A stretch of 64,000 bases of DNA. It comes from Leifsonia virtsii. Lineage in GTDB: Bacteria; Actinomycetota; Actinomycetes; Actinomycetales; Microbacteriaceae. Within the stretch, counting starts at the first letter, position 1; the number at the start of each line of letters is the position of its first letter. The translations under genes and the position numbers were made by a program. The notes under the pieces are model-generated. The model did not search any database, was not told the DNA's origin, and was given only the letters and a program-made list of their open reading frames with translations. The stretch spans positions 124,001-188,000 of the forward strand of contig NZ_JAROCB010000003.1 in assembly GCF_030433675.1 (NCBI RefSeq), in the 5' to 3' direction. Shown in pieces: positions 1 to 64,000 of this stretch.

Positions 1-1
1 G

Positions 2-235
2 TACCAGACGACCGTGCTCTACCTGTGGGACATGGCCTTCAACCGGCAGAACTTCGGCAAGGCCGCCGCCATCGCGTGGCTGCTGTTCCTGCTGATCGTG
101 GTGTTCGGCGTGCTCAACTTCCTGATCTCGCGCCGCATCGCCTCCACCGAGACCCGCCTGCATCGAAGGAGAACCGCGAAACGCCTGCAGGCGTCGCGCA
201 TCCTGGCCGCCGCGAGCGAGGAGAAGAACGTATGA
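2..235 (+). CDS. Carbohydrate ABC transporter permease, MalF-like (3' fragment)
   Basis: This is the C-terminal end of an inner-membrane sugar permease. The gene begins upstream of the window, so only about 77 residues are seen. They include one strong membrane helix (the AAAIAWLLFLLIVVFGVLNFL stretch) followed by a basic cytoplasmic tail. The stop overlaps the next permease start by 4 bp (ATGA), which is typical of the MalF-MalG pair of CUT1 importers. The substrate cannot be read from this piece. The downstream GH1 glycosidase suggests a beta-glucoside or oligosaccharide. Identity rests on the position as much as on the short sequence. Confidence 0.8.
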   Translation, partial: YQTTVLYLWDMAFNRQNFGKAAAIAWLLFLLIVVFGVLNFLISRRIASTETRLHRRRTAKRLQASRILAAASEEKNV

Positions 236-1119
236 CCGCCACCACCACCCGACCCGCTCGCACCGAGCGCACCACGCGTGCGCCGAAGCGGAAGGCGCTC
301 GGCATCGACCGTCGCCCCGGCTTCCTCACCTACGGGATCCTGCTCGCCCTGTTCATCGGCGGCGCCTACCCGCTGTGGTGGTCGTTCGTCGCCGGCTCCT
401 CGAACAGCACCGTGCTCACCTCCACCTGGCCGCCGCTGCTGCCGGGCGGGCAGTTCTGGACGAACGTCGGCCAGGTGCTCGACACCGTCCCGTTCTGGCT
501 GGCGCTCGGCAACTCGATCATCGTCGCGTCGGTCATCACCGTCTCGGTCGTCGCGTTCTCGACGCTGGCGGGCTACGCGTTCGCGAAGCTGCGCTTCCGC
601 GGCCGCGAGGGCCTGATGGTCTTCGTGGTGGCGACCCTCGCCGTCCCGACGCAGCTCGGCATCATCCCGCTGTTCATGGTGATGAAGCAGTTCGGCTGGA
701 CCGGGACGCTCGGAGCGGTCATCGTGCCGACCCTCGTCACGGCGTTCGGCGTGTTCTTCATGCGCCAGTACCTCGTCGACGTCATCCCGGAGGAGCTGAT
801 CGAGGCGGCCCGCGTGGACGGCGCCAACATGATCCGCACGTTCTGGCACGTCGGTGTCCCGGCCGCGCGGCCGGCCATGGCGATCCTGGGCCTCTTCACC
901 TTCATGACCGCGTGGACGGACTACCTCTGGCCGCTGCTCGTGGCGCCGCAGAACCCGACGCTGCAGGTGGCGCTGAGCCAGCTGCAGTCGGCGAAGTACG
1001 TCGACTACTCGATCGTGCTCGCGGGCGCCGTGCTCGCCACCATCCCCCTGTTGATCCTCTTCGTGCTCGCCGGCCGGCAGCTGGTCTCCGGCATCATGGC
1101 CGGCGCGGTGAAAGGCTGA
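232..1119 (+). CDS. Carbohydrate ABC transporter permease, MalG-like
   Basis: 295-residue inner-membrane component of a CUT1 sugar importer. A polar N-terminal tail of about 30 residues is followed by about six membrane helices. The cytoplasmic EAA loop is visible as EELIEAARVDGANMIRTFW, the site that contacts the ATPase. The ATG at 232 overlaps the preceding permease stop, so the two are translationally coupled. The GH1 glycosidase starts 2 bp after the stop. No ATPase gene is present, as is usual for actinobacterial CUT1 systems that share an MsiK-type ATPase. The substrate is inferred only from the glycosidase. Confidence 0.93.
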   Translation: MTATTTRPARTERTTRAPKRKALGIDRRPGFLTYGILLALFIGGAYPLWWSFVAGSSNSTVLTSTWPPLLPGGQFWTNVGQVLDTVPFWLALGNSIIVASVITVSVVAFSTLAGYAFAKLRFRGREGLMVFVVATLAVPTQLGIIPLFMVMKQFGWTGTLGAVIVPTLVTAFGVFFMRQYLVDVIPEELIEAARVDGANMIRTFWHVGVPAARPAMAILGLFTFMTAWTDYLWPLLVAPQNPTLQVALSQLQSAKYVDYSIVLAGAVLATIPLLILFVLAGRQLVSGIMAGAVKG

Positions 1120-1121
1120 GA

Positions 1122-2573
1122 ATGAACCGCACCTGGCCCGCCGGCTTCCTCTGGGGGTCGGCCACCGCCGCCGCGCAGATCGAGGGCGCCGCCCACGAGG
1201 ACGGCAAGGAGGACTCGATCTGGGACGCGTTCGCGCGGGTCCCCGGCGCGATCGCCGGAGGGGACACCCCCGAGGTGGCGGTCGACCACTACCACCGGAT
1301 GCCGGAGGACGTCGCGCTGATGGCGTCGCTCGGCCTGCAGTCGTACCGCTTCTCGACCTCGTGGGCCCGGGTGAAGCCGGGCGACCGCACGGTGAACCGC
1401 GCGGGCCTGGCCTTCTACGACCGGCTGGTCGACGAGCTGCTCGGCGCGGGCATCCTGCCCTGGCTGACCCTGTACCACTGGGACCTGCCGCAGGCGCTCG
1501 AGGAGAAGGGCGGATGGGCGAACCGGGACACCGCGTACCGCTTCCGCGACTACGCGGTCGCCGTCTACGACGCCCTCGGCGACCGGGTGGACCACTGGAC
1601 GACGTTCAACGAGCCGCTGTGCTCGTCGCTCATCGGCTACGCCGGCGGCGAGCATGCCCCCGGACGGCAGGAGCCGCGGGCGGCGCTCGCGGCTCTGCAC
1701 CACCAGCACCTGGCGCACGGGCTGGCCGCCGCCGAACTGCGCACGATGGCGACCGCCGCCGGCCGGGCGGAGTCGCTGCGGCTGGGCATCACGCTCAACC
1801 TGACCACCGCCGTGCCGAACGACCCGGCCGACCCCGTCGACCGGGAGGCCGCGCGCCGCATCGACGGGCTGTGGAATCGCATGTACCTCGAGCCGCTGCT
1901 GCTCGGCGCCTACCCGGCCGACGTGCTGGAGGACGTGCGCGAGCACCGGTTCGAGGAGCTCGTGCACGACGGCGACCTGGCGACGATCGCGCAGCCGCTC
2001 GATTTCCTCGGCGTGAACCACTACCACGACGACAACGTCAGCGGGCATCCGCTCGGGGCCGACGAGCCCGCGGCCGTCACGCCGACGCCGCGACCCACGT
2101 CGTCGCCGTTCGTCGGCAGCGAGTACGTGACCTTCCCGTCGCGGCACCTGCCCACCACCGCCATGGGCTGGGAGGTCAACCCGGACGGGCTGCGCGCCCT
2201 GCTGTTGCGGCTGACGCGCGAGTACCCCGCCCTCCCGCCGCTGTACATCACCGAGAACGGCGCCTCCTACGACGACGCGGTCGCCGAGGACGGCGCGGTG
2301 CACGACCTCGACCGGGAGGCGTACATCCTCGCGCACATCGACGCCGTCGGCCGCGCGATCGACGAGGGCGCCGACGTGCGCGGGTACTTCGTCTGGTCGC
2401 TGCTCGACAACTTCGAGTGGGCGTGGGGCTACGCGAAGCGGTTCGGCATCGTCCGGGTCGACTACGAGACGCAGCTGCGCACCGTCAAGGACTCGGGCCG
2501 CGCCTTCGCCCGGGTCATCGCCGAAGCACGGGCCGGGGAGGCGGTGGGCGAGGCGAGCGCCTCCCGCGTCTAG
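1122..2573 (+). CDS. GH1 family beta-glucosidase
   Basis: 483-residue glycoside hydrolase family 1 enzyme that releases glucose (or a related sugar) from beta-glycosides by a retaining mechanism. The N-terminal GFLWGSATAAAQIEGA stretch is the family signature. The acid/base glutamate is E164 in TFNEP and the nucleophile is E378 in ITENG; the C-terminal WSLLDNFEWAWGY aglycone segment is also intact. The length is normal for the family. There is no signal peptide, so it acts in the cytoplasm on sugar imported by the upstream permeases. It starts 2 bp after the permease stop, in the same operon. Confidence 0.96.
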   Translation: MNRTWPAGFLWGSATAAAQIEGAAHEDGKEDSIWDAFARVPGAIAGGDTPEVAVDHYHRMPEDVALMASLGLQSYRFSTSWARVKPGDRTVNRAGLAFYDRLVDELLGAGILPWLTLYHWDLPQALEEKGGWANRDTAYRFRDYAVAVYDALGDRVDHWTTFNEPLCSSLIGYAGGEHAPGRQEPRAALAALHHQHLAHGLAAAELRTMATAAGRAESLRLGITLNLTTAVPNDPADPVDREAARRIDGLWNRMYLEPLLLGAYPADVLEDVREHRFEELVHDGDLATIAQPLDFLGVNHYHDDNVSGHPLGADEPAAVTPTPRPTSSPFVGSEYVTFPSRHLPTTAMGWEVNPDGLRALLLRLTREYPALPPLYITENGASYDDAVAEDGAVHDLDREAYILAHIDAVGRAIDEGADVRGYFVWSLLDNFEWAWGYAKRFGIVRVDYETQLRTVKDSGRAFARVIAEARAGEAVGEASASRV

Positions 2574-2600
2574 CATGGACGCGGACGACGAGGAGACCCC

Positions 2601-3623
2601 ATGACGACGGAACAGGTGGCGGGCCGAGTGGTGCCCACACTGGAGGCTGTCGCCGCGCGCGCCGGCGTCTCACGCGCGACGGTCTCCCGCGTGGTGAACG
2701 GCTCGCCCAAGGTCACCCCCGAGGTGGTCGCCGCGGTGGAGCGCGCGATCGCCGACCTCAACTACGTGCCGAACCGTGCGGCGCGCTCGCTGGCGTCGCG
2801 GCGCACGCAGGTGATCGCCCTGGTGGTGCCCGAGTCGACGGCGAAGGTCTTCGCCGACCCGTTCTTCGCCTCCATCGTGCAGGGCGTCGCGCTGAGCCTC
2901 GCCGACACCGAGTACACGCTCAACATGGTGATCTCGTCGGAGACCAACCCCGACAAGACCCGCCGGTACCTGATGGGCGGCAATGTGGACGGCGCGCTGG
3001 TCGTCTCGCACCACTCCGGCGACCACTCGTACGCGCAGCTCGGCACCTCGCTGCCGCTCGTCTTCGGCGGCCGGCCCGTCAGCGAGAGCCAGCACGCCTC
3101 CTACTACGTGGACGTGGACAACGTGGCCGGAGCCCGCGTCGCCACCGAGCACCTCATCCAGCGCGGCCGGCGGAGCATCGCACTGATCACCGGCCCGCAG
3201 GACATGCCCGCCGGCCTCGACCGCTTCACGGGCTGGAAGCAGGCGATGGACGCGGCCGGGCTCGACACGTCGCAGGTCGCGTACGGCGACTTCTCGCCCG
3301 CGTCGGGCCTGGAGGCGATGCGCGGCCTGCTCGCCGCGGGCCGCCCGATCGACGGGCTCTTCGCCGCGAACGACCAGATGGCGGCGGGGGCGTACTCGGC
3401 GATCCACGAGGCCGGGCTGAGCATCCCGGGCGATGTGGCCGTGGTCGGCTACGACGACGACAGCTTCGGCCTGATGTCGACGCCGCCGCTCACCACGGTG
3501 CACCAGCCGTCGATCGGCCTCGGCGAGACGATGGCCCGCGTCCTGGTCCGGCGCCTCGCCGGCGACCCCGTCGACCGCGTCACGCTCCTCCCCACCGAAC
3601 TCGTCATCCGCCAAAGCACCTGA
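2601..3623 (+). CDS. LacI family transcriptional regulator
   Basis: 340-residue repressor-type regulator. The N-terminal helix-turn-helix and hinge (about residues 13-70, with AVAARAGVSRATVSRVVNG) is followed by a periplasmic-binding-like effector domain. An AGGAG ribosome binding site precedes the ATG at 2601. It lies 27 bp after the GH1 gene, so it probably controls this transporter-glycosidase operon from the distal position. The effector is most likely the imported sugar or its hydrolysis product, an inference from neighbours. A long hairpin follows its stop. Confidence 0.94.
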   Translation: MTTEQVAGRVVPTLEAVAARAGVSRATVSRVVNGSPKVTPEVVAAVERAIADLNYVPNRAARSLASRRTQVIALVVPESTAKVFADPFFASIVQGVALSLADTEYTLNMVISSETNPDKTRRYLMGGNVDGALVVSHHSGDHSYAQLGTSLPLVFGGRPVSESQHASYYVDVDNVAGARVATEHLIQRGRRSIALITGPQDMPAGLDRFTGWKQAMDAAGLDTSQVAYGDFSPASGLEAMRGLLAAGRPIDGLFAANDQMAAGAYSAIHEAGLSIPGDVAVVGYDDDSFGLMSTPPLTTVHQPSIGLGETMARVLVRRLAGDPVDRVTLLPTELVIRQST

Positions 3624-3630
3624 CCCCGCT

Positions 3631-3707
3631 CCCAAGCCATCAGCTCCTGAGTTCTTCGCCCTCCGCTCGGCGTGTCACGCGAAGAACTCAGGAGCTGATG
3701 GCTTGGG
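3631..3707. terminator. 29-bp perfect inverted repeat, probable bidirectional terminator
   Basis: Left arm 3631-3659 and right arm 3679-3707 are exact reverse complements separated by a 19-nt loop. It fills the convergent gap between the LacI gene and the histidine kinase gene, so it can serve both. There is no U-tract on either side, so it is not a textbook intrinsic terminator. The stem is only about 50% GC, clearly AT-richer than the surrounding genes. Confidence 0.7.
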
Positions 3708-3716
3708 GTGGGGGGA

Positions 3717-4835
3717 TCAGGGGAGCTCGACGGTGAGGCGGAAGCCCTGGGGGACGTGGGCGGCGCGCACGGAGCCGCGGTGGGCGGTGACGACGGCGCG
3801 GACGATGGCGAGGCCGAGGCCCGCGCCGGAGGCGCCGGGGCCGCGATCGGGGGTGCGCGCCGGGTCGGCGAGCCAGCCCACCTCGAACATGCGGCCGAGG
3901 TCGGCCGGCGCGACGCCGCGACCCTCGTCGGTCACGTGGATCACGGTCGTCGACGAGGTCCGTTCGGCCGAGACGACGACGGCGCTGCCGGGCGGCGCGT
4001 GACGGACCGCGTTCGCCAGCAGGTTCACCAGCACCCGCCCGAGCAGGTAGGGATCGGCCAGCACGGTCCGCGGCCCGACGTCGCCGTGCGCGATCGACAC
4101 CTCCCGCTCCTCCGCCAGCGGCCGGACGTCGGCGACCGCGTCCGAGACCACGTCGAGCAGGTCCACCCGCTCCAGCCGCGGGCGGAGCGTCCCGCTCTGC
4201 AGGCGGGAGAGCTCGAACAGGTCGTCCACCAACCGCGACATCGTGTCCACCTGCTGCCGGATGCGGGACGCGTACTCGCGCGGCTCGTCCACCATCCCAT
4301 CCTCGAGCGCCTCGGCGAGCGCCCGCACGCCGGTGAGGGGCGTGCGGAGGTCGTGAGAGATCCACGAGAAGAAGGTGCTGCGCGCGGCGTCGAGCCGCTC
4401 CAGCTCCGCCCGCGCGGCGGCGAGTCGCTCGGAGGTGTCGGCCAGTTGCGCCGACATGACGGCCAGCTCCTTCGCCTCCCCCGATCGCGCCGCAACGACC
4501 TCGCCCTCGGCGATCCGCCGGGCGGAGTCGGTGAGGGCAGCGATCGACCGGCGAACGCCGCGGGTGACGAGCCAGGCGCCGCCGACGCTGAACACCGCGG
4601 AGACGGACACGATCCAGAACAGCACGTCGAGGTCGTGCGCCGAGAAGTACATCCCGGCCGACACCGCGACCGTCGAGCACGCGATCGAGACGATCGCCGC
4701 GCCGAGGACCACCGCGAAACGCCAGCCGAGGGAGGCGCGCCGCACGCGGTTCGCCAGCACCGCGGCCGCCAGGAACACGACAGCGGTGCAGACGAACGTC
4801 GTGGCCACGATGAACCACAGGTCGCCCGCGGTCAT
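3717..4835 (-). CDS. Two-component sensor histidine kinase
   Basis: 372-residue membrane sensor. Hydrophobic segments lie at about residues 6-28, 40-62 and 70-90, followed by a HAMP-like linker. The HisKA helix holds the phospho-accepting H161 in SWISHDLRTP. The ATPase domain carries an N-box (LVNLLANAVRHA) and a G-box (DEGRGV). There is almost no extracellular domain, so it probably senses something in or near the membrane. The ATG at 4835 overlaps the stop of its response regulator by 4 bp, so the two are co-transcribed and coupled. The stimulus is unknown. Confidence 0.94.
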   Translation of the reverse strand: MTAGDLWFIVATTFVCTAVVFLAAAVLANRVRRASLGWRFAVVLGAAIVSIACSTVAVSAGMYFSAHDLDVLFWIVSVSAVFSVGGAWLVTRGVRRSIAALTDSARRIAEGEVVAARSGEAKELAVMSAQLADTSERLAAARAELERLDAARSTFFSWISHDLRTPLTGVRALAEALEDGMVDEPREYASRIRQQVDTMSRLVDDLFELSRLQSGTLRPRLERVDLLDVVSDAVADVRPLAEEREVSIAHGDVGPRTVLADPYLLGRVLVNLLANAVRHAPPGSAVVVSAERTSSTTVIHVTDEGRGVAPADLGRMFEVGWLADPARTPDRGPGASGAGLGLAIVRAVVTAHRGSVRAAHVPQGFRLTVELP

Positions 4836-5533
4836 CGGCGCACCCCCTTTGCGGTGAAGCGGTAGCCCTCGCCCCACACCGTCAGCAGGTGGCGGGGATC
4901 GTGCGGCTCCGGCTCGATCTTCTCGCGCAGCCGCCGGATGTGGACCGTCACCGTCGACGGGTCGCCGTGGCTCCAGCCCAGCACCTCGCGCATGATCTCG
5001 TCGCGCGTCACCGTCCGTCCCGGGTTCTGCAGCAGGTACACCAGGAGCTCGTACTCCCGTGCGGTCAGCGGCACCTCCCGCCCATCCACCGAGACGCGCC
5101 TGCGCACCGGGTCGACGCCGAACGGCCCGACCCCGAACGCGGCAGCCGGCGCCGCGGACGCCCGCCGGACCATGGCGTCGACCCGCAGCACGAGCTCGCG
5201 CAGGGCGAAGGGCTTCGTGAGGTAGTCGTCCGCACCGTGCTCCAGCCCCTCGATCCGGTCGTCGACGCGGTCGAGGGCCGTGAGCATCAGGATGGGCAGG
5301 TGCTGCGCCATCGCCCTGGCCTCACGGCAGAGCTCGTCGCCGCTGAGCACGGGCAGCATCCTGTCGAGGATCAGGACGTCCGGGATGCGCTCCCGTAGCG
5401 CGGCGAGCGCGCTGCCGCCGTCGGTGTGCCCGGCGACGCGGTACCCCGCCTGGCGCAGGTAGTCGCCGACGACCGTGAGCACAGTCCGGTCGTCCTCGAC
5501 GACCAGCACGCGGGGGCGGGATGCGGTGACCAT
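4832..5533 (-). CDS. OmpR/PhoB family response regulator
   Basis: 233-residue response regulator with an N-terminal receiver domain (acidic pair in VVEDD, phospho-acceptor D57 in LILDRMLP, conserved KPF switch lysine) and a C-terminal winged-helix DNA-binding domain ending VWGEGYRFTAKG. It is the first gene of a two-gene operon with the histidine kinase. It is divergent from a DM13 lipoprotein and DoxX-like gene pair, which are reasonable candidate targets because the 140-bp intergenic region holds a small palindrome. Confidence 0.95.
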   Translation of the reverse strand: MVTASRPRVLVVEDDRTVLTVVGDYLRQAGYRVAGHTDGGSALAALRERIPDVLILDRMLPVLSGDELCREARAMAQHLPILMLTALDRVDDRIEGLEHGADDYLTKPFALRELVLRVDAMVRRASAAPAAAFGVGPFGVDPVRRRVSVDGREVPLTAREYELLVYLLQNPGRTVTRDEIMREVLGWSHGDPSTVTVHIRRLREKIEPEPHDPRHLLTVWGEGYRFTAKGVRR

Positions 5534-5596
5534 GACCCGAGCCTCCCTCCGTCGTGCACGTCAGAGGCCAATCCTTACAGAGCTGAAATGCTCGAT

Positions 5597-5609
5597 ACCT
5601 GTGACAGGT
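5597..5609. promoter_or_regulatory. Palindrome ACCTGTGACAGGT in divergent promoter region
   Basis: A 13-bp palindrome with a single central G lies between the response regulator gene and the DM13 lipoprotein gene. It is a candidate operator for the adjacent regulator. OmpR-type regulators more often bind direct repeats, so the assignment is tentative. Confidence 0.35.
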
Positions 5610-5673
5610 CGCGTCGTTACCTTCGATCTCGCCGAGGCAGCCGCCCGGCGAACTGAAACAGAAGGCAGAACCG

Positions 5674-6120
5674 ATGCGCAAGACCCTCCTCCTCGCCGCG
5701 ACCGCAGTCGCCCTCACCGCCGGACTGACCGCCTGCTCCGCGGGCGCCGGCGCCGACACGGCTAATCCGTCGTCCTCGTCCTCGTCCTCCTCGTCGAACT
5801 CGACCACCGCCGCCTCGGACGACCGCACCGGCACCTTCTCCGGCCTCAACAAGATGACGGTGGCGGGCACCGCCACGATCGCCGGCGACACCCTCACCCT
5901 CGCCGGCTTCTCCTCCGACGAGGGCCCTGACCTGCACGTCTACCTGACCAACGGGACCGACGAGGCCGCGGTCACCGCCGGAAAGCAGATCTCCGCGGTG
6001 TCGTACGACAAGGCGTCGCAGACCTTCGACCTGAAGGGGATCGACACGTCGTCGTACACGGACGTCGTCATCCACTGCGACAAGGCGAAGGCCGTCTTCG
6101 GCGCCGCCGCCCTGGCCTGA
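5674..6120 (+). CDS. DM13 domain lipoprotein
   Basis: 148-residue exported lipoprotein. The signal peptide ends in a lipobox with the modified cysteine at C21 (LTAC), followed by a serine-rich linker and a DM13 domain (about residues 50-148) with the typical GTATIAGDTLTL and GPDLHVYLTNG segments. A conserved cysteine near the end (VIHCDKAKAVFG) fits the family. DM13 domains are proposed to take part in redox or electron transfer at the cell surface. It sits 2 bp before a DoxX-like membrane gene, suggesting they act together. GAAGGCAG before the ATG is the ribosome binding site. Confidence 0.88.
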   Translation: MRKTLLLAATAVALTAGLTACSAGAGADTANPSSSSSSSSSNSTTAASDDRTGTFSGLNKMTVAGTATIAGDTLTLAGFSSDEGPDLHVYLTNGTDEAAVTAGKQISAVSYDKASQTFDLKGIDTSSYTDVVIHCDKAKAVFGAAALA

Positions 6121-6122
6121 TC

Positions 6123-6617
6123 GTGCGCACCACCGTCGGATCCCTCGTCGCGCCCGCCCTGGTCGGCGCGGCGAGGGTCGCCCTCGGGCTGCTCTGGCTC
6201 ATCCCGGAGGGGCTGTTCAAGTTCCACGCCGGATTCGGCGCCGACGACATCCTGATCGTCGCGAAGGCCGGGGAGAACAACACCCGGGTCCCCGAGTACT
6301 TCGACGTCTTCGCGCACGCCACCCTCGCGCAGGCGCCCGGACTCTTCGGCGTCGGCATCCCCCTGCTCGAGACCGGGCTCGGCATCGCCTTGATCCTCGG
6401 GGTGCTCACGCGTCCCGCGGCCCTCATGTCGCTGCTGACGCTGCTGCTGTACTGGTCCTCCGACCAGCTGACCTGGGAGTACCCGCTGATGGCAGCCCTG
6501 AGCGTGGTCGTGATCGCGTGGCCGGCCCAGGCGCGGGCCTTCTCGGTGACGGCGCTGGGCGAGCGGGTCAGCCCACGGCTCCGCCGGCTGCCATCACCGG
6601 TGCGGGCCTGGCTCTGA
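6123..6617 (+). CDS. DoxX-like integral membrane protein
   Basis: 164-residue protein with about four membrane helices, opening with a GLLWLIPEGLFKFHAGFGA stretch and ending with a basic tail. The pattern fits the DoxX/DoxD-like superfamily, related to thiosulfate:quinone oxidoreductase subunits, though the match is from overall pattern only. The GTG start lies 2 bp after the stop of the DM13 lipoprotein gene. An exported DM13 protein and a DoxX-like quinone-interacting protein would make a plausible membrane redox pair, possibly under the adjacent two-component system. Confidence 0.75.
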   Translation: MRTTVGSLVAPALVGAARVALGLLWLIPEGLFKFHAGFGADDILIVAKAGENNTRVPEYFDVFAHATLAQAPGLFGVGIPLLETGLGIALILGVLTRPAALMSLLTLLLYWSSDQLTWEYPLMAALSVVVIAWPAQARAFSVTALGERVSPRLRRLPSPVRAWL

Positions 6618-6660
6618 GCGGGCCGCTTGCGCCGCCGCCGCGACGGCGTACCGTCGCGGC

Positions 6661-7053
6661 ATGCCCACCTACACCGCGACCCGGCCCCTCGAGGGCGACG
6701 CCGACGAGTACTTCGACTACATCTCCGACCCGGAGAACCTGCCCGCTTACTTCCCGCGCATGACGGAAGCCCACGAGCTGCCCGACGGCAAGGTGGAGAC
6801 GACCGCCCACGTCGACGCCGACCAGGACGGCAAGGACGAGACCGTCACCTCGGAGGCGGCGTTCGATGTCGACCGCGCCGCCCGCGAGGTGCGCTGGTCG
6901 GCGCCGGGGCCGCACGACTACCACGGCTCCCTGCGGCTCACGGACGACGGGGTCGAGCTCAGCATCCACACGACGCACGAGTTCGACGGGATGCAGCAGG
7001 CGCTCGACGGTTCGCTCGCGAAGATCGCGGAGAACCTGCGCGCCAAGGCCTGA
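6661..7053 (+). CDS. SRPBCC family protein
   Basis: 130-residue START/polyketide-cyclase-fold protein. The N-terminal strand (TYTATRPLEGDADEYFDYISDPENLPAYFPRM) and the final long helix (MQQALDGSLAKIAENLRAKA) are characteristic of this ligand-binding fold. No catalytic residues can be assigned and no ligand is indicated. It lies 19 bp upstream of a haloacetate-dehalogenase-like hydrolase on the same strand, so the two may be co-transcribed. Confidence 0.85.
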   Translation: MPTYTATRPLEGDADEYFDYISDPENLPAYFPRMTEAHELPDGKVETTAHVDADQDGKDETVTSEAAFDVDRAAREVRWSAPGPHDYHGSLRLTDDGVELSIHTTHEFDGMQQALDGSLAKIAENLRAKA

Positions 7054-7072
7054 TCCGCCGGACCGGACGCCC

Positions 7073-7933
7073 GTGTTCGAAGGATTCGCCGTCGACGACG
7101 TCGACGTCGGCGAGGCGCGCCTCCACGTCCGTCACGGCGGAGAGGGACCGCCCGTCGTGCTGCTGCACGGGCACCCGCGCACCGGTGCCACCTGGCACCG
7201 GGTCGCGCCGCTGCTCGCCGAGCGGGGTCGGACGGTCGTGGTGCCCGACCTGCGCGGGTACGGCCGGTCGACGGCGCCCGCGCCCCGGCCGGACCACGCC
7301 CAGGCGTCGAAGCGCGCGATGGCCGGCGACGTCCTCGCCCTGATGCGCCGGCTCGGGCACGACCGGTTCGAGCTCGTCGGGCACGACCGCGGCAGCTACG
7401 TCGCCTTCCGGCTCGCGATGGACCATCCCGAGGCCGTGCGCCGGGTCGCGCTGCTCGACTGCATCCCGATCGTTGAGCACCTAGACCGGATCACGCCGGA
7501 GTTCGCCACCGAGTGGTACCACTGGTTCTTCTTCGCCCAGCCGGACACACCGGAGCGGGTGATCGGCGCCGACCCGGACGCCTGGTACGGCGGCGACCCG
7601 GAGGCTATGGGCGCCGAGAACTTCGCCGAGCGCCGAGAGGCGATCCACAGCCCGGAGGTCGTGCGCGCGATGCTCGAGGACTACCGCGCCGGGCTGACGG
7701 TCGACAGAGCTGACGAGGAGGCGGACCGCGCCGCCGCGCGCCGGCTCGCCGTCCCTCTGCTCGTGCTGTGGTCGCAGCGCGACGACCTGGAGCAGCTCTT
7801 CGGCGACCCGCTCGTCATCTGGCGCGACTGGGCCTGCGACGTGGAGGGCCACGCCATCGACTCCGGACACCACGTGGCCGAGGAGGCTCCCGCCGCCCTC
7901 GCCGGGGCTCTGCTGGAGTTCTTCGACCGCTGA
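7073..7933 (+). CDS. Alpha/beta hydrolase, haloacetate dehalogenase-like
   Basis: 286-residue hydrolase. The nucleophile is an aspartate, D105 in VGHDRGSY, as in haloalkanoate dehalogenases and epoxide hydrolases rather than serine esterases. The oxyanion HGHP motif is at about residue 32. H150-W151 in WYHWFFFAQPD matches the halide-binding pair of fluoroacetate dehalogenases, and the catalytic histidine is H266 in SGHHVAEE. The GTG at 7073 is chosen because the domain begins a few residues in. The true substrate may be another small acid or epoxide; the halide-pocket residues favour dehalogenase. Confidence 0.87.
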   Translation: MFEGFAVDDVDVGEARLHVRHGGEGPPVVLLHGHPRTGATWHRVAPLLAERGRTVVVPDLRGYGRSTAPAPRPDHAQASKRAMAGDVLALMRRLGHDRFELVGHDRGSYVAFRLAMDHPEAVRRVALLDCIPIVEHLDRITPEFATEWYHWFFFAQPDTPERVIGADPDAWYGGDPEAMGAENFAERREAIHSPEVVRAMLEDYRAGLTVDRADEEADRAAARRLAVPLLVLWSQRDDLEQLFGDPLVIWRDWACDVEGHAIDSGHHVAEEAPAALAGALLEFFDR

Positions 7934-7961
7934 GCTGCTCGCTGTCGACAGCACCGACCTC

Positions 7962-8513
7962 TCAATCCGGTCGCAGACCCGCCCTCAGCACGGCGGTGAT
8001 GGTCGCCCGGTCCTCCGGGGGGCCGAGGCGGACAGTGCGCTCGAACCCGCAGACCAGGTGCATGAGCTGCTGGAGCGTGAGGCCCGGCCGGACGGCCCCT
8101 GCTCGCTGCGCGCGCTCCAGGAGGGTGCCGGCGGCTCGCGTCAGCTCGAGCTTTGCCGCGTGGACCTCGGGAGAGGACTCGTCCGCCGCGAGGAGCACCT
8201 GCTGCAGGCCTTCGTCGGAGAGCAGCAGGTCGAGCATGGTCTTCAGGAAGCCGTCGAACGCCACCCTGGCGTCGTCGAGGGCCAGGGCGCCGCGTGCCGC
8301 GGCGAGCGCCCGATCGACAGTACCGGCCGTGAGCTCCTCGACGAGGGCGTCGACGGTCGGGAAGTGCCGGTAGACGGTGCCGACGCCGACCCCCGCGTCG
8401 CGGGCTACGTCGTTGAGCCGCAGTGTCGTGCGCTCCCGCTTGGCGGCCGCGGCGAGGATGCGTTCGCGGCTGCGGACGGCGTCGGAGCGCAGCGGTGTCA
8501 TGGCGACCATCAT
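7962..8513 (-). CDS. TetR family transcriptional regulator
   Basis: About 183-residue repressor. The N-terminal helix-turn-helix reads LNDVARDAGVGVGTVYRHFPT and the C-terminal domain is the helical ligand-binding type. Three ATG codons (8513, 8510, 8501) are possible starts; the first is given and 8501 (179 residues) is also plausible. It is divergent from the SDR at 8586. The intergenic region holds a 17-bp inverted repeat that this protein probably binds to control both genes. Confidence 0.92.
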   Translation of the reverse strand: MMVAMTPLRSDAVRSRERILAAAAKRERTTLRLNDVARDAGVGVGTVYRHFPTVDALVEELTAGTVDRALAAARGALALDDARVAFDGFLKTMLDLLLSDEGLQQVLLAADESSPEVHAAKLELTRAAGTLLERAQRAGAVRPGLTLQQLMHLVCGFERTVRLGPPEDRATITAVLRAGLRPD

Positions 8514-8522
8514 AGCCGAAGT

Positions 8523-8566
8523 GGATAGTTCATCCGGTATGGTGAGGGTTACCGGATGACCTATCC
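8523..8566. promoter_or_regulatory. TetR operator: 17-bp inverted repeat
   Basis: Left arm GGATAGTTCATCCGGTA (8523-8539) and right arm TACCGGATGACCTATCC (8550-8566) are reverse complements with a single mismatch, separated by 10 bp. The element sits between the divergent TetR and SDR genes, ending 20 bp before the SDR start. Two dimers could bind, one per arm, since each arm also contains the smaller symmetric core CCGG. Confidence 0.8.
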
Positions 8567-8585
8567 AATTAGAGACGAGAGACCG

Positions 8586-9552
8586 ATGACCAGAACTTCC
8601 AGCACACTGACGGCGGCCGACCAGGACTGGGACCCCGCGAACCCCCCGCGCCAAGACGGACGCACGATCGTCGTGACGGGCGCGACGGGCGGGATCGGCT
8701 ACTTCGCCGCCGAGCAGCTGGCGGCGGCCGGCGCGGACGTCGTACTGGCCTCCCGCTCGGCCGCCCGGCTGACGGCCGCGCGCGAGGCGATCCTCTCGCG
8801 CACCCCGGACGCGCACGTGCGGACCGTCGTCCTGGAGCTCGGCTCCCTCACGGCAGTGGACGACGCGGCGGCGGAGCTCGCGGCCCTCCCGCGACTCGAC
8901 GGGGTGTTCCTCAACGGAGGCGCCATGTCGATGAACGCCCGCGACCGGACCCCGGACGGCCTGCCGCTGCTTCTCGGCACCCACGTCGTCGGGCATTTCC
9001 GGCTGCTCGCCGGCATCCTGCCCGCGCTCACGGCCACCGCCGTCGAACACGGGGGCGAGAGCCGCATCGTGCACGCCTCCACCGGGTTCGTCGCACGGTT
9101 CCGCCCCGGCTTCGACGACGCCACGCGCGTGCCGCGGCTCGGCGTCGTCGCCTACGCGAAGGCGAAGGCCGTCACCGAGGTGATCGCCTTCGAGCTGGAT
9201 CGCCGGCTGCGCACCGCCGGCCTGCCGGTGGCGTCGATCGTGACGCACCCGGGCGTCGGCGTGGATGCCCGGACCCCCCCGCCGACCGGGCATCCGCGAC
9301 GACACGACGCCGTACCAGCGCAACCCCTACACGCCGTGGGCGCAGGGCAAGGACGCCGCGGCCTGGCCGGGCGTCCGCGCACTGACCGATCCGGAGATCC
9401 GCAGCGGGAGCTACCTCGGCCCTCGGGAAGGCATGCGCGGCGTGCCGGTGCGTATCCCCACGCCGGCACGAACCGCGGCACCCGACCCGGAGACGGTGTC
9501 GCGTGTCTGGTCTCAGGTCGAGACCCTCGCGGGCGTGAGCCTGCCGGTGTAG
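8586..9552 (+). pseudogene. Short-chain dehydrogenase, frameshifted at a C7 run
   Basis: SDR oxidoreductase with an N-terminal NAD(P)-binding motif TGATGGIG and a YAKAK active-site segment. The frame is intact to about 9273 and then leaves the family pattern at a run of seven C (9274-9280). The expected C-terminus (TTPYQRNPYTPWAQGKDAAA onward, to the stop at 9552) continues in the +1 frame. Removing one C restores a 321-residue protein. As read, the product would be 340 residues and run into the end of the PAP2 gene. This is either a true frameshift mutation or a homopolymer sequencing error. It is divergently paired with the TetR gene. Confidence 0.85.
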
Positions 9553-9564
9553 CCGGGGCCCCGG
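9553..9564. terminator. Palindrome CCGGGGCCCCGG filling a convergent gap
   Basis: A perfect 12-bp GC palindrome occupies the whole interval between the SDR stop (9552) and the PAP2 stop (9565). It could act as a small bidirectional transcription stop. The stem is short and has no T-tract. Confidence 0.35.
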
Positions 9565-10389
9565 TCAGGCGAGGCGGCGGTAGAGGCGGTTGCCGAGGGC
9601 GGCGATGACGAAACCGGTGGCGACGATCGCGGCGACGCCGCCCGCGTAGGCGACGAAGAGGTGCTCCGTGCCCGACTGCGCCGAGAAGTACGTGATCAAC
9701 AGCGCCACGACGGACCCTGCCGCGCACACGCCGCCGACCCAGACCAGCGGCCACAGCTTGCTGCGCACCGGCGGTTCGGCGCCGGGCAGCCGCAGCCAGG
9801 CGAGCACGATTCCGGCGAGGCAGCCCCAGAACGCGACCACCAGCATCCCTGCGACGACGTCGCTCGGCCGGTGCCACTGCTCCACCAGGGTGGATGCGCC
9901 CGCCGCGATCGCGAACAGCGAGCCGACCACGGCGGCGAGCGGCCGAAAGCGCGGGGCCGCGAGGAGGAACACCACCAGCGCAGCCGACGCCGCCACCGCG
10001 GTGTGACCGGAGGGGAGCGAGTTGGCGAGACCGACATCCACCCCCTTCTCCGGGCGGGAGAGGACCGTGTACTTCAGCACCTGCGTGCTCACGTTCGCCC
10101 CGACCGCGGCGCCGACCGCGACGGCGAAGACGAGCCAGTTGCGGCGCACGAGCACGATGACGAGCGCGATCACCGCCCCGATCACGACGGAGGCGACCGG
10201 CAGCGCATCGAGGAAGCCGTGCGCGAACTCGATCAGGTCGCCCTTCCAGGCGTCGGCGCCGGCGAAGGCGCGCTCGTCGATCACCTGGCCGATGTAGCTG
10301 CGCACGAACACCAGGTAGACGGCGACGAACAGGGCCGCCGACACCAGCGCGCCCCAGAGGAAGGGCAGGGCACGGACGCTCGATCGCAT
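9565..10389 (-). CDS. PAP2 family membrane phosphatase
   Basis: 274-residue integral membrane protein of the type 2 phosphatidic acid phosphatase family, which removes phosphate from lipid phosphates such as undecaprenyl diphosphate. Motif 1 is KYTVLSRPEKG, motif 2 is SLPSGHTA, and motif 3 is STLVEQWHRPSD. In motif 3 the usual arginine after serine is a threonine, while the catalytic histidine and aspartate remain. About six membrane helices are visible. The ATG at 10389 is followed by a short cytoplasmic basic stretch and the first helix. The altered motif 3 may lower or change activity. Confidence 0.88.
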   Translation of the reverse strand: MRSSVRALPFLWGALVSAALFVAVYLVFVRSYIGQVIDERAFAGADAWKGDLIEFAHGFLDALPVASVVIGAVIALVIVLVRRNWLVFAVAVGAAVGANVSTQVLKYTVLSRPEKGVDVGLANSLPSGHTAVAASAALVVFLLAAPRFRPLAAVVGSLFAIAAGASTLVEQWHRPSDVVAGMLVVAFWGCLAGIVLAWLRLPGAEPPVRSKLWPLVWVGGVCAAGSVVALLITYFSAQSGTEHLFVAYAGGVAAIVATGFVIAALGNRLYRRLA

Positions 10390-10494
10390 AGTGCTCTCAA
10401 CCCTTCCACACACCGCTTCGAGAATTCCGGATGAACGCCGAACAGAGGTGGAACTCCCCTCGCCGATCGGCGCGCAGGCGACTACTCCTGCAGC

Positions 10495-10920
10495 ATGAGA
10501 ACCATCACGAACACCATCGACATCGCCTCTCCCGCGCACGAGGTGTACGTCGCCTTGCGGACACTCGACGGCTACCCCGGCTGGCTGCACCGCTCGGTCG
10601 TGTACCGCGGCACCCGCGCCGGGGACGGGTCCGGCGCCTACGTCGACTCGACGACGGTCGGCAGGATGCGCGGCACGCTGACCGGGGAGGACCCGGACCG
10701 CTCTCTGCGCTTCCACCAGGCGAAGCCGTCCGGCAGCGTCGACGCGTGCATCCGGTACGACCTCGAAGAGAGGGACGGGCACACGCGGGTCGTGCGCGTC
10801 GGCGAGCTGACCACGCACGGCGTGTTCCGGGCGATGCAGCCCGCGCTCGTGCGGATGGCGGCGGCCGAGAGCAGGCGGACGATGCGCGCGCTCAAGGCGC
10901 ACGTGGAGCATCCCGCCTGA
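10495..10920 (+). CDS. SRPBCC family protein
   Basis: 141-residue protein with the START-like fold. The beginning (TNTIDIASPAHEVYVALRTL) and the final helix (RMAAAESRRTMRALKAHVE) fit the family. No catalytic site is evident. Divergent from the PAP2 phosphatase and convergent with the methyltransferase, it stands alone. It is only distantly similar to the SRPBCC protein at 6661. Confidence 0.8.
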   Translation: MRTITNTIDIASPAHEVYVALRTLDGYPGWLHRSVVYRGTRAGDGSGAYVDSTTVGRMRGTLTGEDPDRSLRFHQAKPSGSVDACIRYDLEERDGHTRVVRVGELTTHGVFRAMQPALVRMAAAESRRTMRALKAHVEHPA

Positions 10921-10947
10921 GCCCGGGAGCCGTGAGCCGACGAGCGG

Positions 10948-11835
10948 TCAGCCGACGAAGCGGACGGCCGGGTCCGCCGAGGCGAGTCGTTCGCGCATGA
11001 CCGCGATGGCCGTCGGGTTGCTGTCGACCAGCAGGAAGCGCCGGCCGAGCGCGCCCGCGACCGCTCCCGTCGTGCCGCTGCCGGCGAAGAAGTCGAGCAC
11101 CCAGTCGCCCTCTGCGCTCGACGCCTGCACGATGCGGCGCAGCACGCCCTCCGGCTTCTGGGTCGGGTAGCCGGTCTTCTCGCGGCCCGTGGGCGACACG
11201 ATGGTGTGCCACCAGACGTCGGTCGGGAGCTTGCCGAGCTGGGCCTTCTCCGGCGTCACCAGCCCCGGCGCCATGTACGGCTCGCGCTCGACCGCCGCCG
11301 AGTCGAAGTGGTAGGCCGACGGGTCCTTCACGTAGACCAAAATCGTGTCGTGCTTGGCCGGCCACCGGTTCTTCGGCTTCGCGCCGTAGTCGTACGCCCA
11401 GATGATCTCGTTGAGGAACGACTCGCGCCCGAACAGCGCATCCAGCAGCACCTTCGCGTAGTGGGACTCGCGGTAGTCGAGGTGGAGGTACAGCGTCCCG
11501 TCGTCGGCGAGCACCCGCCACGCCTCGATCAGCCGGGGCTCCAGGAAGCCCCAGTAGTCCTCGAACCGGTCGTCGTACTGCAGCAGGTCGCCCTTGATCC
11601 GCTCGTAGCTGCGGCCCTTGAACCCGATCACGCTCCCCGCGCCGCCCTCGGAGCGCACCGAGGTGAGGGTCTGACGGGCCTGGGGACGGCCCGTGTTGAA
11701 CGGCGGGTCGAGGTAGATCAGCCGGAAGGACGCGTCCGGCAGCCCGGCGAGCACCTCGAGGTTGTCGCCGTGCACGACGGTGCTCGGCGCCTCCGGATGC
11801 CACAGCGGGGAGGCTGCGGGGGCGGGCTGCGACAT
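10948..11835 (-). CDS. DNA methyltransferase, beta-class (orphan)
   Basis: 295-residue amino-methyltransferase (N6-adenine or N4-cytosine). The catalytic motif DPPFNTG (D43) comes first and the AdoMet-binding FAGSG (250-254) comes last, preceded by the TQKPEG segment. This order defines the beta class. The sequence between them (about 55-215) is the presumed target recognition region. No restriction endonuclease or specificity gene is adjacent, so it is probably an orphan (regulatory or protective) methylase. The target sequence cannot be predicted by reading. Only 30 bp separate its start from the divergent HAD-like gene. Confidence 0.92.
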   Translation of the reverse strand: MSQPAPAASPLWHPEAPSTVVHGDNLEVLAGLPDASFRLIYLDPPFNTGRPQARQTLTSVRSEGGAGSVIGFKGRSYERIKGDLLQYDDRFEDYWGFLEPRLIEAWRVLADDGTLYLHLDYRESHYAKVLLDALFGRESFLNEIIWAYDYGAKPKNRWPAKHDTILVYVKDPSAYHFDSAAVEREPYMAPGLVTPEKAQLGKLPTDVWWHTIVSPTGREKTGYPTQKPEGVLRRIVQASSAEGDWVLDFFAGSGTTGAVAGALGRRFLLVDSNPTAIAVMRERLASADPAVRFVG

Positions 11836-11840
11836 GCGAC

Positions 11841-11861
11841 CATTCTCGCAGCGAGAGAATG
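11841..11861. promoter_or_regulatory. Palindrome in 30-bp divergent gap
   Basis: CATTCTC and GAGAATG form a 7-bp inverted repeat around a 7-nt centre. It fills most of the 30-bp gap between the start codons of the methyltransferase (11835) and the HAD-like protein (11866). With so little room, promoters must overlap here or lie inside the opposite gene. A shared operator is possible. Confidence 0.4.
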
Positions 11862-11865
11862 GACT

Positions 11866-12747
11866 GTGCACAATCTCGGCCTGCTCTTCGACGTCGACGG
11901 ACCCATCGCGAGTCCGGTGACCCGTACCATCGCCATCCGCAGCATCGTCACCGACCTGGTCGCGATGGCGGCGGCGGGCGTCCCGATCGCGTTCATCACG
12001 GGCCGTTCCGGCGACTTCATCCGCCACCAGGTGGTCACCCCGCTCTGCGACGCCGGCCTGGGCGAGGCGCTGGAGCAGCGCGGTGCGCGGATGTTCGGCG
12101 TGTTCGAGAAGGGCGGCGCGTGGGCCCCGATCACCGGCGATGGGATGGGCGAGGTCACGGTCAACGAGACCGTCGCGTTCACGCCGGAGGCGGTGGATGC
12201 GGTGCGCTCGCTCGTGCGCGACCGCTTCGCCGACACGATGTTCTTCGACGAGACGAAGCGCGCGATGATCTCGGTCGAGCAGCGCACCGACGTGGACGCG
12301 GCGACCTACGCCGAGGCGCAGTCACGCTTCCAGGATGCGGCGTTCGAGGCGCTCACGGGCCTCGGCGTCGGCCTCCGCTACGCCTCCCGCGTTTCGCCCG
12401 ACGCGTCGGGGGAGGTACCGTACCGGATCGACCCGACCATCATCTCCACCGACATCGAGTCGGTGCTCCTCGACAAGGACCGCGGGGCGCAGCGCGCCTT
12501 CGACTACTTCGCCGCCCGCGGCCCGCTGCCCCGGCGCTGGCGCTCGATCGGCGACTCCCGCAGCGACTACAAGATGGCGGACTACGTGCACGACGCCGGG
12601 TACGAGGTGGCGCACGTGGACGTCCGCCCCTCCGACGGCGTGCTCGAGCGGCCCTACCAGGTCATCACGATCGGCGACGCCATCCACGACGACGCGGGCG
12701 CCGAGTTCCTGGCGCACTGGCGGCGCGAGCTCGGCCTCGGCGAGTAG
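11866..12747 (+). CDS. HAD superfamily phosphatase-like protein
   Basis: 293-residue protein beginning almost at once with the HAD nucleophile motif, LLFDVDGPIA. A threonine/serine motif II is in AFITGRSGDF, and the C-terminal acidic motif is IGDSRSDYKMADY, which resembles sucrose-phosphate-phosphatase and trehalose-phosphatase type HADs. The substrate is unknown. The GTG at 11866 is used because the in-frame N-terminus places motif I only a few residues in. The nearby ATG at 11859 is in a different frame. It is divergent from the methyltransferase. Confidence 0.82.
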   Translation: MHNLGLLFDVDGPIASPVTRTIAIRSIVTDLVAMAAAGVPIAFITGRSGDFIRHQVVTPLCDAGLGEALEQRGARMFGVFEKGGAWAPITGDGMGEVTVNETVAFTPEAVDAVRSLVRDRFADTMFFDETKRAMISVEQRTDVDAATYAEAQSRFQDAAFEALTGLGVGLRYASRVSPDASGEVPYRIDPTIISTDIESVLLDKDRGAQRAFDYFAARGPLPRRWRSIGDSRSDYKMADYVHDAGYEVAHVDVRPSDGVLERPYQVITIGDAIHDDAGAEFLAHWRRELGLGE

Positions 12748-12765
12748 CTGCTGTTGCGCAGCCCG

Positions 12766-12800
12766 ATTCGTCCGAATGGACCTTTTGGTACTATTGGTTC
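12766..12800 (+). promoter_or_regulatory. Promoter/operator of the toxin-antitoxin pair
   Basis: TACTAT at 12789-12794 is a good -10 hexamer placed 6 nt before the antitoxin ATG at 12801, so transcription would begin at or next to the start codon and the mRNA would be leaderless. Upstream is the palindrome ATTCGTCCGAAT (12766-12777), a possible operator for the antitoxin. No clear -35 is seen at standard spacing. Confidence 0.5.
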
Positions 12801-13070
12801 ATGACGGACGTCCTTTCGGTCTCGGAGGCCAAGCAGCAGCTCGGCGCACTCGTCGACCGCGCGCACTTCCAGCATGAGGCCGTCTCCCTCACCCGGCGCG
12901 GGCGCAGGGTCGCCGTGCTGGTCGACGCGGACGACTTCGACCGACTGCTCGAACGGCTTGAGGACCTCGATGACGCGGAGGCCGCGGAGGCGGCCCGCCG
13001 CGAGATGGCCGAGACCGGCGCCCTGCCCGTCCCCTGGGATGAGGTCAAGGCCGAACTCGGGCTCGCGTGA
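12801..13070 (+). CDS. Type II antitoxin, Phd/YefM family
   Basis: 89-residue antitoxin. The N-terminal DNA-binding fold has the family pattern VLSVSEAKQQLGALVDRA followed by VSLTRRGRRVAVLVDADDF. The C-terminal acidic tail (about 55-89) would wrap the toxin. Its stop overlaps the toxin start by 4 bp, giving coupled translation with antitoxin first. It is likely to repress its own promoter, which has a TACTAT -10 element just upstream. Confidence 0.93.
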   Translation: MTDVLSVSEAKQQLGALVDRAHFQHEAVSLTRRGRRVAVLVDADDFDRLLERLEDLDDAEAAEAARREMAETGALPVPWDEVKAELGLA

Positions 13071-13333
13071 CCTACCGGATCGAGCTCGCCCCAGCCGCCG
13101 CGCGTGATCTCCGGAAGCTCGACCCGCAGGCGCGGCGCCGCATCCAGGCCGTGATCGAGCTGCTTGCCGAGACACCGCGGCCACCCGCCGCGAAGAAGCT
13201 CGTCGACGCCGCAGGCACCTGGCGTGTCCGGACCGGCGACTACCGGGTCCTCTACGACATCCACGACGATCGACTGCTCATCCTCGTGCTCCAGGCGCGC
13301 CATCGTCGCGAGGTCTATCGGTCGCTCAACTAG
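13067..13333 (+). CDS. RelE/ParE family toxin
   Basis: 88-residue toxin of the RelE/ParE superfamily. The N-terminus YRIELAPAAARDLRKLDPQARRRI and the C-terminal VRTGDYRVLYDI...VLQARHRREVY stretch are typical. The conserved basic and aromatic residues near the end (RTGDYRVLY and the final HRREVYR) favour a RelE-type ribosome-dependent mRNA endonuclease over a gyrase poison. The GTG start overlaps the antitoxin stop. A two-unit copy of the 20-bp repeat family begins 17 bp after its stop. Confidence 0.92.
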   Translation: MTYRIELAPAAARDLRKLDPQARRRIQAVIELLAETPRPPAAKKLVDAAGTWRVRTGDYRVLYDIHDDRLLILVLQARHRREVYRSLN

Positions 13334-13350
13334 CCTCCTCGCCCTGACGT

Positions 13351-13390
13351 TTCGTGACGAACCGGCGCGATTCGTGACGAGTCGCTGCCG
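13351..13390. repeat. Two units of the 20-bp TTCGTGACGAA repeat
   Basis: TTCGTGACGA occurs at 13351 and again exactly 20 bp later at 13371. The units lie in the convergent gap between the toxin gene and the RimB-type protease gene. They match the core of the larger arrays at 39031 and 45951, so they belong to a dispersed intergenic family. Confidence 0.75.
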
Positions 13391-13401
13391 ACCCCGAGTG
13401 G

Positions 13402-13878
13402 TCAGGCGTCGTCGCGGCCGCGGTTGCGGCGGCGGACATCGCGCGGCGCCCGGCCGCCGAGGAAAGAGCGCGCCGGGTCGACCACGAAGCCCTGGCGGAG
13501 GGCCTCGCGCCCGACCAGCATCCGGAAGCCCATCTGGTCGCGGTTGGTCAGCGTCGTCTCGGCGCTCACCGTGCGGCCGTGGATGACGAGGTCGAGCAGC
13601 ACGACGATGCGCTCCTCCGTGTGACCGGACGAGCTGCGCACCACGCGGCGGTCGTGCACCGCGCACTCGGCCGTCACCGCGTCCCGGTCGGAGTCCTGCC
13701 ACGGCTGCACCCGGAACCGTACTCGGTCGCCGGGGAGCTCCTCGATGTCGAAGGCGTGGAGCGACGAACTGCGGGCCCCGGTGTCGACCTTCACCTTGAT
13801 CCACGGCACGCCGAGCCCCGGAAGGCTCACCCACTCGCGCCAGCCGACCGTGTCGGTGTTTAGATGGGTGTCGGCCAT
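13402..13878 (-). CDS. RimB-type ATP-dependent zinc protease / RimK-associated protease
   Basis: 158-residue protein with the retropepsin-like fold of the Zn_protease family (PF05618). The active-site triplet region reads KVDTGARSSSLHAFD, and the C-terminal LVGREAL stretch is also conserved. In pseudomonads RimB cleaves poly-glutamate tails added by RimK. Here it is divergent from a RimK-like ligase (gap 26 bp), so the pair probably adds and removes glutamate tails on a target protein. The name 'ATP-dependent zinc protease' is inherited and may be inaccurate. Confidence 0.85.
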   Translation of the reverse strand: MADTHLNTDTVGWREWVSLPGLGVPWIKVKVDTGARSSSLHAFDIEELPGDRVRFRVQPWQDSDRDAVTAECAVHDRRVVRSSSGHTEERIVVLLDLVIHGRTVSAETTLTNRDQMGFRMLVGREALRQGFVVDPARSFLGGRAPRDVRRRNRGRDDA

Positions 13879-13904
13879 TCCCCCATCTTCGCAGGAGCAC
13901 CCCC

Positions 13905-15104
13905 GTGAAACTCGCCATCCTCTCGCGCGCCCCGCACGCGTACTCGACGCAGCGGCTGCGCTCCGCCGCGGAGCAGCGCGGCCACACGGTGAAGGTGCTG
14001 AACACGCTGCGGTTCGCGATCGACCTCTCCGGCGACGAGCCGGACCTGCAGTACCGGGGGCGGCTGCTCTCGGACTACGACGCCATCCTGCCGCGCATCG
14101 GCAACTCGATCACGTACTACGGCACCGCCGTCGTGCGGCAGTTCGAGCAGATGGACGTGTACACGCCGAACACCGCGAACGGCATCACGAACTCGCGCGA
14201 CAAGCTGCGGGCGACGCAGATCCTCTCCCGGCACGGCATCGGGATGCCGCGCACGGCGTTCGTGAACAGCCGCGCCGACGTGCGGATGGCCATCGAGCGG
14301 GTCGGCGGGGCCCCGGTCGTCATCAAGCTGCTGGAGGGCACGCAGGGCATCGGCGTCATCCTGGCACCGGAGGCGAAGATCGCCGAGTCGATCATCGAGA
14401 CGCTGCACTCGACGAAGCAGAACGTCCTCATCCAAAGCTTCATCTCGGAGAGCCGCGGCCGCGACATCCGCGCCCTCGTCGTCGGCGACCGCGTCGTGGC
14501 GGCGATGCGGCGCGTGGCCAGCGGCGACGAGTTCCGCTCGAACGTGCACCGCGGCGGCACGGTGGAGAAGGTGGCGCTGTCGCCCGAGTTCGAGGAGGCC
14601 GCGGTCCGCTCGGCCCAGATCATGGGCCTGCGCGTCGCCGGCGTCGACATGCTGGAGGGCAAGGACGGCCCGCTCGTGATGGAGGTGAACTCCTCGCCGG
14701 GCCTCGAGGGCATCGAGCGGGCGACCGGGCTGGATGTGGCGGGCGCGATCGTCGACTTCATCGACAACCAGGTGGCCTTCCCCGAGATCGATGTGCGCCA
14801 GCGGCTGAGCGTCTCCACCGGCTACGGCGTCGCGGAGCTGCTGGTGCACACCAACGCCGACATCGTCGGCAAGACCCTGCGCGACTCCGGCCTGTGGGAG
14901 CGGGACATCACGGCGCTGACCCTGCACCGCGGCACGTCCGTCATCCCGAACCCGCGCAGCGGCGTCGTACTGGAGCCGGGCGACCGCCTGCTCTGCTTCG
15001 GCCGCCTGGAGGAGATGCGCTCGATGATCCCGGACCGGCGCAAGCGGCGCACCAAGGTGCGGAAGCTGCCGAAGGAGGCCCAGGAGGCGCTCACGGAGGA
15101 ATGA
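13905..15104 (+). CDS. rimK: RimK-like ATP-grasp glutamate ligase fused to a TrkA-C (RCK_C) domain
   Basis: 399-residue protein, about 100 residues longer than E. coli RimK. Residues 1-295 are the ATP-grasp ligase: the TNSRDKLRATQIL segment, nucleotide-binding K141 in VIKLLEGTQGIG, and metal ligands D248, E260 and N262. Residues about 304-372 (YGVAELLVHTNADIVGKTL then VVLEPGDRLLCFG) look like an RCK_C/TrkA-C ligand-binding domain. The usual role is adding glutamate residues to the C-terminus of ribosomal protein S6 or another target. The extra domain suggests allosteric control by a small ligand. GTG start with GCAGGAGC ribosome binding site. Confidence 0.88.
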   Translation: MKLAILSRAPHAYSTQRLRSAAEQRGHTVKVLNTLRFAIDLSGDEPDLQYRGRLLSDYDAILPRIGNSITYYGTAVVRQFEQMDVYTPNTANGITNSRDKLRATQILSRHGIGMPRTAFVNSRADVRMAIERVGGAPVVIKLLEGTQGIGVILAPEAKIAESIIETLHSTKQNVLIQSFISESRGRDIRALVVGDRVVAAMRRVASGDEFRSNVHRGGTVEKVALSPEFEEAAVRSAQIMGLRVAGVDMLEGKDGPLVMEVNSSPGLEGIERATGLDVAGAIVDFIDNQVAFPEIDVRQRLSVSTGYGVAELLVHTNADIVGKTLRDSGLWERDITALTLHRGTSVIPNPRSGVVLEPGDRLLCFGRLEEMRSMIPDRRKRRTKVRKLPKEAQEALTEE

Positions 15105-15132
15105 GCGCCGAGGAGTGAGCGCCGGGCGGCGG

Positions 15133-15711
15133 TCAGCCCCGCCGCACCGTGCTCGCCCGCACGTGCGCCCGCTCGCCCTGCGCGCCGAACAGCGAGAGCA
15201 GCTCGACCGGTCCGCCGTCCTGCGTGCCGAACCAGTGCGGCATCCGGGTGTCGAACTCGGCAGCCTCGCCCGGCTCCAGCACCGTCTCGGTGTCACCGAG
15301 GACCAGCCGGAGCCGGCCGCTGAGTACGTACAGCCACTCGTATCCCTCATGCGTGCGCGGCTGCGGCACGGTCCGCCGGCCCGGCGGCAGCACCATCTTG
15401 TAGGCCTGCAGCCCGGAGGCGTGCCGGGTGAGAGGCAGCATCGTCATCCCATCGCGGCGGATGGGTCGGGAGCGCACCCGCGGGTCGGGCACGCCGGGCG
15501 CCCGGACCAGCTCGTCGAGCGTGGTGCCGTAGACGCGCGCGAGCGGGAGCAGCAGTTCGAGGGTGGCGCGCCGGCCGCCGGACTCCAGCCGGCTGAGCGT
15601 GCTGGTGGAGATGCCGGTGGCCTCCTCGACCTGGGCCAGGGTCATGCCCCGGTCGCGGCGCAGCGCCCGCAGGCGGATGCCGGCCGCACCGATCGCGTCG
15701 TCGGTGTCCAT
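15133..15711 (-). CDS. Xre-family regulator with C-terminal cupin
   Basis: 192-residue regulator. A helix-turn-helix (about residues 10-62, with MTLAQVEEATGISTSTLSRL) is followed by a cupin domain (about 100-185, with PRTHEGYEWLYVLSGRLRL and EAAEFDTRMPHWF). This class usually senses a small ligand through the cupin. The start is at 15711; a TTG in frame upstream (15735) lies inside the palindrome and is less likely. It is divergent from the flavoprotein at 15778, with an operator between them. Confidence 0.92.
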   Translation of the reverse strand: MDTDDAIGAAGIRLRALRRDRGMTLAQVEEATGISTSTLSRLESGGRRATLELLLPLARVYGTTLDELVRAPGVPDPRVRSRPIRRDGMTMLPLTRHASGLQAYKMVLPPGRRTVPQPRTHEGYEWLYVLSGRLRLVLGDTETVLEPGEAAEFDTRMPHWFGTQDGGPVELLSLFGAQGERAHVRASTVRRG

Positions 15712-15719
15712 GCCGACAG

Positions 15720-15736
15720 TTTGCCACTTCGGCAAA
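15720..15736. promoter_or_regulatory. Operator TTTGCC-N5-GGCAAA
   Basis: A perfect inverted repeat TTTGCC/GGCAAA with a 5-bp spacer lies 9 bp upstream of the Xre-cupin start and 42 bp upstream of the flavoprotein start. It is the likely binding site of the Xre-cupin protein, giving autoregulation and control of the flavoprotein. Confidence 0.65.
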
Positions 15737-15777
15737 CCGGCTTGCTGCCCGCTCTACAGCGAGGCGACACTGCCGGT

Positions 15778-16761
15778 ATGACGGACGAACGGAACGACGA
15801 GACCCTGGACGCCCTCGTGATCGGCGGAGGCGCGGCCGGCCTGAACGGCGCGCTGATGCTGGCCCGATCGAGGCGCACGGTCGTGGTGGTCGATGCGGGT
15901 GAGCCGCGCAACGCGCCCGCGGAGGCCGTGCACGGACTCCTGGCCCGCGACGGTACGCCGCCCGCCGAGCTGCTGCGCGCCGGCCGTGAGGAGGTGCACC
16001 GGTACGGCGGCCGCATCCTGAACGCCGAGGTCGCCGACGCCGTGCGCGAGCCGGACGGCTTCGCCGTCGCGCTGGCCGACGGCCGGACGCTGCGCGCCCG
16101 CCGCCTGCTGGTCGCGACCGGCGTGGTGGACGTGCTGCCCGACGTCCCGGGCCTCGCCCAGCACTGGGGCCACGACGTCGTGCACTGCCCCTACTGCCAC
16201 GGGTGGGAGGTGCGGGATCGCGCGATCGGCATCCTCGCGATCGGCGAGACCTCGATGCACCAGGCGCTGCTGTTCCGCCAGCTGTCCGACGACGTGGTCT
16301 ATTTCGAGAACGGCCACGCCCTCGGCGCCGAGTCGCGTGAGCGGCTGGCCGCCCTCGACGTGCCGGTGGTCGCAGACCGCGTGACAGGCGTCGAGTCGGC
16401 GGACGACCGCCTCGCCGGCGTGCGGCTGGAGGACGGCCGGATCGTCCCGCGCGAGGTCCTCGCCGTCGCGACGCGGTTGGAGGCCCGCGTCGTCGGGCTC
16501 GCCTCCCTGTCGCTGCCGCTGGAGGAGCTGCCGGGCGGGATGGGCATGACCATCCGCGCGGACGCCTTCGGCCGCACCGAGGTGCCCGGGGTGTGGGTGG
16601 CCGGCAACGCGTCGAACGCCACCGCGCAGGTGGGAGCCGCGGCGGCGGCCGGCGCGCTGGCCGGAGCGCAGCTGAACGCGGACCTCGCCACGGAGGACGC
16701 CGACCGCGCGGTCGAGCGGAGACGGCGGGCCGGCGCGCCGGCGACCGCACCCGTCGCCTAG
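15778..16761 (+). CDS. FAD-dependent oxidoreductase, thioredoxin-reductase-like
   Basis: 327-residue flavoprotein. The FAD-binding GGGAAG motif is at the N-terminus, and a redox-active CPYC (C137-C140) sits in HCPYCHGWEVR, the position of the thioredoxin reductase disulfide. The C-terminal VPGVWVAGNAS segment closes the FAD site. Proteins of this kind without an adjacent thioredoxin often reduce small disulfides or act in secondary metabolism. It is divergent from an Xre-cupin regulator that probably controls it. Its TAG stop overlaps the stop of the PrsW gene on the other strand. Confidence 0.9.
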   Translation: MTDERNDETLDALVIGGGAAGLNGALMLARSRRTVVVVDAGEPRNAPAEAVHGLLARDGTPPAELLRAGREEVHRYGGRILNAEVADAVREPDGFAVALADGRTLRARRLLVATGVVDVLPDVPGLAQHWGHDVVHCPYCHGWEVRDRAIGILAIGETSMHQALLFRQLSDDVVYFENGHALGAESRERLAALDVPVVADRVTGVESADDRLAGVRLEDGRIVPREVLAVATRLEARVVGLASLSLPLEELPGGMGMTIRADAFGRTEVPGVWVAGNASNATAQVGAAAAAGALAGAQLNADLATEDADRAVERRRRAGAPATAPVA

Positions 16762-17696
16762 ACGATCGGCTGCGCTGCCGCCCTGCCCCGCTCGGCCCGG
16801 CGGTAGTGCCGCAGTATCAGCCACAGCGTGAGGATGCCGGCCGCCGCGACCACGATCAGCACCACGATGTACAGGATGCCGGCGAGCGCGGTGACGGCGG
16901 ACGCGGTCTGGGCGGAGAGTCCGCCGAACGAGGTCAGCTCCGCCACCGCACGGCCGTTGGCGATGAGCGCGAGCACCGCGGCGACGTCGGTCGCCGAGTC
17001 CCACAGCGCGTGCAGCACCGCGACGCCGGCGTAGGTGAGCACGATCCAGAACGAGAACCGGAACCGGTCGCGCCCGCGGGCCGCGCCGAACAGCACGGCG
17101 CCGAGCACGGCCGTCCAGAGCACGTGCCCGACCGGCGCGAGGATCGCGCGCAGCACCTCGGTCTGGAGCAGCGACACGAGGTCGATCCCCTGGGTGGTGA
17201 TGGCGGCGTTGAACGCGTAGCCCGCCGACTCGAACGCCGCGAAGCCGGCGCCGACGGTCGCCCCGAGCAGGGCGCCCTGGGTCGCGGTCTTCGGCACGAC
17301 GCGCCAGCCGATGATGATCAGCAGGACGCCCTTCACCAGCTCCTCGATGAGGCCGACGAGCAGGTAGAGCCAGTAGCTCTGGTGCAGGTTGACCTCGAGC
17401 AGGGAGGCGCCGAGCACGCCGAAGATGCCGCCGACGAAGAACGCGAGCACCAGCTGCAGCGAGCTGATACTGCCGGTCACCCGCTCGATCGCGAACAGGA
17501 CGACGCAGAACGGCACGAGGAAGCTCCCGAGCAGGATCAGCGTCGGGATGAGGTTCGTGTTGCGGGTGACGGCGGTGACGACGATGGTCAGGATCCACAG
17601 GGCGAGCCCGGTGAGCAGCGTCTTCCACCACCAGCCGTGATGGTGATGGGGATGCGGCGGGGCGTCCGGACGATCGACCCAGGTCTCTGCTGCCAT
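16758..17696 (-). CDS. PrsW family intramembrane metalloprotease
   Basis: 312-residue membrane protein with a histidine-rich N-terminus (residues 15-20) and about eight helices. The PrsW/CAAX-protease motifs are present: E118-E119 with K122 (IEELVKG), E156 in FAAFESAGY, H191 in PVGHVLW, and H229/D233 in LHALWD. In Bacillus PrsW starts degradation of an anti-sigma factor; no such partner is adjacent here. The gene is convergent with the flavoprotein, the stop codons overlapping in CTAG (16758-16761). Confidence 0.9.
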   Translation of the reverse strand: MAAETWVDRPDAPPHPHHHHGWWWKTLLTGLALWILTIVVTAVTRNTNLIPTLILLGSFLVPFCVVLFAIERVTGSISSLQLVLAFFVGGIFGVLGASLLEVNLHQSYWLYLLVGLIEELVKGVLLIIIGWRVVPKTATQGALLGATVGAGFAAFESAGYAFNAAITTQGIDLVSLLQTEVLRAILAPVGHVLWTAVLGAVLFGAARGRDRFRFSFWIVLTYAGVAVLHALWDSATDVAAVLALIANGRAVAELTSFGGLSAQTASAVTALAGILYIVVLIVVAAAGILTLWLILRHYRRAERGRAAAQPIV

Positions 17697-17794
17697 GTGC
17701 GATCCCCTCGCTCGAGACGCCGGGCGGCGCCTGTTCTTCGGCACATCATCCCACCGGGCGGGCGCGGGACAAGCCCGCGCGCCGCCCGGTCGGC

Positions 17795-20700
17795 TCAGCC
17801 TCGGCGGGTGCGCCGCCGCAGGACGCCCGCGGAGAGGAGGATCACCCCACCGAGTGCGGCCAGCGCCGCCCACAGGGCGGCCCCGAGCACGTCGGACCCG
17901 GTCGAGGCCAGCCCAGTGCGGGGCGGATCGAGCACGGTCGCGCAGGCGGTCGACGTGTCGCCGCAGCCGCCGGTGCCGGTGGACGGCGTCCACGGGCCGG
18001 TCGGCGTCTCCACCGTCGCCCGGTTGACCGTGTCGACCGGGCTTACCAGCTTGGTGGTCACGACCATCGTGGCGGTCGCGCCGGCCGCGAGCGACGGGAG
18101 CGTCCAGTGCAGGCCGTCCGAGCCGGTGGTCGCCGACGGGGTGGCGCCGAGCACCTGCAGGCCGTCCGGCAGCAGGTCGCTGACCTTCACGTCCGTGGCG
18201 TCGATCGCCCCGTCGTTGGTGACGCGGATGGTGTAGACGATCGTGTCGCCCACGCTCGCGGTGGAGCGGTCCGCCTGCTTCGCGATGCTCAGGTGGCCGA
18301 TCAGGAACGTGTTCGTCACGGTCACGGTCGCCGCCGAGCCGGCGGGGACCGTCACGGTTCCGTCGGCGGGGCTGAGCGTCGTCGAGGTGGCGAGGCCCGC
18401 GTCCGTCTCCTCGACGGCGCAGGACGCCCCGGCCAGGATGCCATCGACCGTCGCCGTGTAGCCGTCGGCCTTCGACAGGGTCTGAGTGGCGTCCGCGCCC
18501 AGGTCGATCGGGGTGACGGCGCCGTCGATCAGCGCGGTGCAGGTGAGCTGCACGGTGAACGGGCCGTCGCCGAAGAGGGCCACGCCGGGGCCGACCCTCT
18601 TCTTGTCGATCGTCACCGAGCCGGTGTCGAAGGTGTTGGTGATGGTCACCGCGGCCGGTGTTCCGGAGGGGACGGTGACGCCCCCGGCCGGCGCGATGGC
18701 GACGGACGTCGCCCCGCCGGTCGCCGTCTCCGTGACGTCGCAGTGCGCGCCCTGGATCAGGCCGGTCACGGTCGCCTGGTAGCCGTTCGCCGCGTCGAGC
18801 ACGACCGCCCCGCCGTCCGGCAGCGGGATCGTGAGCGTCTGGCCGTCCTTCTGCCAGGTGCAGACGAGCTGGGCGGTGAACGGGCCGTCGCCGTAGCGCG
18901 CGGCACCCGCACCGGTGCGCACCTTGGAGATGGTGACGGAGCCGGACGAGAACGTGTTGGTCACATCCACGGTCACTGCCGCCACGGTGCCGTCGGCGTT
19001 GCCAGGGATGAGCACGGTCGGGGTGTCGACGGTGGTGCCGGTGGCCCCGCCGTTCCCCGTCTCGGCGACGGAGCACTCCGTGCCCGCCGGGAAGACCCCC
19101 GGCACGGTGACGGTCTGGCCGCCCACGATGCTCAGGTCACCGTCGAACAGGGTCTGCGAGCCGGTGTAGACGCACTGCACGTGGAGGGTGAAGGGCCCGT
19201 CGCCGTAGTCGCCCGCGGCGTCGCCGTCTACGGTCTTGGTGACCGCCAGCGTGCCCGCGGCGTAGTGGTTCGTGACGACGGCCGTATCATCGCCCGCGAG
19301 CCGGACGACGGCCTGAGGGCCGGTGACCTCCGCGGCCCCGTCGACGGCGATGCCGACGTGGTTGGGAGCCGCGGCCGCGCCGTCGGAGTCGGTCTCGGTG
19401 ACGGTGCACGCTGCGCCGATCGGCAGGCCCGTGATCGTGCGGCTCGCACCGTCGGCCAGCGTGAACGCGCTGTCGCCCGCCGCGAGCGGAACGGCCTGGC
19501 CGAGGGACGACTCGCAGACGACCGTGAACCCGAACGGACCGAACGCGCCGGTCGTCGCCGCGGTGTCGACGTGCTTGGTGACGGTCAGGGAGGTCACCTC
19601 GTAGTCGTTGACGATCGACACCTGCTGCGCCGACGGGACCGGCTGCGCCGGGTCGCCGGCGGCGATGGTGACCGACGACGGCGTGACCGTCCGCGACGAC
19701 TCGCCGTACGAGCCCGTGGGGCCGTGCTCGGTCGTCTCGCAGACCGCGCCCGTCGGGATGCCGTCGATCCGCGCGGTGTAGCCGCCCGCGGCCGACAGGG
19801 TCACGGACTTCTGCGCGCCGAGGTCGACGGCGACGCCGTCGATGGTGCACGAGACGTCCGCGACGAAGCTCGTCGGCGCGTACTGCTGCGCAGGACCGGT
19901 GACGGTCTTGGTGATCTGCAGCGGACCGCCGGTGAGGATGACTCCGGCCTTGATCGGCTCCTGCGGACCCGCCGGCTGCGACCCGGACGCGTAGGTCGGG
20001 TAGAAGCCGAACGAGTTCCAGGCGCGCACGCCGGTGACGGGCGCGCTGACCGGAGCCCGGCCGTCGCCCGCCGCGGTGGTCGGGACGTTGGTGGTGCTGT
20101 AGGTGACCTTCACCGAGGCGCCCGCCGGGAGGACGCCGCCCGGGGCCTTGCTGAAGTCGAAGACCAGCTTCACCGCGGTCACGTCGGCCGCCGCGATGGT
20201 CGATCCGACCGCCGACGACGGGCTCCACGAGCCGGCGGGGCAGGTGCCGCCAGGGGTGATCTCCTTCACGCACGGCGTCGCGGACGTCGTGACGAACCAG
20301 GCGAGCGCCGATCCCGAGACCTCGGCCGACGGGAGATAGGCGATGTCGCCGTTGAACCGCGGCGCGTACACCGACCCGCGGGAGGAGGGGTCGACCACGC
20401 CGACGTCGCCGTTGCGCGGGAAGACGTCGACGGCCGTGAGTGCCGTCGCGGCGACGTTGCCGCCGTTGACCATCTCGAGCTTCCAGGAGTCGGTGTGGCC
20501 GATGCCGCTGACGGCCGCGCACGGGTAGCGGTAGTAGCCGTCGGCGTCCGCGGTGCAGGGAACCGAGGCGTTGGCGACGTTCTGCGCCTCGCCGGTGTCG
20601 GAGCGCACGCCCTTGGAGGCCGTGAACGAGCCCTGCGAGAGGGTGGTCACCACGTTGCTGGTGGAGCAGACGCCGGCCGTCAGGGAGACGGCGCGGCCGT

Positions 20701-22315
20701 TGCCCGGGTTCAGCGCGGTGCAGCCTCCGGAGTCGAGGGTGCGGTCGGTCTTCACGCCGAACGTGTTGACCGCCGTGGTGGAAGGCGCGAGCCCCGGCTT
20801 GATCTGCAGCGCCAGGGTGATGCTGTAGGTCTCGCCCGGCGCGAGCGCGGAGCCGGCCGGCCAGGTGAAGCGGATCGTGCCGGAGGCCGCGTCGAAGCTG
20901 CGGGTCACCGCCGCAGGGTCGATGGGCAGTGTCCCGCCGGTCGACGTGCTGTAGGAGGGCACGTTGGTGGGCACGAACAGCAGCGAGCCGTTCGCCGTGA
21001 GGGTGTCGGTGACCACCGGGTTCGGCAGGATGCCCGTGCCGGTGTTCTTGAACCGGAGCGTCCAGTTCACTTCACGACCGGACGCGGCCTGACCCGGGCT
21101 GGTCTTCTCGACCGCCAGCGTCGCCGTTCCCGGCAGGACGGTGAAGGCGGCGGTGGCCCGGGCCTGGGTCGCCTTGACGGTGTTGTAGGACGCATCGGCG
21201 GTCACGGCGTCCGTGATCGTGCCTGCCGCCGTCTCCCCCGGCATCGGCGAGGCGACGACGGTCGAGGTCACCGGGCCGGAGCCGTCGCGCAGGGTCGACC
21301 GCAGCGACACGTTGAGCGTGACGTTGTTGCCGCTGCCGCTGGCGGCGAACGCGGTGCCGTCGGCCTTGGTGAAGGTGAACCGCAGACCGGTGACGTCGGC
21401 CGCCGCGATCCCGGCAGGCAGGGCGGCCGCGGTCATCGTCGTCGGCGTGCCCGTCGTCCACACCGCCTGGGCGCCGAGGCCGGTGCGCGCGTCGACCTGG
21501 ACGCGGTCTGCGCCCGTCGGCGGCGTCGGCTGGGTGAACGACTTCAGCGTGAACGCGTTCCAGAAGGTGGTGGCCGAGTCCTCGATGACCAGCACCTTCG
21601 GGGCGAGGGTGCCTGCCGAGCGGGCCTGCAGCGCGACCTGGATCGGGTCCTTCGGCGCCGCCTGCAGGGTGCTCGTCGGAGTGAACGTCTTGGCGGTGGT
21701 CACCTGCAGGTTGCCGTTGGCCAGCGTGACGGACGCACTGGTGGTGTCCTCGGCCATGGCCGTCGGGTACACGTCGTCGTGCAGGGTGCCGGTCGCCGTG
21801 TTGGTCAGCGTCTGGCCGTCGAAGGACTTCGCCACGGTGTCCGGCAGCTTCACCTGCACCTGGACGCTTCCGGTCGTGCCCGCGGCGAGGCCCGTGCTCG
21901 CCGGCGTGGTGTTGGGGACCGAGTCCTGGAAGGCGACCTTCACCGTGTTGCCCGTCACCGTCGCGGTGACGCTGCCCGCGCCGACGACGTTGGGCTGGCC
22001 CACGACGACGAGCGGCGCGGGGACCGGGTCGGTGATGGTGGCGTTCACACACCCGGTCGTGGTGGACGAGCACCCGTAGTTGATCGTGTAGAGGAACTGC
22101 TGGCCCGGCGCGATGTCGCTGACGTCGGCCGTCTTCGACAGGTTGAGCACACCGGAGCCGAGATCGTCCGCGCTGGCGGCCGGCACGCCGATGGCGAGGG
22201 AGCCGACCAGCGCGAGCACGACGCCGGTGGCGACGGCCGCAGAGGCGCGGAGAGTGGTGGACTTTCGGGCAGCGAGGCGCGTTCGGGCGCGCGCCAACAG
22301 GCGTCGGGTAAGCAC
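17795..22315 (-). CDS. Large LAxTG-anchored surface protein with DUF11 and DUF5979 repeats
   Basis: 1506-residue secreted protein. A long signal peptide runs to about residue 48 (ASADD). A DUF11-like beta-sandwich domain with a conserved cysteine pair follows, then further adhesin-like beta domains to about 790. Five DUF5979 repeats of about 105 residues each span roughly 790-1338, each starting with a TxSKxxxG or TVTKxV strand and containing a GDGPF turn. A final DUF11 domain lies at about 1340-1450. The C-terminus has LASTG (from residue 1469), a membrane helix and RRRTRRG, a sortase signal. It is probably a stalk or adhesin on the cell wall. No sortase is in the window. The GTG at 22315 has a GGGGGA ribosome binding site; an in-frame ATG at 22375 is less likely. 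Confidence 0.88.
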   Translation of the reverse strand: MLTRRLLARARTRLAARKSTTLRASAAVATGVVLALVGSLAIGVPAASADDLGSGVLNLSKTADVSDIAPGQQFLYTINYGCSSTTTGCVNATITDPVPAPLVVVGQPNVVGAGSVTATVTGNTVKVAFQDSVPNTTPASTGLAAGTTGSVQVQVKLPDTVAKSFDGQTLTNTATGTLHDDVYPTAMAEDTTSASVTLANGNLQVTTAKTFTPTSTLQAAPKDPIQVALQARSAGTLAPKVLVIEDSATTFWNAFTLKSFTQPTPPTGADRVQVDARTGLGAQAVWTTGTPTTMTAAALPAGIAAADVTGLRFTFTKADGTAFAASGSGNNVTLNVSLRSTLRDGSGPVTSTVVASPMPGETAAGTITDAVTADASYNTVKATQARATAAFTVLPGTATLAVEKTSPGQAASGREVNWTLRFKNTGTGILPNPVVTDTLTANGSLLFVPTNVPSYSTSTGGTLPIDPAAVTRSFDAASGTIRFTWPAGSALAPGETYSITLALQIKPGLAPSTTAVNTFGVKTDRTLDSGGCTALNPGNGRAVSLTAGVCSTSNVVTTLSQGSFTASKGVRSDTGEAQNVANASVPCTADADGYYRYPCAAVSGIGHTDSWKLEMVNGGNVAATALTAVDVFPRNGDVGVVDPSSRGSVYAPRFNGDIAYLPSAEVSGSALAWFVTTSATPCVKEITPGGTCPAGSWSPSSAVGSTIAAADVTAVKLVFDFSKAPGGVLPAGASVKVTYSTTNVPTTAAGDGRAPVSAPVTGVRAWNSFGFYPTYASGSQPAGPQEPIKAGVILTGGPLQITKTVTGPAQQYAPTSFVADVSCTIDGVAVDLGAQKSVTLSAAGGYTARIDGIPTGAVCETTEHGPTGSYGESSRTVTPSSVTIAAGDPAQPVPSAQQVSIVNDYEVTSLTVTKHVDTAATTGAFGPFGFTVVCESSLGQAVPLAAGDSAFTLADGASRTITGLPIGAACTVTETDSDGAAAAPNHVGIAVDGAAEVTGPQAVVRLAGDDTAVVTNHYAAGTLAVTKTVDGDAAGDYGDGPFTLHVQCVYTGSQTLFDGDLSIVGGQTVTVPGVFPAGTECSVAETGNGGATGTTVDTPTVLIPGNADGTVAAVTVDVTNTFSSGSVTISKVRTGAGAARYGDGPFTAQLVCTWQKDGQTLTIPLPDGGAVVLDAANGYQATVTGLIQGAHCDVTETATGGATSVAIAPAGGVTVPSGTPAAVTITNTFDTGSVTIDKKRVGPGVALFGDGPFTVQLTCTALIDGAVTPIDLGADATQTLSKADGYTATVDGILAGASCAVEETDAGLATSTTLSPADGTVTVPAGSAATVTVTNTFLIGHLSIAKQADRSTASVGDTIVYTIRVTNDGAIDATDVKVSDLLPDGLQVLGATPSATTGSDGLHWTLPSLAAGATATMVVTTKLVSPVDTVNRATVETPTGPWTPSTGTGGCGDTSTACATVLDPPRTGLASTGSDVLGAALWAALAALGGVILLSAGVLRRRTRRG

Positions 22316-22372
22316 GTGTCCCCCAAGGGCACAATTCGGGTGGTAACGGCCTGTCGCTCTCGGAAAGCGGCT

Positions 22373-22485
22373 CACCTGTATCGGGCAGGTGAAACGGCCG
22401 TTCTGTCCTTTCTAGCGGCTGATCGATGCCTTTGCATACAGTCGGCTGTGCCCCAGTTATGGGCACACTGGGACGAACGTCCCAG
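22373..22485. promoter_or_regulatory. Cluster of three hairpins upstream of the surface-protein gene
   Basis: Three inverted repeats occur in 113 bp: CACCTG/CAGGTG (22373-22391), TGTGCCC/GGGCACA (22447-22467), and CTGGGAC/GTCCCAG (22468-22485). The last two abut, and CCCAG (22452-22456) can instead pair with CTGGG (22468-22472), giving mutually exclusive folds. They lie between the TetR stop (22500) and the surface-protein start, so one may end TetR transcription and the others may control the surface protein. Confidence 0.5.
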
Positions 22486-22499
22486 ATGTGTACGACGCC

Positions 22500-23063
22500 T
22501 CAGGCGAGGGCACGGAAGCGGGCGACCCCGTCGGCGACGAGGGCGCGCAGGTCCAGCGGCTCGTCGGAGGTGGTCCAGCGCTCGAAGGCCAGCCGGAAGG
22601 CGGCGCCCGCGGCCTCCGCGGCGACCGCCGCCTCGCCGGGCTCCGCACCCCGGGCGACCAGCGCCCGTGCGGAGGCCGTGGCCAGGGTGGCCATCTTGAG
22701 CAGCTCACGCTCCTGCAGGCTGGGGTTCGCCGCGATCACGGCCGCGCGCCGGCGCGGGAAGGTCGGGTCGGGCTGGCTCTGCAGCGCTGCGGCCGCCGCA
22801 TCCATACCCGCTGCGACCGCGTCGAGCGGCGGGGCACCCTCCGGGGCGGCCTCGATCGCGGCAAGCACGACCCGCTGGAACTGCTCGGAGCCGGAGAAGA
22901 GCACCTCGCGCTTGTCGGCGAAGTGGCGGAAGAACGTGCGCTCGGTCACCCCTGCACGCTCGGCGATGTCGGCGACGGTCGTCTGCTCGTAGCCGGGGTC
23001 GAGGTAGAGCTCGAGCGCCGCCTGCGCCATGCGCCCGCGCGCGTCCGGCTCCCAACGTCCCAT
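22500..23063 (-). CDS. TetR family transcriptional regulator
   Basis: 187-residue regulator. The N-terminal helix-turn-helix reads TVADIAERAGVTERTFFRHFADK, followed by a helical effector domain. It is divergent from the SDR/epimerase at 23150, and repeated GACA...CTGACAT boxes in between are probable binding sites. The likely role is repression of that oxidoreductase. Confidence 0.92.
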   Translation of the reverse strand: MGRWEPDARGRMAQAALELYLDPGYEQTTVADIAERAGVTERTFFRHFADKREVLFSGSEQFQRVVLAAIEAAPEGAPPLDAVAAGMDAAAAALQSQPDPTFPRRRAAVIAANPSLQERELLKMATLATASARALVARGAEPGEAAVAAEAAGAAFRLAFERWTTSDEPLDLRALVADGVARFRALA

Positions 23064-23080
23064 ATGACGATCATAGTGAT

Positions 23081-23125
23081 GACAGAGTCTGACATGAGTG
23101 CTAGTCTGACGACAGTCTCTGACAT
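23081..23125. promoter_or_regulatory. Two 15-bp direct repeats, probable TetR binding sites
   Basis: GACAGAGTCTGACAT (23081-23095) and GACAGTCTCTGACAT (23111-23125) match at 13 of 15 positions and start 30 bp apart (about three helical turns). They lie between the divergent TetR and SDR genes. Confidence 0.6.
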
Positions 23126-23149
23126 CAACATCATTGAGAGGAGAACGCC

Positions 23150-24055
23150 ATGCGCGTCTTCATGACTGGGGCTTCGGGATGGATCGGCTCAGCCGTCGTG
23201 CCCGAACTGCTCGCCGCCGGGCACGAGGTGAGCGGCATCGCCCGCTCGGAGGACTCCGCCGCGCGCCTGCGCGCCGCAGGTGTCGCCCCCATCGCCGGCA
23301 GCCTCGACGACCTCGGCACGCTGCGGACCGCCGCGGAGGCGGCGGACGCGGTCATCCACCTCGGCTTCAAGCACGACTTCAGCGACTACGCCGCCTCCGG
23401 GCGCACCGAGCGTGCCGTCATGGAGACCTTCGGCGACGCCCTCGCCGGCACGGGCAAGCCGCTGCTGTTCGCCTCCGGCATCGCGATGGTCGCGCCGGGC
23501 CGACCGGCGACGGAGGAGGACGCCTCGCCCTTCACCGGCCCCGACGCTCCCCGCGGCGGTGCAGAGGCGCTCGCACTCGGATTCGCCGAGCGCGGCATCC
23601 AGCCGGTCGCGCTGCGGTTCGCGCCGACCGTGCACGGCGACGGCGACCACGGCTTCACGGCCGTGCTGGCCGAGACGGCACGGCGCACCGGCGTCGCCGG
23701 ATACGTGGGCGACGGCGCCAACCGATGGGCGGCCGTCCATCGCTCCGACGCCGGGCGCCTGGTGGCGAAGGCCCTCGAGAACCCGGGCGTCGCGAACATC
23801 GTCCACGCCGTCGGCGAGGAGGGCGTCGCGGCCCGCGACATCGCTGAGGCGATCGGCCGGGGCGCGGGCGTGCCCGCCGCCTCCATCGCATCGGAGGACG
23901 TCGAGGCGCACTTCGGCTGGATCGGCCGCTTCTTCTCGCTCGACATCCCCGCCTCCAGCACCCTCACCCAGGAGCGCTTCGACTGGCGGCCGACCGGCCC
24001 CACCCTCCTGGAGGACCTCGCCGCCGGCCACTACTTCGCCCGCGCCGCCGCCTGA
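23150..24055 (+). CDS. NAD-dependent epimerase/dehydratase family protein (extended SDR)
   Basis: 301-residue oxidoreductase. The N-terminal Rossmann motif is TGASGWIG, and an HLGFK segment follows the third strand. The length fits extended SDRs acting on sugar nucleotides or small carbonyls. The canonical YxxxK active site is not obvious, so it may be an atypical (NmrA-like) member. GAGAGGAG before the ATG at 23150 is a strong ribosome binding site. It is divergent from TetR and probably repressed by it. Confidence 0.88.
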   Translation: MRVFMTGASGWIGSAVVPELLAAGHEVSGIARSEDSAARLRAAGVAPIAGSLDDLGTLRTAAEAADAVIHLGFKHDFSDYAASGRTERAVMETFGDALAGTGKPLLFASGIAMVAPGRPATEEDASPFTGPDAPRGGAEALALGFAERGIQPVALRFAPTVHGDGDHGFTAVLAETARRTGVAGYVGDGANRWAAVHRSDAGRLVAKALENPGVANIVHAVGEEGVAARDIAEAIGRGAGVPAASIASEDVEAHFGWIGRFFSLDIPASSTLTQERFDWRPTGPTLLEDLAAGHYFARAAA

Positions 24056-24058
24056 CCC

Positions 24059-25639
24059 TCAGGGTCCGGGCTTCGCCGGGGGGTTCACGAGGACGTCGTC
24101 GAAGGTCGCCTTCTCCTCAGGCGTCCGCTGATCCCAGCCCGGGCGTCTCGCCGCGTAGAAGATGAGCGGCGGGACGCCCAGCAGGATCACGACCACCCCC
24201 ACCAGAGCCGGGTACGCCCACCCCGGAGCCCCCTGCGCGAAGCCCGCCGGCGGCACGAAGCCGAGCAGGAAGGCCGCGAGGCACGCCAGGAAGCCGATCG
24301 TCGCGATCAGGCCCATCGCCGGCGTGCGGTAGGTGCGCTTCACTTGCGGGTGCGTACGGCGCAGGCGGATCGCCGCCGCGAACATCATCATGTACATGAT
24401 CAGGTACAGCGCCGCGGCCATATCGACCAGCAGGATGAACGCCGTGTTGATGTTGGGCACGAAGATGAACAGCGACGCGAGCAGCGTCACCACGATGCCC
24501 TGCACGCTCAGGATGCCGACCTGCACGCCCGCCTTGTTCCTGCGCTGCAGGAACGCCGGCAGGTAGCCGGAGCGCGCCGCCGCGAGCAGACCCCGGGACG
24601 GCCCCGCGATCCAGGTCACGACGGAGGCGAAGGCGCCGAGCGCGATCAGCAGCGAGATCACCGGGGTCGCCCAGTCCATCCCCCAGGCGTCGAAGAACGT
24701 CTTGAACGCCAGGTTGATGCCGGTGGTCAGGCCGAGCTCCGACGACGGCACCGCCACCGCGATGGCGATGGTCGGGAAGATGAAGATGCCGAGGATGAGG
24801 ATCGACGAGATGAGCACCGTCTTCGGATAGCCCTTCCCGGGGTTCTTCAGGTCGTTCGCGTGGACCGCGTTCACCTCCATGCCCGCGTAGGCGAGCACGT
24901 TCGACACGATGAGCACGATCGACGCGATCCCGGTGAACGGCGGGATGATCGCCGACGCCGTCAGCGGCGTCTCGCTGGTATGCCCTGTCCCCAGCCAGAT
25001 GGCCCCGAACAGGATCAGCAGCACTCCCGGGAAGATCGTGCCGGCGAGCCCCGACCACGACCCCACCTTGGCGAACAGGTTGCCGCCGCGCAGCGTGATG
25101 AACGTCGAGAACCAGTAGATGACCAGGATCACGATCGCGGTGTAGAAGCCGGAGTTCGCCAGGTTCGGGTCGAGGAAAACGAACGCCAGCGACGCGGCGA
25201 TGAACGCGATCTGCGTCGGATACCAGACCACGTTCTGCACCCACTGCAGCCAGATCGCCTGGAACCCCCAGCGCTCGCCGAACGCCATCCTGACCCAGGT
25301 GAACACGCCTCCCTTCCACCCGGTCGCGAGCTCGGCGGCGACCAGCGCCACCGGGATCAGGAAGAAGATCGCCGGGATGATGAACAGCGTGATCGACCCG
25401 AGCCCGTAGCCGGCCATGGCCGGGAGGCTGCGGAGGGACGCCACGGCCACCACCGTCAGCATGGCCAGCTGGGTGAGCGACATGAACTTGGTCGCGGTCG
25501 TCCCCGGCGCGCCGATGGCGGGCCTGTGCGGCACCGAGGCGAACGGGTGCGGCTTGACGTGGTCGGGAGACGGGGCCGGCGTTCCGTCGGCTCTGGTGTG
25601 CTGGGCCGCGGTCTTGCCGGGCTCACGTGTTGCGGTCAT
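24059..25639 (-). CDS. gadC: APC family amino acid antiporter, probable glutamate/GABA exchanger
   Basis: 526-residue permease with about 12 membrane helices and long polar N- and C-terminal tails. It is most likely the glutamate/GABA antiporter that works with glutamate decarboxylase: it imports glutamate and exports GABA, consuming a proton per cycle. The main argument is its place directly downstream of gadB on the same strand (67-bp gap). The charged C-terminal tail could play the pH-gating role described for E. coli GadC. Other APC substrates cannot be excluded. Its stop lies 3 bp past the convergent SDR stop. Confidence 0.85.
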   Translation of the reverse strand: MTATREPGKTAAQHTRADGTPAPSPDHVKPHPFASVPHRPAIGAPGTTATKFMSLTQLAMLTVVAVASLRSLPAMAGYGLGSITLFIIPAIFFLIPVALVAAELATGWKGGVFTWVRMAFGERWGFQAIWLQWVQNVVWYPTQIAFIAASLAFVFLDPNLANSGFYTAIVILVIYWFSTFITLRGGNLFAKVGSWSGLAGTIFPGVLLILFGAIWLGTGHTSETPLTASAIIPPFTGIASIVLIVSNVLAYAGMEVNAVHANDLKNPGKGYPKTVLISSILILGIFIFPTIAIAVAVPSSELGLTTGINLAFKTFFDAWGMDWATPVISLLIALGAFASVVTWIAGPSRGLLAAARSGYLPAFLQRRNKAGVQVGILSVQGIVVTLLASLFIFVPNINTAFILLVDMAAALYLIMYMMMFAAAIRLRRTHPQVKRTYRTPAMGLIATIGFLACLAAFLLGFVPPAGFAQGAPGWAYPALVGVVVILLGVPPLIFYAARRPGWDQRTPEEKATFDDVLVNPPAKPGP

Positions 25640-25706
25640 GGTGTCCTCCGCTGGGTACTCGGTCGGTAGTACTCGGTGAGCGGGCGCTCTCAGGGTGTTG
25701 GGCGGG

Positions 25707-27137
25707 TCAGTGGGTGAACGAGTGCACCTGACCCTCGGTCGGCATCGGGCTCTCGAGGGCGTCGAGATACTCGACGGCCTCCTGGATGTCGACGACGAGC
25801 GACTCGGCCAGGTTGTGGCTGAGTCCGTTGCGCACGACGATGCGCTGCACGGTGAGGTCGGTGAGGTCGTCCGGCATGGGGTAGGCCGGGATGAGCCACC
25901 CCTTCAGGCGCAGCCGCTCCGACAGGTGGTACAGGTTCCACTTGTCGGTGTGGCCCTTCTTCAGCTGCCACGCGAAAACCGGGATGTCGGAGCCGTCGTT
26001 CCACAGCTCGAACGCCGGCATCTTGGCGATCTCGCCCGAGAGGTAGAGGGCCACGTCCTGCGAGGCCTTCTGCACCCGGTAGTAGCCGTCGAAGCCGAGC
26101 CGCAGGAACAAGTAGTACTGCAGCAGCACCTGGGCGCCCGGCCGCGAGAAGTTGAGGGCGAAGGTCGGCATGTGGCCGCCGAGGTAGGTGACGTCGAACA
26201 CGAGGTCGGCCGGCAGGTCGCCGGCGGTGCGCCAGACCACCCAGCCGAGGCCCGGGTAGACCAGGCCGTACTTGTGGGCGGAGGTGCTGATCGAGACGAC
26301 GCGCGGTACACGGAAGTCCCACTCCAGGTCGGGCTGCAGGAAGGGTGCGATCATGCCGCCCGAGGCGCCGTCGACGTGGATCTTGACGTCGAGTCCGGTC
26401 TGCTCCTGGATGCGGTCGAGCGCCTTCGAGATCTCGGCGACCGGCTCGTACATCCCGGTGTAGGTGACGCCCATGATGGCGACCACCCCGATCGTGTTCT
26501 CGTCGACGTACTTCTCCAGCTCATGGCCGTCGAGCACCTTGTGCTCGTCGGTGATCGGCACGTAGCGCGGCTCCACGTCCCAGTAGTTGCAGAACTTCTC
26601 CCAGCACACCTGCACGGCGCTGGAGAGCACGAGGTTCGGCTTGTCGGTCGGCTTGCCCTCCGCCTTCCTGGCCAGCTGCCAGCGGCGCTTGAGGGCGAGG
26701 CCGCCGAGCATGCACGCCTCCGACGACCCGACGGTCGAGGTGCCGATGGCCTTCTCCGGGTCGGGCGCGTTCCACAGACCGGCCACGATCTTCCAGCAGC
26801 GCGTCTCGATCGCGGCGGTCTGCGGGTACTCGTCCTTGTCGATCATGTTCTTGTCGGCCGACTCGGCGTAGAGGCGGGCGGCGTGGTCGTCCATCCAGGT
26901 GCCGACGAAGGTGGCCAGGTTCAGGCGCGCGTTGCCGTCGAGCATCGACTCGTCGTGCACGATCTGGTACGCGGTCTCGGGCAGCGACTCGTTGTCGGGG
27001 ATGCGGTCCACCGGCAGGTCGGTGCTCTCCCCCGGGCGGGCGAAGATCGGGTTGAGCTGGGTCCGGTCGTTGATGCCGGTGTAGGCGGTGGTCGGGCCGT
27101 GGGCGGCGGCCGCCGCGCGCTCCTCTGCAATGGTCAT
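25707..27137 (-). CDS. gadB: Glutamate decarboxylase
   Basis: 476-residue PLP enzyme that converts glutamate to GABA and CO2 with uptake of a proton. The PLP lysine is K289 in STSAHKYGL, and the cofactor aspartate is in HVDGASGG. The overall length matches GadA/GadB (466 in E. coli). The C-terminus ends in histidine (HSFTH), as in GadB, where a C-terminal histidine closes the active site at neutral pH. The ATG at 27137 fits the conserved N-terminus. It is first gene of a gadB-gadC unit for acid resistance. Confidence 0.95.
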   Translation of the reverse strand: MTIAEERAAAAAHGPTTAYTGINDRTQLNPIFARPGESTDLPVDRIPDNESLPETAYQIVHDESMLDGNARLNLATFVGTWMDDHAARLYAESADKNMIDKDEYPQTAAIETRCWKIVAGLWNAPDPEKAIGTSTVGSSEACMLGGLALKRRWQLARKAEGKPTDKPNLVLSSAVQVCWEKFCNYWDVEPRYVPITDEHKVLDGHELEKYVDENTIGVVAIMGVTYTGMYEPVAEISKALDRIQEQTGLDVKIHVDGASGGMIAPFLQPDLEWDFRVPRVVSISTSAHKYGLVYPGLGWVVWRTAGDLPADLVFDVTYLGGHMPTFALNFSRPGAQVLLQYYLFLRLGFDGYYRVQKASQDVALYLSGEIAKMPAFELWNDGSDIPVFAWQLKKGHTDKWNLYHLSERLRLKGWLIPAYPMPDDLTDLTVQRIVVRNGLSHNLAESLVVDIQEAVEYLDALESPMPTEGQVHSFTH

Positions 27138-27315
27138 ACGGTTCGCTCCTCGTACGGCGCGAGCGTGCTCGCGCAGTGGATGTTCGCTTCTCGGCCGACG
27201 GCGGGCCATCCCTGGCGGGCCGGGGCAGGCTCACGGTAGGCCGATGGTCCCCGGCGTGGCTAGACACTTCCTGGCGGCGGACGGTGCGCAGCGGGCCAGG
27301 CGACCGCACACGGTG

Positions 27316-27693
27316 TCAGGAACCGGAGCGCGGGAGCGTGCCGATGGTCTTGCCGCTCTCGTCGAGCACGGTCATGGTGTCGCCCGAGACGTTGCCGGTC
27401 GCTGCTTTGCCGAGCCACTCGTCGACACCCTCGCACGCCATCATCGTGGAGGCGATGGACCCGAAGGTGATCTCGTTCCCGTCGATCTGGCCCTGTCCGC
27501 TCAGGCGGTTGCAGCCGTCACTGCCGGAGAACGTCCCGTCGTTCTCGATGTTCAGGTTCGGCTGGCCGGACGCGGTCGAGCCCCACATCCCGACGACCTT
27601 CGCGCCGCTCGGGGTGCCCGCGCACCCCGCGAGCAGCAGGACGACGGCGAGCGCGGCGGCCGCGCGGACGGTGCGGCGATGCTGCTGCTGCAT
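27316..27693 (-). CDS. META domain (HslJ-like) lipoprotein
   Basis: 125-residue exported lipoprotein. The signal peptide ends with a lipobox and lipidated C24 (LLAGC). The mature part is a META domain, marked by GCNRLSGQ and TMMACEGVDEWL, which contain the two family cysteines. META domains occur in HslJ and other stress-related envelope proteins, with no known catalysis. It is transcribed from the gad side but separated from gadB by 178 bp, so it is probably its own unit. Confidence 0.87.
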   Translation of the reverse strand: MQQQHRRTVRAAAALAVVLLLAGCAGTPSGAKVVGMWGSTASGQPNLNIENDGTFSGSDGCNRLSGQGQIDGNEITFGSIASTMMACEGVDEWLGKAATGNVSGDTMTVLDESGKTIGTLPRSGS

Positions 27694-27769
27694 GGATGCC
27701 TCCCCCTGGTCCTCGGGGGAAGGCTAGCGCCGCGGGCCCGGTGCGCGACAGGGGTCTTCTCGCCCGGAG

Positions 27770-28456
27770 TCAGTCGGCGGGGGCGAGCACTTCGTCCACG
27801 ATCGCCAGGAGCTCGGGGCGGGCCAGGATGCGGAAGTGGCCGCCGACGTCCAATTCGATGTTCCGCGCGCCGTCGAGGCGGCTGCCGCCGGGCACGTGCG
27901 GGTCGAACCAGCCCCAGACGGAGACGATCCGCGCGTTGACGGCGCGGTTGACGGCGAGTCGCAGGATGCCGGGCGAGCTCGGGAGGAGGGCGCGCATGCT
28001 GGGGACCGGGATGAGTGCGGCGAGGGCGGACCCCGCGTACGGCGTGGCGACGGTGACGGCGCCGCGGATGCGGGGGCCGGTCTCCGGCATCCCCATCAGG
28101 TACTTGGCCACCAGGCCGCCCTTGCTGTGGGCTACGACGACGACGTCGGTGAGGTCGTGCTCCTCCAGGTGGGCGCGGACGAGGTCGGCGGCCTGCGCGA
28201 CGGACATGCGGTTGTCCTCCAGCGCGGTGACGACGTGCACCGGGTGACCGGCGGCGTGGATGTGCTCGGCGAGCGGACGCAGGAACCGCCAGGTCTCGAA
28301 GATGCCGGGCAACAGGACGACCGGAGCGCGGGTGCCCTCGCCGGCGACGAGGGCGTCCGGCGTGCTCCGGTCGAACGCGGCCCGGAGCTGGTGGCGGCCG
28401 GCGTACAGGTAGTCGAGCAGGACGACGCCGGCGCGGCGGAGCAGCGTGCGCCTCAT
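27770..28456 (-). CDS. Alpha/beta hydrolase, lipase/PGAP1-like
   Basis: 228-residue hydrolase with the nucleophile S111 in VAHSKGGLVAKY and an oxyanion segment VVLLPGIFETW. The catalytic histidine is in DVGGHFRIL. The pattern resembles triacylglycerol lipases and PGAP1-like esterases. Its ATG overlaps the stop of the upstream hydrolase gene by 4 bp, so both are made together. The substrate is unknown. Confidence 0.85.
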   Translation of the reverse strand: MRRTLLRRAGVVLLDYLYAGRHQLRAAFDRSTPDALVAGEGTRAPVVLLPGIFETWRFLRPLAEHIHAAGHPVHVVTALEDNRMSVAQAADLVRAHLEEHDLTDVVVVAHSKGGLVAKYLMGMPETGPRIRGAVTVATPYAGSALAALIPVPSMRALLPSSPGILRLAVNRAVNARIVSVWGWFDPHVPGGSRLDGARNIELDVGGHFRILARPELLAIVDEVLAPAD

Positions 28457-29211
28457 GGCCGCACGCGTGCGGTGTCGGCGATGAGCGCGGCGGTGCGCCA
28501 CGGCGCGCCGTGCATGACGAGGTGGGCGACGCCGGGGATGCGCGTCGCGGCCCCGCCGGTGCGCTCCGCAAGCCGGGCGACCCAATCGTCGCGGGCGATC
28601 GGGTCGCGGCCGCCGCGAAGCACGATGACGGGCACGTCGATCCGCTCCACCTCCTCCTCGATGCGGTACTCCAGCATGGCCGGAAGCGTAGCCAGGTACC
28701 AGGCGATGCCGCAGTGCAGGTAGTCGCCGATCACGATGCGGTTGCCGCGGGCGTCCTCGCGGAAGATGTCGAGCCCGAGCAGGGTGCCCGCCCGCAGCGG
28801 ATTGCGGTCCTCCGGCGCCATCACCGGCCCGAGCAGGGCGACCGCCCGGACCAGGTCCGGACGGCTGCCCGCCAGCGAGACGGCGACCTGGGTGCCCATC
28901 GAGTGCCCGACGATGACGGCGTCCGCGATTCCGAGCCGGTCGAGCACGACCGCGACCGAGGCCGCGAAGTCGGCGATGCCGAGCGGATGCGGCGGCCGTT
29001 CGGGCTTCGCGCGCCCGAACCCGGGCAGGTCGACCGCGAGCACCCGCCCCTCCTCGGCGAGCGCGGGGACGAGCCGCTCGAAGTACCGCGAGCTGACGCC
29101 GATCCCGTGCACGAGAACGAAGGTCGGGCGGTCGGGAGCGGGGTCGGAGCCAGTGTCCACCGTGACGACCGCCCGCGGCGGGTGGGCAGGATCGCGGCGG
29201 CGGTCGGTCAC
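28453..29211 (-). CDS. Alpha/beta hydrolase
   Basis: 252-residue serine hydrolase. The oxyanion HGIG motif is at about residue 35, the nucleophile is S104 in VGHSMGTQVA, and the acid is in RGGRDPIA. The final histidine is in GVAHLVMH. It is the first gene of a two-hydrolase operon, overlapping the next by ATGA. Two fused-function hydrolases of this kind may act on the same ester, which is inference. Confidence 0.87.
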   Translation of the reverse strand: MTDRRRDPAHPPRAVVTVDTGSDPAPDRPTFVLVHGIGVSSRYFERLVPALAEEGRVLAVDLPGFGRAKPERPPHPLGIADFAASVAVVLDRLGIADAVIVGHSMGTQVAVSLAGSRPDLVRAVALLGPVMAPEDRNPLRAGTLLGLDIFREDARGNRIVIGDYLHCGIAWYLATLPAMLEYRIEEEVERIDVPVIVLRGGRDPIARDDWVARLAERTGGAATRIPGVAHLVMHGAPWRTAALIADTARVRP

Positions 29212-29263
29212 CCCTCCACGGTACCCGCAACCGCTTGAAACCCCCGGCGACCGGGGTAGCTGT

Positions 29264-29273
29264 GGGGGGGGGG
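29264..29273 (+). repeat. G10 homopolymer upstream of the ChaB-like gene
   Basis: Ten consecutive G lie in the divergent gap between the hydrolase and ChaB-like genes, 52 bp before the ChaB-like ATG. Such tracts are prone to slippage and, when placed near a promoter, can alter spacing. Confidence 0.6.
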
Positions 29274-29324
29274 AAGCAGCGGGGCCACTAGCCCCGCCCG
29301 ACGCGGAAGGAGTACGACAGGATC

Positions 29325-29726
29325 ATGCCAGCATCCGAGGAGCTGCCCTCCACCCTCGAGCGCTCGGAGAAGCACGCCCAGGCCCTGTGGTCGAAGGCGC
29401 ACGACTCCGCAGTGAAGGAGTACGGAGAGGGCGAGCGCGCGCACCGCACGGCGTTCGCCGCGCTCAAGCACGAATACGAGAAGGTCGGCGACCACTGGGA
29501 GCGCAAGGCCGAGAACGGGCCCTCCGACCGCAAGGCGGAGGGCGGCCGCGACACGAACGCCCCCACCGAGGAGGGCGTCGACGCCAACGCCTCCAAGGCG
29601 CACCTGCTCGACATCGCCAAGCGGCTCGACATCTCCGGCCGCACCAGGATGACGAAGGACGAGCTGGTCGACGAGATCAAGAAGGCCAACCGGCGGGAGA
29701 CCGCCGCGTCGCGGAAGAAGGGCTGA
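29325..29726 (+). CDS. ChaB/Rho-N domain protein
   Basis: 133-residue charged protein. Residues 5-60 resemble ChaB (a short cation-transport-regulator-like domain with LPSTLERSEKHAQALWSKAHDS), and the C-terminal 92-128 segment (KAHLLDIAKRLDISGRTRMTKDELVDEI) is a Rho N-terminal-like or SAP-like helical motif that may bind nucleic acid. The combination is common in actinobacteria and of unknown function. GGAAGGAG before the ATG is a strong ribosome binding site. The small membrane protein starts 2 bp downstream. Confidence 0.85.
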   Translation: MPASEELPSTLERSEKHAQALWSKAHDSAVKEYGEGERAHRTAFAALKHEYEKVGDHWERKAENGPSDRKAEGGRDTNAPTEEGVDANASKAHLLDIAKRLDISGRTRMTKDELVDEIKKANRRETAASRKKG

Positions 29727-29728
29727 CC

Positions 29729-29902
29729 ATGGGCGACGTTCTCGCATTCATCGGATGCTTCATCCTGTTCCTGCTCGGGCTGTTCCTCTTTGGGCTGGCG
29801 CCGACCCTCCCCTCCTGGGAGGGCGTGGTCTTCTTCGGCGGGATCGTCTGCATCGCGCTCTCGTTCGGCATCCCCGTGGGGGTGCTCGGCCGCACCGAGT
29901 GA
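29729..29902 (+). CDS. Small membrane protein, 57 residues
   Basis: 57-residue protein with two membrane helices (about 4-24 and 33-53) and no catalytic motif. The ATG at 29729 lies 2 bp after the ChaB/Rho-N stop, so the pair is co-translated. No function is recognised. Confidence 0.75.
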   Translation: MGDVLAFIGCFILFLLGLFLFGLAPTLPSWEGVVFFGGIVCIALSFGIPVGVLGRTE

Positions 29903-29945
29903 GCAGCCCTCCCGCTCCCGCGCGGACGGGCGTACCGTCTGTCGC

Positions 29946-30884
29946 ATGTCCGAGCTGACCCGGCTGCGGAGTTCGACCTCCGACCCGGCCGAGGCGGACG
30001 CGCTCCTCGCCGCGTCCGGAGGCCGGTTCGCGTTCGCGTCAGAACCCGACGCGGGATTCTCGTTCGACGTCGACCAGATCGTCGACCCGTCGTTCTCGGT
30101 CGCCCGCTACGCGATCGGCGGCGAGTGGGAGACCTCGGGCGAGTTCGAGGACCTCTGCATCGTCAACGTGACCGGCGGCTCCTACCGCTGGGAGATCGAC
30201 GGAGACCGGGCGGATGCGACGCGGTCGCCGTTCCTGATCCGGCCGGGCCACGACTTCATGTGCCAGGCGGTGAACGCCGACATCGTCAACATCTACCTCT
30301 CCCCCGCGACGCTGCGCGACGTCGCGCGCACGACGTTCGGCGACGAGCACCTGGAGGTCGTCTTCGACGCGCCGGGCACGCTCGGCCCGCTGCACTCCGA
30401 CTACATGCTGACCGCGGCGACGGTCGCGGCCGAATACATGGATGCGGGCACCTTCCGCCACCCGCTCGTGCGGGCCAGCCTGTTCCACACTCTGGCCCTC
30501 GCGGCCCTGAAGTGCTTCCCGCTGAGCTCCGACCCGCGGGAGAAGGACGTCACGCCTGCCGGGCAGCTGTGGCGGTTCCGGCGCGGCGCCCGGTTCATCG
30601 AGGACCACGCCTCGCTCCCGATCACGGTGCTCGACGTCGCGGAAGCGGCCGGCGCCACGATGGCGCAACTGGAGGCGGCCTTCCGCACCCACGCGTCCAC
30701 CAGCGCCCGCGGCTACCTGCAACGGGTGCGGCTGTCGGCGGCCCACGACGAGATCGCCGCCTCCGGCCCCGCCACCGACCTGGTGGAGCTGGCGGCGCGC
30801 TGGGGGTTCGCCGACGTCGACCGGTTCTCCCGCCGCTATCGCGACGCGTACGGCGAGACCCCCGAATCGGCGCTCCTACGCTGA
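29946..30884 (+). CDS. AraC family transcriptional regulator
   Basis: 312-residue regulator with an AraC-binding-like N-terminal domain and a C-terminal double helix-turn-helix (about 215-312, with LVELAARWGFADVDRFSRRYRDAYGETP). This last part is the usual second HTH and signature. It ends 43 bp before a fold-type decarboxylase gene on the same strand and may control it. The effector is unknown. Confidence 0.92.
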   Translation: MSELTRLRSSTSDPAEADALLAASGGRFAFASEPDAGFSFDVDQIVDPSFSVARYAIGGEWETSGEFEDLCIVNVTGGSYRWEIDGDRADATRSPFLIRPGHDFMCQAVNADIVNIYLSPATLRDVARTTFGDEHLEVVFDAPGTLGPLHSDYMLTAATVAAEYMDAGTFRHPLVRASLFHTLALAALKCFPLSSDPREKDVTPAGQLWRFRRGARFIEDHASLPITVLDVAEAAGATMAQLEAAFRTHASTSARGYLQRVRLSAAHDEIAASGPATDLVELAARWGFADVDRFSRRYRDAYGETPESALLR

Positions 30885-30927
30885 CCGGCCCTGCCCTCTC
30901 CGCTCGGAACGGTGTACCGCGTGGAGC

Positions 30928-32406
30928 ATGGATCACACGCAAGCGCCCGTGCTGGACGCGCTGGCCGACTACCACCGCCTCGACCGCCTCGGCTTCACGC
31001 CGCCATCGCACCGGCAGGGCCGCGGACGCGGCGTCGACGACCGCGTCGCGGCGGTGCTGGGCGGCGCGCTCCGGGAGGACGTGCTCGCCACCGCCGGCCT
31101 CGACGATCGGAAGTCGTCCAACGGCTACCTGTCCACCGCGGAGGAGCTCATGGCCGACGCCGTCGGCGCCGACCGGGCCTTCTTCTCCACCTGCGGCAGC
31201 TCGCTCTCGGTGAAGGCCGCCATCCTCGCCGTCACCCGCGGCGAGGGCGAGCTCATCATCGGACGGGACGCGCACAAGTCCACCGTCGCCGGCCTCGTCC
31301 TCTCCGGCCTGCAGCCGCGGTGGGCCTCACCGCGCTACGACGAGGACCAGCACATCGCGCACCCGCCGGGCCCCGAGGAGTACGAGCGGATGTGGCAGCG
31401 CCACCCCGACGCCTCCGCGGCCATCGTCACCAGCCCGACGCCCTACGGCACCTGCGGCGACCTGCAGGCCATCGTCGAGGTCTGCCACGCACACGGCAAG
31501 CCGGTCATCGTCGACGAGGCCTGGGGCGCGCACCTCCCGTTCCACGACGACCTGCCGACCTGGGCGATGGATGCGGGCGCCGACATCTGCGTGGTCAGCG
31601 TCCACAAGATGGGCATCGGGTTCGAGCAGGGGTCGGTCTACCACCTCCAGGGGTCGCTCGTGGACCCGATCCGGCTCTCGCAGTGCGCCGACGTCCTCGC
31701 GACCACCAGCTCCAACGTGCTGCTGTATGCGGCCATCGACGGCTGGCGCCGGCAGATGGTGCAGCACGGGACGCAGCTGATCGGCGACGCCCTCGCGCTC
31801 ACCGCGCGGACGCGGCAGGCCATCGAGCGCATCCCGGGCCTCCACGTGCTGCACGACGAACTGCTGTCGGAGGAGGCGTCGCACGACTACGACCCGATGC
31901 ACGTGCTGATCGACGTGAAGGAGCTCGGCGTCTCCGGCTACCAGGTCGCCGACTGGCTGCGCGCGGAGCACCGCATCGACGTCGGCATCAACGACCACCG
32001 CCGCGTCGAGGCGACGATGTCGATCGCCGACGACGACGAGACCGCCGGCCGATTGCTCGCGGCGCTGGAGCAGCTGCCCGACGCCGCGAAGGGGATGCCG
32101 GAGCCGCCGGCGGTCGCCCTCCCGACCGCGAAGGATCTGGAGCCGGTGATGGCCGCCCTGCCGCGGGACGCCTTCTTCGGCCCGGTGGAGACCGTCCCGG
32201 CGGAGCAGGCGGCCGGCCGGGTCGCCGCCGAGCAGGTCACACCGTATCCTCCCGGGATCCCCGCGCTGCTGCCCGGCGCGAAGATCGACCAGGCGATCGT
32301 CGACTACCTGCGCACGGGCCTCGCGGCCGGGATGGTCATCCCCGATGCGGCGGACCCGAGCCTCGAGACGTTGCGGGTGGCCCGGGCCCTGCCGCACGAG
32401 GAGTGA
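30928..32406 (+). CDS. Orn/Lys/Arg decarboxylase family protein
   Basis: 492-residue PLP-dependent protein of the Orn/Lys/Arg decarboxylase major domain. The PLP lysine is K227 in VSVHKMGIGFEQGS, and the cofactor aspartate is D196 in VDEAWGAHL. Residues 380-492 form the C-terminal domain. It lacks the N-terminal receiver-like wing domain of E. coli AdiA/CadA, matching the shorter biosynthetic/actinobacterial type. It makes a polyamine or diamine while consuming a proton, and with gadB it strengthens an acid-stress theme. Which amino acid it uses is not known. Confidence 0.88.
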   Translation: MDHTQAPVLDALADYHRLDRLGFTPPSHRQGRGRGVDDRVAAVLGGALREDVLATAGLDDRKSSNGYLSTAEELMADAVGADRAFFSTCGSSLSVKAAILAVTRGEGELIIGRDAHKSTVAGLVLSGLQPRWASPRYDEDQHIAHPPGPEEYERMWQRHPDASAAIVTSPTPYGTCGDLQAIVEVCHAHGKPVIVDEAWGAHLPFHDDLPTWAMDAGADICVVSVHKMGIGFEQGSVYHLQGSLVDPIRLSQCADVLATTSSNVLLYAAIDGWRRQMVQHGTQLIGDALALTARTRQAIERIPGLHVLHDELLSEEASHDYDPMHVLIDVKELGVSGYQVADWLRAEHRIDVGINDHRRVEATMSIADDDETAGRLLAALEQLPDAAKGMPEPPAVALPTAKDLEPVMAALPRDAFFGPVETVPAEQAAGRVAAEQVTPYPPGIPALLPGAKIDQAIVDYLRTGLAAGMVIPDAADPSLETLRVARALPHEE

Positions 32407-32479
32407 CCACCACCCCGTCTCGGAGCCGACCCCGTGCGCGCGGACGATAGAGTCGACCGGGAAACACAGAGGGGGAACT

Positions 32480-33442
32480 GTGGACGAACGCACCGACGCG
32501 ACGACGGAACCGCCCGCGCCGCCCTACGTCAGGGGCGCCGCGACGATCGGGGGAGGGCTGGCACTCGGCGCCGCCTCCGCGCTGCTCGGGCTCGCGCCCT
32601 GGCTGGTGACGGGCGCCCGGCTGCCGCTGCAGAACCTCTGGCGGCGCGACGTCCTTCCCGACGCCATGCCGGTCGCCCTGCTGCCGATCAGCCAGTACTA
32701 CTCGACCCGCATCCTGGTGATGCTGCTCATCGGCGGCGTCCTCGCCGGGTTCGTGGCAAGGCTGCTCCGGCGCCGGTTCCCGACGACGGACTGGGCGACT
32801 GCGGTGGGCATCCTGGCCGTGCAGGCGATCGCGACGGTCCAGGCCTTCGCGGTCGTGGCCGAGGGACTGGGCCTCGCGGCACCCGGAGCCGACGCACGGG
32901 CCTGGCTGTACTTCGCGGGGATGCTCGGCGGCACCATTGTGTCGCTCGCTCTGGCGCAGGCGCTCTTCTGGCTGATCTCGCGTCGCTCGGTCGCGCCGGC
33001 GGCGCTCGGCCTGGCCCTCGCCGCTGTCCCGTTCGCGTCGTGGCTGCTGGTGCTCGTCGTCTTCGTCAGCGGCCCGACCGGGCCGCCGCTCCTCGTCGGC
33101 GAACTGTACCGCTGGCTGCCCTCATTGATCGTGGGCGCCGCCCTGGGCTGGTGCGGCGTCGTGCCGTTGCGGCGACTCGGCGTCTGGGCGGTCGGTCTAC
33201 TGACGATGTTCGTCACGCCTGCTGTGCTGACGGCCTCCGCGTACGCGCTCGGCATGCGGGTACTCGACGGCGACCTCAGGGAGATGGCGGGTGCCGCCGT
33301 CCAGATCTTCCCGCGGGCACTCGTCCCCGGCGCCGCGCCGACCGTCCTCGCACTGCTCGTGGCCGCCGCTGTCACGGCCGTGCGCTGGGCGATCGCGCGC
33401 CGGCGGACCGAGACGCCCGCCGGAGGCCGCGCCGAGGCGTAG
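32480..33442 (+). CDS. Hypothetical membrane protein
   Basis: 320-residue integral membrane protein with about eight hydrophobic helices and a short polar N-terminus. I do not recognise the family. The GTG at 32480 follows a GAGGGGGAA ribosome binding site. It stands alone between the decarboxylase (74 bp upstream) and the convergent manganese catalase. Confidence 0.8.
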   Translation: MDERTDATTEPPAPPYVRGAATIGGGLALGAASALLGLAPWLVTGARLPLQNLWRRDVLPDAMPVALLPISQYYSTRILVMLLIGGVLAGFVARLLRRRFPTTDWATAVGILAVQAIATVQAFAVVAEGLGLAAPGADARAWLYFAGMLGGTIVSLALAQALFWLISRRSVAPAALGLALAAVPFASWLLVLVVFVSGPTGPPLLVGELYRWLPSLIVGAALGWCGVVPLRRLGVWAVGLLTMFVTPAVLTASAYALGMRVLDGDLREMAGAAVQIFPRALVPGAAPTVLALLVAAAVTAVRWAIARRRTETPAGGRAEA

Positions 33443-33467
33443 CGCTCCGGCGGCGCGCCGTGCGTCG

Positions 33468-34349
33468 CTACTCCTTGTGCAGCTTGTCCTGCACCGCTCC
33501 CGCGACCTTCTCGACGGTGTTGGGCAGCTCGGTGGTGCCGTAGAACCGGGCGTCGGGATGCGTCGGCGGCGGCATGGGCACCGTCGCCTGCGGGCCGTCC
33601 AGGTAGGTGAACTCGCCCTTGCCGTCGGGGGTCGGCCCGCTCGCCCAGCGTCCCTCGGCGGCGGCGGGGCCGTCCGAGAAGTTGATGTACTGGTAGGCGA
33701 CGTCGCGGTCCTCGTGCGAGAGCGGGAAGTTGCTCGGCACCGGGAGGTCCTCCGCGCCCTCCTCGCGCAGCTCGGCCGCAGCGGCGATCCACTGGTTCTG
33801 GTGCATCGTGTCGCGTGCGAGCAGGAACGACAGCAGGTCGCGCACTCCCGCGTCGTCGGTCATATGGAACAGCCGGGCGACCTGCAGGCGGCCCTGCATC
33901 TCCGCGTTGGCGTTCGCGGTGAAGTCCGCCAGCAGGTTGCCGCTGGAGGTGATGTAGCTGCCCTGCCAGGGGTTCCCGTTGGAGTCGACCGGACGCACAC
34001 CGGCGCCAGCGACGATCGCGTGCTGCACGTCCGTCCCGCCGACGACCGCCGCGACGACCGGGTCGTCCTGCACGGCGTCCTCGGCGATCCCGAGCGGCGA
34101 CTTCTCCAGCAGCTGGGCGATCATCACCGCCAGCATCTCGACGTGGCCGAACTCCTCGGCGCCGATCCCGAACAGCAGGTCCCGGTACTTGCCCGGGATG
34201 TGCACGTTCCAGGCCTGGAAGCCGTACTGCATCGCGACGGTGATCTCGCCGTACTGGCCGCCGAGCACCTCCTGGAGCTTTCGCGCGTACACGGCGTCGG
34301 GCTTGTCGGGCTTCGCGGTGTGCTGCATCTCCTGACGGTGGAAGAACAT
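33468..34349 (-). CDS. Manganese catalase
   Basis: 293-residue non-haem catalase that breaks down hydrogen peroxide at a dimanganese centre. The family segments GQYGEITVAMQYGFQAW, GAEEFGHVEM and ARDTMHQNQWI carry the glutamate and histidine metal ligands. The length is normal. The ATG at 34349 is preceded by a GAGAGGGGACA Shine-Dalgarno region. It stands alone and adds peroxide defence to the neighbouring acid-stress genes. Confidence 0.95.
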   Translation of the reverse strand: MFFHRQEMQHTAKPDKPDAVYARKLQEVLGGQYGEITVAMQYGFQAWNVHIPGKYRDLLFGIGAEEFGHVEMLAVMIAQLLEKSPLGIAEDAVQDDPVVAAVVGGTDVQHAIVAGAGVRPVDSNGNPWQGSYITSSGNLLADFTANANAEMQGRLQVARLFHMTDDAGVRDLLSFLLARDTMHQNQWIAAAAELREEGAEDLPVPSNFPLSHEDRDVAYQYINFSDGPAAAEGRWASGPTPDGKGEFTYLDGPQATVPMPPPTHPDARFYGTTELPNTVEKVAGAVQDKLHKE

Positions 34350-34484
34350 GGTGTCCCCTCTCTGGTTGATGCCTCCCAGAGGTACCCACCGTTTCCCTCC
34401 ACCCCAGCGGTTGACAGCTCCCGGCTCCAAGCGGTGAATTGGCACCAGTCTCCTGCCCTCAGTCGCCACCGGATCCCGACTGGT

Positions 34485-34532
34485 TGACACAACACGCCGC
34501 GGGCGCTGACGCGGCCACGGCGTGTTGCGTCA
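34485..34532 (-). terminator. Hairpin downstream of MFS gene
   Basis: Arms 34485-34499 (TGACACAACACGCCG) and 34518-34532 pair at 14 of 15 positions around an 18-nt loop. It lies 30 bp past the MFS stop on the minus strand, so it probably terminates the transporter operon. No T-tract follows. Confidence 0.65.
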
Positions 34533-34562
34533 TCCAGGTAGCGCGAGGGGTGGCGTTGCCGG

Positions 34563-35717
34563 TCAGGGGGCGGGGCGCGGGCGCAGCCCGGGGGCGAGCG
34601 GGAGGAGCGCGGCGAGGACGGAGGCGGCCGCGGCCGCGACGAACGGGCCGGCCGGGCCGGCCGCGTCGCCCAGCAGGCCGGCCACCGCCGTGCCGGTCGC
34701 CGCGCCGATCAGACCGGCGGTGTTGAGCCACCCGAACGCCTCCGGCGTCGCCGACTCGGGCAGGGCTTCCGACACCATCCCGTACAGAGCGGCGAGCGAC
34801 GGGGCGAAGCCGAGCCCCGACAGGAAGAGCACGACGTAGAGCAACGGGATGCCCGGCACGACGCCCGCGGCCGCCGTCGCCAGCGCCACGCCGCCGAGGA
34901 TCGCGGCGAGCCCGCGCGGCCCGATCCGGCGATGCCCGAACGCGACGCCGCCGATCAGGGAGCCGAGGCTCGACACGGCGATCGCGACGCCGGCCAGCAC
35001 GCTGTCGCCGTCGAAGCGCGCGATCAGCGCCAGCTCGAGCGCACCGAACGACGCGATCAGGGCGAAGCTCGCGGCCGCCGCCAGCCGCACGGCCCGCGCG
35101 AGGAGCACCGTCCCGGGCCGCGACTCGTTGCGCGGCAACCGCACCCCGGCGATGTGCGGCGTCAGCAGGAACCACAGGGTGCCGCCGAGCGTCACCGCGG
35201 CCGCGAGCATCAGCGGCGCGCGCGTCGACACCGCGCCGCTCAGCAGCGTGGCGGCGACCGGCCCCGTGATCCAGATCAGCTCCTGCGCCGACGTGTCCAG
35301 CGCGAACAGCGCGGGCACCGCCCGCCGCGGCACGAGCCGTGGATAGAGTGCGCGAACCACGGGCATGAGCGGAGGGACCGACGCCCCGATCATCGCCCCG
35401 AGCAGTACCAGGAGCACGGGATGCGGCGGCCCGAAGGCGAGCAGCAGCATCCCGGCCGCATTCAGCGCCGCCGCGGCCAGCACCGGCGGGCGGATGCCGA
35501 GCACCCCCACCGACCGGCTCACCAGCGGCATCGCGACCGCCTCGCCGACGCTCACGCACGCCACCACGAGACCGGCGAGCGCATACGACCCGGTCGCCTG
35601 CCGCACGTGCAGCAGCACGGCGAGCGACAGCATCCCGAGCGGGAAGCGCGCCACCAGCTGCGAGACGGTGACCCGCAGGACCCCGGGGACGCGGACGAGC
35701 TCCAGGTACGCCCGCAC
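34563..35717 (-). CDS. MFS transporter
   Basis: 384-residue permease with about 12 membrane helices. The sequence has no decisive substrate motif. It starts 4 bp after the end of the sugar-permease gene, so it is probably the last gene of the same transcript as the CUT1 transporter. It could export a breakdown product of the imported compound, such as an amine, but that is speculation. Confidence 0.87.
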   Translation of the reverse strand: MRAYLELVRVPGVLRVTVSQLVARFPLGMLSLAVLLHVRQATGSYALAGLVVACVSVGEAVAMPLVSRSVGVLGIRPPVLAAAALNAAGMLLLAFGPPHPVLLVLLGAMIGASVPPLMPVVRALYPRLVPRRAVPALFALDTSAQELIWITGPVAATLLSGAVSTRAPLMLAAAVTLGGTLWFLLTPHIAGVRLPRNESRPGTVLLARAVRLAAAASFALIASFGALELALIARFDGDSVLAGVAIAVSSLGSLIGGVAFGHRRIGPRGLAAILGGVALATAAAGVVPGIPLLYVVLFLSGLGFAPSLAALYGMVSEALPESATPEAFGWLNTAGLIGAATGTAVAGLLGDAAGPAGPFVAAAAASVLAALLPLAPGLRPRPAP

Positions 35718-35721
35718 CCCG

Positions 35722-36558
35722 CTACTTGCCCACGCCGCCGGCGAGCCCGCGCACGAAGTAGCGCTGGCAGACGAAGAACAGGATCACCATCGGGAGGGCG
35801 GCCATCACCATGCCGGCGAACACCACCGGGTACTGCGTCCCGTTCTTCGACATCATGTCGGCGAGCCCGACCGGCAGTGTCTCGACGCCGGTCCCGCTGG
35901 TGAAGATCATCGCGAACAGGTACTCGTTCCAGTTCTGCAGCACGTTGAGCACGATCGTCGTCGCGACGATCGGCATGCTCATCGGCAGGATGATGCGCCA
36001 GAACGTGGCCGCGCGGGACGCGCCGTCGATGGAGGCGGCCTCATCCACCTCCCGCGGCAGGTCGAGCATGTATGCGCGCATGAGGAACACGGTGAACGGG
36101 ATGCGGAACGCCGTGTACAGGATCAGCAGCCCGAAGAATGTGTCGTAGAGCCCCCACGCCTGGAACAGCTTCACCAACGGGATCAGCGCGACGGTCGGCG
36201 CCAGCATCAGCCCGGCGAGCACGATCACGGTGAAGGTGCGGTTCAGCGGGATGCTCACCCGCGTCAGCCCGTAGGCCGCCCACGCGCTGATGAGCTCGGT
36301 GATGAGCGTCGCGAGCACGGTCAGCGAGACGCTCGTGAAGACGAAGTCGCCGACGCCCTGCGTCCAGGCCTTGGCGAAGTTCTGCCAGAGCCACTGCGCC
36401 GGGAGGGCGAAGGGGTTGCCGAACAGCTCGGCGTTCGTCTTCAGGGCGTTGGTCACCATCCACAGCAGCGGGTACAGGACAACGACGGCCAGGGCGACGA
36501 GCAGCGCCCACACCAGGGCGACGCGGACGCCGCGGCCGAGACGGGCGAGGGCTACCAT
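35722..36558 (-). CDS. Sugar ABC transporter permease, MalG-like (FrlM-like position)
   Basis: 278-residue inner-membrane protein with about six helices and the EAA loop REVDEAASIDGASRAATFWRI. It is the second permease of a CUT1 importer, overlapping the MalF-like gene by 7 bp. In Bacillus subtilis the frl operon has the same parts (FrlO binding protein, FrlN and FrlM permeases) importing fructosamines. Here the assignment to a fructosamine importer rests on the shared palindrome with the FrlB-like and FrlD-like genes. No ATPase gene is present. Confidence 0.9.
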   Translation of the reverse strand: MVALARLGRGVRVALVWALLVALAVVVLYPLLWMVTNALKTNAELFGNPFALPAQWLWQNFAKAWTQGVGDFVFTSVSLTVLATLITELISAWAAYGLTRVSIPLNRTFTVIVLAGLMLAPTVALIPLVKLFQAWGLYDTFFGLLILYTAFRIPFTVFLMRAYMLDLPREVDEAASIDGASRAATFWRIILPMSMPIVATTIVLNVLQNWNEYLFAMIFTSGTGVETLPVGLADMMSKNGTQYPVVFAGMVMAALPMVILFFVCQRYFVRGLAGGVGK

Positions 36559-37547
36559 TCCACTCTCCTCTTGCGCGAGTAGGCCAGCTGGGCTGCGGCC
36601 AGCAGCAGCGTGACGACGAAGATGGCGACGCCGATCGCGGCGGCCGAGCCGAAGTCGTTGGTGACGAATCCGGCGTGGTAGAGCCACGTGCCGAGCACCT
36701 GGCTGGAGTTGTTCGGGCCGCCGCTGGTCATCACCATGACCTCGTTGAACACCTGGAACGCGCCGGAGATCGTGACGATCATCATCAGCCCGGTCATCTC
36801 GCGCACCAGCGGGAGCGACACCTGGAAGAACCGGCGCACCGGGCCGACGCCGTCGAGGTTGGCCGCCTCGTACAGCTCCTGCGGGATGCGCTGCAGCGCC
36901 ACGGAGAACAGCAGGACGCTGTAGCCGAACCCCTGCCACTGGCTCATCGCGATGATGGCGAAGATGGCGGTGCCCTCGTGGCCGAGCCACGCCTGCGAGA
37001 ACTGGCCGAGGCCGAGGTTGTCGAGGAAGACGTTCAACAGGCCGGTCTGCGGCTGGTAGATGAAGTAGAACAGGAGGCCGGCGACGGTCAGCGAGATCGC
37101 CGACGGGATGAAGTAGATCGCCCGGAACGCTTTGCGCCAGCGGTCGCTGCGCACGCTCTCCACGATCGCCGCCAGCACGAGCGCGCCGAACACCTGGAAG
37201 ACGATCGACAGCACCGCGTACCAGGCGTTGTTGCCCAGCGCCCGCCAGAACACCGGGTCCTGCGCGAGGTCGGCGTAGTTGTCCACGCCGACGAAGGTCT
37301 GCTCGCCGCTGTAGATGTTCCACTTCAGGAAGCTGAAGACGATGTTCTGCAGCAGCGGCCAGTAGACGAACACGGCCAGCACGGCCAGCGCCGGGATGAG
37401 CCAGACCAGCCCGCGCCACCCGGCCGGTCCCCGGCCTGTCCTCCGGGAGCCCGCGCCGGGCGCCGGGGCCGTGCGGCCGCGACCCGGCCCCGAGACGGGG
37501 ACGGGGCGCGGCCCCACGGGGGCCTGGGGCGCCTGGGTGGTCGTCAT
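36552..37547 (-). CDS. Sugar ABC transporter permease, MalF-like (FrlN-like position)
   Basis: 331-residue permease with a proline- and arginine-rich cytoplasmic N-terminus of about 47 residues, then six helices and the EAA loop QELYEAANLDGVGPVRRFF. It pairs with the MalG-like permease to form the membrane channel. Its ATG overlaps the binding-protein stop by 4 bp (37544-37547), so the transporter is made as a coupled unit. Confidence 0.93.
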   Translation of the reverse strand: MTTTQAPQAPVGPRPVPVSGPGRGRTAPAPGAGSRRTGRGPAGWRGLVWLIPALAVLAVFVYWPLLQNIVFSFLKWNIYSGEQTFVGVDNYADLAQDPVFWRALGNNAWYAVLSIVFQVFGALVLAAIVESVRSDRWRKAFRAIYFIPSAISLTVAGLLFYFIYQPQTGLLNVFLDNLGLGQFSQAWLGHEGTAIFAIIAMSQWQGFGYSVLLFSVALQRIPQELYEAANLDGVGPVRRFFQVSLPLVREMTGLMMIVTISGAFQVFNEVMVMTSGGPNNSSQVLGTWLYHAGFVTNDFGSAAAIGVAIFVVTLLLAAAQLAYSRKRRVEW

Positions 37548-38866
37548 TTCGCCTTCTCGGACGCCTGTCGCACGGCCTTCAGGGCGGCCTCGGGGGTGAG
37601 GCTGCCGGAGACCAGGCCCTCGGAGACCGAGACCCACGCGTCGCCGACGGACGGCACGTTCGCCATGTCCAGCCAGACCACGGTGGACTTCGCGTCGTTC
37701 ACGAGCTTGGTGCCCTCGGCGACGGCGGGCGTGGCGATCTGGTCGGTGACCACATCCTTCACGGCGCTCGGCTGGCCGTAGGGCGGCGAGGAGAGGGTCG
37801 TCGCGTTCTTCTCGTTCATCACGAACTTCATGAAGTCGAGGGCGAGCGCGGCGTTCTTGCTCTTCTTGTTGATCATGTAGCCCTCGGGCGCGGCCTCGAG
37901 CGCGGTCGGGTCGCCCTTCGCGTCCGCCGGGGCGGGCAGCGGGAAGATGCCGAAGCCGTCCTTGGCGAGCTGGCTGTCCTTGGTGTTGACCGAGTCGAAC
38001 TCGATGAGCTCCTGGTAGTACATGGCCGCCTTGCCCGCAGCCTGCTGCTGCTGGGCGGTGGTGTACGTGACTCCGTTCGAGTTGCCGCCGTCGCCGGTGC
38101 ACTCGGTGACGAGCTGCTGGAACTGCTTCATGCCCTCCAGGTACCCCTGGTCGGTGTACTTCGCGGTCTTCGGCAGCAGGTCGGCATCCCGGACCTTCTG
38201 CGGCACGTCGTAGGCGAAGAGCTGGCCGAGGTAGTGCAGGCCGGGCCAGCCGTCCTTGTTGCCGAAGGCGATGGGGACGTAGCCTGCGGCCTTGATGGTC
38301 GAGCAGTCGGAGATGAGCTCGTCGAACGACTTCGGGATGTCGAGGCCGAGGTCCGTGAAGACCTTCTTGTTGTAACCCATGAACTTGCCGTCGACGTACT
38401 GCGGGATCCCGTAGTACTTGCCGTCGTACTTGAAGGCGTTCAGCGATCCCTCGCCGAAGGTGTCGCCCCACGCGGTGCCCGGTGCGATGACGGAGCTGAG
38501 GTCGACGGCCAGCCCGTTCGCGGCGAAGTTCTCGCCCCAGTTGCCCGCGTAGCTGAAGTAGATGTCGGGCAGCGACTGCGAACCGATCAGGACCTTCTCC
38601 TTGTCCTTGATCGCGTTGTCGTCGGTCTCCTGCGCGAGGGTGATCTTCACGTCCGGGTGGAGCTTCTTGTAGTCCTTCACCAGGTTCTCGAAGTACGAGC
38701 CGAGCGGGTCGCCCGCTGCGGCGGTGAGGATGCTGATGCTGCCGGAGTAGTCCGGCTTCGCCGAGATGTCGGCGGCGCCGGTGCCGCCTCCCGAGCACGC
38801 GCTGAGCGCGAGCGCCAGGACGCCCGCCGCCGCCACCGTGATGGTTCTGGTCTTCTTCACGCTCAT
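37544..38866 (-). CDS. Sugar ABC transporter substrate-binding lipoprotein (FrlO-like position)
   Basis: 440-residue extracytoplasmic lipoprotein, family 1 solute-binding type. The signal peptide ends in a lipobox with C24 (LSAC). The mature protein shows the expected two-lobe pattern, with VFTDLGLDIPKSFDEL near the centre. It would bring the ligand to the coupled permeases. The gene opens a transporter operon that has the palindrome TTGATACCGGTATCAA 101 bp upstream of the start. Confidence 0.94.
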   Translation of the reverse strand: MSVKKTRTITVAAAGVLALALSACSGGGTGAADISAKPDYSGSISILTAAAGDPLGSYFENLVKDYKKLHPDVKITLAQETDDNAIKDKEKVLIGSQSLPDIYFSYAGNWGENFAANGLAVDLSSVIAPGTAWGDTFGEGSLNAFKYDGKYYGIPQYVDGKFMGYNKKVFTDLGLDIPKSFDELISDCSTIKAAGYVPIAFGNKDGWPGLHYLGQLFAYDVPQKVRDADLLPKTAKYTDQGYLEGMKQFQQLVTECTGDGGNSNGVTYTTAQQQQAAGKAAMYYQELIEFDSVNTKDSQLAKDGFGIFPLPAPADAKGDPTALEAAPEGYMINKKSKNAALALDFMKFVMNEKNATTLSSPPYGQPSAVKDVVTDQIATPAVAEGTKLVNDAKSTVVWLDMANVPSVGDAWVSVSEGLVSGSLTPEAALKAVRQASEKAK

Positions 38867-38966
38867 CTCCCGTCATGCGGGTCGTGCGGTCGGGGTGTCC
38901 GCTGACCCGTCCTTGGATCGCCTCACGGTCGCGTCGCGCGACCGATTGCGATGACTATACGGGAAA

Positions 38967-38982
38967 TTGATACCGGTATCAA
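38967..38982. promoter_or_regulatory. LacI-type operator TTGATACCGGTATCAA
   Basis: A perfect 16-bp palindrome with a central CCGG, 101 bp upstream of the binding-protein gene. The same sequence with one change (TTGGTACCGGTATCAA) lies upstream of the deglycase gene at 42316. It has the size and symmetry of LacI-family operators, and a LacI gene lies in between, so both sites are probably its targets. Confidence 0.85.
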
Positions 38983-39030
38983 CTGTGCCCAACCAAAAGC
39001 ACGACAGCCCCTCCCCCGGGCCGGTCGTCC

Positions 39031-39212
39031 GTTCGTGACGAATCGCGTCCGCTCGTCACGAATCGCGACCGTTCGTGAGGAATCGCGGCCATTCGTGACG
39101 AATCGGGGCCGGTCGTCGATTTGTGACGAATCGCGCGCGTTCGTCACGAATCGCGGCCGGTCGTCACGAATCGCGGGCGGTCGTCACGAATCGCGGGCGG
39201 TCGTCACGAGCG
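39031..39212. repeat. 20-bp tandem palindromic repeat array, about 9 units
   Basis: Units of the form TTCGTGACGAATCGCGNCCG follow each other at exactly 20 bp: four from 39031, then one irregular interval (28 bp), then five from about 39121. Each carries the imperfect palindrome TTCGTGACGAA, with the centre alternating between GTGACG and GTCACG. The array starts 16 bp past the LacI stop (39228, minus strand) and lies between it and the operator of the transporter operon. With the remaining sequence down to 38867 this is the only gene-free interval above 300 bp. It does not look coding. Confidence 0.9.
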
Positions 39213-39227
39213 CGGGAGTCGCGCGGG

Positions 39228-40328
39228 TCAGGCGCGCGTGGGCGGCGGGGCGACGGAGGCGCGCTCGACGAAGTCGGCCTCCAGAACGTGGGTGGCGACG
39301 GGGGCGTCGCTGCCGGCGACCCGGGCGAGCAGGCACTCCGCGGTCAGCTCGCCGAGCTGGTGCATGGGCTGCGCCACCACCGACATCGGCGGCGTCATCA
39401 CGCTCGCCCAGGAGCTGTCGTCGAACCCGATGAGGGACACGTCCTCCGGGCAGCGCAGCCCGCGCTGCCGCAGGGCGCGCAGCGAGCCGGTGAGCGCATC
39501 CGTCTCGGTCGCGAAGATCGCGGTCGGCGGGTCGGAGAGCGACAGCATCCCGAGCACCGCCCTCGTCGCCTGCGGCTCGTTCTTCAGCACGTGGGTCACG
39601 AGCGAGGTGTCGAACGGGATGCCGGCGAGCTCGAGCGCATCCAGGTACCCGAGCAGGCGCTCGCCGTCGGACCACAGGGCGTGGTCGATGATGCGGCGCA
39701 GGTCGTCCGCGTCCGCCGCCGGCTCGGTCGTGACCGGACCCCACACGAACGCGATCCTCCGGTGCCCCTGCTCGATCAGCGACGTGACTGCCTGGCGGGA
39801 GGCCTCGCGGTTGTTGATGACGACGGCGTCCGCATCCACCGTGTCCACCAGGCGGTCGAGGAGGACGAGCGGGATCTCGCGCTTGTGCACGATGTCGAGG
39901 TGCGGGAGCTGCGCGCTGCGCCCGGCGGCCGGCGCGAGCGCGATCCCGTCGACCTGCTTGTCGACGAGGACCTCAATGGCCGCGGCCTCCAGCTGCAGGT
40001 CCTCATCCGTGCTCAGCACGAGGACGTCGTAGTCGGCCTTGCGCGCCGCGTCGCTGATGCCGCGGAGCACCCCGGCGAAGAACGGGTTGCCGACGTCGGC
40101 GAGCACGACGCCGAGCGTCCTGGTCTCCCCCGTCGTCATGCTGCGCGCGATCGTGTTCGGCCGGTAGCCGAGCTCCTTGGCGACGGCCAGGATGCGGTCC
40201 CGCGTCTTCGGGCTCACCGAGCCGTAGCCGCCGAGGGTGCGGGCGACGGTGGCGCGTCCGACGCCGGCGGCCGCGGCCACCTCGGAGATCGTCGGCGAGG
40301 GAGTGCGGTGGTCCCGCTCCGTGGACAT
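39228..40328 (-). CDS. LacI family transcriptional regulator of the fructosamine-like cluster
   Basis: 366-residue regulator. The helix-turn-helix (ISEVAAAAGVGRATVARTLGG) is followed by a periplasmic-binding-like domain that would bind the inducer. It is the last gene of the deglycase-kinase-regulator unit, 34 bp after the kinase, so it is probably autoregulated through the palindrome at 42316, and probably controls the transporter unit through 38967. In B. subtilis the equivalent regulator FrlR is of the GntR type, so the regulator has been exchanged here. Confidence 0.92.
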   Translation of the reverse strand: MSTERDHRTPSPTISEVAAAAGVGRATVARTLGGYGSVSPKTRDRILAVAKELGYRPNTIARSMTTGETRTLGVVLADVGNPFFAGVLRGISDAARKADYDVLVLSTDEDLQLEAAAIEVLVDKQVDGIALAPAAGRSAQLPHLDIVHKREIPLVLLDRLVDTVDADAVVINNREASRQAVTSLIEQGHRRIAFVWGPVTTEPAADADDLRRIIDHALWSDGERLLGYLDALELAGIPFDTSLVTHVLKNEPQATRAVLGMLSLSDPPTAIFATETDALTGSLRALRQRGLRCPEDVSLIGFDDSSWASVMTPPMSVVAQPMHQLGELTAECLLARVAGSDAPVATHVLEADFVERASVAPPPTRA

Positions 40329-40362
40329 CGCCACCCCTTCCTGGTCCGGGGCGGCCGCCGCC

Positions 40363-41283
40363 CTAGCCCGCTTCGCCCGCCGCGACCGGCGGGAGCGAGG
40401 GCACCCGCGCGGCCTCGTCGACGACGCGCCCGTGACCGAACGCGCCCTCGACCGTGCACTGCCGCGCGGCGAACTGCGCCGCCCGGCGCATCGACCGGTG
40501 CAGCGCCGCGCCGCCGGGCCGCGCATTCCTGCGCCAGCCGGACCGCAGCAATTCAACCACGAACGCGCTCACGTAGGCGTCGCCGCAGCCCATCGTGTCG
40601 ACCAGTGGACCAGGCACCGGCGCCGCGTCGGAGTAGTAGAACGCGTCGCCATCGAACAGGACCGCGCCGTCATCCCCCTGGGTCCCCAGCACGAGCGACG
40701 GCCCGTGCGACGCGATCCTGCGCAGTTCGGCCCAGGTGTCCGTGCGCGACATCGACCCGAGCGAGACGAGGGCGAGGTCGACCCACGGGCCGACGGCGTC
40801 CAGGTACTCGGGCGTGCGGAACTCGGGCTCGGACGAGAAGTCGTACGACCGCAGCGTCCGCGTCTCCGCCAGCTTCGGCAGCTCCGGGATGACGCCGGAG
40901 TACGCGCTGGAGTGCACCAGCGAGAAGCCGGCGATGTAGCGCTTGTCGTCCTCGCCGATCCGCACCGGATCGCTGATCGTCACGCCGCCCTGGTTCCAGC
41001 CGAGGAAGCGCCGCTCCCCGTCGACCGTCTCGATCTCGGTGACGCCGTTGGGCCCGGGGCGCACCGAGGACCGCGAGGTGTCGACCCCGCAGTCCTCGAT
41101 GGCCTGCCGCACGAAGCGCCCCTGCTCATCGTCGCCGAAGACCCCCAGGTAGGCCGCCTCGGCGCCGAGCTGCCGGGCGAACACCGCGACGTTCACGGCG
41201 TTCCCTCCCGGATACTCGACGCCGCGGTCGACGAACCGGTCGACGATGTTGTCCCCGAGACCGAGGACGCGCACCGTGCTCAT
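40363..41283 (-). CDS. frlD: PfkB family sugar kinase, FrlD-like
   Basis: 306-residue PfkB kinase. The N-terminal glycine motif is PGGNAVNVAVFARQLG, and the C-terminal signature is DTMGCGDAY with the catalytic base D235. The beginning (LGDNIVDRF...GGNAVNVAVF, DDEQGR, DCGVDTS) resembles FrlD, fructoselysine 6-kinase, more than a fructokinase. It would phosphorylate the sugar at O-6 so that the deglycase can act. It is 7 bp downstream of the deglycase and 34 bp upstream of the regulator. The exact amine is not known. Confidence 0.85.
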   Translation of the reverse strand: MSTVRVLGLGDNIVDRFVDRGVEYPGGNAVNVAVFARQLGAEAAYLGVFGDDEQGRFVRQAIEDCGVDTSRSSVRPGPNGVTEIETVDGERRFLGWNQGGVTISDPVRIGEDDKRYIAGFSLVHSSAYSGVIPELPKLAETRTLRSYDFSSEPEFRTPEYLDAVGPWVDLALVSLGSMSRTDTWAELRRIASHGPSLVLGTQGDDGAVLFDGDAFYYSDAAPVPGPLVDTMGCGDAYVSAFVVELLRSGWRRNARPGGAALHRSMRRAAQFAARQCTVEGAFGHGRVVDEAARVPSLPPVAAGEAG

Positions 41284-41290
41284 CGGCGCC

Positions 41291-42292
41291 TCAGTACGCC
41301 ACGACGCGGTAGTACCGGCGCAGGTCGAGGGAGTGGTCGCGCACCTGGGCGAGGTGCTTGCTGAAGCGGTCGACGACCGCGTCCGCCACGATCGGCGCCA
41401 GGAGGCCGCGGAACTCGTCGCTCACACCGGGCAGCTCGTAGTCCTTGGTGTCGATGACGGTGACGTCGTCGCTGTACTCCTTGGCGAACGCGATGACGCG
41501 GTCGGTGAGCGGACGCGTCTCGTCCTCGCCGGCGAACACCAGGATGCTGGTGTCCTTCTCGATGAGCTCGAGCGAGCCGTGGAAGAACTCGGCAGCGTGG
41601 ACGCGCGTGGTCGTGAGCCACTGCATCTCCTCGAGGATGCACATCGAGTACAGGTAGGTGAAGCCCCACAGCTGGCCGGATCCGGTCAGGAAGTGGTAGT
41701 CGGTGTCCGCGTGCTTCTCGGCGAACGCGCGGCCGATCGGGTCGGCCTGCTTCGTGACGGCGATCAGCGCATCCGGGATGGCCTCGAGGTCCTTGACCAG
41801 GCGCTCGTAGCCGTCGAACTCGCCGCGCAGCGACAGCAGCTTGGCGCCGAAGGTGAGGAACTGCACGTCGAACGGCCACGCCTTGGGGGCGGAGAGCAGC
41901 ACCTCGTCGACGGCGGTGGCGATCGGGCTGTCGGCCTGACCGGTGAAGCCGACCGTGAGGGCGCCCTTCTCGCGGGCGAACTCGACGCAGTCGAGGATGT
42001 CCTCGGTGGTGCCGGAGACGGAGGCGAAGATCGCCACCGAGTCGGGGCCGAACTGGGGGTCTGGCGCGAGGATGAACTCCTTGCCGATGACGGCGCGCAC
42101 CGGGAAGGCGGAGCGCGTCTGGAAGAAGCGCTCGTACGGCAGCGCCGCGGCGTAGGTACCGCCCGCGCCGATGAAGTAGATGTTCTTCCAGCGCCCGGCG
42201 CTGACGCGCTCGGCCAGCTCCTCGATCTGCGACCGCAGCGCGACGGTGCTGCGCACCTGCTCCAGGAATTCCTCTTCGTTGAAGCCCAGCAT
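41291..42292 (-). CDS. frlB: SIS-domain deglycase, FrlB-like (fructosamine-6-phosphate deglycase)
   Basis: 333-residue SIS-domain protein. It resembles E. coli FrlB along its length, with the same AREKGALTVGFT-then-ADSPI pattern, EFFHGSLELIE, DETRPLTDRVIAFA and the C-terminal RRYYRVVAY. E222 and H238 are 16 residues apart, the spacing I recall for the catalytic glutamate/histidine pair of FraB and FrlB. Such enzymes split fructosamine 6-phosphate into glucose 6-phosphate and the free amine. The ATG at 42292 has the ribosome binding site GTGGAGGGAG. The operator lies 24 bp upstream. The amine (lysine, asparagine or other) is not determined. Confidence 0.85.
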   Translation of the reverse strand: MLGFNEEEFLEQVRSTVALRSQIEELAERVSAGRWKNIYFIGAGGTYAAALPYERFFQTRSAFPVRAVIGKEFILAPDPQFGPDSVAIFASVSGTTEDILDCVEFAREKGALTVGFTGQADSPIATAVDEVLLSAPKAWPFDVQFLTFGAKLLSLRGEFDGYERLVKDLEAIPDALIAVTKQADPIGRAFAEKHADTDYHFLTGSGQLWGFTYLYSMCILEEMQWLTTTRVHAAEFFHGSLELIEKDTSILVFAGEDETRPLTDRVIAFAKEYSDDVTVIDTKDYELPGVSDEFRGLLAPIVADAVVDRFSKHLAQVRDHSLDLRRYYRVVAY

Positions 42293-42315
42293 GTGTCTCC
42301 CTCCACCGATCCGTT

Positions 42316-42331
42316 TTGGTACCGGTATCAA
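42316..42331. promoter_or_regulatory. LacI-type operator TTGGTACCGGTATCAA
   Basis: A 16-bp near-perfect palindrome, 24 bp upstream of the deglycase start. It differs from the site at 38967 at one position. The close distance to the start suits repression of the deglycase-kinase-regulator unit. Confidence 0.82.
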
Positions 42332-42411
42332 TTCGTCTCAATGCTGGCACAGCGCCGCCCCTTCCGCAACATCCCCCGTCCCTTCCCGGCGTCTCCCGGG
42401 TCTCTCCCCGC

Positions 42412-42468
42412 CGAGTTGCACGTCGTGGCGGGTAAACGGGTCGAATAGCCGCCACGACGTGCAACTCG
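42412..42468. repeat. 20-bp perfect inverted repeat between divergent genes
   Basis: Arms 42412-42431 (CGAGTTGCACGTCGTGGCGG) and 42449-42468 are exact complements with a 17-nt loop. It lies between the divergent deglycase and GSP39-like SDR genes, so termination of these genes is not a natural explanation. It could be a chromosomal palindromic element or a binding site. Confidence 0.75.
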
Positions 42469-42551
42469 AGGCAGCAGGATGGCCGCTACACCGGGACGGG
42501 AGGGGATGCAGCCCCCTGGACGGGCGCGCGCGGAGTGGTTGCGTGGCGGGT

Positions 42552-43448
42552 ATGCCAGAGAACCAGTACACCTTCGACAACCCTGTAGAGCGGTACCCGG
42601 TCATCTCGCCCGACGAGACGCAGGTGCCGGAGCCCGGCCTCGAGAGCGACCTGCAGCCGCGTGCCGACCTCGGCGAGGACAGCTACGTCGGCTCCGGCCG
42701 CCTGACCGGCCGGAAGGCCGTCGTCACCGGCGGCGACTCCGGGATCGGCGGGGCGACCGCCATCGCCTTCGCCCGCGAGGGCGCCGACGTCGCCATCGTC
42801 TACCTGCCGGAAGAGGAGGAGGACGCCCAGCGCATCGCCGGGCTGATCCGCGACGCCGGACGCACCGCCGTCACCATCCCCGGCGACCTCAAGGAGCGCG
42901 CGTTCAGCGACGAGGTCGTGAAGCGGGCGCTCGACGAACTAGGCGGCATCGACATCCTGGTGAACAACGCCGGGAAGCAGATCGCGACCGAGAGCCTCAC
43001 CGACATCCCCGACGAGCAGTTCGACCACACAATGAAGACGAACATCTACGGGATGTTCTGGCTGACCCGTGCGGCGCTCCCGCACCTCCCGGCGGGTGCG
43101 GCGATCATCAACACGACCTCGATCCAGGCGTACCAGCCGAGCGAGACCCTGGTGGAGTACGCCACGACGAAGGCGGCCATCAACGCCTTCACGAAGGCGC
43201 TCGCCCAGCAGCTCGCGCCGAAGGGCATCCGCGTGAATGCGGTCGCGCCCGGGCCGATCTGGACGCCGCTGCAGGTGAGCAAGGGCCAGCCGCCGGAGGC
43301 GATCTCCGAGTTCGGGCAGCAGACCCCGCTCGGACGCCCCGGCCAGCCGGCCGAACTCGCCCCGGCATACGTCTTCCTGGCGTCGCCGGAGTCGAGCTAC
43401 GTGCTCGGCGAGACGCTGGCCGTCACCGGAGGCATGCCGACGCCGTAG
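42552..43448 (+). CDS. SDR family oxidoreductase, GSP39/YdaD-like
   Basis: 298-residue SDR with an N-terminal extension of about 55 residues before the Rossmann motif TGGDSGIGGATA. The active site is YATTKAA and the NAG motif VNNAGKQ is present. This long form is typical of general stress protein 39 (YdaD) relatives. The substrate is unknown. A GTG at 42543 in frame could add three residues. It is convergent with the DUF6328 gene, with a terminator-like hairpin between. Confidence 0.9.
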   Translation: MPENQYTFDNPVERYPVISPDETQVPEPGLESDLQPRADLGEDSYVGSGRLTGRKAVVTGGDSGIGGATAIAFAREGADVAIVYLPEEEEDAQRIAGLIRDAGRTAVTIPGDLKERAFSDEVVKRALDELGGIDILVNNAGKQIATESLTDIPDEQFDHTMKTNIYGMFWLTRAALPHLPAGAAIINTTSIQAYQPSETLVEYATTKAAINAFTKALAQQLAPKGIRVNAVAPGPIWTPLQVSKGQPPEAISEFGQQTPLGRPGQPAELAPAYVFLASPESSYVLGETLAVTGGMPTP

Positions 43449-43465
43449 CCGCGGGGCCCGCTTCG

Positions 43466-43500
43466 TCGCGGGTTCGGTCGGAACTCGGCCGAACCCGCGA
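43466..43500. terminator. 12-bp inverted repeat, bidirectional terminator
   Basis: TCGCGGGTTCGG (43466-43477) and CCGAACCCGCGA (43489-43500) pair perfectly around an 11-nt loop. It lies between the convergent SDR and DUF6328 genes. No T-tract is present. Confidence 0.65.
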
Positions 43501-43507
43501 CCCTGGC

Positions 43508-44014
43508 CTATCGGCGGGCGTGCCGCCGCCGCGCCCGCTCCCGCACCGCCAGCGGCAGCACCGCCCAGATCACCAGCAGCAGCAGGAAGACGCAGCCGGC
43601 GGCGATCATCCCGGCCGGCGGTGCGAGCAGGAAGTCGACGATGAACAGCACGATCCCGGTGAACAGCAGGGAGGCGGCCGCCAGGCAGACGATGAGGAGC
43701 TTGCTCCCGAGGCCCACGAGCTCGGCCTTCGCCCGCTGCCGGAACAGGAGCCGGTGGAGGCTGACCGGCGCGAGCGCCAGCAGCGTGATCACGACGGCGA
43801 GAAAGACCAGCACGAGGTAGACGCCGACGTCGAAGGGCGGCAACTGCGTGAAGCGCTGCTGGAACGGAAGCGTCAGCAGGAACGCCGCGAGGATCTGCGT
43901 GCCGGTCTGGAAGACGCGGAACTCCTGGAGCAGCTCATTCCAGTTGCGGTCGGCCCGCTGCTCCGCCGTCTCGTTGCGGCCGTCGCCCGGGGCCGCGTCG
44001 ACCCCCTCCGTCAC
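43508..44014 (-). CDS. DUF6328 family membrane protein
   Basis: 168-residue protein with a polar N-terminus (RNETAEQRADRNWNELLQE) that marks the DUF6328 family, then four hydrophobic helices. The function is unknown. The GTG at 44014 overlaps the CinA stop (GTGA), so it is translated with cinA. Confidence 0.85.
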   Translation of the reverse strand: MTEGVDAAPGDGRNETAEQRADRNWNELLQEFRVFQTGTQILAAFLLTLPFQQRFTQLPPFDVGVYLVLVFLAVVITLLALAPVSLHRLLFRQRAKAELVGLGSKLLIVCLAAASLLFTGIVLFIVDFLLAPPAGMIAAGCVFLLLLVIWAVLPLAVRERARRRHARR

Positions 44015-44490
44015 CGCTTCGCCTCCTCCAGGTCGCGGGCGAGGGCGGCGAGCGCGGCATCCACCGTTGCGTGCACGACCTCCTCCGGATCGCCGTCGAG
44101 GTGGAGCTCGTCCACGGTCAGCGCGCCAGGCCTGCCGTGCGCGAGGAAGACGGTGCCCGCGGGCTTGCCCTCCTGCTCGCCCGGGCCGCCGGCGCCGGTC
44201 ACCGAGGCGACCACGTCCGCGCTGAGCAGCCTCCCGACGCCCGCCGCCATCTGCTCGGCGCACCGCGCCGTGATGACCGGGCCGGGCGTGACCCCGAGCA
44301 CGTCGAACTTGACGTGCTCGGAGTAGGCGACGACCCCGCCGGCGAACCAGTCGCCCGCCTGCGGGGACGCGCCGAGGGCCGAGGCGATGGCGCCGCTGGT
44401 GAGCGACTCCGCCACGGCGACGGTCATGCCGGCGGAAGACGCGAGGTCGGCGATGCGCTCGCCGAGGTCGGTGATGCTCTCCGTCGTCAT
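44011..44490 (-). CDS. pncC: CinA family protein (nicotinamide-nucleotide amidohydrolase domain)
   Basis: 159-residue protein consisting only of the CinA C-terminal domain (PncC), which hydrolyses the amide of NMN to recycle pyridine nucleotides. VAESLTSGAIASALG, FAGGVVAYSEHVK and VASVTGAGGPGEQEGKPAGTVF are the family segments. The N-terminal MocF-like domain of full CinA is missing, as is common for PncC. It ends in a GTGA overlap with the DUF6328 gene. Confidence 0.9.
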   Translation of the reverse strand: MTTESITDLGERIADLASSAGMTVAVAESLTSGAIASALGASPQAGDWFAGGVVAYSEHVKFDVLGVTPGPVITARCAEQMAAGVGRLLSADVVASVTGAGGPGEQEGKPAGTVFLAHGRPGALTVDELHLDGDPEEVVHATVDAALAALARDLEEAKR

Positions 44491-44499
44491 TCGGTCTCC

Positions 44500-44619
44500 T
44501 CAGCCGGCGTCGCTGTCGCCCTCGTCGCCCTCTGCCTGCGACGGCTTGTCGACGATCTGCTGCTCCGCCTCCGTGTTCTCATCATGGCGGTCGTTCTCGG
44601 TGTTCTGGGGGTCGGACAT
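44500..44619 (-). CDS. Small acidic protein, 39 residues
   Basis: 39-residue, strongly acidic, disordered-looking protein (many D, E, N and Q). The ATG at 44619 has a good GAAAGGAGGGAG ribosome binding site upstream, which is the main argument for its reality. It lies between the CDSGH-type gene and cinA, in the same direction. The function is unknown. Confidence 0.55.
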   Translation of the reverse strand: MSDPQNTENDRHDENTEAEQQIVDKPSQAEGDEGDSDAG

Positions 44620-44654
44620 ACCGGCTCCCTCCTTTCTTCGGTGGTGGACTCCGG

Positions 44655-44861
44655 TCAGCTGTCGGTGCGGAAGTGCACGGCCTTGTGGCTGCCGTCGCAG
44701 AACGGCTTGATGGTCGAGACCCCGCAGCGGCACAGCGCGACCGTGCGGCGGTGCTGCTCGATCGGGGTCCCGTCGGGCGTGGTCAGGTCGATGTGACCGC
44801 GGACCAGCAGAGGGCCGTCGGGGCAGGCGACGATGACCGGCTCCTCCTCGTGCCCGCTCAT
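44655..44861 (-). CDS. CDGSH iron-sulfur domain protein
   Basis: 68-residue protein with the 2Fe-2S binding motif C44-x-C46-x8-C55-DGSH59 (CRCGVSTIKPFCDGSH). The three cysteines and one histidine match mitoNEET-type clusters, which act in redox sensing or cluster transfer. Its start overlaps the stop of the haem-oxygenase-like gene (ATGA), so the two are made together. Confidence 0.93.
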   Translation of the reverse strand: MSGHEEEPVIVACPDGPLLVRGHIDLTTPDGTPIEQHRRTVALCRCGVSTIKPFCDGSHKAVHFRTDS

Positions 44862-45895
44862 GCCGCCACCGCCACCGGCTCGCGCAGCGAGCTGCGGCCC
44901 GCCTCGAACGCCTCCAGCATGCGCTGCCCGGCCAGCCCGTCGACGTACAGGCAGGCGGCCGCGCCGAACACGATGTCGGGCAAGAGTTCGGGATGCTGCT
45001 CCGCGAGCCCGCCGGCGAGGTCGCGGCCGGCGATCTGCTCGTGGACGGCATCCGCCTCCACGTGCTCGTCGTAGTACCACGTGACCGAGTCGTCGTGCCC
45101 GAGCCTTCGGAAGCCGTTGCCGTAGAACCGGTTCGGGATGGACGAGGTCATCTCGAAGGCCGCCAGGTGCCCGGTGATCGCACCGCGCAGGCTGCGGTTG
45201 AGGCCGAACATCGACATCATCGTGAACGACGCCAGGGTGCTGGCCGGGACGTTGTCGATGTAGGCGCCGTAGGAGTCGTCGAGCCCGAGGTTGCGCATGG
45301 TCCGCCCGAAGATCTCGGCGTGGATGCGCTCGGGCCTGCCGCCGCCGTACTCGTCGGCCTGCACCTCGACCAGCGCGGCCTTCGCCCGGCCGGTGAGCCG
45401 CGGGATGGCCCAGGAGTGCGGGTCCGCCTCCTTGCGCGTGTAGATGGAGCGGTGGATGACGAACTCGACCGCCTGCTCCTCCGTCGCCTTCTTGGCGAGG
45501 AAGCGAGAGAGGCTGGGGCCGGCGTCCTCGGCGGTGAGCTCGAACAGGTGCGCGGCCACCGCGTCCGCGTTCGGCTCGGGGAGCTCGCCGACGGGCACGC
45601 GTTCGCGGAGCTGACACTCGTACTCGCGCTCGATGGACCGGCGGGCGCGCAGGAGCTCTGGATGCCACTCCCACTCGTCGTCGGCCTCGACGGTGTCGCC
45701 GTAGTGGAGTCCGTACAGCACGAACAGGGTCAGCTGCAGGTCCTCGTCGGCGAGGAGGTCGGGGCCGGCGGCGAGAGCCTCGGCCGTGCGGTCGGTGAAA
45801 CGGACGACGTCGTCCGACGGGATGGCGGGGTCGGTCTGCAGCGCGTCCAGGAGCGCCTCGCTCACCGGCCCCCGCGGGGTGATGCGTGGTGTCAT
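44858..45895 (-). CDS. Iron-containing redox enzyme family protein (haem-oxygenase-like fold)
   Basis: 345-residue protein of the iron-containing redox enzyme family, a haem-oxygenase-like all-helical fold with diiron or related chemistry. The EVQADEYGGGRPERIHAEIF and FYDEHVEADAVHEQI-like stretches (the latter as TWYYDEHVEADAVHEQI) hold the expected E/H/D ligands. The reaction is unknown. It is co-translated with the CDGSH protein, which may donate electrons to it. The ATG at 45895 is chosen. Confidence 0.87.
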   Translation of the reverse strand: MTPRITPRGPVSEALLDALQTDPAIPSDDVVRFTDRTAEALAAGPDLLADEDLQLTLFVLYGLHYGDTVEADDEWEWHPELLRARRSIEREYECQLRERVPVGELPEPNADAVAAHLFELTAEDAGPSLSRFLAKKATEEQAVEFVIHRSIYTRKEADPHSWAIPRLTGRAKAALVEVQADEYGGGRPERIHAEIFGRTMRNLGLDDSYGAYIDNVPASTLASFTMMSMFGLNRSLRGAITGHLAAFEMTSSIPNRFYGNGFRRLGHDDSVTWYYDEHVEADAVHEQIAGRDLAGGLAEQHPELLPDIVFGAAACLYVDGLAGQRMLEAFEAGRSSLREPVAVAA

Positions 45896-45950
45896 ACCCC
45901 GACAGAACCGGCAGCGCGCTCGGCGGTCAAGTGGTTGCCAGCCGCAACGA

Positions 45951-46006
45951 TTCGTGCCGAATCGCCGCAATTCGCGACGAATGGCGCTCATTCGGCACGA
46001 ATCGTC
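45951..46006. repeat. Three units of the 20-bp TTCG...CGAAT repeat
   Basis: TTCGTGCCGAAT, TTCGCGACGAAT and TTCGGCACGAAT begin at 45951, 45971 and 45991, exactly 20 bp apart. The last touches the stop codon of the glycosyltransferase (46005, minus strand). Same family as 39031-39212 and 13351-13390. Confidence 0.8.
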
Positions 46007-46958
46007 AGCGCGCGAGGCGGCGGCGCAGGGTCCGGAGCGGGGTGGCGGCGCGCCGGAGGCGGCCGTCGGAGTAGCGGACACCGCCTCGCGCCAGCGCTCC
46101 GAGCGCGAGCCACACGCACACCGCGCGCTCCGCGAGCCAGAGCGGAGCCCACAGCGCGGCGGTGGCAGGGAACAGCCGCCGGCCTCCCGCACGCCTGCGG
46201 CCCACCTCGGCGAGCGCCACGACCCCCACCGCCGCGAGCAGCAGCCGCGCCGGGTGCCGCAGCCAGACGAGGGCGAGCGGCAGCACGGCGAGCTCCGCCA
46301 CCAGCCGTGCGGGCTGCGCGAGGTCGTCGTACGCCTGCCGGACGCGCTGCCGCAGGAAGTGCCTCACTGCGGGCGGCCGCCGGGCGACGCCGATGCGGTC
46401 CGCCGCGACCACCCGGCCGCCCGCCGCCTGCACCGTGCGGATCAGCTCCAGGTTCTCGAACAGCACGTCGCCGTCGTAGCCGCCCGCGGCGATCACGACG
46501 CGGCGCCGCACGGCCAAGGTCCCCGGGTAGTCGTGCCCGAGCGCGCGGTTCAGGAGGCTGCGCCCGGTATCCCAGCGGGCATGCCACGGCGCCGGGACGA
46601 ACACGTTCTGCGGGCGCACGAGGTCGGCCGCGTCGAGCATCCCGACGACCGCCCGCAGCGCGCCCTCGTCGTAGCGCACGTCGTCGTCGGCCAGAACGAC
46701 CCGGTCGTGCCGGGCCGTGCGCAGCCCGGTCATGACGCCGGCCACCTTCCCGTTGCGTCCCGGCCACGGCTCGACCGGCAGGTGCCGGACTCCGGCCGGG
46801 AACGCGCGCGCGTGCGCCGCGAACCGCTCCGGGCCGGAGCCGTCGACCACCGTCACGTCGACCAGCTCGCGCAGGCCGGTGAGGTAGGCGACGAGCTCGT
46901 CCAGCCCGGAGTCGTCCGCCCAGCGCAGCGGCAGGACGTACTCGGCATCGACCCCCAT
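46005..46958 (-). CDS. Glycosyltransferase family 2 protein
   Basis: 317-residue GT-A fold glycosyltransferase. The metal-binding acidic motif is LADDDVRYD, and GRNGKVAGVMTGL precedes it. Two or three hydrophobic helices follow in the C-terminal third, so it is membrane-associated. The sugar and acceptor are unknown. It starts 10 bp after the DUF4383 stop. Confidence 0.88.
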   Translation of the reverse strand: MGVDAEYVLPLRWADDSGLDELVAYLTGLRELVDVTVVDGSGPERFAAHARAFPAGVRHLPVEPWPGRNGKVAGVMTGLRTARHDRVVLADDDVRYDEGALRAVVGMLDAADLVRPQNVFVPAPWHARWDTGRSLLNRALGHDYPGTLAVRRRVVIAAGGYDGDVLFENLELIRTVQAAGGRVVAADRIGVARRPPAVRHFLRQRVRQAYDDLAQPARLVAELAVLPLALVWLRHPARLLLAAVGVVALAEVGRRRAGGRRLFPATAALWAPLWLAERAVCVWLALGALARGGVRYSDGRLRRAATPLRTLRRRLAR

Positions 46959-46968
46959 CCCTCAGTCC

Positions 46969-47463
46969 TCAGGCGCGAGCGGCCGGGCGGTCGACCCCCG
47001 CTCCGCGCGGGCTGAGGAAGACGCCGAGCGCGATCATGGCGACCGCGAGGATCAGGTGCAGCCAGTTGTCGGCGTTGTTCAGCGGCACGAAGTTGGCCGG
47101 GTGGTCCCCCGCGAAGAACAGGCCGTAGAGCCAGATGACGGCGTAGACGATCCCGCCGATGACCAGGTAGTTGCGCGAGCCGATGCGCGACCTGGCGAAG
47201 GCGAGGCCGGCGACGCCGTACAGCAGGTGCACGAGGTTATGCAGCACGGACACCTGGAAGAGGCCGAGCAGCAGCGCCCCCGAACCGTGGCCGGCGAACG
47301 AGAGCTGGTCGTAGTTCGACGTGATGCCCGGGATGAAGCCGGCGAGGCCGACGACGAGGAACACGATTCCGAAGACCAGCGCCGCCTTCTGGACGGCCGT
47401 GCCCGCGTAGCGGCGGTCGTCCCGGTCGGCGAAGCGGCGGTCGGACGGGTCTGCTGTGGTCAT
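46969..47463 (-). CDS. DUF4383 family membrane protein
   Basis: 164-residue integral membrane protein with four helices. The LGLFQVSVLHNLVHLLYGVAGL stretch and the terminal NNADNWLHLIL are typical of DUF4383. The function is unknown. It is transcribed with the glycosyltransferase. Confidence 0.88.
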   Translation of the reverse strand: MTTADPSDRRFADRDDRRYAGTAVQKAALVFGIVFLVVGLAGFIPGITSNYDQLSFAGHGSGALLLGLFQVSVLHNLVHLLYGVAGLAFARSRIGSRNYLVIGGIVYAVIWLYGLFFAGDHPANFVPLNNADNWLHLILAVAMIALGVFLSPRGAGVDRPAARA

Positions 47464-47551
47464 GGTTGCTCCCTTCGAGCGGTGGTGAGGTTGTCCCTCA
47501 TCTCACGCAACCCGCGCGGTGAGCACCGCGTGACCCCTTGACATCCGCCGG

Positions 47552-47896
47552 TCATCCCTGCGCTTCCTGCAGCCGCGGGGAGTAGAGCGTGGCGCCGGGC
47601 CTCAGCCGCACGACGTCCCCGGTGAACGAGGCGAGGTCGGCCCACAGCACGAGCACGGAGCCGCGCGCCCGCCAGCGCAGGAAGCGCGCGATCAGCGCGG
47701 GCGCATCCACGTCCGTCCGCTCGTAGCCGGCGAAGGAGCTGTGCGAGTGCGGGCTGACCACGAGGCCGTACAGGCGCGCGGCGGACAGCATCCCGTCAGG
47801 CGGGCCGTCCAGCGCCAGGCGCGCGTCGACGACGACGCCGAGGCGCTCGCCGTCGGCCGTGAGCACCGGGCTGCCGAGCAGGTCACTCAGGATCAT
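47552..47896 (-). CDS. PRC-barrel-like protein
   Basis: 114-residue protein with a PRC-barrel type N-terminus (ILSDLLGSPVLTADGERLG) and a second, similar strand set at the end. PRC barrels bind RNA or other proteins. Its start overlaps the stop of the next PRC-like gene by 14 bp, so it is coupled to it and to the NRAMP-like transporter. I infer a role tied to the transporter but no function is known. Confidence 0.78.
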   Translation of the reverse strand: MILSDLLGSPVLTADGERLGVVVDARLALDGPPDGMLSAARLYGLVVSPHSHSSFAGYERTDVDAPALIARFLRWRARGSVLVLWADLASFTGDVVRLRPGATLYSPRLQEAQG

Positions 47897-48287
47897 GGCG
47901 ACCTCCCGGGATGCGCGCGATCACGTGGTCGCGCACCCACCGCTCCGTCCAGCTGGCGTCGAGCGAGTCCGCCGCGACGCCGACCTTCACCACCGTCTCG
48001 ACGTCGGCGACGACCTTCCACGGGATGCGCACGAAGCGCGAGTCCGGCAGGCGGCCGCCGAAGATCCTGGTCATCAGGATGGGACCGGTCAGCAGCGCCT
48101 GCACCACCGGCGGCTTCTCCGGGTCGAGGTGCGCGAGGTCGTCGGGCGTGGTCAGCTCGAGGTCGTCGACCGTCGTGACGGGCACGCCCCCCGGGTCGAG
48201 GATCTGCCGGTCGAGCAGCTCCAGTCCCGCGTCCATGATGCGCCCCGCGACGGCAGGAGGCATCGGAAGGTTCGTGTGGTCGCTCAT
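47883..48287 (-). CDS. PRC-barrel-like / hypothetical protein
   Basis: 134-residue protein with a PRC-like core (LLDRQILDPGGVPVTTVDDLEL) and a second half with a WTERWVRDHVIARIPG segment. Its ATG overlaps the NRAMP-like stop by 4 bp, and its end overlaps the next gene by 14 bp. Function unknown. Confidence 0.75.
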   Translation of the reverse strand: MSDHTNLPMPPAVAGRIMDAGLELLDRQILDPGGVPVTTVDDLELTTPDDLAHLDPEKPPVVQALLTGPILMTRIFGGRLPDSRFVRIPWKVVADVETVVKVGVAADSLDASWTERWVRDHVIARIPGGRHDPE

Positions 48288-49516
48288 GCTCCGGCTCCCG
48301 TCACGATCATCAGAGGGATGGCGGCGATCGAGGCCACCAGGATGATGGCGAGGAACAGCAGCCCGACGGCGTTCGTCACCCTGCCGTTGACGCGGTCGCC
48401 CATGTACTTCGGGTCGTTCGCGATGATCAGGATGGGCAGATAGGTCAGCGGCAGCGCGATGGCCGAGAAGACGACCGAGATCTCCGTCACCTGCACGGGG
48501 TCGACCCCGGTGAGCAGGATGCCGAGCCCCACGACGAGCGACAGGATCATCGCAGCGTGGAAACGGGATGCGCTCGCCGGGCGCCGGAACTTGCCCCACG
48601 GCCAGCCGAAGAACTGCGCGAGGGTGTAACCGCTCGAGAGGGTCACCTCCAGCGAGGCGCCGAAGGTGGCGGCGACGAAGCCCAGGATCGCGACGATCAG
48701 CCCGATCTTGCCGAACGCCTGCGCGATCGGCAGTGCGGTCTCGAACAGCGAGGTCACCGCGATGCCCTTCGGCAGCAGCACGATGGCGGCGCACGCGGCG
48801 ATCGAGAGCGACAGCACGGCACCGAGCGGGAAGCCCACCAGGACGTTGACGCGCGACTGCGCGAGATCCTTCGCCTTCCACTTCTCCTCGATGGCGCCAG
48901 ACGAGAAGAAGAACACCTCGTACGGGGTCATCGCGGCGCCGAACAGGGCGACGGCGTAGTACCAGTAGCTCGCGGGGGTCTCGTCGGTGTGCGGCGAGGG
49001 CTGCTGCAACAGCTGCGAGCCGAGCGCCGACCAGTCCGGGTGCAGGAAGAAGATCGCCACAGCGAAGACGACGAGGGCGAGCCCGAGCAGCCCTGTGACG
49101 TTCTCCATGATCGAGAACTTCACCCGCCAGACGACGATCCAGACGGCGAACGCGGCGACCGGGAACCAGAGCGCCGGCTCGATGCTGGAGGCGAGCTGCA
49201 TCGCCAGCGCGATGCCGCCGATCTCCGCGGTGAGGGTCAGCAGGTTGATCAGGAAGGACGCCGACAGGTTGGCGACCGCCAGCCTCGCGCCGAGCCGCTC
49301 CCGGATGATCTCGAACGTGGCCCTGCCGCTCACCGCCGCCACCCGGCCGGACATCTGGGCGAAGAGGCAGATGCCGATCGTCCCAACCACGACGACCCAG
49401 GCAAGGGTCAGCCCGAACCGCGACCCCACCACGCTGCTGGTGACGAGGTCTCCGATATCGACGAAGCCGCCGATGGCGGTGAGCACGCCGAGCGCGACCG
49501 CGAACAGGCCCTTCAT
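48284..49516 (-). CDS. NRAMP-like transporter with non-canonical metal motifs
   Basis: 410-residue membrane protein with about 11 helices and an NRAMP fold. The TM1 motif, normally DPGN, reads DIGD (GGFVDIGDLVTSS). The TM6 motif, normally MPH, reads MTPY in GAAMTPYEVFFFS. These positions hold the metal ligands in Mn2+/Fe2+ NRAMP transporters, so this protein may move another ion or substrate. Start and stop overlap neighbours by 4 bp each, giving a four-gene coupled unit with the lipoprotein and two PRC-like proteins. Confidence 0.85.
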   Translation of the reverse strand: MKGLFAVALGVLTAIGGFVDIGDLVTSSVVGSRFGLTLAWVVVVGTIGICLFAQMSGRVAAVSGRATFEIIRERLGARLAVANLSASFLINLLTLTAEIGGIALAMQLASSIEPALWFPVAAFAVWIVVWRVKFSIMENVTGLLGLALVVFAVAIFFLHPDWSALGSQLLQQPSPHTDETPASYWYYAVALFGAAMTPYEVFFFSSGAIEEKWKAKDLAQSRVNVLVGFPLGAVLSLSIAACAAIVLLPKGIAVTSLFETALPIAQAFGKIGLIVAILGFVAATFGASLEVTLSSGYTLAQFFGWPWGKFRRPASASRFHAAMILSLVVGLGILLTGVDPVQVTEISVVFSAIALPLTYLPILIIANDPKYMGDRVNGRVTNAVGLLFLAIILVASIAAIPLMIVTGAGA

Positions 49517-49962
49517 CCGCGCTCCAGACGCTTGGACGCGGCGTCCAGCTGCTGGGCCAGGCGGTCGAGCGCACGGCGCTCCCGGTCGAGCGCGTTGCCG
49601 GAGTCGTGTCCTGCGGCGGACGCACGCTGGGCGGACGCGACCTGATCCTGGGCGGACCGGATGCCGGCGAGGATGCGGTCGCGGCTCGCGCCGATGCCTC
49701 CGATCGCCGTCATCGTCGCGACCGATTTCGCCTCGGTCGCCAGGCGGTCGGCCGCGTCGGTGAGGCCGGTGTCCATGACGGTCGGCAGCACCTGGCCGAC
49801 CTCGTTGAGGCCGAGCACCAGGCCTGCGGCACGGGCGGAGGAGGCCGCCGTGCCCGCAGACTGCGAGAGCGCACTCCTGGCCGAGTCGTCGGCGGAGCAT
49901 CCCGCCAGCACGCCGACGAGGAGTGCACCCACCGCAGCGGCGGCGAGTCTTCGGTGGATCAC
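49513..49962 (-). CDS. Hypothetical lipoprotein
   Basis: 149-residue exported lipoprotein with a lipobox and lipidated C22 (VGVLAGC), followed by an alanine-rich helical domain. No family is recognised. The GTG at 49962 fits the signal peptide. It leads the NRAMP-like unit (ATGA overlap). Confidence 0.75.
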   Translation of the reverse strand: MIHRRLAAAAVGALLVGVLAGCSADDSARSALSQSAGTAASSARAAGLVLGLNEVGQVLPTVMDTGLTDAADRLATEAKSVATMTAIGGIGASRDRILAGIRSAQDQVASAQRASAAGHDSGNALDRERRALDRLAQQLDAASKRLERG

Positions 49963-50022
49963 GCCGTGGACTGTACGCCCGCTGTGAGAAAGGTGACACT
50001 GGCGAGCGCGCAACGATCGGCG

Positions 50023-50328
50023 CTACATGTCGGGGGCCGTCCGCACGGCGGCGTCACGGCGGAAACCCGCAGTCGCCTCCTCGTAGGTCGTGTGCCGGCG
50101 CGCGGGGTGCGAGTCCGCCGGCGGCGGAACGTCCGTCTTGGCGAGCGCGTGCAGCACCAGCTGCTCGATCAGTGCGGCGGCGGTGGTCTCCCGCGCGCGG
50201 GCGATGCGTACCAGGGCGGCGTATTCGCGCTCCCCGAGACGGATCGTGAGGGGCATCCCAGCCGGGGCACGGCCCGGTCCATGTACGGATGCCGGCTCCG
50301 TCAGTTCGGCACTGTGAGATTCCTTCAT
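50023..50328 (-). CDS. Ribbon-helix-helix (CopG-like) protein
   Basis: 101-residue small DNA-binding type protein. The core MPLTIRLGEREYAALVRIARARETTAAALIEQLV is a ribbon-helix-helix. The start could be M25 (a shorter 77-residue form). A GAGAGCGCTCTC palindrome lies 18 bp upstream of the first ATG and may be its own operator. No toxin partner is adjacent. Confidence 0.7.
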   Translation of the reverse strand: MKESHSAELTEPASVHGPGRAPAGMPLTIRLGEREYAALVRIARARETTAAALIEQLVLHALAKTDVPPPADSHPARRHTTYEEATAGFRRDAAVRTAPDM

Positions 50329-50346
50329 GTCCGAAGCCTGTCATAA

Positions 50347-50358
50347 GAGAGCGCTCTC
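50347..50358. promoter_or_regulatory. Palindrome GAGAGCGCTCTC
   Basis: A perfect 12-bp palindrome, 18 bp upstream of the ribbon-helix-helix gene. The GAGCGCTC core also resembles actinobacterial LacI-type (CebR-like) sites, so either an autoregulatory or a LacI-type function is possible. Confidence 0.45.
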
Positions 50359-50486
50359 GTCATGACCCAATTTGTTCGGGAAACGCACACGGGCGGCCGT
50401 GGCCCATTGCCGTCGCACGGTCGATCCTTGCATGATCGGACGGTCGCGCCTCAGACGCCGCCCCGTCCCCCCGGTCCACGGCAGCG

Positions 50487-53468
50487 TCAGCGCGGCACCT
50501 CGTCGGCGGGGTCCTGGTCTTCGGGTGGCCTGGACCCCGCCGCCATGATCCCGAGGCCCTCCTCCAGCCGCTGCACGATGTCGGCGGGCGACACCGTCCC
50601 CCCGCCGAGTGTCAGGGCCATCGCCCCGGAGGCCGCGGCGCCGACGATCCGGTGGATGCGCGGGTCGGCCGCGCGATCGCCCAGCGCCCGCTGCGCGCGT
50701 TCCGCCGCGGTCGAGAGCAGCGCGGCGAGGCGCTCGCCCTCCTCCGGCGTCGGAGCGTGCGCCGCCAGCGCTGCGGCCGCCTCGCGCAGAGCGGGCGCGA
50801 CGAGTTCTTCGAGCACCGCATCCGGGTCCGCTCCCGCGTCCGCCGCGGCGGCCGGGCCGTCCGCCCCGAGGCCGGCGAACGCGGCCTCCAGCGTCGCCAG
50901 CAGGGCCGCCGGGGTGAACGGCTTCGCGAGGAAACGGGCACCGTCGCGTTCGACCGCCTCGCGCGTGCCCGGGCCGGGCAGCATCCCGCTCATCAGCACG
51001 ACCGCGGTCTCCGGATGCTCCGCGGCGAGGAGGCGGGCGATCGCGTCGCCCGAGACCCCCGGCATCATCACATCGGTGAGCACGGCGTCGAACCGGCGGC
51101 CGCCCTCGATCAGCTCGAGCGCGTCGCGGCCATGGGCGACCTCGGTGACGAAGCCGCTGCGATCCAGCGTCTGCCGCACCAGCTCGCCGATCGCGGGCTC
51201 GTCGTCCACCACGAGCACACGCCGCCCGCCGCCGGGCCGCGGCACGATCCCGGCCGGTCCCGTCGTCGGCCCCGGGGCTGGCGCGGCGGGAGGCGGCGCG
51301 ACGTCCTCGATCGCCGGCAGCGCGAACGAGACGGCTGTGCCGCCTCCGGGCGCGGTATCGACGCGCAGCTCGCCGCCGTGCGCCTTCACTATCGCGGCGG
51401 ACGTCGCCAGCCCGAGACCGGTCCCGCTCTCCTTGGTGGTGAAGAACGGCTCCAGGATGCGCCCCGCGGTCGCAGCGTCCATCCCGGCCCCGGTGTCGCG
51501 CACCTCGACCCGCACGGTACCGTCACCTGCCGCCGCCGCGATCGCCAGCGTCCCGCCGTCCGGCATCGCGTCGCGCGCGTTCGTCGCCAGGTTCACCAGC
51601 ACCTGGAACAGCTCCGTCTCGTCGCCCGACACCGCGGGGAGGCAGGCCGGGGCGTCCACCACCAGCTCGATCGACCGCGGGAGCGTCTCTCCGCAGAACC
51701 GGCCGACCTCGCGCAGCAGGCCGGCCAGGTCGACGGCGGAGTGCTGCACCTCCGCGCCGCGTGCGAACGACAGCACCTGGCGGATCATGCCCGCTCCGCG
51801 CTCCGCCGCCGAATCGACGGCGTCGAGCGTCGCCCGCCTGCGCGGGTCCGGCTCGTCGTCGCGCAGGTGCTGAACGGCCATCAGGATGGGCGTGAGCACG
51901 TTGTTGAGGTCGTGCGCGATGCCACCCGCCAGCGTGCCGAGGCCCTCCATCCGCTGCGCCCGGATGCGCTGCTCCTCCTGCCTGCGGTGCTCCGTGATGT
52001 CGGAGTTGACGGCGAAGACGCTCACCTGGCCGTCCTCGCCCCGGGTCAGCTGCCAGCGGCAGTCCGCGATCAGGACGGAGCCGTCGGCCCGCCGCTGGCG
52101 CAGCTCGCCGACCCAGAACCCGTCGCGCAGCAGGGCTTCCATCGCGCGGTCGAACAGCTCCGGCTCGTCGTACAGCAGCTCGCGCACCGACCGGCCGAGG
52201 GCCTCGGCGGCCGGGATCCCGTAGGTGGCCTCGGCGCCACGGTTCCAGTAGCGGATGGTGCCGTCCAGGTCGCGCACCAGGATGGCGTCCCGCGCCGCGT
52301 CCAGCAGGGCCGCCTGCGCCTCCACCCGGCGCGTGTACTGGTCGAGCTTGGTGCGCGCCTCCTGGTCCTCCGTCACGTCGCGCACCATGATCGCGATGCC
52401 CTCCTCCGTCGGGTGCACGTCGACCTCGAACCAGCGGCCCCACTCGGGCGAGAAGGCGCGGGCGCTTCCGTTGAGGCCGCGATCCATCGCGTCCCGGTAC
52501 AGCCGCTCGAACGGGCTGCCCAGGGCGGTGGGGAAGTGCTCCCAGATCGTCTTCTCGCGCAGCCTCGACTCGTCGAGTCCGGCCAGCCGGATCGCCCAGG
52601 AGTTCGCGAACGTGAACCGCCAGCCGCGGTCGACGAAGCCGATCGCGTCGTGCACCTGGTCGAGCGAGCTGCGCAGCAGGCGCGCCATCGCGCGCTGCTC
52701 CTCGCGGTGCCGCACCAGCGCGGTGACGTCGTGGAAGGCGCCGTGCAGGCGCACGACGTCGCCGTTGTCGTCGCGCTCGGTCTCGCCGACGAGGTGCGCG
52801 TGGACGCGGCGCCCCGCCGCGTCCACCATCGTCGCCCGGACGTCGAGGGGGACGCCGTCGAGCACGCTGCGCTGGAACGCCTCCCGCACCGCCTTCCTGT
52901 CCTCGGGCTCGAAGAGTGCGAGCGACTCGGCATCGGTGGGCACGCGGCCGGGCTCCATGCCGAGCAGGCGGTACAGGTCCTCGCTCCACTCGATCCGGCC
53001 GTTCGGGATGTCGACGGACCAGCCCGCGAAGCCCGCCATTCTGGCGGCCATCCGCACCAGCGCCTCGTTGCCCGCCGCCGCCGTCGCCGCACGCTCGACG
53101 TCCCCGATGTCACGGGCGATGGCGAGCACCGCCGCGACCTCGCCGTCCTCGCCGCGGATCGGGATGATCGTCACATCGAGCAGCCGGATGAGACCCTCCG
53201 GCGTGACGATCCTGGTCACGTAGCGGCGGTTCCGTCCGGCGAGAGCCTCGCGGAACTGCGCCATCGTGTAGTCGACCGAGTCGGGATGCAGTAGCCGGCT
53301 GAACGGCATCCCGGCCAGCTGCTCGGGCGTGTAGCCGATGAGCGCGAGCATCGCCCGGTTGGATTCGACGAACCGGCCGGAGAGGTCGACGACGCACACA
53401 CCGTCGGGGTGGCCGTGGAACAGCGCGTCGAGCCCGTTCAGGCGCAGCGCCTCGGACGGCGTCGTCAT
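50487..53468 (-). CDS. Hybrid histidine kinase with multiple PAS domains
   Basis: 993-residue cytoplasmic-looking hybrid kinase (no clear membrane helix). Four PAS segments occupy about residues 10-125, 145-255, 265-370 and 385-500. The HisKA helix has H519 in GGIAHDLNN. The ATPase domain has N630 in LVNLATNARDAM. A receiver domain spans about 748-865 with the phospho-acceptor D799 in VLTDVMM. A 125-residue alanine-rich C-terminal tail (about 870-993) could be a phosphotransfer-like or disordered segment. It probably feeds the LuxR-type response regulator encoded nearby on the other strand. Confidence 0.93.
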   Translation of the reverse strand: MTTPSEALRLNGLDALFHGHPDGVCVVDLSGRFVESNRAMLALIGYTPEQLAGMPFSRLLHPDSVDYTMAQFREALAGRNRRYVTRIVTPEGLIRLLDVTIIPIRGEDGEVAAVLAIARDIGDVERAATAAAGNEALVRMAARMAGFAGWSVDIPNGRIEWSEDLYRLLGMEPGRVPTDAESLALFEPEDRKAVREAFQRSVLDGVPLDVRATMVDAAGRRVHAHLVGETERDDNGDVVRLHGAFHDVTALVRHREEQRAMARLLRSSLDQVHDAIGFVDRGWRFTFANSWAIRLAGLDESRLREKTIWEHFPTALGSPFERLYRDAMDRGLNGSARAFSPEWGRWFEVDVHPTEEGIAIMVRDVTEDQEARTKLDQYTRRVEAQAALLDAARDAILVRDLDGTIRYWNRGAEATYGIPAAEALGRSVRELLYDEPELFDRAMEALLRDGFWVGELRQRRADGSVLIADCRWQLTRGEDGQVSVFAVNSDITEHRRQEEQRIRAQRMEGLGTLAGGIAHDLNNVLTPILMAVQHLRDDEPDPRRRATLDAVDSAAERGAGMIRQVLSFARGAEVQHSAVDLAGLLREVGRFCGETLPRSIELVVDAPACLPAVSGDETELFQVLVNLATNARDAMPDGGTLAIAAAAGDGTVRVEVRDTGAGMDAATAGRILEPFFTTKESGTGLGLATSAAIVKAHGGELRVDTAPGGGTAVSFALPAIEDVAPPPAAPAPGPTTGPAGIVPRPGGGRRVLVVDDEPAIGELVRQTLDRSGFVTEVAHGRDALELIEGGRRFDAVLTDVMMPGVSGDAIARLLAAEHPETAVVLMSGMLPGPGTREAVERDGARFLAKPFTPAALLATLEAAFAGLGADGPAAAADAGADPDAVLEELVAPALREAAAALAAHAPTPEEGERLAALLSTAAERAQRALGDRAADPRIHRIVGAAASGAMALTLGGGTVSPADIVQRLEEGLGIMAAGSRPPEDQDPADEVPR

Positions 53469-53703
53469 CGGCGCGCTGGAGGGCGGATCGGCTGGGGCAT
53501 GAGGGGGATTGTAGGCGCAGTTTCGGGCCTACACTGTGCGGCATGGTCAGAGCGGACCGTCCTGGGATGTTCGCGCAGCGAACGCGCTCCCTGCCGTCGC
53601 GGCCGGTCCGGCGGGAGGCGGCCACAGATACTGGAGGAGAGCGGCTCCCCGACCGGAGCCCGCGACGCCCCTGCGATCGCGTCATGACTAGGGCAGGAGC
53701 ACG

Positions 53704-54351
53704 ATGACCGACACTTCCGCGCGCACGCGGACCCTTCGCGCCGTGGTCGCCGACGACGACGTCTTCACCGCGTCCATGGTGGCCTCCGCCTTGCGCTCCA
53801 CCGGCATCGAGGCCGCGCAGGCGACGAGCGCCGAGGACGCCTGGGACACGATCGCCGAGGTCGAGCCGAACGCGGTCGTCACTGATCTGGACTTCGGCGG
53901 CGGCGGCTCGGGCGCCGAGCTGCTGTGGCGCGTCCACCGGGAGCTGCCCTGGGTCGGGCTGGTGGTGCTCACCTCGCACCTCTCGCCGGAGCTCGCGGTC
54001 GGCGACGACGCCCTCCCGCCCAACGTCGTCTACCTGGTGAAGTCGCAGGTGAAGGACGTGGACGTGCTGGTCGCGGCCGTCGACGCGGCCATCGTCGGCG
54101 GCGAGCACCACACCGACGAACCGGAGGGCGACATCCGCACGGTCACGCGGGCGCAGGCCGAGGTGCTGCGGCTGGTCGCCTCCGGCGCCTCCACCCGACG
54201 GATCGCGGCCGAGCGCGGCACGAGCGTGCGCGCGGTCGAGACGATGCTCGCGCGCCTGTACACCGCCCTCGGCGTGGACGCCGACGAGCAGGCGAACCCG
54301 CGCGTCACCGCCGCCCGGATGTGGCAGCAGGGCCGGGTGCGCATCCGCTAG
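53704..54351 (+). CDS. LuxR-family response regulator
   Basis: 215-residue response regulator. The receiver has acidic residues VADDD, D61 as phospho-acceptor (VVTDLDFGGGG) and K in LVKSQV. The C-terminal GerE-type helix-turn-helix (about 145-215) is LRLVASGASTRRIAAERGTSVRAVETM. It is divergent from the hybrid kinase, with 235 bp between, and is the most likely partner. Confidence 0.92.
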   Translation: MTDTSARTRTLRAVVADDDVFTASMVASALRSTGIEAAQATSAEDAWDTIAEVEPNAVVTDLDFGGGGSGAELLWRVHRELPWVGLVVLTSHLSPELAVGDDALPPNVVYLVKSQVKDVDVLVAAVDAAIVGGEHHTDEPEGDIRTVTRAQAEVLRLVASGASTRRIAAERGTSVRAVETMLARLYTALGVDADEQANPRVTAARMWQQGRVRIR

Positions 54352-54361
54352 CCGGGGGCGG

Positions 54362-54398
54362 GTCGGAGATTCGGCCTCGGTTCGTTCGAATCTCCGAC
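54362..54398. terminator. Hairpin with stem GTCGGAGATTCG
   Basis: Arms 54362-54373 and 54387-54398 pair perfectly over 12 bp around a 13-nt loop. It lies just past the LuxR stop, convergent with the zinc-ribbon gene. The same stem occurs at 59180-59216, also between convergent genes. Adjacent CGAACGTTCG (54422-54431) is another palindrome. Confidence 0.65.
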
Positions 54399-54454
54399 GT
54401 CAGGCAGCCCAGACGGAGATACGAACGTTCGAGCGCTGATGTGACGCACGAACG

Positions 54455-54679
54455 CTAGAGCCCGCCTCCGCGCAGGGCCCGGAGCACCCGCTGCAGCACG
54501 CTCTCGTGCACGGCCGCGGCGCCCTCCTCCGCCGGCTCCCTGTCGTTCTCGGCGAAGCCGGAGTAGCCGCACTCCTGGCAGACGAGCAGGTCGCGGTGCA
54601 CCGCGAGCCCGGCGCCGTAATAGGGGTTGCTGACCAGACGCGCCGCACCGCGGCACTGCGGACAGCTCGCCTCGCGCAT
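54455..54679 (-). CDS. Small zinc-ribbon protein
   Basis: 74-residue protein with two CxxC pairs (C6-C9 in CPQC, C34-C37 in CQEC), a likely zinc ribbon. The C-terminus is acidic then basic. The function is unknown. The ATG at 54679 is preceded by a GGGGGAAGG Shine-Dalgarno region. Confidence 0.75.
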   Translation of the reverse strand: MREASCPQCRGAARLVSNPYYGAGLAVHRDLLVCQECGYSGFAENDREPAEEGAAAVHESVLQRVLRALRGGGL

Positions 54680-54911
54680 GCGCACCTTCCCCCAATGGTT
54701 CTGAACATCATGCGCCCTTCTTGCTGGGAGTCGCGATCGGCCTGTTCGCGGCACGAACGGGTTGCCAGGGGCGTGTCCCCCGCACGGGGGCAGGAGGGTG
54801 ACGGTCCGATGAACTCCGCGTGAAGGCCGGATCCTGCCGGTCCGGGCGCTCTTAGGATCGCTGACGCCGGGACGACCGGACCACCCCCATCCCCCTGGAG
54901 GCCTTCCGCCG

Positions 54912-56096
54912 ATGTCTGCTCGCGCCCGGCTGACCGCGATCCTCGCGGTGGTCGGCGCACTCGTCGTGGTCGCGACAGTGCTCGCGATCGCGCTGCGGCC
55001 GGCGGCGACCGGCGCGGCGGCCCCGACCGCCTTCGAGGTGAGCGCCGGGATGGACGACTGCGGCCGCGGGTGGGGCGGCGACGGCCACGCTGCGAAGGTC
55101 CCGGGCGGCGAGCAGACGCTGACCGTCACGAACACGACGGTCGCGGGCATCGAGGTCTACCTGCAGGAGGTCGACAGCAAGCGCGTCTACCTCGACCTCG
55201 AGAACCTCGGCGCCGGCGCCCACGCCACCGTCCGCGTCGCCCTGGCGGCGGGACGCTACCGCGTGGTGTGCCTGCCGGCCGACATGGACCCGGTGCGCGG
55301 CCCGACAGTGACGGTCGGGACAGCCCCGCCCGGATCGCCGCTGACTCCGGGCATCGTGCCGGTCACACGCAACGACCTGATACCGGTGACGAAGGTCTAC
55401 AGCGACTGGGTCGGCTCCCGCATCCCGGTGCTGCGCGCCCAGGCCGCGGCCGTCGCGGCCGATGCAGAGGAGGGCGACTTACCGGCCGCGAGACGCGACT
55501 GGCTGACCGCCCACTCCACGTACCAGACGCTGGGCGGAGCCTACGACGCCTTCGGCGAGGTCGGCGAGCAGCTCGACGGCCTGCCGCACGGCGACCCGAC
55601 CGGCTTCCACCTGGTGGAGGCTCAGCTCTGGCAGGGAGCGCCGGCGAGCGCCGTCGCCGCCTCCGCGCAGTCACTCGTCGCGCTCGTCGACCGGCTTCAG
55701 ACGCAGTTCGCCGAGGCACAGCTCGACCCCGGAGAGGTCGCCCTGCGCGCGCACGAGATCGTGGAGGACGCCATCCAGCGCACCCTCACCGGGGCCGACG
55801 ACGCCGGGTCGCACACGTCTCTCGCCACGGTGGATGCGGAGCTGAGCGGCGCGGAGGCCGCCCTCGCGCCGCTCCACGACATCCTGGCCTCGCGCTACGA
55901 CCGGCTGGCCGAGACGCAGCAGGCGCTCGCCGACGCGCACCGGGCCGTGGAGGCGCAGCGCGGCGCGGACGGCACCTGGACTCCGCTCGACGCCGTGGCC
56001 CGTCCCACCCGGGAGCGGATCGACGCGGCGCTGGACCGTGCGGTCGAGCTGCTGGCGCCGGTCGCCGCGATCTGCGACCCGAGGAGGGAGCCATGA
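54912..56096 (+). CDS. efeO: EfeO iron-uptake protein (cupredoxin + M75/imelysin)
   Basis: 394-residue protein with an N-terminal membrane anchor (about 8-28), a cupredoxin-like domain (about 35-140) and a peptidase M75-like domain (about 150-390). The HxxE motif is in [10 protein letters not shown]. In EfeUOB systems EfeO is the extracytoplasmic iron-binding component. It overlaps efeB by 4 bp (ATGA at 56093). The permease EfeU is not found in the adjacent genes. Confidence 0.92.
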
Positions 56097-57316
56097 CCAC
56101 CATCGACCGCCGTGGGTTCCTGTCAGCATCAGCCGCGACCGCGGCGACCGCCGGGCTCGCGGGCGTCGCCGCGTCCGCCACCACCGGCCGCTCCGCCGCC
56201 GCCGTGCCGGCGTCCGCCGCGCCGCCCTTCCACGGCGCGCACCAGCAGGGCATCCTCACGCCTCAGCAGCCCGCGGCGTCCTTCCTCGCGCTCGACGTGA
56301 CCGCCGCATCCCGTGCCGAGCTCGCCGACCTTCTGAAGACGGTGACCGAGCGCGCCCGCTTCCTCACCACGGGCGGCACCCCGCCCGACCCTGGTCTCTC
56401 CGCGCCCCCGCGCGACTCGGGCGTGCTCGGACCCGACGTCGTCCCGGACGACCTCACCGTGACCCTCTCGGTCGGCGCCTCCCTCTTCGACGACCGGTTC
56501 GGCCTCGCGCAGCGGAAGCCCGCGCGGCTGCGCACGATGGACGAGTTCCCCGACGACTCCCTCCGCCGGGAGGTCTGCGACGGCGACCTGCTGCTGCAGG
56601 TGTGCGCGGCCCACCGCGACACGGTCACCCACGCCGTGCGCGAGATCGCCCGGGCGACCCGCGGCGCGATGCAGGTGCGCTGGCGGCAGGACGGCTTCGT
56701 CTCTCCGCCGCGGCCGAGCGGCACCCCGCGCAACCTGATGGGGTTCAAGGACGGCACGGGCAACCCCGACACCGCCGACGCCTCCCTCATGTCGCGCCTG
56801 GTGTGGGCGAAGGGCGGCGGACAGGAGCCGGACTGGGTGACCGGCGGCAGCTACCACGTCGTGCGCGTCATCCGGATGCTGGTCGAGTTCTGGGACCGGG
56901 TGAACCTGCACGAGCAGGAGAGCATGATCGGCCGCCGCCGCGACACCGGCGCACCGCTCACCGCCTCCGCCGAGCACGACGACCCGCACTACGAGAACGA
57001 CCCGACCGGCGACGTGATCCAGCTGGACGCGCACATGCGGCTCGCGAACCCCCGCACCCGCGACACCGACGACCAGCGGATGCTGCGCCGGGGCTACAAC
57101 TACGACGGCGGCCTCGACGCGAACGGCAACCTCGACATGGGCCTGGTGTTCGTCGCCTTCAACCAGGATCTCGACCGCCAATTCGCCACCGTGCAGAAGC
57201 GACTGGCCGGCGAACCCCTGACCGACTACATCCAGCCGTTCGGCGGCGGCTACTACTTCGCGCTCCCCGGGGCTCGCGACTCCTCCGACTGGCTCGGGCG
57301 CACGATGCTCGCCTGA
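56093..57316 (+). CDS. efeB: EfeB DyP-type haem peroxidase
   Basis: 407-residue Tat-exported DyP peroxidase. The twin-arginine signal is DRRGFLSAS (R6-R7), and the haem-pocket motif GFKDG (217-221) carries catalytic D220. It oxidises ferrous iron or acts on haem as part of EfeUOB iron uptake. It is coupled to efeO by ATGA overlap. A secreted phosphoesterase gene follows 58 bp later. Confidence 0.94.
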
Positions 57317-57374
57317 CCGGCCCGAGGCCGCCCGTCATGACCGTGCCGGGCTCGATGAAAAGGAAGAAGGAATC

Positions 57375-59063
57375 GTGTTCAGACCCTCCCGTCTGCGCCG
57401 CTCCCCGATCGCCCTCGCGGGGGTCGCGCTCGCCGGCGCGGCCGCCCTCGCCGGCGCCGGGATCCTCGCCGGCGCGCCCGCGTCGGCAAACGCCGGCGGC
57501 TCGCACGCCGACCACTCCGACCAGACCGCCACCCCGATCAAGCACCTCGTCGTCATCTTCGGCGAGAACGTCTCGTTCGACCACTACTTCGGCACCTACC
57601 CGAACGCGGCGAACACCGACGGCACCCCGTTCACCGCCGCCAAGGGCACGCCGAAGGCCGACACGCTGACCACCTCCGGCACCCTCACCAAGAACCCCAA
57701 CCTGTACGCGCCGAAGCGGCTCACGCCCGCGCAGGCCGTGACGTGCGACCAGAACCACGGCTACGCCGCCGAGCAGGCCGCGGCCGACGGCGGCAAGATG
57801 GACCTCTTCGTCCAGAAGACCGAGAGCGACACCTGCACCGGCGCCTACGCGGCCCCGGGCCTCGTCATGGACTACTACGACGGCAACACCGTCACCGGCC
57901 TGTGGAACTACGCCCAGAACTACGCCATGAGCGACAACAGCTGGGACACCACGTTCGGCCCGTCGACGCCGGGCGCCCTCAACCTCATCTCCGGGCAGAC
58001 GCACGGCGGCACCGCGTACGACCCGAAGACGGGAGCGGTGCTGACGACCTCCACGGCCGTCCAGTCGGCGGACGCGAAGGGCGTCGGCACGGTGATCGGC
58101 GACCCCGACCCGGCCTACGACGACTGCTCCGACAACGACCACACGGCCTCCTCGCCCGTGGTCGGGATGTCGGGCCGCAACGTCGGCGACCTGCTCAACG
58201 CCCGCGACGTCACCTGGGGCTGGTTCCAGGGCGGCTTCACGCCGACCACCGCGTGGAACGGCCAGGCCGGCTCGTACGCGAAGTGCGACGCCACCACCGC
58301 CAACATCGCGGGCGCGACGCCGAAGGACTACTCGCCGCACCACTCGCCGTTCCAGTACTACAAGTCGACCTCGAACCCGCACCACCTGCCGCCGACCTCG
58401 GTGAAGGCGATCGGGCACACGGACCAGGCCAACCACCAGTACGACCTGACCTCCTTCGACGCCGCGCTGAAGGGGAACGAGCTCCCCGCGGTGTCGTTCC
58501 TGAAGGCCCCGGAGGCGCAGGACGGCCACGCCGGCTACTCCGACCCGATCGACGAGCAGAAGTTCGTCGTCAACGAGATCAACGCCATCCAGAAGTCGGA
58601 CAGCTGGTCGAGCACCGCGGTCGTCGTGGCCTACGACGACTCGGACGGCTGGTACGACCACGTCGCGCCGAAGGTCACCAACGGCTCGAACGACACGGCC
58701 GTCGACTCCACCGTGTGCACCAGCGTGAAGCACGCGGCCGGCGGGTACGCCGACCGCTGCGGCCCGAGTCAGCGCCTCCCGCTGCTCGTGGTCTCGCCGT
58801 GGGCCGCGCAGAACCGCGTGGACCACACCCCGACCGACCAGGCCAGCATCCTCCGCTTCATCGAGGGCAACTGGCGCACCGGCCGGATCGGCGACGCCTC
58901 GTTCGACACGCGCTCCGGCTCGCTCGGCGGCCTGTTCGACTGGTGGCACCCGCAGCAGCGCCAGGTGCTGCTCGACCCGGCGAGCGGCGCGGTGACGTCG
59001 ATCGTCCCGACCCGCCCGCACTGGCCGGCGCCGCCGCGCGGCGGCTGGGACGCGCAGCCCTGA
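57375..59063 (+). CDS. Secreted phosphoesterase (phospholipase C / acid phosphatase family)
   Basis: 562-residue exported enzyme of the phosphoesterase family (PF04185), which includes phospholipases C and acid phosphatases. A signal peptide runs to about residue 40 (PASANA). The motif ENVSFDHYFGTYPNA holds the metal-binding glutamate and asparagine. The C-terminal half has DDSDGWYDHV. The GTG at 57375 follows AGGAAGAAGGA. It may release phosphate from outside lipids or esters, next to an iron-uptake pair. Confidence 0.9.
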   Translation: MFRPSRLRRSPIALAGVALAGAAALAGAGILAGAPASANAGGSHADHSDQTATPIKHLVVIFGENVSFDHYFGTYPNAANTDGTPFTAAKGTPKADTLTTSGTLTKNPNLYAPKRLTPAQAVTCDQNHGYAAEQAAADGGKMDLFVQKTESDTCTGAYAAPGLVMDYYDGNTVTGLWNYAQNYAMSDNSWDTTFGPSTPGALNLISGQTHGGTAYDPKTGAVLTTSTAVQSADAKGVGTVIGDPDPAYDDCSDNDHTASSPVVGMSGRNVGDLLNARDVTWGWFQGGFTPTTAWNGQAGSYAKCDATTANIAGATPKDYSPHHSPFQYYKSTSNPHHLPPTSVKAIGHTDQANHQYDLTSFDAALKGNELPAVSFLKAPEAQDGHAGYSDPIDEQKFVVNEINAIQKSDSWSSTAVVVAYDDSDGWYDHVAPKVTNGSNDTAVDSTVCTSVKHAAGGYADRCGPSQRLPLLVVSPWAAQNRVDHTPTDQASILRFIEGNWRTGRIGDASFDTRSGSLGGLFDWWHPQQRQVLLDPASGAVTSIVPTRPHWPAPPRGGWDAQP

Positions 59064-59145
59064 CCGGCTGACGAACCGACGCGAGGGGCGGTCCGCCGTG
59101 CGGGCCGCCCCTCAGCGCGCAGTCGGCTCCAGCCGTCGTGAGCGA

Positions 59146-59216
59146 TCGAACGGCCGAATCTCCTGCTGGGCCGCCTTCCGTCGGAGATTCGGAGCTCGAA
59201 CGGCCGAATCTCCGAC
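59146..59216. repeat. Direct and inverted repeats around GTCGGAGATTCGG
   Basis: TCGAACGGCCGAATCTCC occurs twice, at 59146-59163 and 59196-59213 (50 bp apart). The second forms a 13-bp stem with GTCGGAGATTCGG (59180-59192). It lies between the convergent phosphoesterase and NmrA-like genes and shares its stem with 54362-54398. Confidence 0.75.
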
Positions 59217-59223
59217 CGGCGCG

Positions 59224-60075
59224 TCAGCGGAGCTCGTCGCGGAGGAGCTCGTCGAGCGAGAGCGGCCGGCGGCCGGTGACCCGCTCCACGTCGTCCGTCA
59301 CGCCGGCGAGCTCGCCCGCGGCGATCGCGGTGTAGGTCGAGACCCAGGCGTCGTTCTGCCAGTCGGGCGCGTGCCACTTGGCCCGGGAGGCGTAGGCCTC
59401 CGGAATCGTCTCGTCGTGGAAGGAGACCGGCCGGCCGGTGTGGCGCGAGAGCTTCTCCGCGACCTCGGCCAGGGTGAGCTCCTCCGGACCGGTGAGGTCG
59501 TAGGTCACATCGACGTGCTGCCCGGGATGCTGCAGCACGGCCGCCGCCACGCGCGCGACGTCCGCCCGGGCGACCATCGCTGCGCGTCCGCTGCCGGCCG
59601 GGCCGCGGATGACGCCGTCGTCGCCCACCAGGTACTGCGCGAAGTCGAGGTAGAGGTTGTCGCGCAGGAAGGTGTGCCGCATCCCGGAGGCCAGGATGCG
59701 CTGCTCGGTCGCGAAGTGGTCGCGCGCCAGCGTGAAGGTCGCGTCCGGCGCCGCCCCGAAGAACGACGTGTAGACGATGTGCTGTACGCCCGCGTCGGCC
59801 GCCGCGTCGACGAACGCGAGGTGCTCTCCCAGCCGCTCGGCGTTCTCCGCGGCGGACACCATGAACAGGGTCTGGACGCCGTCGAGCGCCGCCAGCACCG
59901 CCTCCCGGTCACTGTACGTGGCCGCCGCGAGGGAGGTGCCGGGGTAGCGCGGGGCGCGCTCCGGCGACCGCGCCAGCATCCCGAAGGGGACGCCGGCGTC
60001 GGCGAGCAGGTCGGCCGTCAGCCGGCCGACGGCACCGGTGACCCCGGTGACGGCGAGAGTGGTCGTATCAGTCAT
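59224..60075 (-). CDS. NmrA-like NAD(P)-binding SDR
   Basis: 283-residue atypical SDR with an N-terminal TGVTGAVGRLTADLL Rossmann motif and an RSPERAP cofactor-selecting segment. The pattern fits QOR2/NmrA-type redox sensors or quinone reductases. It overlaps the VOC gene by 4 bp. The substrate is unknown. Confidence 0.9.
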   Translation of the reverse strand: MTDTTTLAVTGVTGAVGRLTADLLADAGVPFGMLARSPERAPRYPGTSLAAATYSDREAVLAALDGVQTLFMVSAAENAERLGEHLAFVDAAADAGVQHIVYTSFFGAAPDATFTLARDHFATEQRILASGMRHTFLRDNLYLDFAQYLVGDDGVIRGPAGSGRAAMVARADVARVAAAVLQHPGQHVDVTYDLTGPEELTLAEVAEKLSRHTGRPVSFHDETIPEAYASRAKWHAPDWQNDAWVSTYTAIAAGELAGVTDDVERVTGRRPLSLDELLRDELR

Positions 60076-60443
60076 GCGGACTCCCAGCAGAGACAGAACG
60101 GATGGCCGGACGGGTCGGCGTAGACCTGGAACCCGTCGGAGGCGTCGAGGTCGTCGGCGGCGCGCAGCAGCAGGGCGCCGGCAGCGAGGGCCTCCTCGTG
60201 CGCTCCGCGGATGTCGTCGACGTACAGGTCGAGGTGCGCCTGCTGCCGCGGACCGTCCGGCCAGCGAGGCGGCTCGTGCCCGGGGTCGAGCTGGAACCCG
60301 AGCCGCGGCTCCCCGTCGACGTGGACGCTGCGCCAGCCCTCCTCGTCACCGTGCACCTCGCCGCCCATGATGGCGGCCCAGAACGCGGCCTCGCCCTCGA
60401 TGTCGGCGGTGTCGAAGACGACCATCTCGCGCCTGATCCGCAT
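60072..60443 (-). CDS. VOC family (glyoxalase/bleomycin-resistance-like) protein
   Basis: 123-residue VOC fold protein. The paired beta-alpha-beta repeats are visible in VFDTADIEGEAAFWAAIMGG and LYVDDIRGAHEEALAAG, ending YADPSGHPFCLCW. The substrate is unknown. The ATG at 60443 is chosen; an in-frame upstream start adds four residues. Its stop overlaps the SDR start. Confidence 0.87.
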   Translation of the reverse strand: MRIRREMVVFDTADIEGEAAFWAAIMGGEVHGDEEGWRSVHVDGEPRLGFQLDPGHEPPRWPDGPRQQAHLDLYVDDIRGAHEEALAAGALLLRAADDLDASDGFQVYADPSGHPFCLCWESA

Positions 60444-60485
60444 GGCAGCATCCAACAGCAGCCCACCGACATCGGCAACCGCGGG

Positions 60486-61706
60486 TCAGCGGCCGAGGCG
60501 CTCGTCCAGCCAGTCGAACATCCGCTGCTCGGTCAGCGCCCGCGCGAGCGGCTGGACGTGGAAGTCGGCGCCCTCGGCCTCCGAGAAGCGGACCAGCGTG
60601 GAGACGGACGGCGTGAGCGCGGCGAGCCGCTCCGACTGGCCCGGCCAGAACTGCTCGTGCTCCGGGTCGGTGATGAGCAGCGGAGTCGTTATGCGCCCGG
60701 CCACCTGCTCGACCGAGTACTGCAGCACGGCCCGGAGGGTCTCCGCGTAGCCGGTCGTGCCGTACGGCCTCGCCCGGAACCGCCAGGTGTTCGCGAGCTC
60801 GTGCGAGAACTTCATGCCGAGCTCCATGTCGCGGTCGAACTTCGCGTCCTCGCCCTCGTCGAGCAGCTTCCGCAGGTTGCCGGGCAGGTGGTCCGTCCAG
60901 GAGGTGGAGACGTCGACGACGCCCGGGTCGGCGACCGCGGCGGCGAAGCGGTGCTCGAAGGCCAGTGCCCGCGGCACCCAGTAGCCCGCCTGGCTGATGC
61001 CGTAGAGCGCGACGCGGTCGGCGTCCACCCCGGTCTGCGCGAGCGCGAAGTCGAGCACGGGTGTGAGCACGGCCTCCCAGTCGGGCCGGAAGGGCACACC
61101 GCGCTCGAACAGCATCGACTGCTGGCCGGGCCCGTCGAAGACGAGGGCGTCGTAGCCGCGGCGGAGGGCGCCGGAGACGGCGGACGACCACAGACTGGTG
61201 AGCGCGCCGTCGCTGCCGTTGACGACGACGAGCAGCGGGCGGGACGCGGTCTCTGCCCGCGCGCCAGGCGCACGGAACAGGTAACCCGGCAACGTGGTGT
61301 CCTGGTAGGGGATGGCGACCCTGGCGATGTCGAGGTCGACCGCATCGACCCAGGCGTCCCATGCCGCCCGGTGCTTGCGGAAGGTCGGTAGCAGCTCGTC
61401 CTCGCTCTCCAGCGAGGCGACGGCGTTCACCGCGGTCGCGTAGTAGGAGGCTGCGCGCAGGTACGCGCTCGCCGCGCTCACGGTGCGCCCGGCCTCAGCC
61501 GAGGCGTCCGCCTGCGCCGCGATGCGGTCGCCGAGACCCAGCCACGCGCGGAACCAGCCGTCGTAGTCCTTGTCGTCGACGCCCTGGACGGCGGCGAGCA
61601 CCTCGCCGATGTCGGCGGCGCCGCTGAACGACTGACCGATCGTCGTTCGGATCTCGAAATCGAAGTCGTCGTTGCCGGAGAAGCGGAACTCATGGGTGTG
61701 CGCCAT
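60486..61706 (-). CDS. Alpha/beta hydrolase, FrsA/DUF1100-like
   Basis: 406-residue hydrolase with a helical N-terminal cap of about 130 residues and a core domain with nucleophile S238 in YGISQAGYW. The aspartate is in ITDPEHEQF, and the histidine is in EGADFHVQP. The size and cap resemble FrsA- and 2,6-dihydropseudooxynicotine hydrolase-like C-C or C-N hydrolases. No substrate is indicated. Confidence 0.85.
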   Translation of the reverse strand: MAHTHEFRFSGNDDFDFEIRTTIGQSFSGAADIGEVLAAVQGVDDKDYDGWFRAWLGLGDRIAAQADASAEAGRTVSAASAYLRAASYYATAVNAVASLESEDELLPTFRKHRAAWDAWVDAVDLDIARVAIPYQDTTLPGYLFRAPGARAETASRPLLVVVNGSDGALTSLWSSAVSGALRRGYDALVFDGPGQQSMLFERGVPFRPDWEAVLTPVLDFALAQTGVDADRVALYGISQAGYWVPRALAFEHRFAAAVADPGVVDVSTSWTDHLPGNLRKLLDEGEDAKFDRDMELGMKFSHELANTWRFRARPYGTTGYAETLRAVLQYSVEQVAGRITTPLLITDPEHEQFWPGQSERLAALTPSVSTLVRFSEAEGADFHVQPLARALTEQRMFDWLDERLGR

Positions 61707-61790
61707 GACACCACCCTGGTCCCGCCGGGCCACGCGCGCCAGCCCTCATGCGGGAGGCGCGCACCCGGCGACGGGCACCCGGCGGCCGGG

Positions 61791-62195
61791 TCAGTCGATC
61801 AGGCCGAGGTCGACCAGCCGGCGGAGCACCTCCGTGCCGGCGGGCGGGCAGCGGTCCGCGTCGGCGCTCGTCGTCCAGTGCACGGCGCCGACCTCCGCGG
61901 ACGGCACGGGGTCGTCGCCGGTCCACGCCCGGAACACCCGCATGTGCACCTGACGCCCCTCCGGCTCGCCGTGCGCCTGGGTTTGCACCTCGAAGAGCTC
62001 CTCCAGGTCGTCCGGGTCGAGCTGCAGCGAGACCTCCTCGAACGCCTCACGAGCGGCCGCCTGCGCGGCGGTCTCGCCCGCATCCACTTTGCCGCCCGGC
62101 ATGTAGTAGACGTCGCGGTCGCGCGCGGTGACCATGAGCACCGTGCGGTCGCGCACCACCGCGACGGCGGAGACGACGATGGGGGCTGCTGTCAC
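61791..62195 (-). CDS. Nudix hydrolase
   Basis: 134-residue Nudix protein. The box runs G35-x5-E41-x7-R49-E50-x2-E53-E54. The small residue expected two places after E54 (G in the consensus) is S56, so the box is slightly altered but all acidic metal ligands remain. It removes nucleoside diphosphate-type groups; the substrate is unknown. Confidence 0.9.
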   Translation of the reverse strand: MTAAPIVVSAVAVVRDRTVLMVTARDRDVYYMPGGKVDAGETAAQAAAREAFEEVSLQLDPDDLEELFEVQTQAHGEPEGRQVHMRVFRAWTGDDPVPSAEVGAVHWTTSADADRCPPAGTEVLRRLVDLGLID

Positions 62196-62211
62196 TCGTC
62201 CACGCTAGCGC

Positions 62212-62661
62212 TCACGGCGCCTCGACGACCTGGGTCAGCTTGCGGAGGCCCTTCTCGAAGTCGCCGCCGATCAGCTTGTCCAGGTTGACGAACCGCGTGT
62301 ACAGCTTCTGCGGCGTCTCCATGCGCCAGGTGACCCGGGTGGACTCGCCCTCCGGCTCGAGCACGAAGCGCAACTCGTTCGACGAGCGGAACGGCCGGGT
62401 GAAGTCGAGGTGGATGCCGACGCCGTCGGGGTCGACCGCGGTGATCCGCATGGAGCCGGCTCCGGCCTTGCGGTTGCCCGACCAGGTGTAGGCCGAGCCG
62501 ACCGCGCCCGGCTCGCCGCTGTACTCGCGCGTCAGGTCGGGGTCGAGGTCCTCCCACGGCGACCACTGCGCCCACTCGGGCAGGCGCGAGATGAGCGGCA
62601 CCAGCTGCTCCGGGGTGGCCCGGATGCGGGCGGTGCGTTCGACGACGACGGTTCCTGCCAT
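62212..62661 (-). CDS. SRPBCC family protein
   Basis: 149-residue START-like protein (ERTARIRATPEQLVPLISRL, WAQWSPW, and a C-terminal LIGGDFEKGLRKLTQVVE helix). The ATG at 62661 is chosen. No catalytic site is evident. It lies 16 bp upstream of the Nudix gene on the same strand. Confidence 0.85.
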   Translation of the reverse strand: MAGTVVVERTARIRATPEQLVPLISRLPEWAQWSPWEDLDPDLTREYSGEPGAVGSAYTWSGNRKAGAGSMRITAVDPDGVGIHLDFTRPFRSSNELRFVLEPEGESTRVTWRMETPQKLYTRFVNLDKLIGGDFEKGLRKLTQVVEAP

Positions 62662-62736
62662 GCAGCAGACCCTAGCGCCCGGCGGTCCCGGCAGGAAGCA
62701 TTCCGGCCTCCCCCGTGAAGTGGCAGGATCGGGTGC

Positions 62737-63660
62737 GTGACCGGCCGAACGATGCTGCTCGACAGCGCCTCCCTCTACTTCCGCGCGTTCTACGGCGTGC
62801 CCGACACGGTGAAGGCCCCGGACGGGACGCCGGTGAATGCGGTCCGCGGGTTCCTCGACATCATCGCCAAGCTGGTCACCGACTACCGGCCCGAGCGGCT
62901 CGTGGCCTGCTGGGACGACGACTGGCGCCCGGCCTGGCGGGTGGAGCTCATCCCGAGCTACAAGGCCCACCGGGTGGCGACGCTCGTGCCGGGCGGCGTG
63001 GACGTGGAGGAGACCCCGGAGGCGCTGGTCGCCCAGGTGCCGATCATCCGGGAGGTGCTCGACGCGGTCGGGATCGCCATCGTCGGCGCCGCGCACCATG
63101 AGGCGGACGACGTCATCGGCACCCTCGCGACGGTGACACCGCGCGCGGTCGATGTCGTGACGGGCGACCGCGATCTGTTCCAGCTCGCCGACGACGAGCG
63201 CGACGTGCGCATCGTGTATACCGCTCGCGGCATGAGCAATCTCGAGGTGGTGACGAGCGAGTCGCTGGAGCGCAAGTACGGCGTCCGCGCCGACCAGTAC
63301 GCCGACTTCGCGGCGATGCGCGGCGACACCTCGGACGGGCTCCCCGGCGTGGCTGGCATAGGCGAGAAGACGGCTGCGGCGCTCCTGGCCGAGTACGGCG
63401 ACCTCGCCGGCATCGTCGCCGCCGCGGAGGATTCCGGGAGCGGCATGAAGCCGGCCGCGCGTGCCCGGTTCGCCGCTGCCGCCGACTACCTCGCGGTCGC
63501 GCCGCGCGTCGTCGAGGTCGTCCGCGACCTCCCGCTGCCGGAGGTGGACGCGACCCTGCCCCTGACGACCGCGGAACGGCGCGAGGCGCTCGACGCCCTG
63601 TCGGAGCGCTGGGGCCTCGGCGGCTCGCTCGGCCGACTGCTCACCGCGCTGGAGCGCTGA
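62737..63660 (+). CDS. 5'-3' exonuclease (FEN-like)
   Basis: 307-residue FEN/5'-3' exonuclease of the type that is separate from DNA polymerase I. The acidic residues are D9 (LLDSASLYF), EADDVIG and TGDRDLFQL. The helix-hairpin-helix binding motif GVAGIGEKTAAALL is present. It processes flaps or RNA primers. The GTG at 62737 is followed directly by the first strand. Confidence 0.9.
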   Translation: MTGRTMLLDSASLYFRAFYGVPDTVKAPDGTPVNAVRGFLDIIAKLVTDYRPERLVACWDDDWRPAWRVELIPSYKAHRVATLVPGGVDVEETPEALVAQVPIIREVLDAVGIAIVGAAHHEADDVIGTLATVTPRAVDVVTGDRDLFQLADDERDVRIVYTARGMSNLEVVTSESLERKYGVRADQYADFAAMRGDTSDGLPGVAGIGEKTAAALLAEYGDLAGIVAAAEDSGSGMKPAARARFAAAADYLAVAPRVVEVVRDLPLPEVDATLPLTTAERREALDALSERWGLGGSLGRLLTALER

Positions 63661-63676
63661 CCGGAGCGCTCTCCGC

Positions 63677-64000
63677 TCAGCCCTCGGCGACGGGCTCGAA
63701 TCGCCACAGCTCGCGCTGGGCGAGCAGGGCGAGCTCGCGCAGCACGTCCAGGTCGGCCTCGCCGTCGGCGCGCTCGCGCGGCGTGCGGCCGAAGACGCAG
63801 ATGGCGCCGATCCGGGTGCCGTCCGGAGCCTCCACCGGGTAGCCGGCGTAGTAGCGGAGTCCGGCCGGTCCGGCCACGAGCGCGCTCCCGGAGAAGCGCG
63901 GGTCCTCGACGGCGTTCGGCACCACCATCCCGTCGGGTGTCTGGATGGTGTGGATGCACGCCGACTGCTCGATCGGGATCTCGTCCAGCACCGCGCCGGC
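63677..64000 (-). CDS. GAF domain protein (partial, 5' end outside window)
   Basis: The frame runs from a stop at 63677 to the window edge, giving about 107 residues of a GAF domain (SACIHTIQTPDGMVVPNAVE, DPRFSGSALVAGPAGLRYYAGYPV, IGAICVFGRTPRE). GAF domains bind small ligands or light-sensing cofactors. The N-terminal part is cut off, so other domains may exist. Confidence 0.82.
   Translation of the reverse strand, partial: AGAVLDEIPIEQSACIHTIQTPDGMVVPNAVEDPRFSGSALVAGPAGLRYYAGYPVEAPDGTRIGAICVFGRTPRERADGEADLDVLRELALLAQRELWRFEPVAEG

Follow-up and report, generated by a model that had tools for sequence, protein, structure and literature searches.

What do seven neighboring genes on the minus strand of Leifsonia virtsii DNA break down, and what controls them? 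The genes lie at 34563..42331 of the window (the whole 64,000-nucleotide stretch of contig NZ_JAROCB010000003.1 that was analyzed). A sequence-only reading had described them as a fructosamine cluster in which a deglycase, a kinase, a LacI regulator, a CUT1-type importer, and an MFS gene lie together. This grouping is borne out: all seven genes are open frames, and their Pfam domains are SIS, PfkB, LacI with a periplasmic-binding-like domain, SBP_bac_1, BPD_transp_1 (twice), and MFS_1 (Table 1). The genes are together, but they look like two units instead of one: we predict a deglycase-kinase-LacI unit and a binding protein-permease-permease-MFS unit, with a palindrome before each. The deglycase gene had been extended to a TTG at 42331, but this codon is inside the operator-like palindrome, and the most likely start is the ATG in Table 1.

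We propose, with a probability of roughly 85%, that these genes form a two-unit, LacI-controlled regulon for Amadori compounds (fructosamines).

Table 1. Genes and predicted sites of the cluster (window coordinates)
Feature	Coordinates	Strand	Evidence
SIS-domain fructosamine-6-phosphate deglycase candidate, 333 aa, ATG 42292	41291..42292	-	Pfam, profiles, tree, residues, fold
PfkB-family FrlD-type kinase (fructosamine 6-kinase candidate), 7 bp after deglycase	40363..41283	-	Pfam, profile scores
LacI-family regulator, frl/soc clade, HTH VGRATVARTLGGYG; third gene of deglycase unit	39228..40328	-	Pfam, trees
Predicted operator 1, TTGATACCGGTACCAA; 23 bp ahead of deglycase ATG	42316..42331	-	Palindrome, related loci
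Predicted operator 2, perfect palindrome TTGATACCGGTATCAA; ahead of binding-protein gene	38967..38982	-	Palindrome
Sigma-70-type promoter-like site of importer unit: TTGATA, 17 nt, TATAGT	38954..38982	-	Scan
Extracellular solute-binding protein, SBP_bac_1	37544..38866	-	Open frame, Pfam
ABC importer permease 1; ATGA overlap with binding-protein gene	36552..37547	-	Pfam, profiles
ABC importer permease 2	35722..36558	-	Pfam, profiles
MFS transporter, last gene of importer unit; absent from some relatives	34563..35717	-	Pfam, related loci

The cluster is conserved

We confirmed at least 505 related loci among at least 589 pattern matches, and we analyzed the best 80. The cluster is more than a chance arrangement: with the identity thresholds applied, the kinase, LacI, the binding protein, and the two permeases are all present in 54 of these 80 nearest relatives, a sample that leans to near relatives, has several loci cut by contig ends, and includes same-genus members that are not independent.

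The deglycase and the kinase

Tree and fold both place the SIS protein closest to the fructoselysine-6-phosphate deglycase of Salmonella, GfrF/FrlB, and not to GlmS. In a tree of 51 of the 99 SIS rows, which includes no GfrE sequence, it clusters with GfrF, a PTS-linked SIS protein from E. faecium, and the SIS protein of the Priestia frl operon (support of 99/99), apart from GlmS. It thus does not cluster with glucosamine-type SIS isomerases, as expected for the claimed FrlB-like enzyme. (For the known SIS proteins 2a3n, 3eua, 3fkj, and 9ou6, the tree uses only those parts of the PDB chains that aligned.) It is 43% identical to the Priestia deglycase, 36% to GfrF, 31% to the B. subtilis protein (3eua), and 29% to the E. 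coli protein. Its nearest solved structures by fold are titled FrlB (8glr) and stm4540.s (2a3n), both of which we take to be GfrF (partly from locus tags). GFAT/GlmS and NagB-II rank behind the deglycases, with GFAT within 1 Z unit of FraB.

Two sequence features had been cited as FrlB-like, and the protein has both the catalytic Glu/His pair (E222 and H238, 16 residues apart) and the RRY C-terminal motif (R325-R326-Y327, followed by Y328). Only the RRY tail discriminates. The pair aligns with E489 and H505 of E. coli GlmS (with Met counted), so it is no evidence for FrlB, and we rejected its spacing as a marker. In contrast, R260, H320, R325, and Y327 are common to every aligned deglycase and missing from GlmS. 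The protein's best model is the E. coli-type FrlB of NCBIfam (NF008481), at 106 bits, which is below the curated cut-off of 430. In a genome search, none of the 14 control genomes passed this cut-off, including E. coli, so the control genomes do not validate it. A GlmS-type identity is rejected by profile scores, tree, and fold; a separate GlmS-like match is found in the same genome (C3:754 kb).

By profile score, the kinase is FrlD-like, as claimed, rather than a plain fructokinase. Its best model among the sugar kinases is FrlD (NCBIfam NF007321), at 151.3 bits (the cut-off of 247 is not reached) versus 59 for fructokinase. It is 31% identical to FrlD from Priestia over 250 residues and 28% identical to FrlD from E. 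coli over 274. The kinase tree (41 chosen rows, one poor outgroup) is weak at its root.

An operator-like palindrome precedes both units

A 16-bp palindrome of the TTGATACCGGTATCAA type (or TGATACCGGTATCA type) lies ahead of both units and nowhere else in the genome, allowing up to two mismatches. The predicted promoter of the importer unit shares sequence with operator 2, whose first six letters are the -35 hexamer. The scan found no sigma-70-like site ahead of the deglycase unit. The palindrome's consensus, which was derived from the best 80 loci (of at least 505) and then counted in the same loci, is present in 65 of them, and all 123 sites in these 1.42 Mb precede the deglycase (112) or the importer (11). 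In related loci with divergent units, the same sites serve both units. A whole-genome test covered 80 of 249 family genomes, namely all 16 with a deglycase match and 64 without, and had 8 positives, at least two of which (G173 and G077) are genomes already among the best 80 loci (L011 and L075). An array of 20-nt repeats also separates lacI from the importer unit; we rejected it as the operator because the repeat is dispersed over the genome, with 103 matches at up to two mismatches.

The soc-type operator-like sites, TGAGACCGGTCTCA, share the ACCGGT core with the cluster's TGATACCGGTATCA-type palindrome but have different flanks, with the difference at the next symmetric position. The exact site TGAGACCGGTCTCA is in none of the best 80 loci (of at least 505), including the 8 with soc-like neighbors, so three genomes are the basis for assigning it to the soc group.

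LacI shares a clade with SocR

To our knowledge, the known kinase/deglycase systems (B. subtilis and E. coli) have GntR-type regulators. The claim that LacI stands in place of GntR holds, but this exchange is also seen beyond this genome: LacI is present at 45% identity or above in 66 of the best 80 loci (of at least 505). Among these 80, a GntR protein resembling FrlR of E. coli lies beside the main deglycase only in Bacillota locus L090, although a less similar GntR would be missed.

LacI and SocR of pAtC58 form a common clade, with support of 99/97 in a tree with the 19 of 28 own LacI paralogues that passed the pattern and 24 hand-picked frl/soc rows, and 99/94 in a redone tree with 27 of the 28 paralogues and 18 picked rows; the outgroups all come from the LacI paralogues of this genome and do not sample LacI proteins at large, and eight of the weaker own-genome matches are without a locus. 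Thus, LacI looks like no random swap, but a regulator with common ancestry with the SocR group. Across the LacI trees, support for the soc group is 85 to 91/67, and the Streptomyces-type LacI shifts from next to soc (86/80) in one tree to unresolved in another. Rows were assigned to the frl, soc, or Streptomyces type mainly by their score to the window's LacI, and one "soc" row (L036_14135) has neither called soc-like neighbors nor the helix signature. In 87 of 91 LacI rows (four were dropped because the HTH pattern was not found or the row was too short), a recognition-helix residue is mostly R in frl and K in the soc group; the exception is the frl-type LacI of L088, which has K, as in the soc group, yet has a frl-type site.

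The amadoriase (soc) genes are not adjacent to the cluster's LacI. The genome's own soc-like operon lies on the same contig, some 450 kb from the cluster; in one congener, the start of the soc-like operon directly adjoins the cluster; and soc-like genes are in the flanks of 8 of the best 80 loci (of at least 505). Because of the shared clade and these soc-like operons and neighbors, a single clade of LacI regulators appears to act in both known Amadori routes, the oxidative and the kinase/deglycase.

We lean slightly towards a broader interpretation: this clade may be a dedicated Amadori family that controls the amadoriase (oxidative) route in Rhizobiaceae and Actinobacteria, and the kinase/deglycase (phosphorylating) route throughout Actinobacteria. 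The operators would have diverged beside the ACCGGT core (TGATACCGGT- versus TGAGACCGGT-), mostly along with the helix residue, which would insulate the frl and soc routes in genomes with both. Since the soc route is without a kinase, the clade would most likely sense either the Amadori compound in its unphosphorylated form or a product formed early on. For FrlR of E. coli and B. subtilis, the proposed ligand is the 6-phosphate.

Proposed pathway and alternatives

In the proposed pathway, a glycated amine would enter the cell by way of the binding protein and its two permeases. Pfam finds no importer ATPase among the seven genes, and the genome has one UgpC/MsiK-type ATPase above the NCBIfam cut-off, which is unlinked (G000:C3:875627-876700); this shared ATPase would energize the importer. 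The kinase would add phosphate to the imported compound, and the deglycase would split the product. LacI is predicted, by comparative genomics, to bind TTGATACCGGTATCAA before both units and would block the importer promoter at its -35 element; the fructosamine or a pathway intermediate would release it.

Could this be an ordinary glucosamine-type aminosugar cluster, whose importer takes up sugars in general and whose kinase is fructokinase-like? The SIS fold, CUT1-type importers, LacI, and PfkB kinases are all common in sugar operons, and GFAT/GlmS and NagB-II come next after the deglycases by fold. However, this seems very improbable given the tree and the profile scores, residues H320, R325, and Y327, the GlmS-like match elsewhere in the genome, and the LacI clade shared with SocR. 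A Heyns-compound route, in which a GfrE-like SIS enzyme would form fructose-6-phosphate from an N-substituted glucosamine-6-phosphate (such as that of glucoselysine), is only a little easier to credit. Enzymes of the SIS superfamily also act on 2-amino sugars, and excerpts of PMC12675984 pair Salmonella GfrE (glucoselysine-6-P) with GfrF (fructoselysine-6-P), although one figure legend reverses the pair. But the structures nearest to our enzyme are those titled FrlB and stm4540.s, and GfrE is described as a homologue of glucosamine-6-phosphate synthase (excerpt of PMC12735817), while the tree puts our enzyme a long way from GlmS.

The remaining alternative concerns the substrate only, and is a serious contender that we rate somewhat below even odds: a plant or opine-like alpha-amino-acid Amadori compound (deoxyfructosyl-glutamine and related compounds), which the soc operon would also use, instead of epsilon-fructoselysine. 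The shared LacI clade and the soc-like genes that flank or adjoin these clusters point this way, as the soc substrate is deoxyfructosyl-glutamine (santhopine; excerpts of PMC4231840 and PMC8262997). On the other hand, the nearest characterized deglycases act on fructoselysine-6-P (partly from an excerpt of PMC12735817), and 42 of the best 80 loci (of at least 505) have a FrlC-like epimerase. The cluster itself has no FrlC-like epimerase, and the best match in its own genome is weak (E = 6e-7, 30%). Other clues to the substrate were rejected. The binding protein's best labelled PDB relatives bind xylo- and chitin-oligosaccharides and are uninformative about its ligand. An Orn/Lys/Arg decarboxylase gene at 30928-32406 might have hinted at lysine as the amine, but a search of 85 loci with limited flanks gave it no match at E ≤ 1e-20.

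Among the papers listed from the open-licence PMC library, which has few from subscription journals, we found none on a LacI-controlled kinase/deglycase route. The proposed regulon for Amadori compounds would be a widespread actinobacterial version of this route with a defined operator-like site, so it should be findable by sequence in Leifsonia, Arthrobacter, Streptomyces, Nonomuraea, and others. It would tie together two biochemically unrelated Amadori routes through their regulators, offer a matched set of paralogous repressor-operator systems, and make it possible to test what these bacteria sense in glycated matter and what they feed on.

Comparison with known systems

Like the cluster, frlBONMD-frlP/frlR of B. 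subtilis encodes a deglycase, a kinase, a binding protein, two type I ABC permeases, and a specific repressor; excerpts of PMC12632257 describe the operon with its ABC importer and the ATPase FrlP, and liken the repressor FrlR to GntR-type NagR. Unlike the cluster, B. subtilis has the ATPase in the operon, a GntR-type regulator instead of LacI, a deglycase (3eua) in another branch of the tree, and one operon instead of two units with a shared palindrome.

The frlABCDR genes of E. coli and the Priestia frl operon also combine a FrlD-type kinase with a SIS deglycase, and their FrlC-type epimerase is found in many relatives of the cluster. They differ in having a GntR-family regulator (annotated beside the Priestia operon) and an importer of the amino-acid-permease type. 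GfrF of Salmonella and E. faecium (Salmonella FrlB, 2a3n/8glr) is the closest characterized deglycase by tree and fold, with the same E/H pair and an RRYYR tail. In GfrF systems, a mannose-type PTS takes up and phosphorylates the substrate (excerpt of PMC12675984; also a plasmid operon), whereas the cluster has an ABC importer and a kinase. Finally, the soc operon of pAtC58 (socR-socABCD) has a LacI of the same clade and a palindrome with the ACCGGT core, but it encodes a FAD oxidase and an amino-acid-type importer, uses TGAGACCGGTCTCA, and has no kinase or SIS deglycase annotated.

Gene layout and units

The cluster consists of seven minus-strand genes, arranged head to tail, in a genome of 4.2 Mb and 10 contigs (the window is C4:124001-188000). 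The sequence-only reading had brought together deglycase, kinase, LacI, importer and MFS genes, which stands, but its interval ended at 42331, at a TTG that falls inside a palindrome; ATG 42292 is therefore the likely start of the deglycase gene. The cluster appears to split into two units, because the 361-bp gap between them contains a site resembling a promoter and a single terminator-like one (mean 0.3 in shuffles), and because there are two palindromes.

Features of the cluster and nearby (window positions)
Feature	Position	Strand	Sequence or remark
SIS protein (candidate deglycase)	42292-41291	minus	unit 1
PfkB kinase	41283-40363	minus	unit 1
LacI	40328-39228	minus	unit 1
Binding protein	38866-37544	minus	unit 2
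Permease 1	37547-36552	minus	unit 2
Permease 2	36558-35722	minus	unit 2
MFS	35717-34563	minus	unit 2
Palindrome 1 (deglycase unit)	42316-42331		TTGGTACCGGTATCAA (plus-strand reading)
Palindrome 2 (importer unit)	38967-38982		TTGATACCGGTATCAA
Inverted repeat, 23 bp, near-perfect	42412-42468		96%, 11-bp loop; gap upstream of deglycase unit
20-nt repeat array	39018-39209		about 9 units; palindromic core TTCGT[GC]ACGAA
Orn/Lys/Arg decarboxylase-family gene	30928-32406	plus	no match among 85 cluster loci searched

The 20-nt array belongs to a family of repeats that are dispersed, frequently as small arrays: its 16-mer TTCGTGACGAATCGCG has 103 genome-wide matches with up to 2 mismatches (56 forward, 47 reverse), versus 0 for the reversed pattern.

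Enzymes and importer

Among named relatives, the deglycase is closest to one from Leifsonia sp. (96% identity). The kinase had been called FrlD-like, and we agree: FrlD is its top model at 151 bits, though under the cut-off of 247, with fructokinase second at 59 bits. It is 31% identical to annotated FrlD from Priestia over 250 residues and 28% identical to that of E. coli over 274. The genome's remaining kinase matches are weak, none better than E 9e-7. On an E. faecium plasmid (AP026587.1, 6357-11475), a protein sharing 41% identity with the window's SIS protein adjoins a GntR-family regulator and a PTS of mannose type; 171 Enterococcus plasmid records contain SIS matches.

Family models place the binding protein and both permeases in the carbohydrate type. 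Among labelled PDB entries, the binding protein's best relatives bind xylo- and chitin-oligosaccharides, which does not fix its ligand. Actinobacterial sugar importers are expected to use a UgpC/MsiK-type ATPase encoded apart, and one gene over the family cut-off lies at C3:875627-876700, on another contig. The MFS gene was found again in L011, L012, L144, L146 and L147 (L146 and L011 probably come from one genome), with no match in the congeneric stretch L145 or in L013.

Predicted operators

With up to 3 mismatches, the two palindromes are the sole matches in the window (0 in 100 shuffles), and with up to 2 they are the sole matches genome-wide. The promoter-like site TTGATA-17-TATAGT, the only one in the stretch scanned, has its -35 hexamer at the start of palindrome 2; the scan found no such site before the deglycase.

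A palindrome scan upstream of deglycase and binding-protein genes recovered the same motif in related loci (the best 80 of at least 505 confirmed, which lean to near relatives). The consensus TG[AG]TACCGGTA[TC]CA, derived from and then counted in these same 80 loci, occurs 123 times in 1,417,935 bases. Of these sites, 112 are within -400..+20 of the deglycase start, and the other 11 are at +3100 to +3230, which is the importer-unit start in loci of this gene order. When 200 half-site-permuted palindromes were run against the 80 upstream regions, none matched. The consensus is present in 65 of the best 80 loci; it is absent from 11 loci of Streptomyces (polyamine-type importer genes were called alongside in ten of them, and such a permease only in L080), L085 and L087 (imperfect sites), L089, and the Bacillota locus L090.

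A deglycase match at 1e-60 or better was found in 16 of 249 genomes of the family. We searched all 16, plus 64 without a match, for the motif. It was present in 8/8 genomes whose deglycase is at least 62% identical, with 15/15 sites at the cluster; in 0/8 with only a 36–42% relative; and in 2/64 without a match.

Distribution and variants

Hosts among the best 80 loci include Arthrobacter, Streptomyces, Nonomuraea, Agromyces, Leucobacter and Microbispora. The kinase (at least 40% identity) is present in 78 of these 80 loci, the binding protein in 60, and the permeases in 61 and 60. A LacI at least 45% identical is present in 66, in line with the proposed swap of regulator. All five partners occur together in 54. 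An FrlC-like epimerase accompanies 42 (with the fructoselysine 3-epimerase model, its representative reaches 163 bits against a cut-off of 305).

Nine of the best 80 loci have a second, divergent SIS protein near the LacI-type cluster, and these proteins form their own clade (100/100); a tenth, weaker one, from L036, falls elsewhere. (The second SIS gene is listed for L021, L022, L036, L069, L074, L078, L079, L082 and L088.) Some of these loci also have an FrlD-like kinase or a GntR regulator. Some genomes thus contain both a LacI-type and a GntR-type module, since GntR-type regulators are in-locus at L069, L074, L078 and L088, with another called in L036. Perhaps the two modules serve different substrates.

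In a Streptomyces variant (L027, L028, L031, L035, L040, L044, L047, L048, L055, L081, and L080), polyamine-type importer genes are followed by deglycase and kinase, and the divergent LacI belongs to a separate subgroup (no LacI was seen in L080). And in L084, L086, L087, L089 and L090, deglycase and kinase adjoin a membrane protein that belongs to a single cluster, represented by L084 (Na_H_antiporter family); no ABC importer resembling the window's was called there.

Relation to the oxidative route

Genes that recur beside the kinase/deglycase (frl) cluster encode a LacI, a binding protein and permease of amino-acid type, a Gfo/Idh/MocA dehydrogenase and an FAD oxidase. The same set adjoins repABC on pAtC58, where a review locates socR and socABCD for deoxyfructosyl-glutamine (santhopine) (PMC4231840). 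In 8 of the best 80 loci, the flanks carry two or more of four soc markers. In a congener (G178), soc-like LacI, binding protein and permease genes directly follow the cluster, where the stretch examined ends. The window's own genome has a soc-like operon on the same contig (about C4:613-619 kb), and its LacI is the window LacI's closest paralogue (44%). This soc-like Amadori oxidase operon, with a divergent LacI (4207-10059 of C4:609000-627000), has the palindromes CTGAGACCGGTCTCAG and CAGAGACCGGTCTCAG, 25 bp apart.

In three trees, the frl-type, soc-type (with SocR of pAtC58) and Streptomyces-type LacI proteins fall on one side of a branch, with support of 99 versus 5 other LacI proteins, 99/97 versus 19, and 99/94 versus 27 (the 19 and 27 are this genome's own paralogues, and frl/soc rows were hand-picked). 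Within the clade, the frl core is well supported (97 with 5 outgroups). The soc group has less (85 with 5 outgroups; 91/67 with 19), and the Streptomyces type lies beside soc with 19 outgroups, not with 5. The helix signature V[GS][RKQ]...AR.LG.YG is found in 78/79 clade rows from loci, in the window LacI, the genome's own soc LacI and SocR, and in 0/5 outgroup rows.

Site type and helix residue mostly pair up. The frl-type site TGRTACCGGTAYCA goes with R; the soc-type site TGAGACCGGTCTCA, present in this genome, pAtC58 and G178, goes with K (the helices read being those of this genome and pAtC58); and the Streptomyces-type site TTGGTAACGTTATCAA, present in 7/7 variant loci inspected, with Q. 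One exception is the frl LacI of L088, which has K, yet an frl-type site. The exact soc site is in 0 of the best 80 loci, including the 8 with soc-like genes. Presumably, as in work on LacI, the variable helix position contacts the varying operator base.

Proposed mechanism and comparison with known systems

The sequences themselves show the gene content, two palindromes specific to the cluster, an overlap with a promoter-like site and the family placement. From these we propose that the cluster's transporter imports an Amadori compound, which would be phosphorylated at C6 and then cleaved to glucose-6-phosphate and an amine, and that the LacI would repress the cluster until induced. FrlR of B. 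subtilis is described as a repressor, and the 6-phosphate is the proposed ligand of E. coli FrlR (both PMC12632257). In contrast, we predict that a repressor of the SocR clade may respond to the unphosphorylated compound, because the soc route has no kinase.

Both frlD-like genes in Actinobacteria (PMC9749803) and soc genes in Arthrobacter (PMC8262997) were already noted. In the open-licence PMC library, we found no report of LacI control of the kinase/deglycase route. The enzymes belong to known families; what appears to be new is the predicted regulator–operator system and its tie to SocR.
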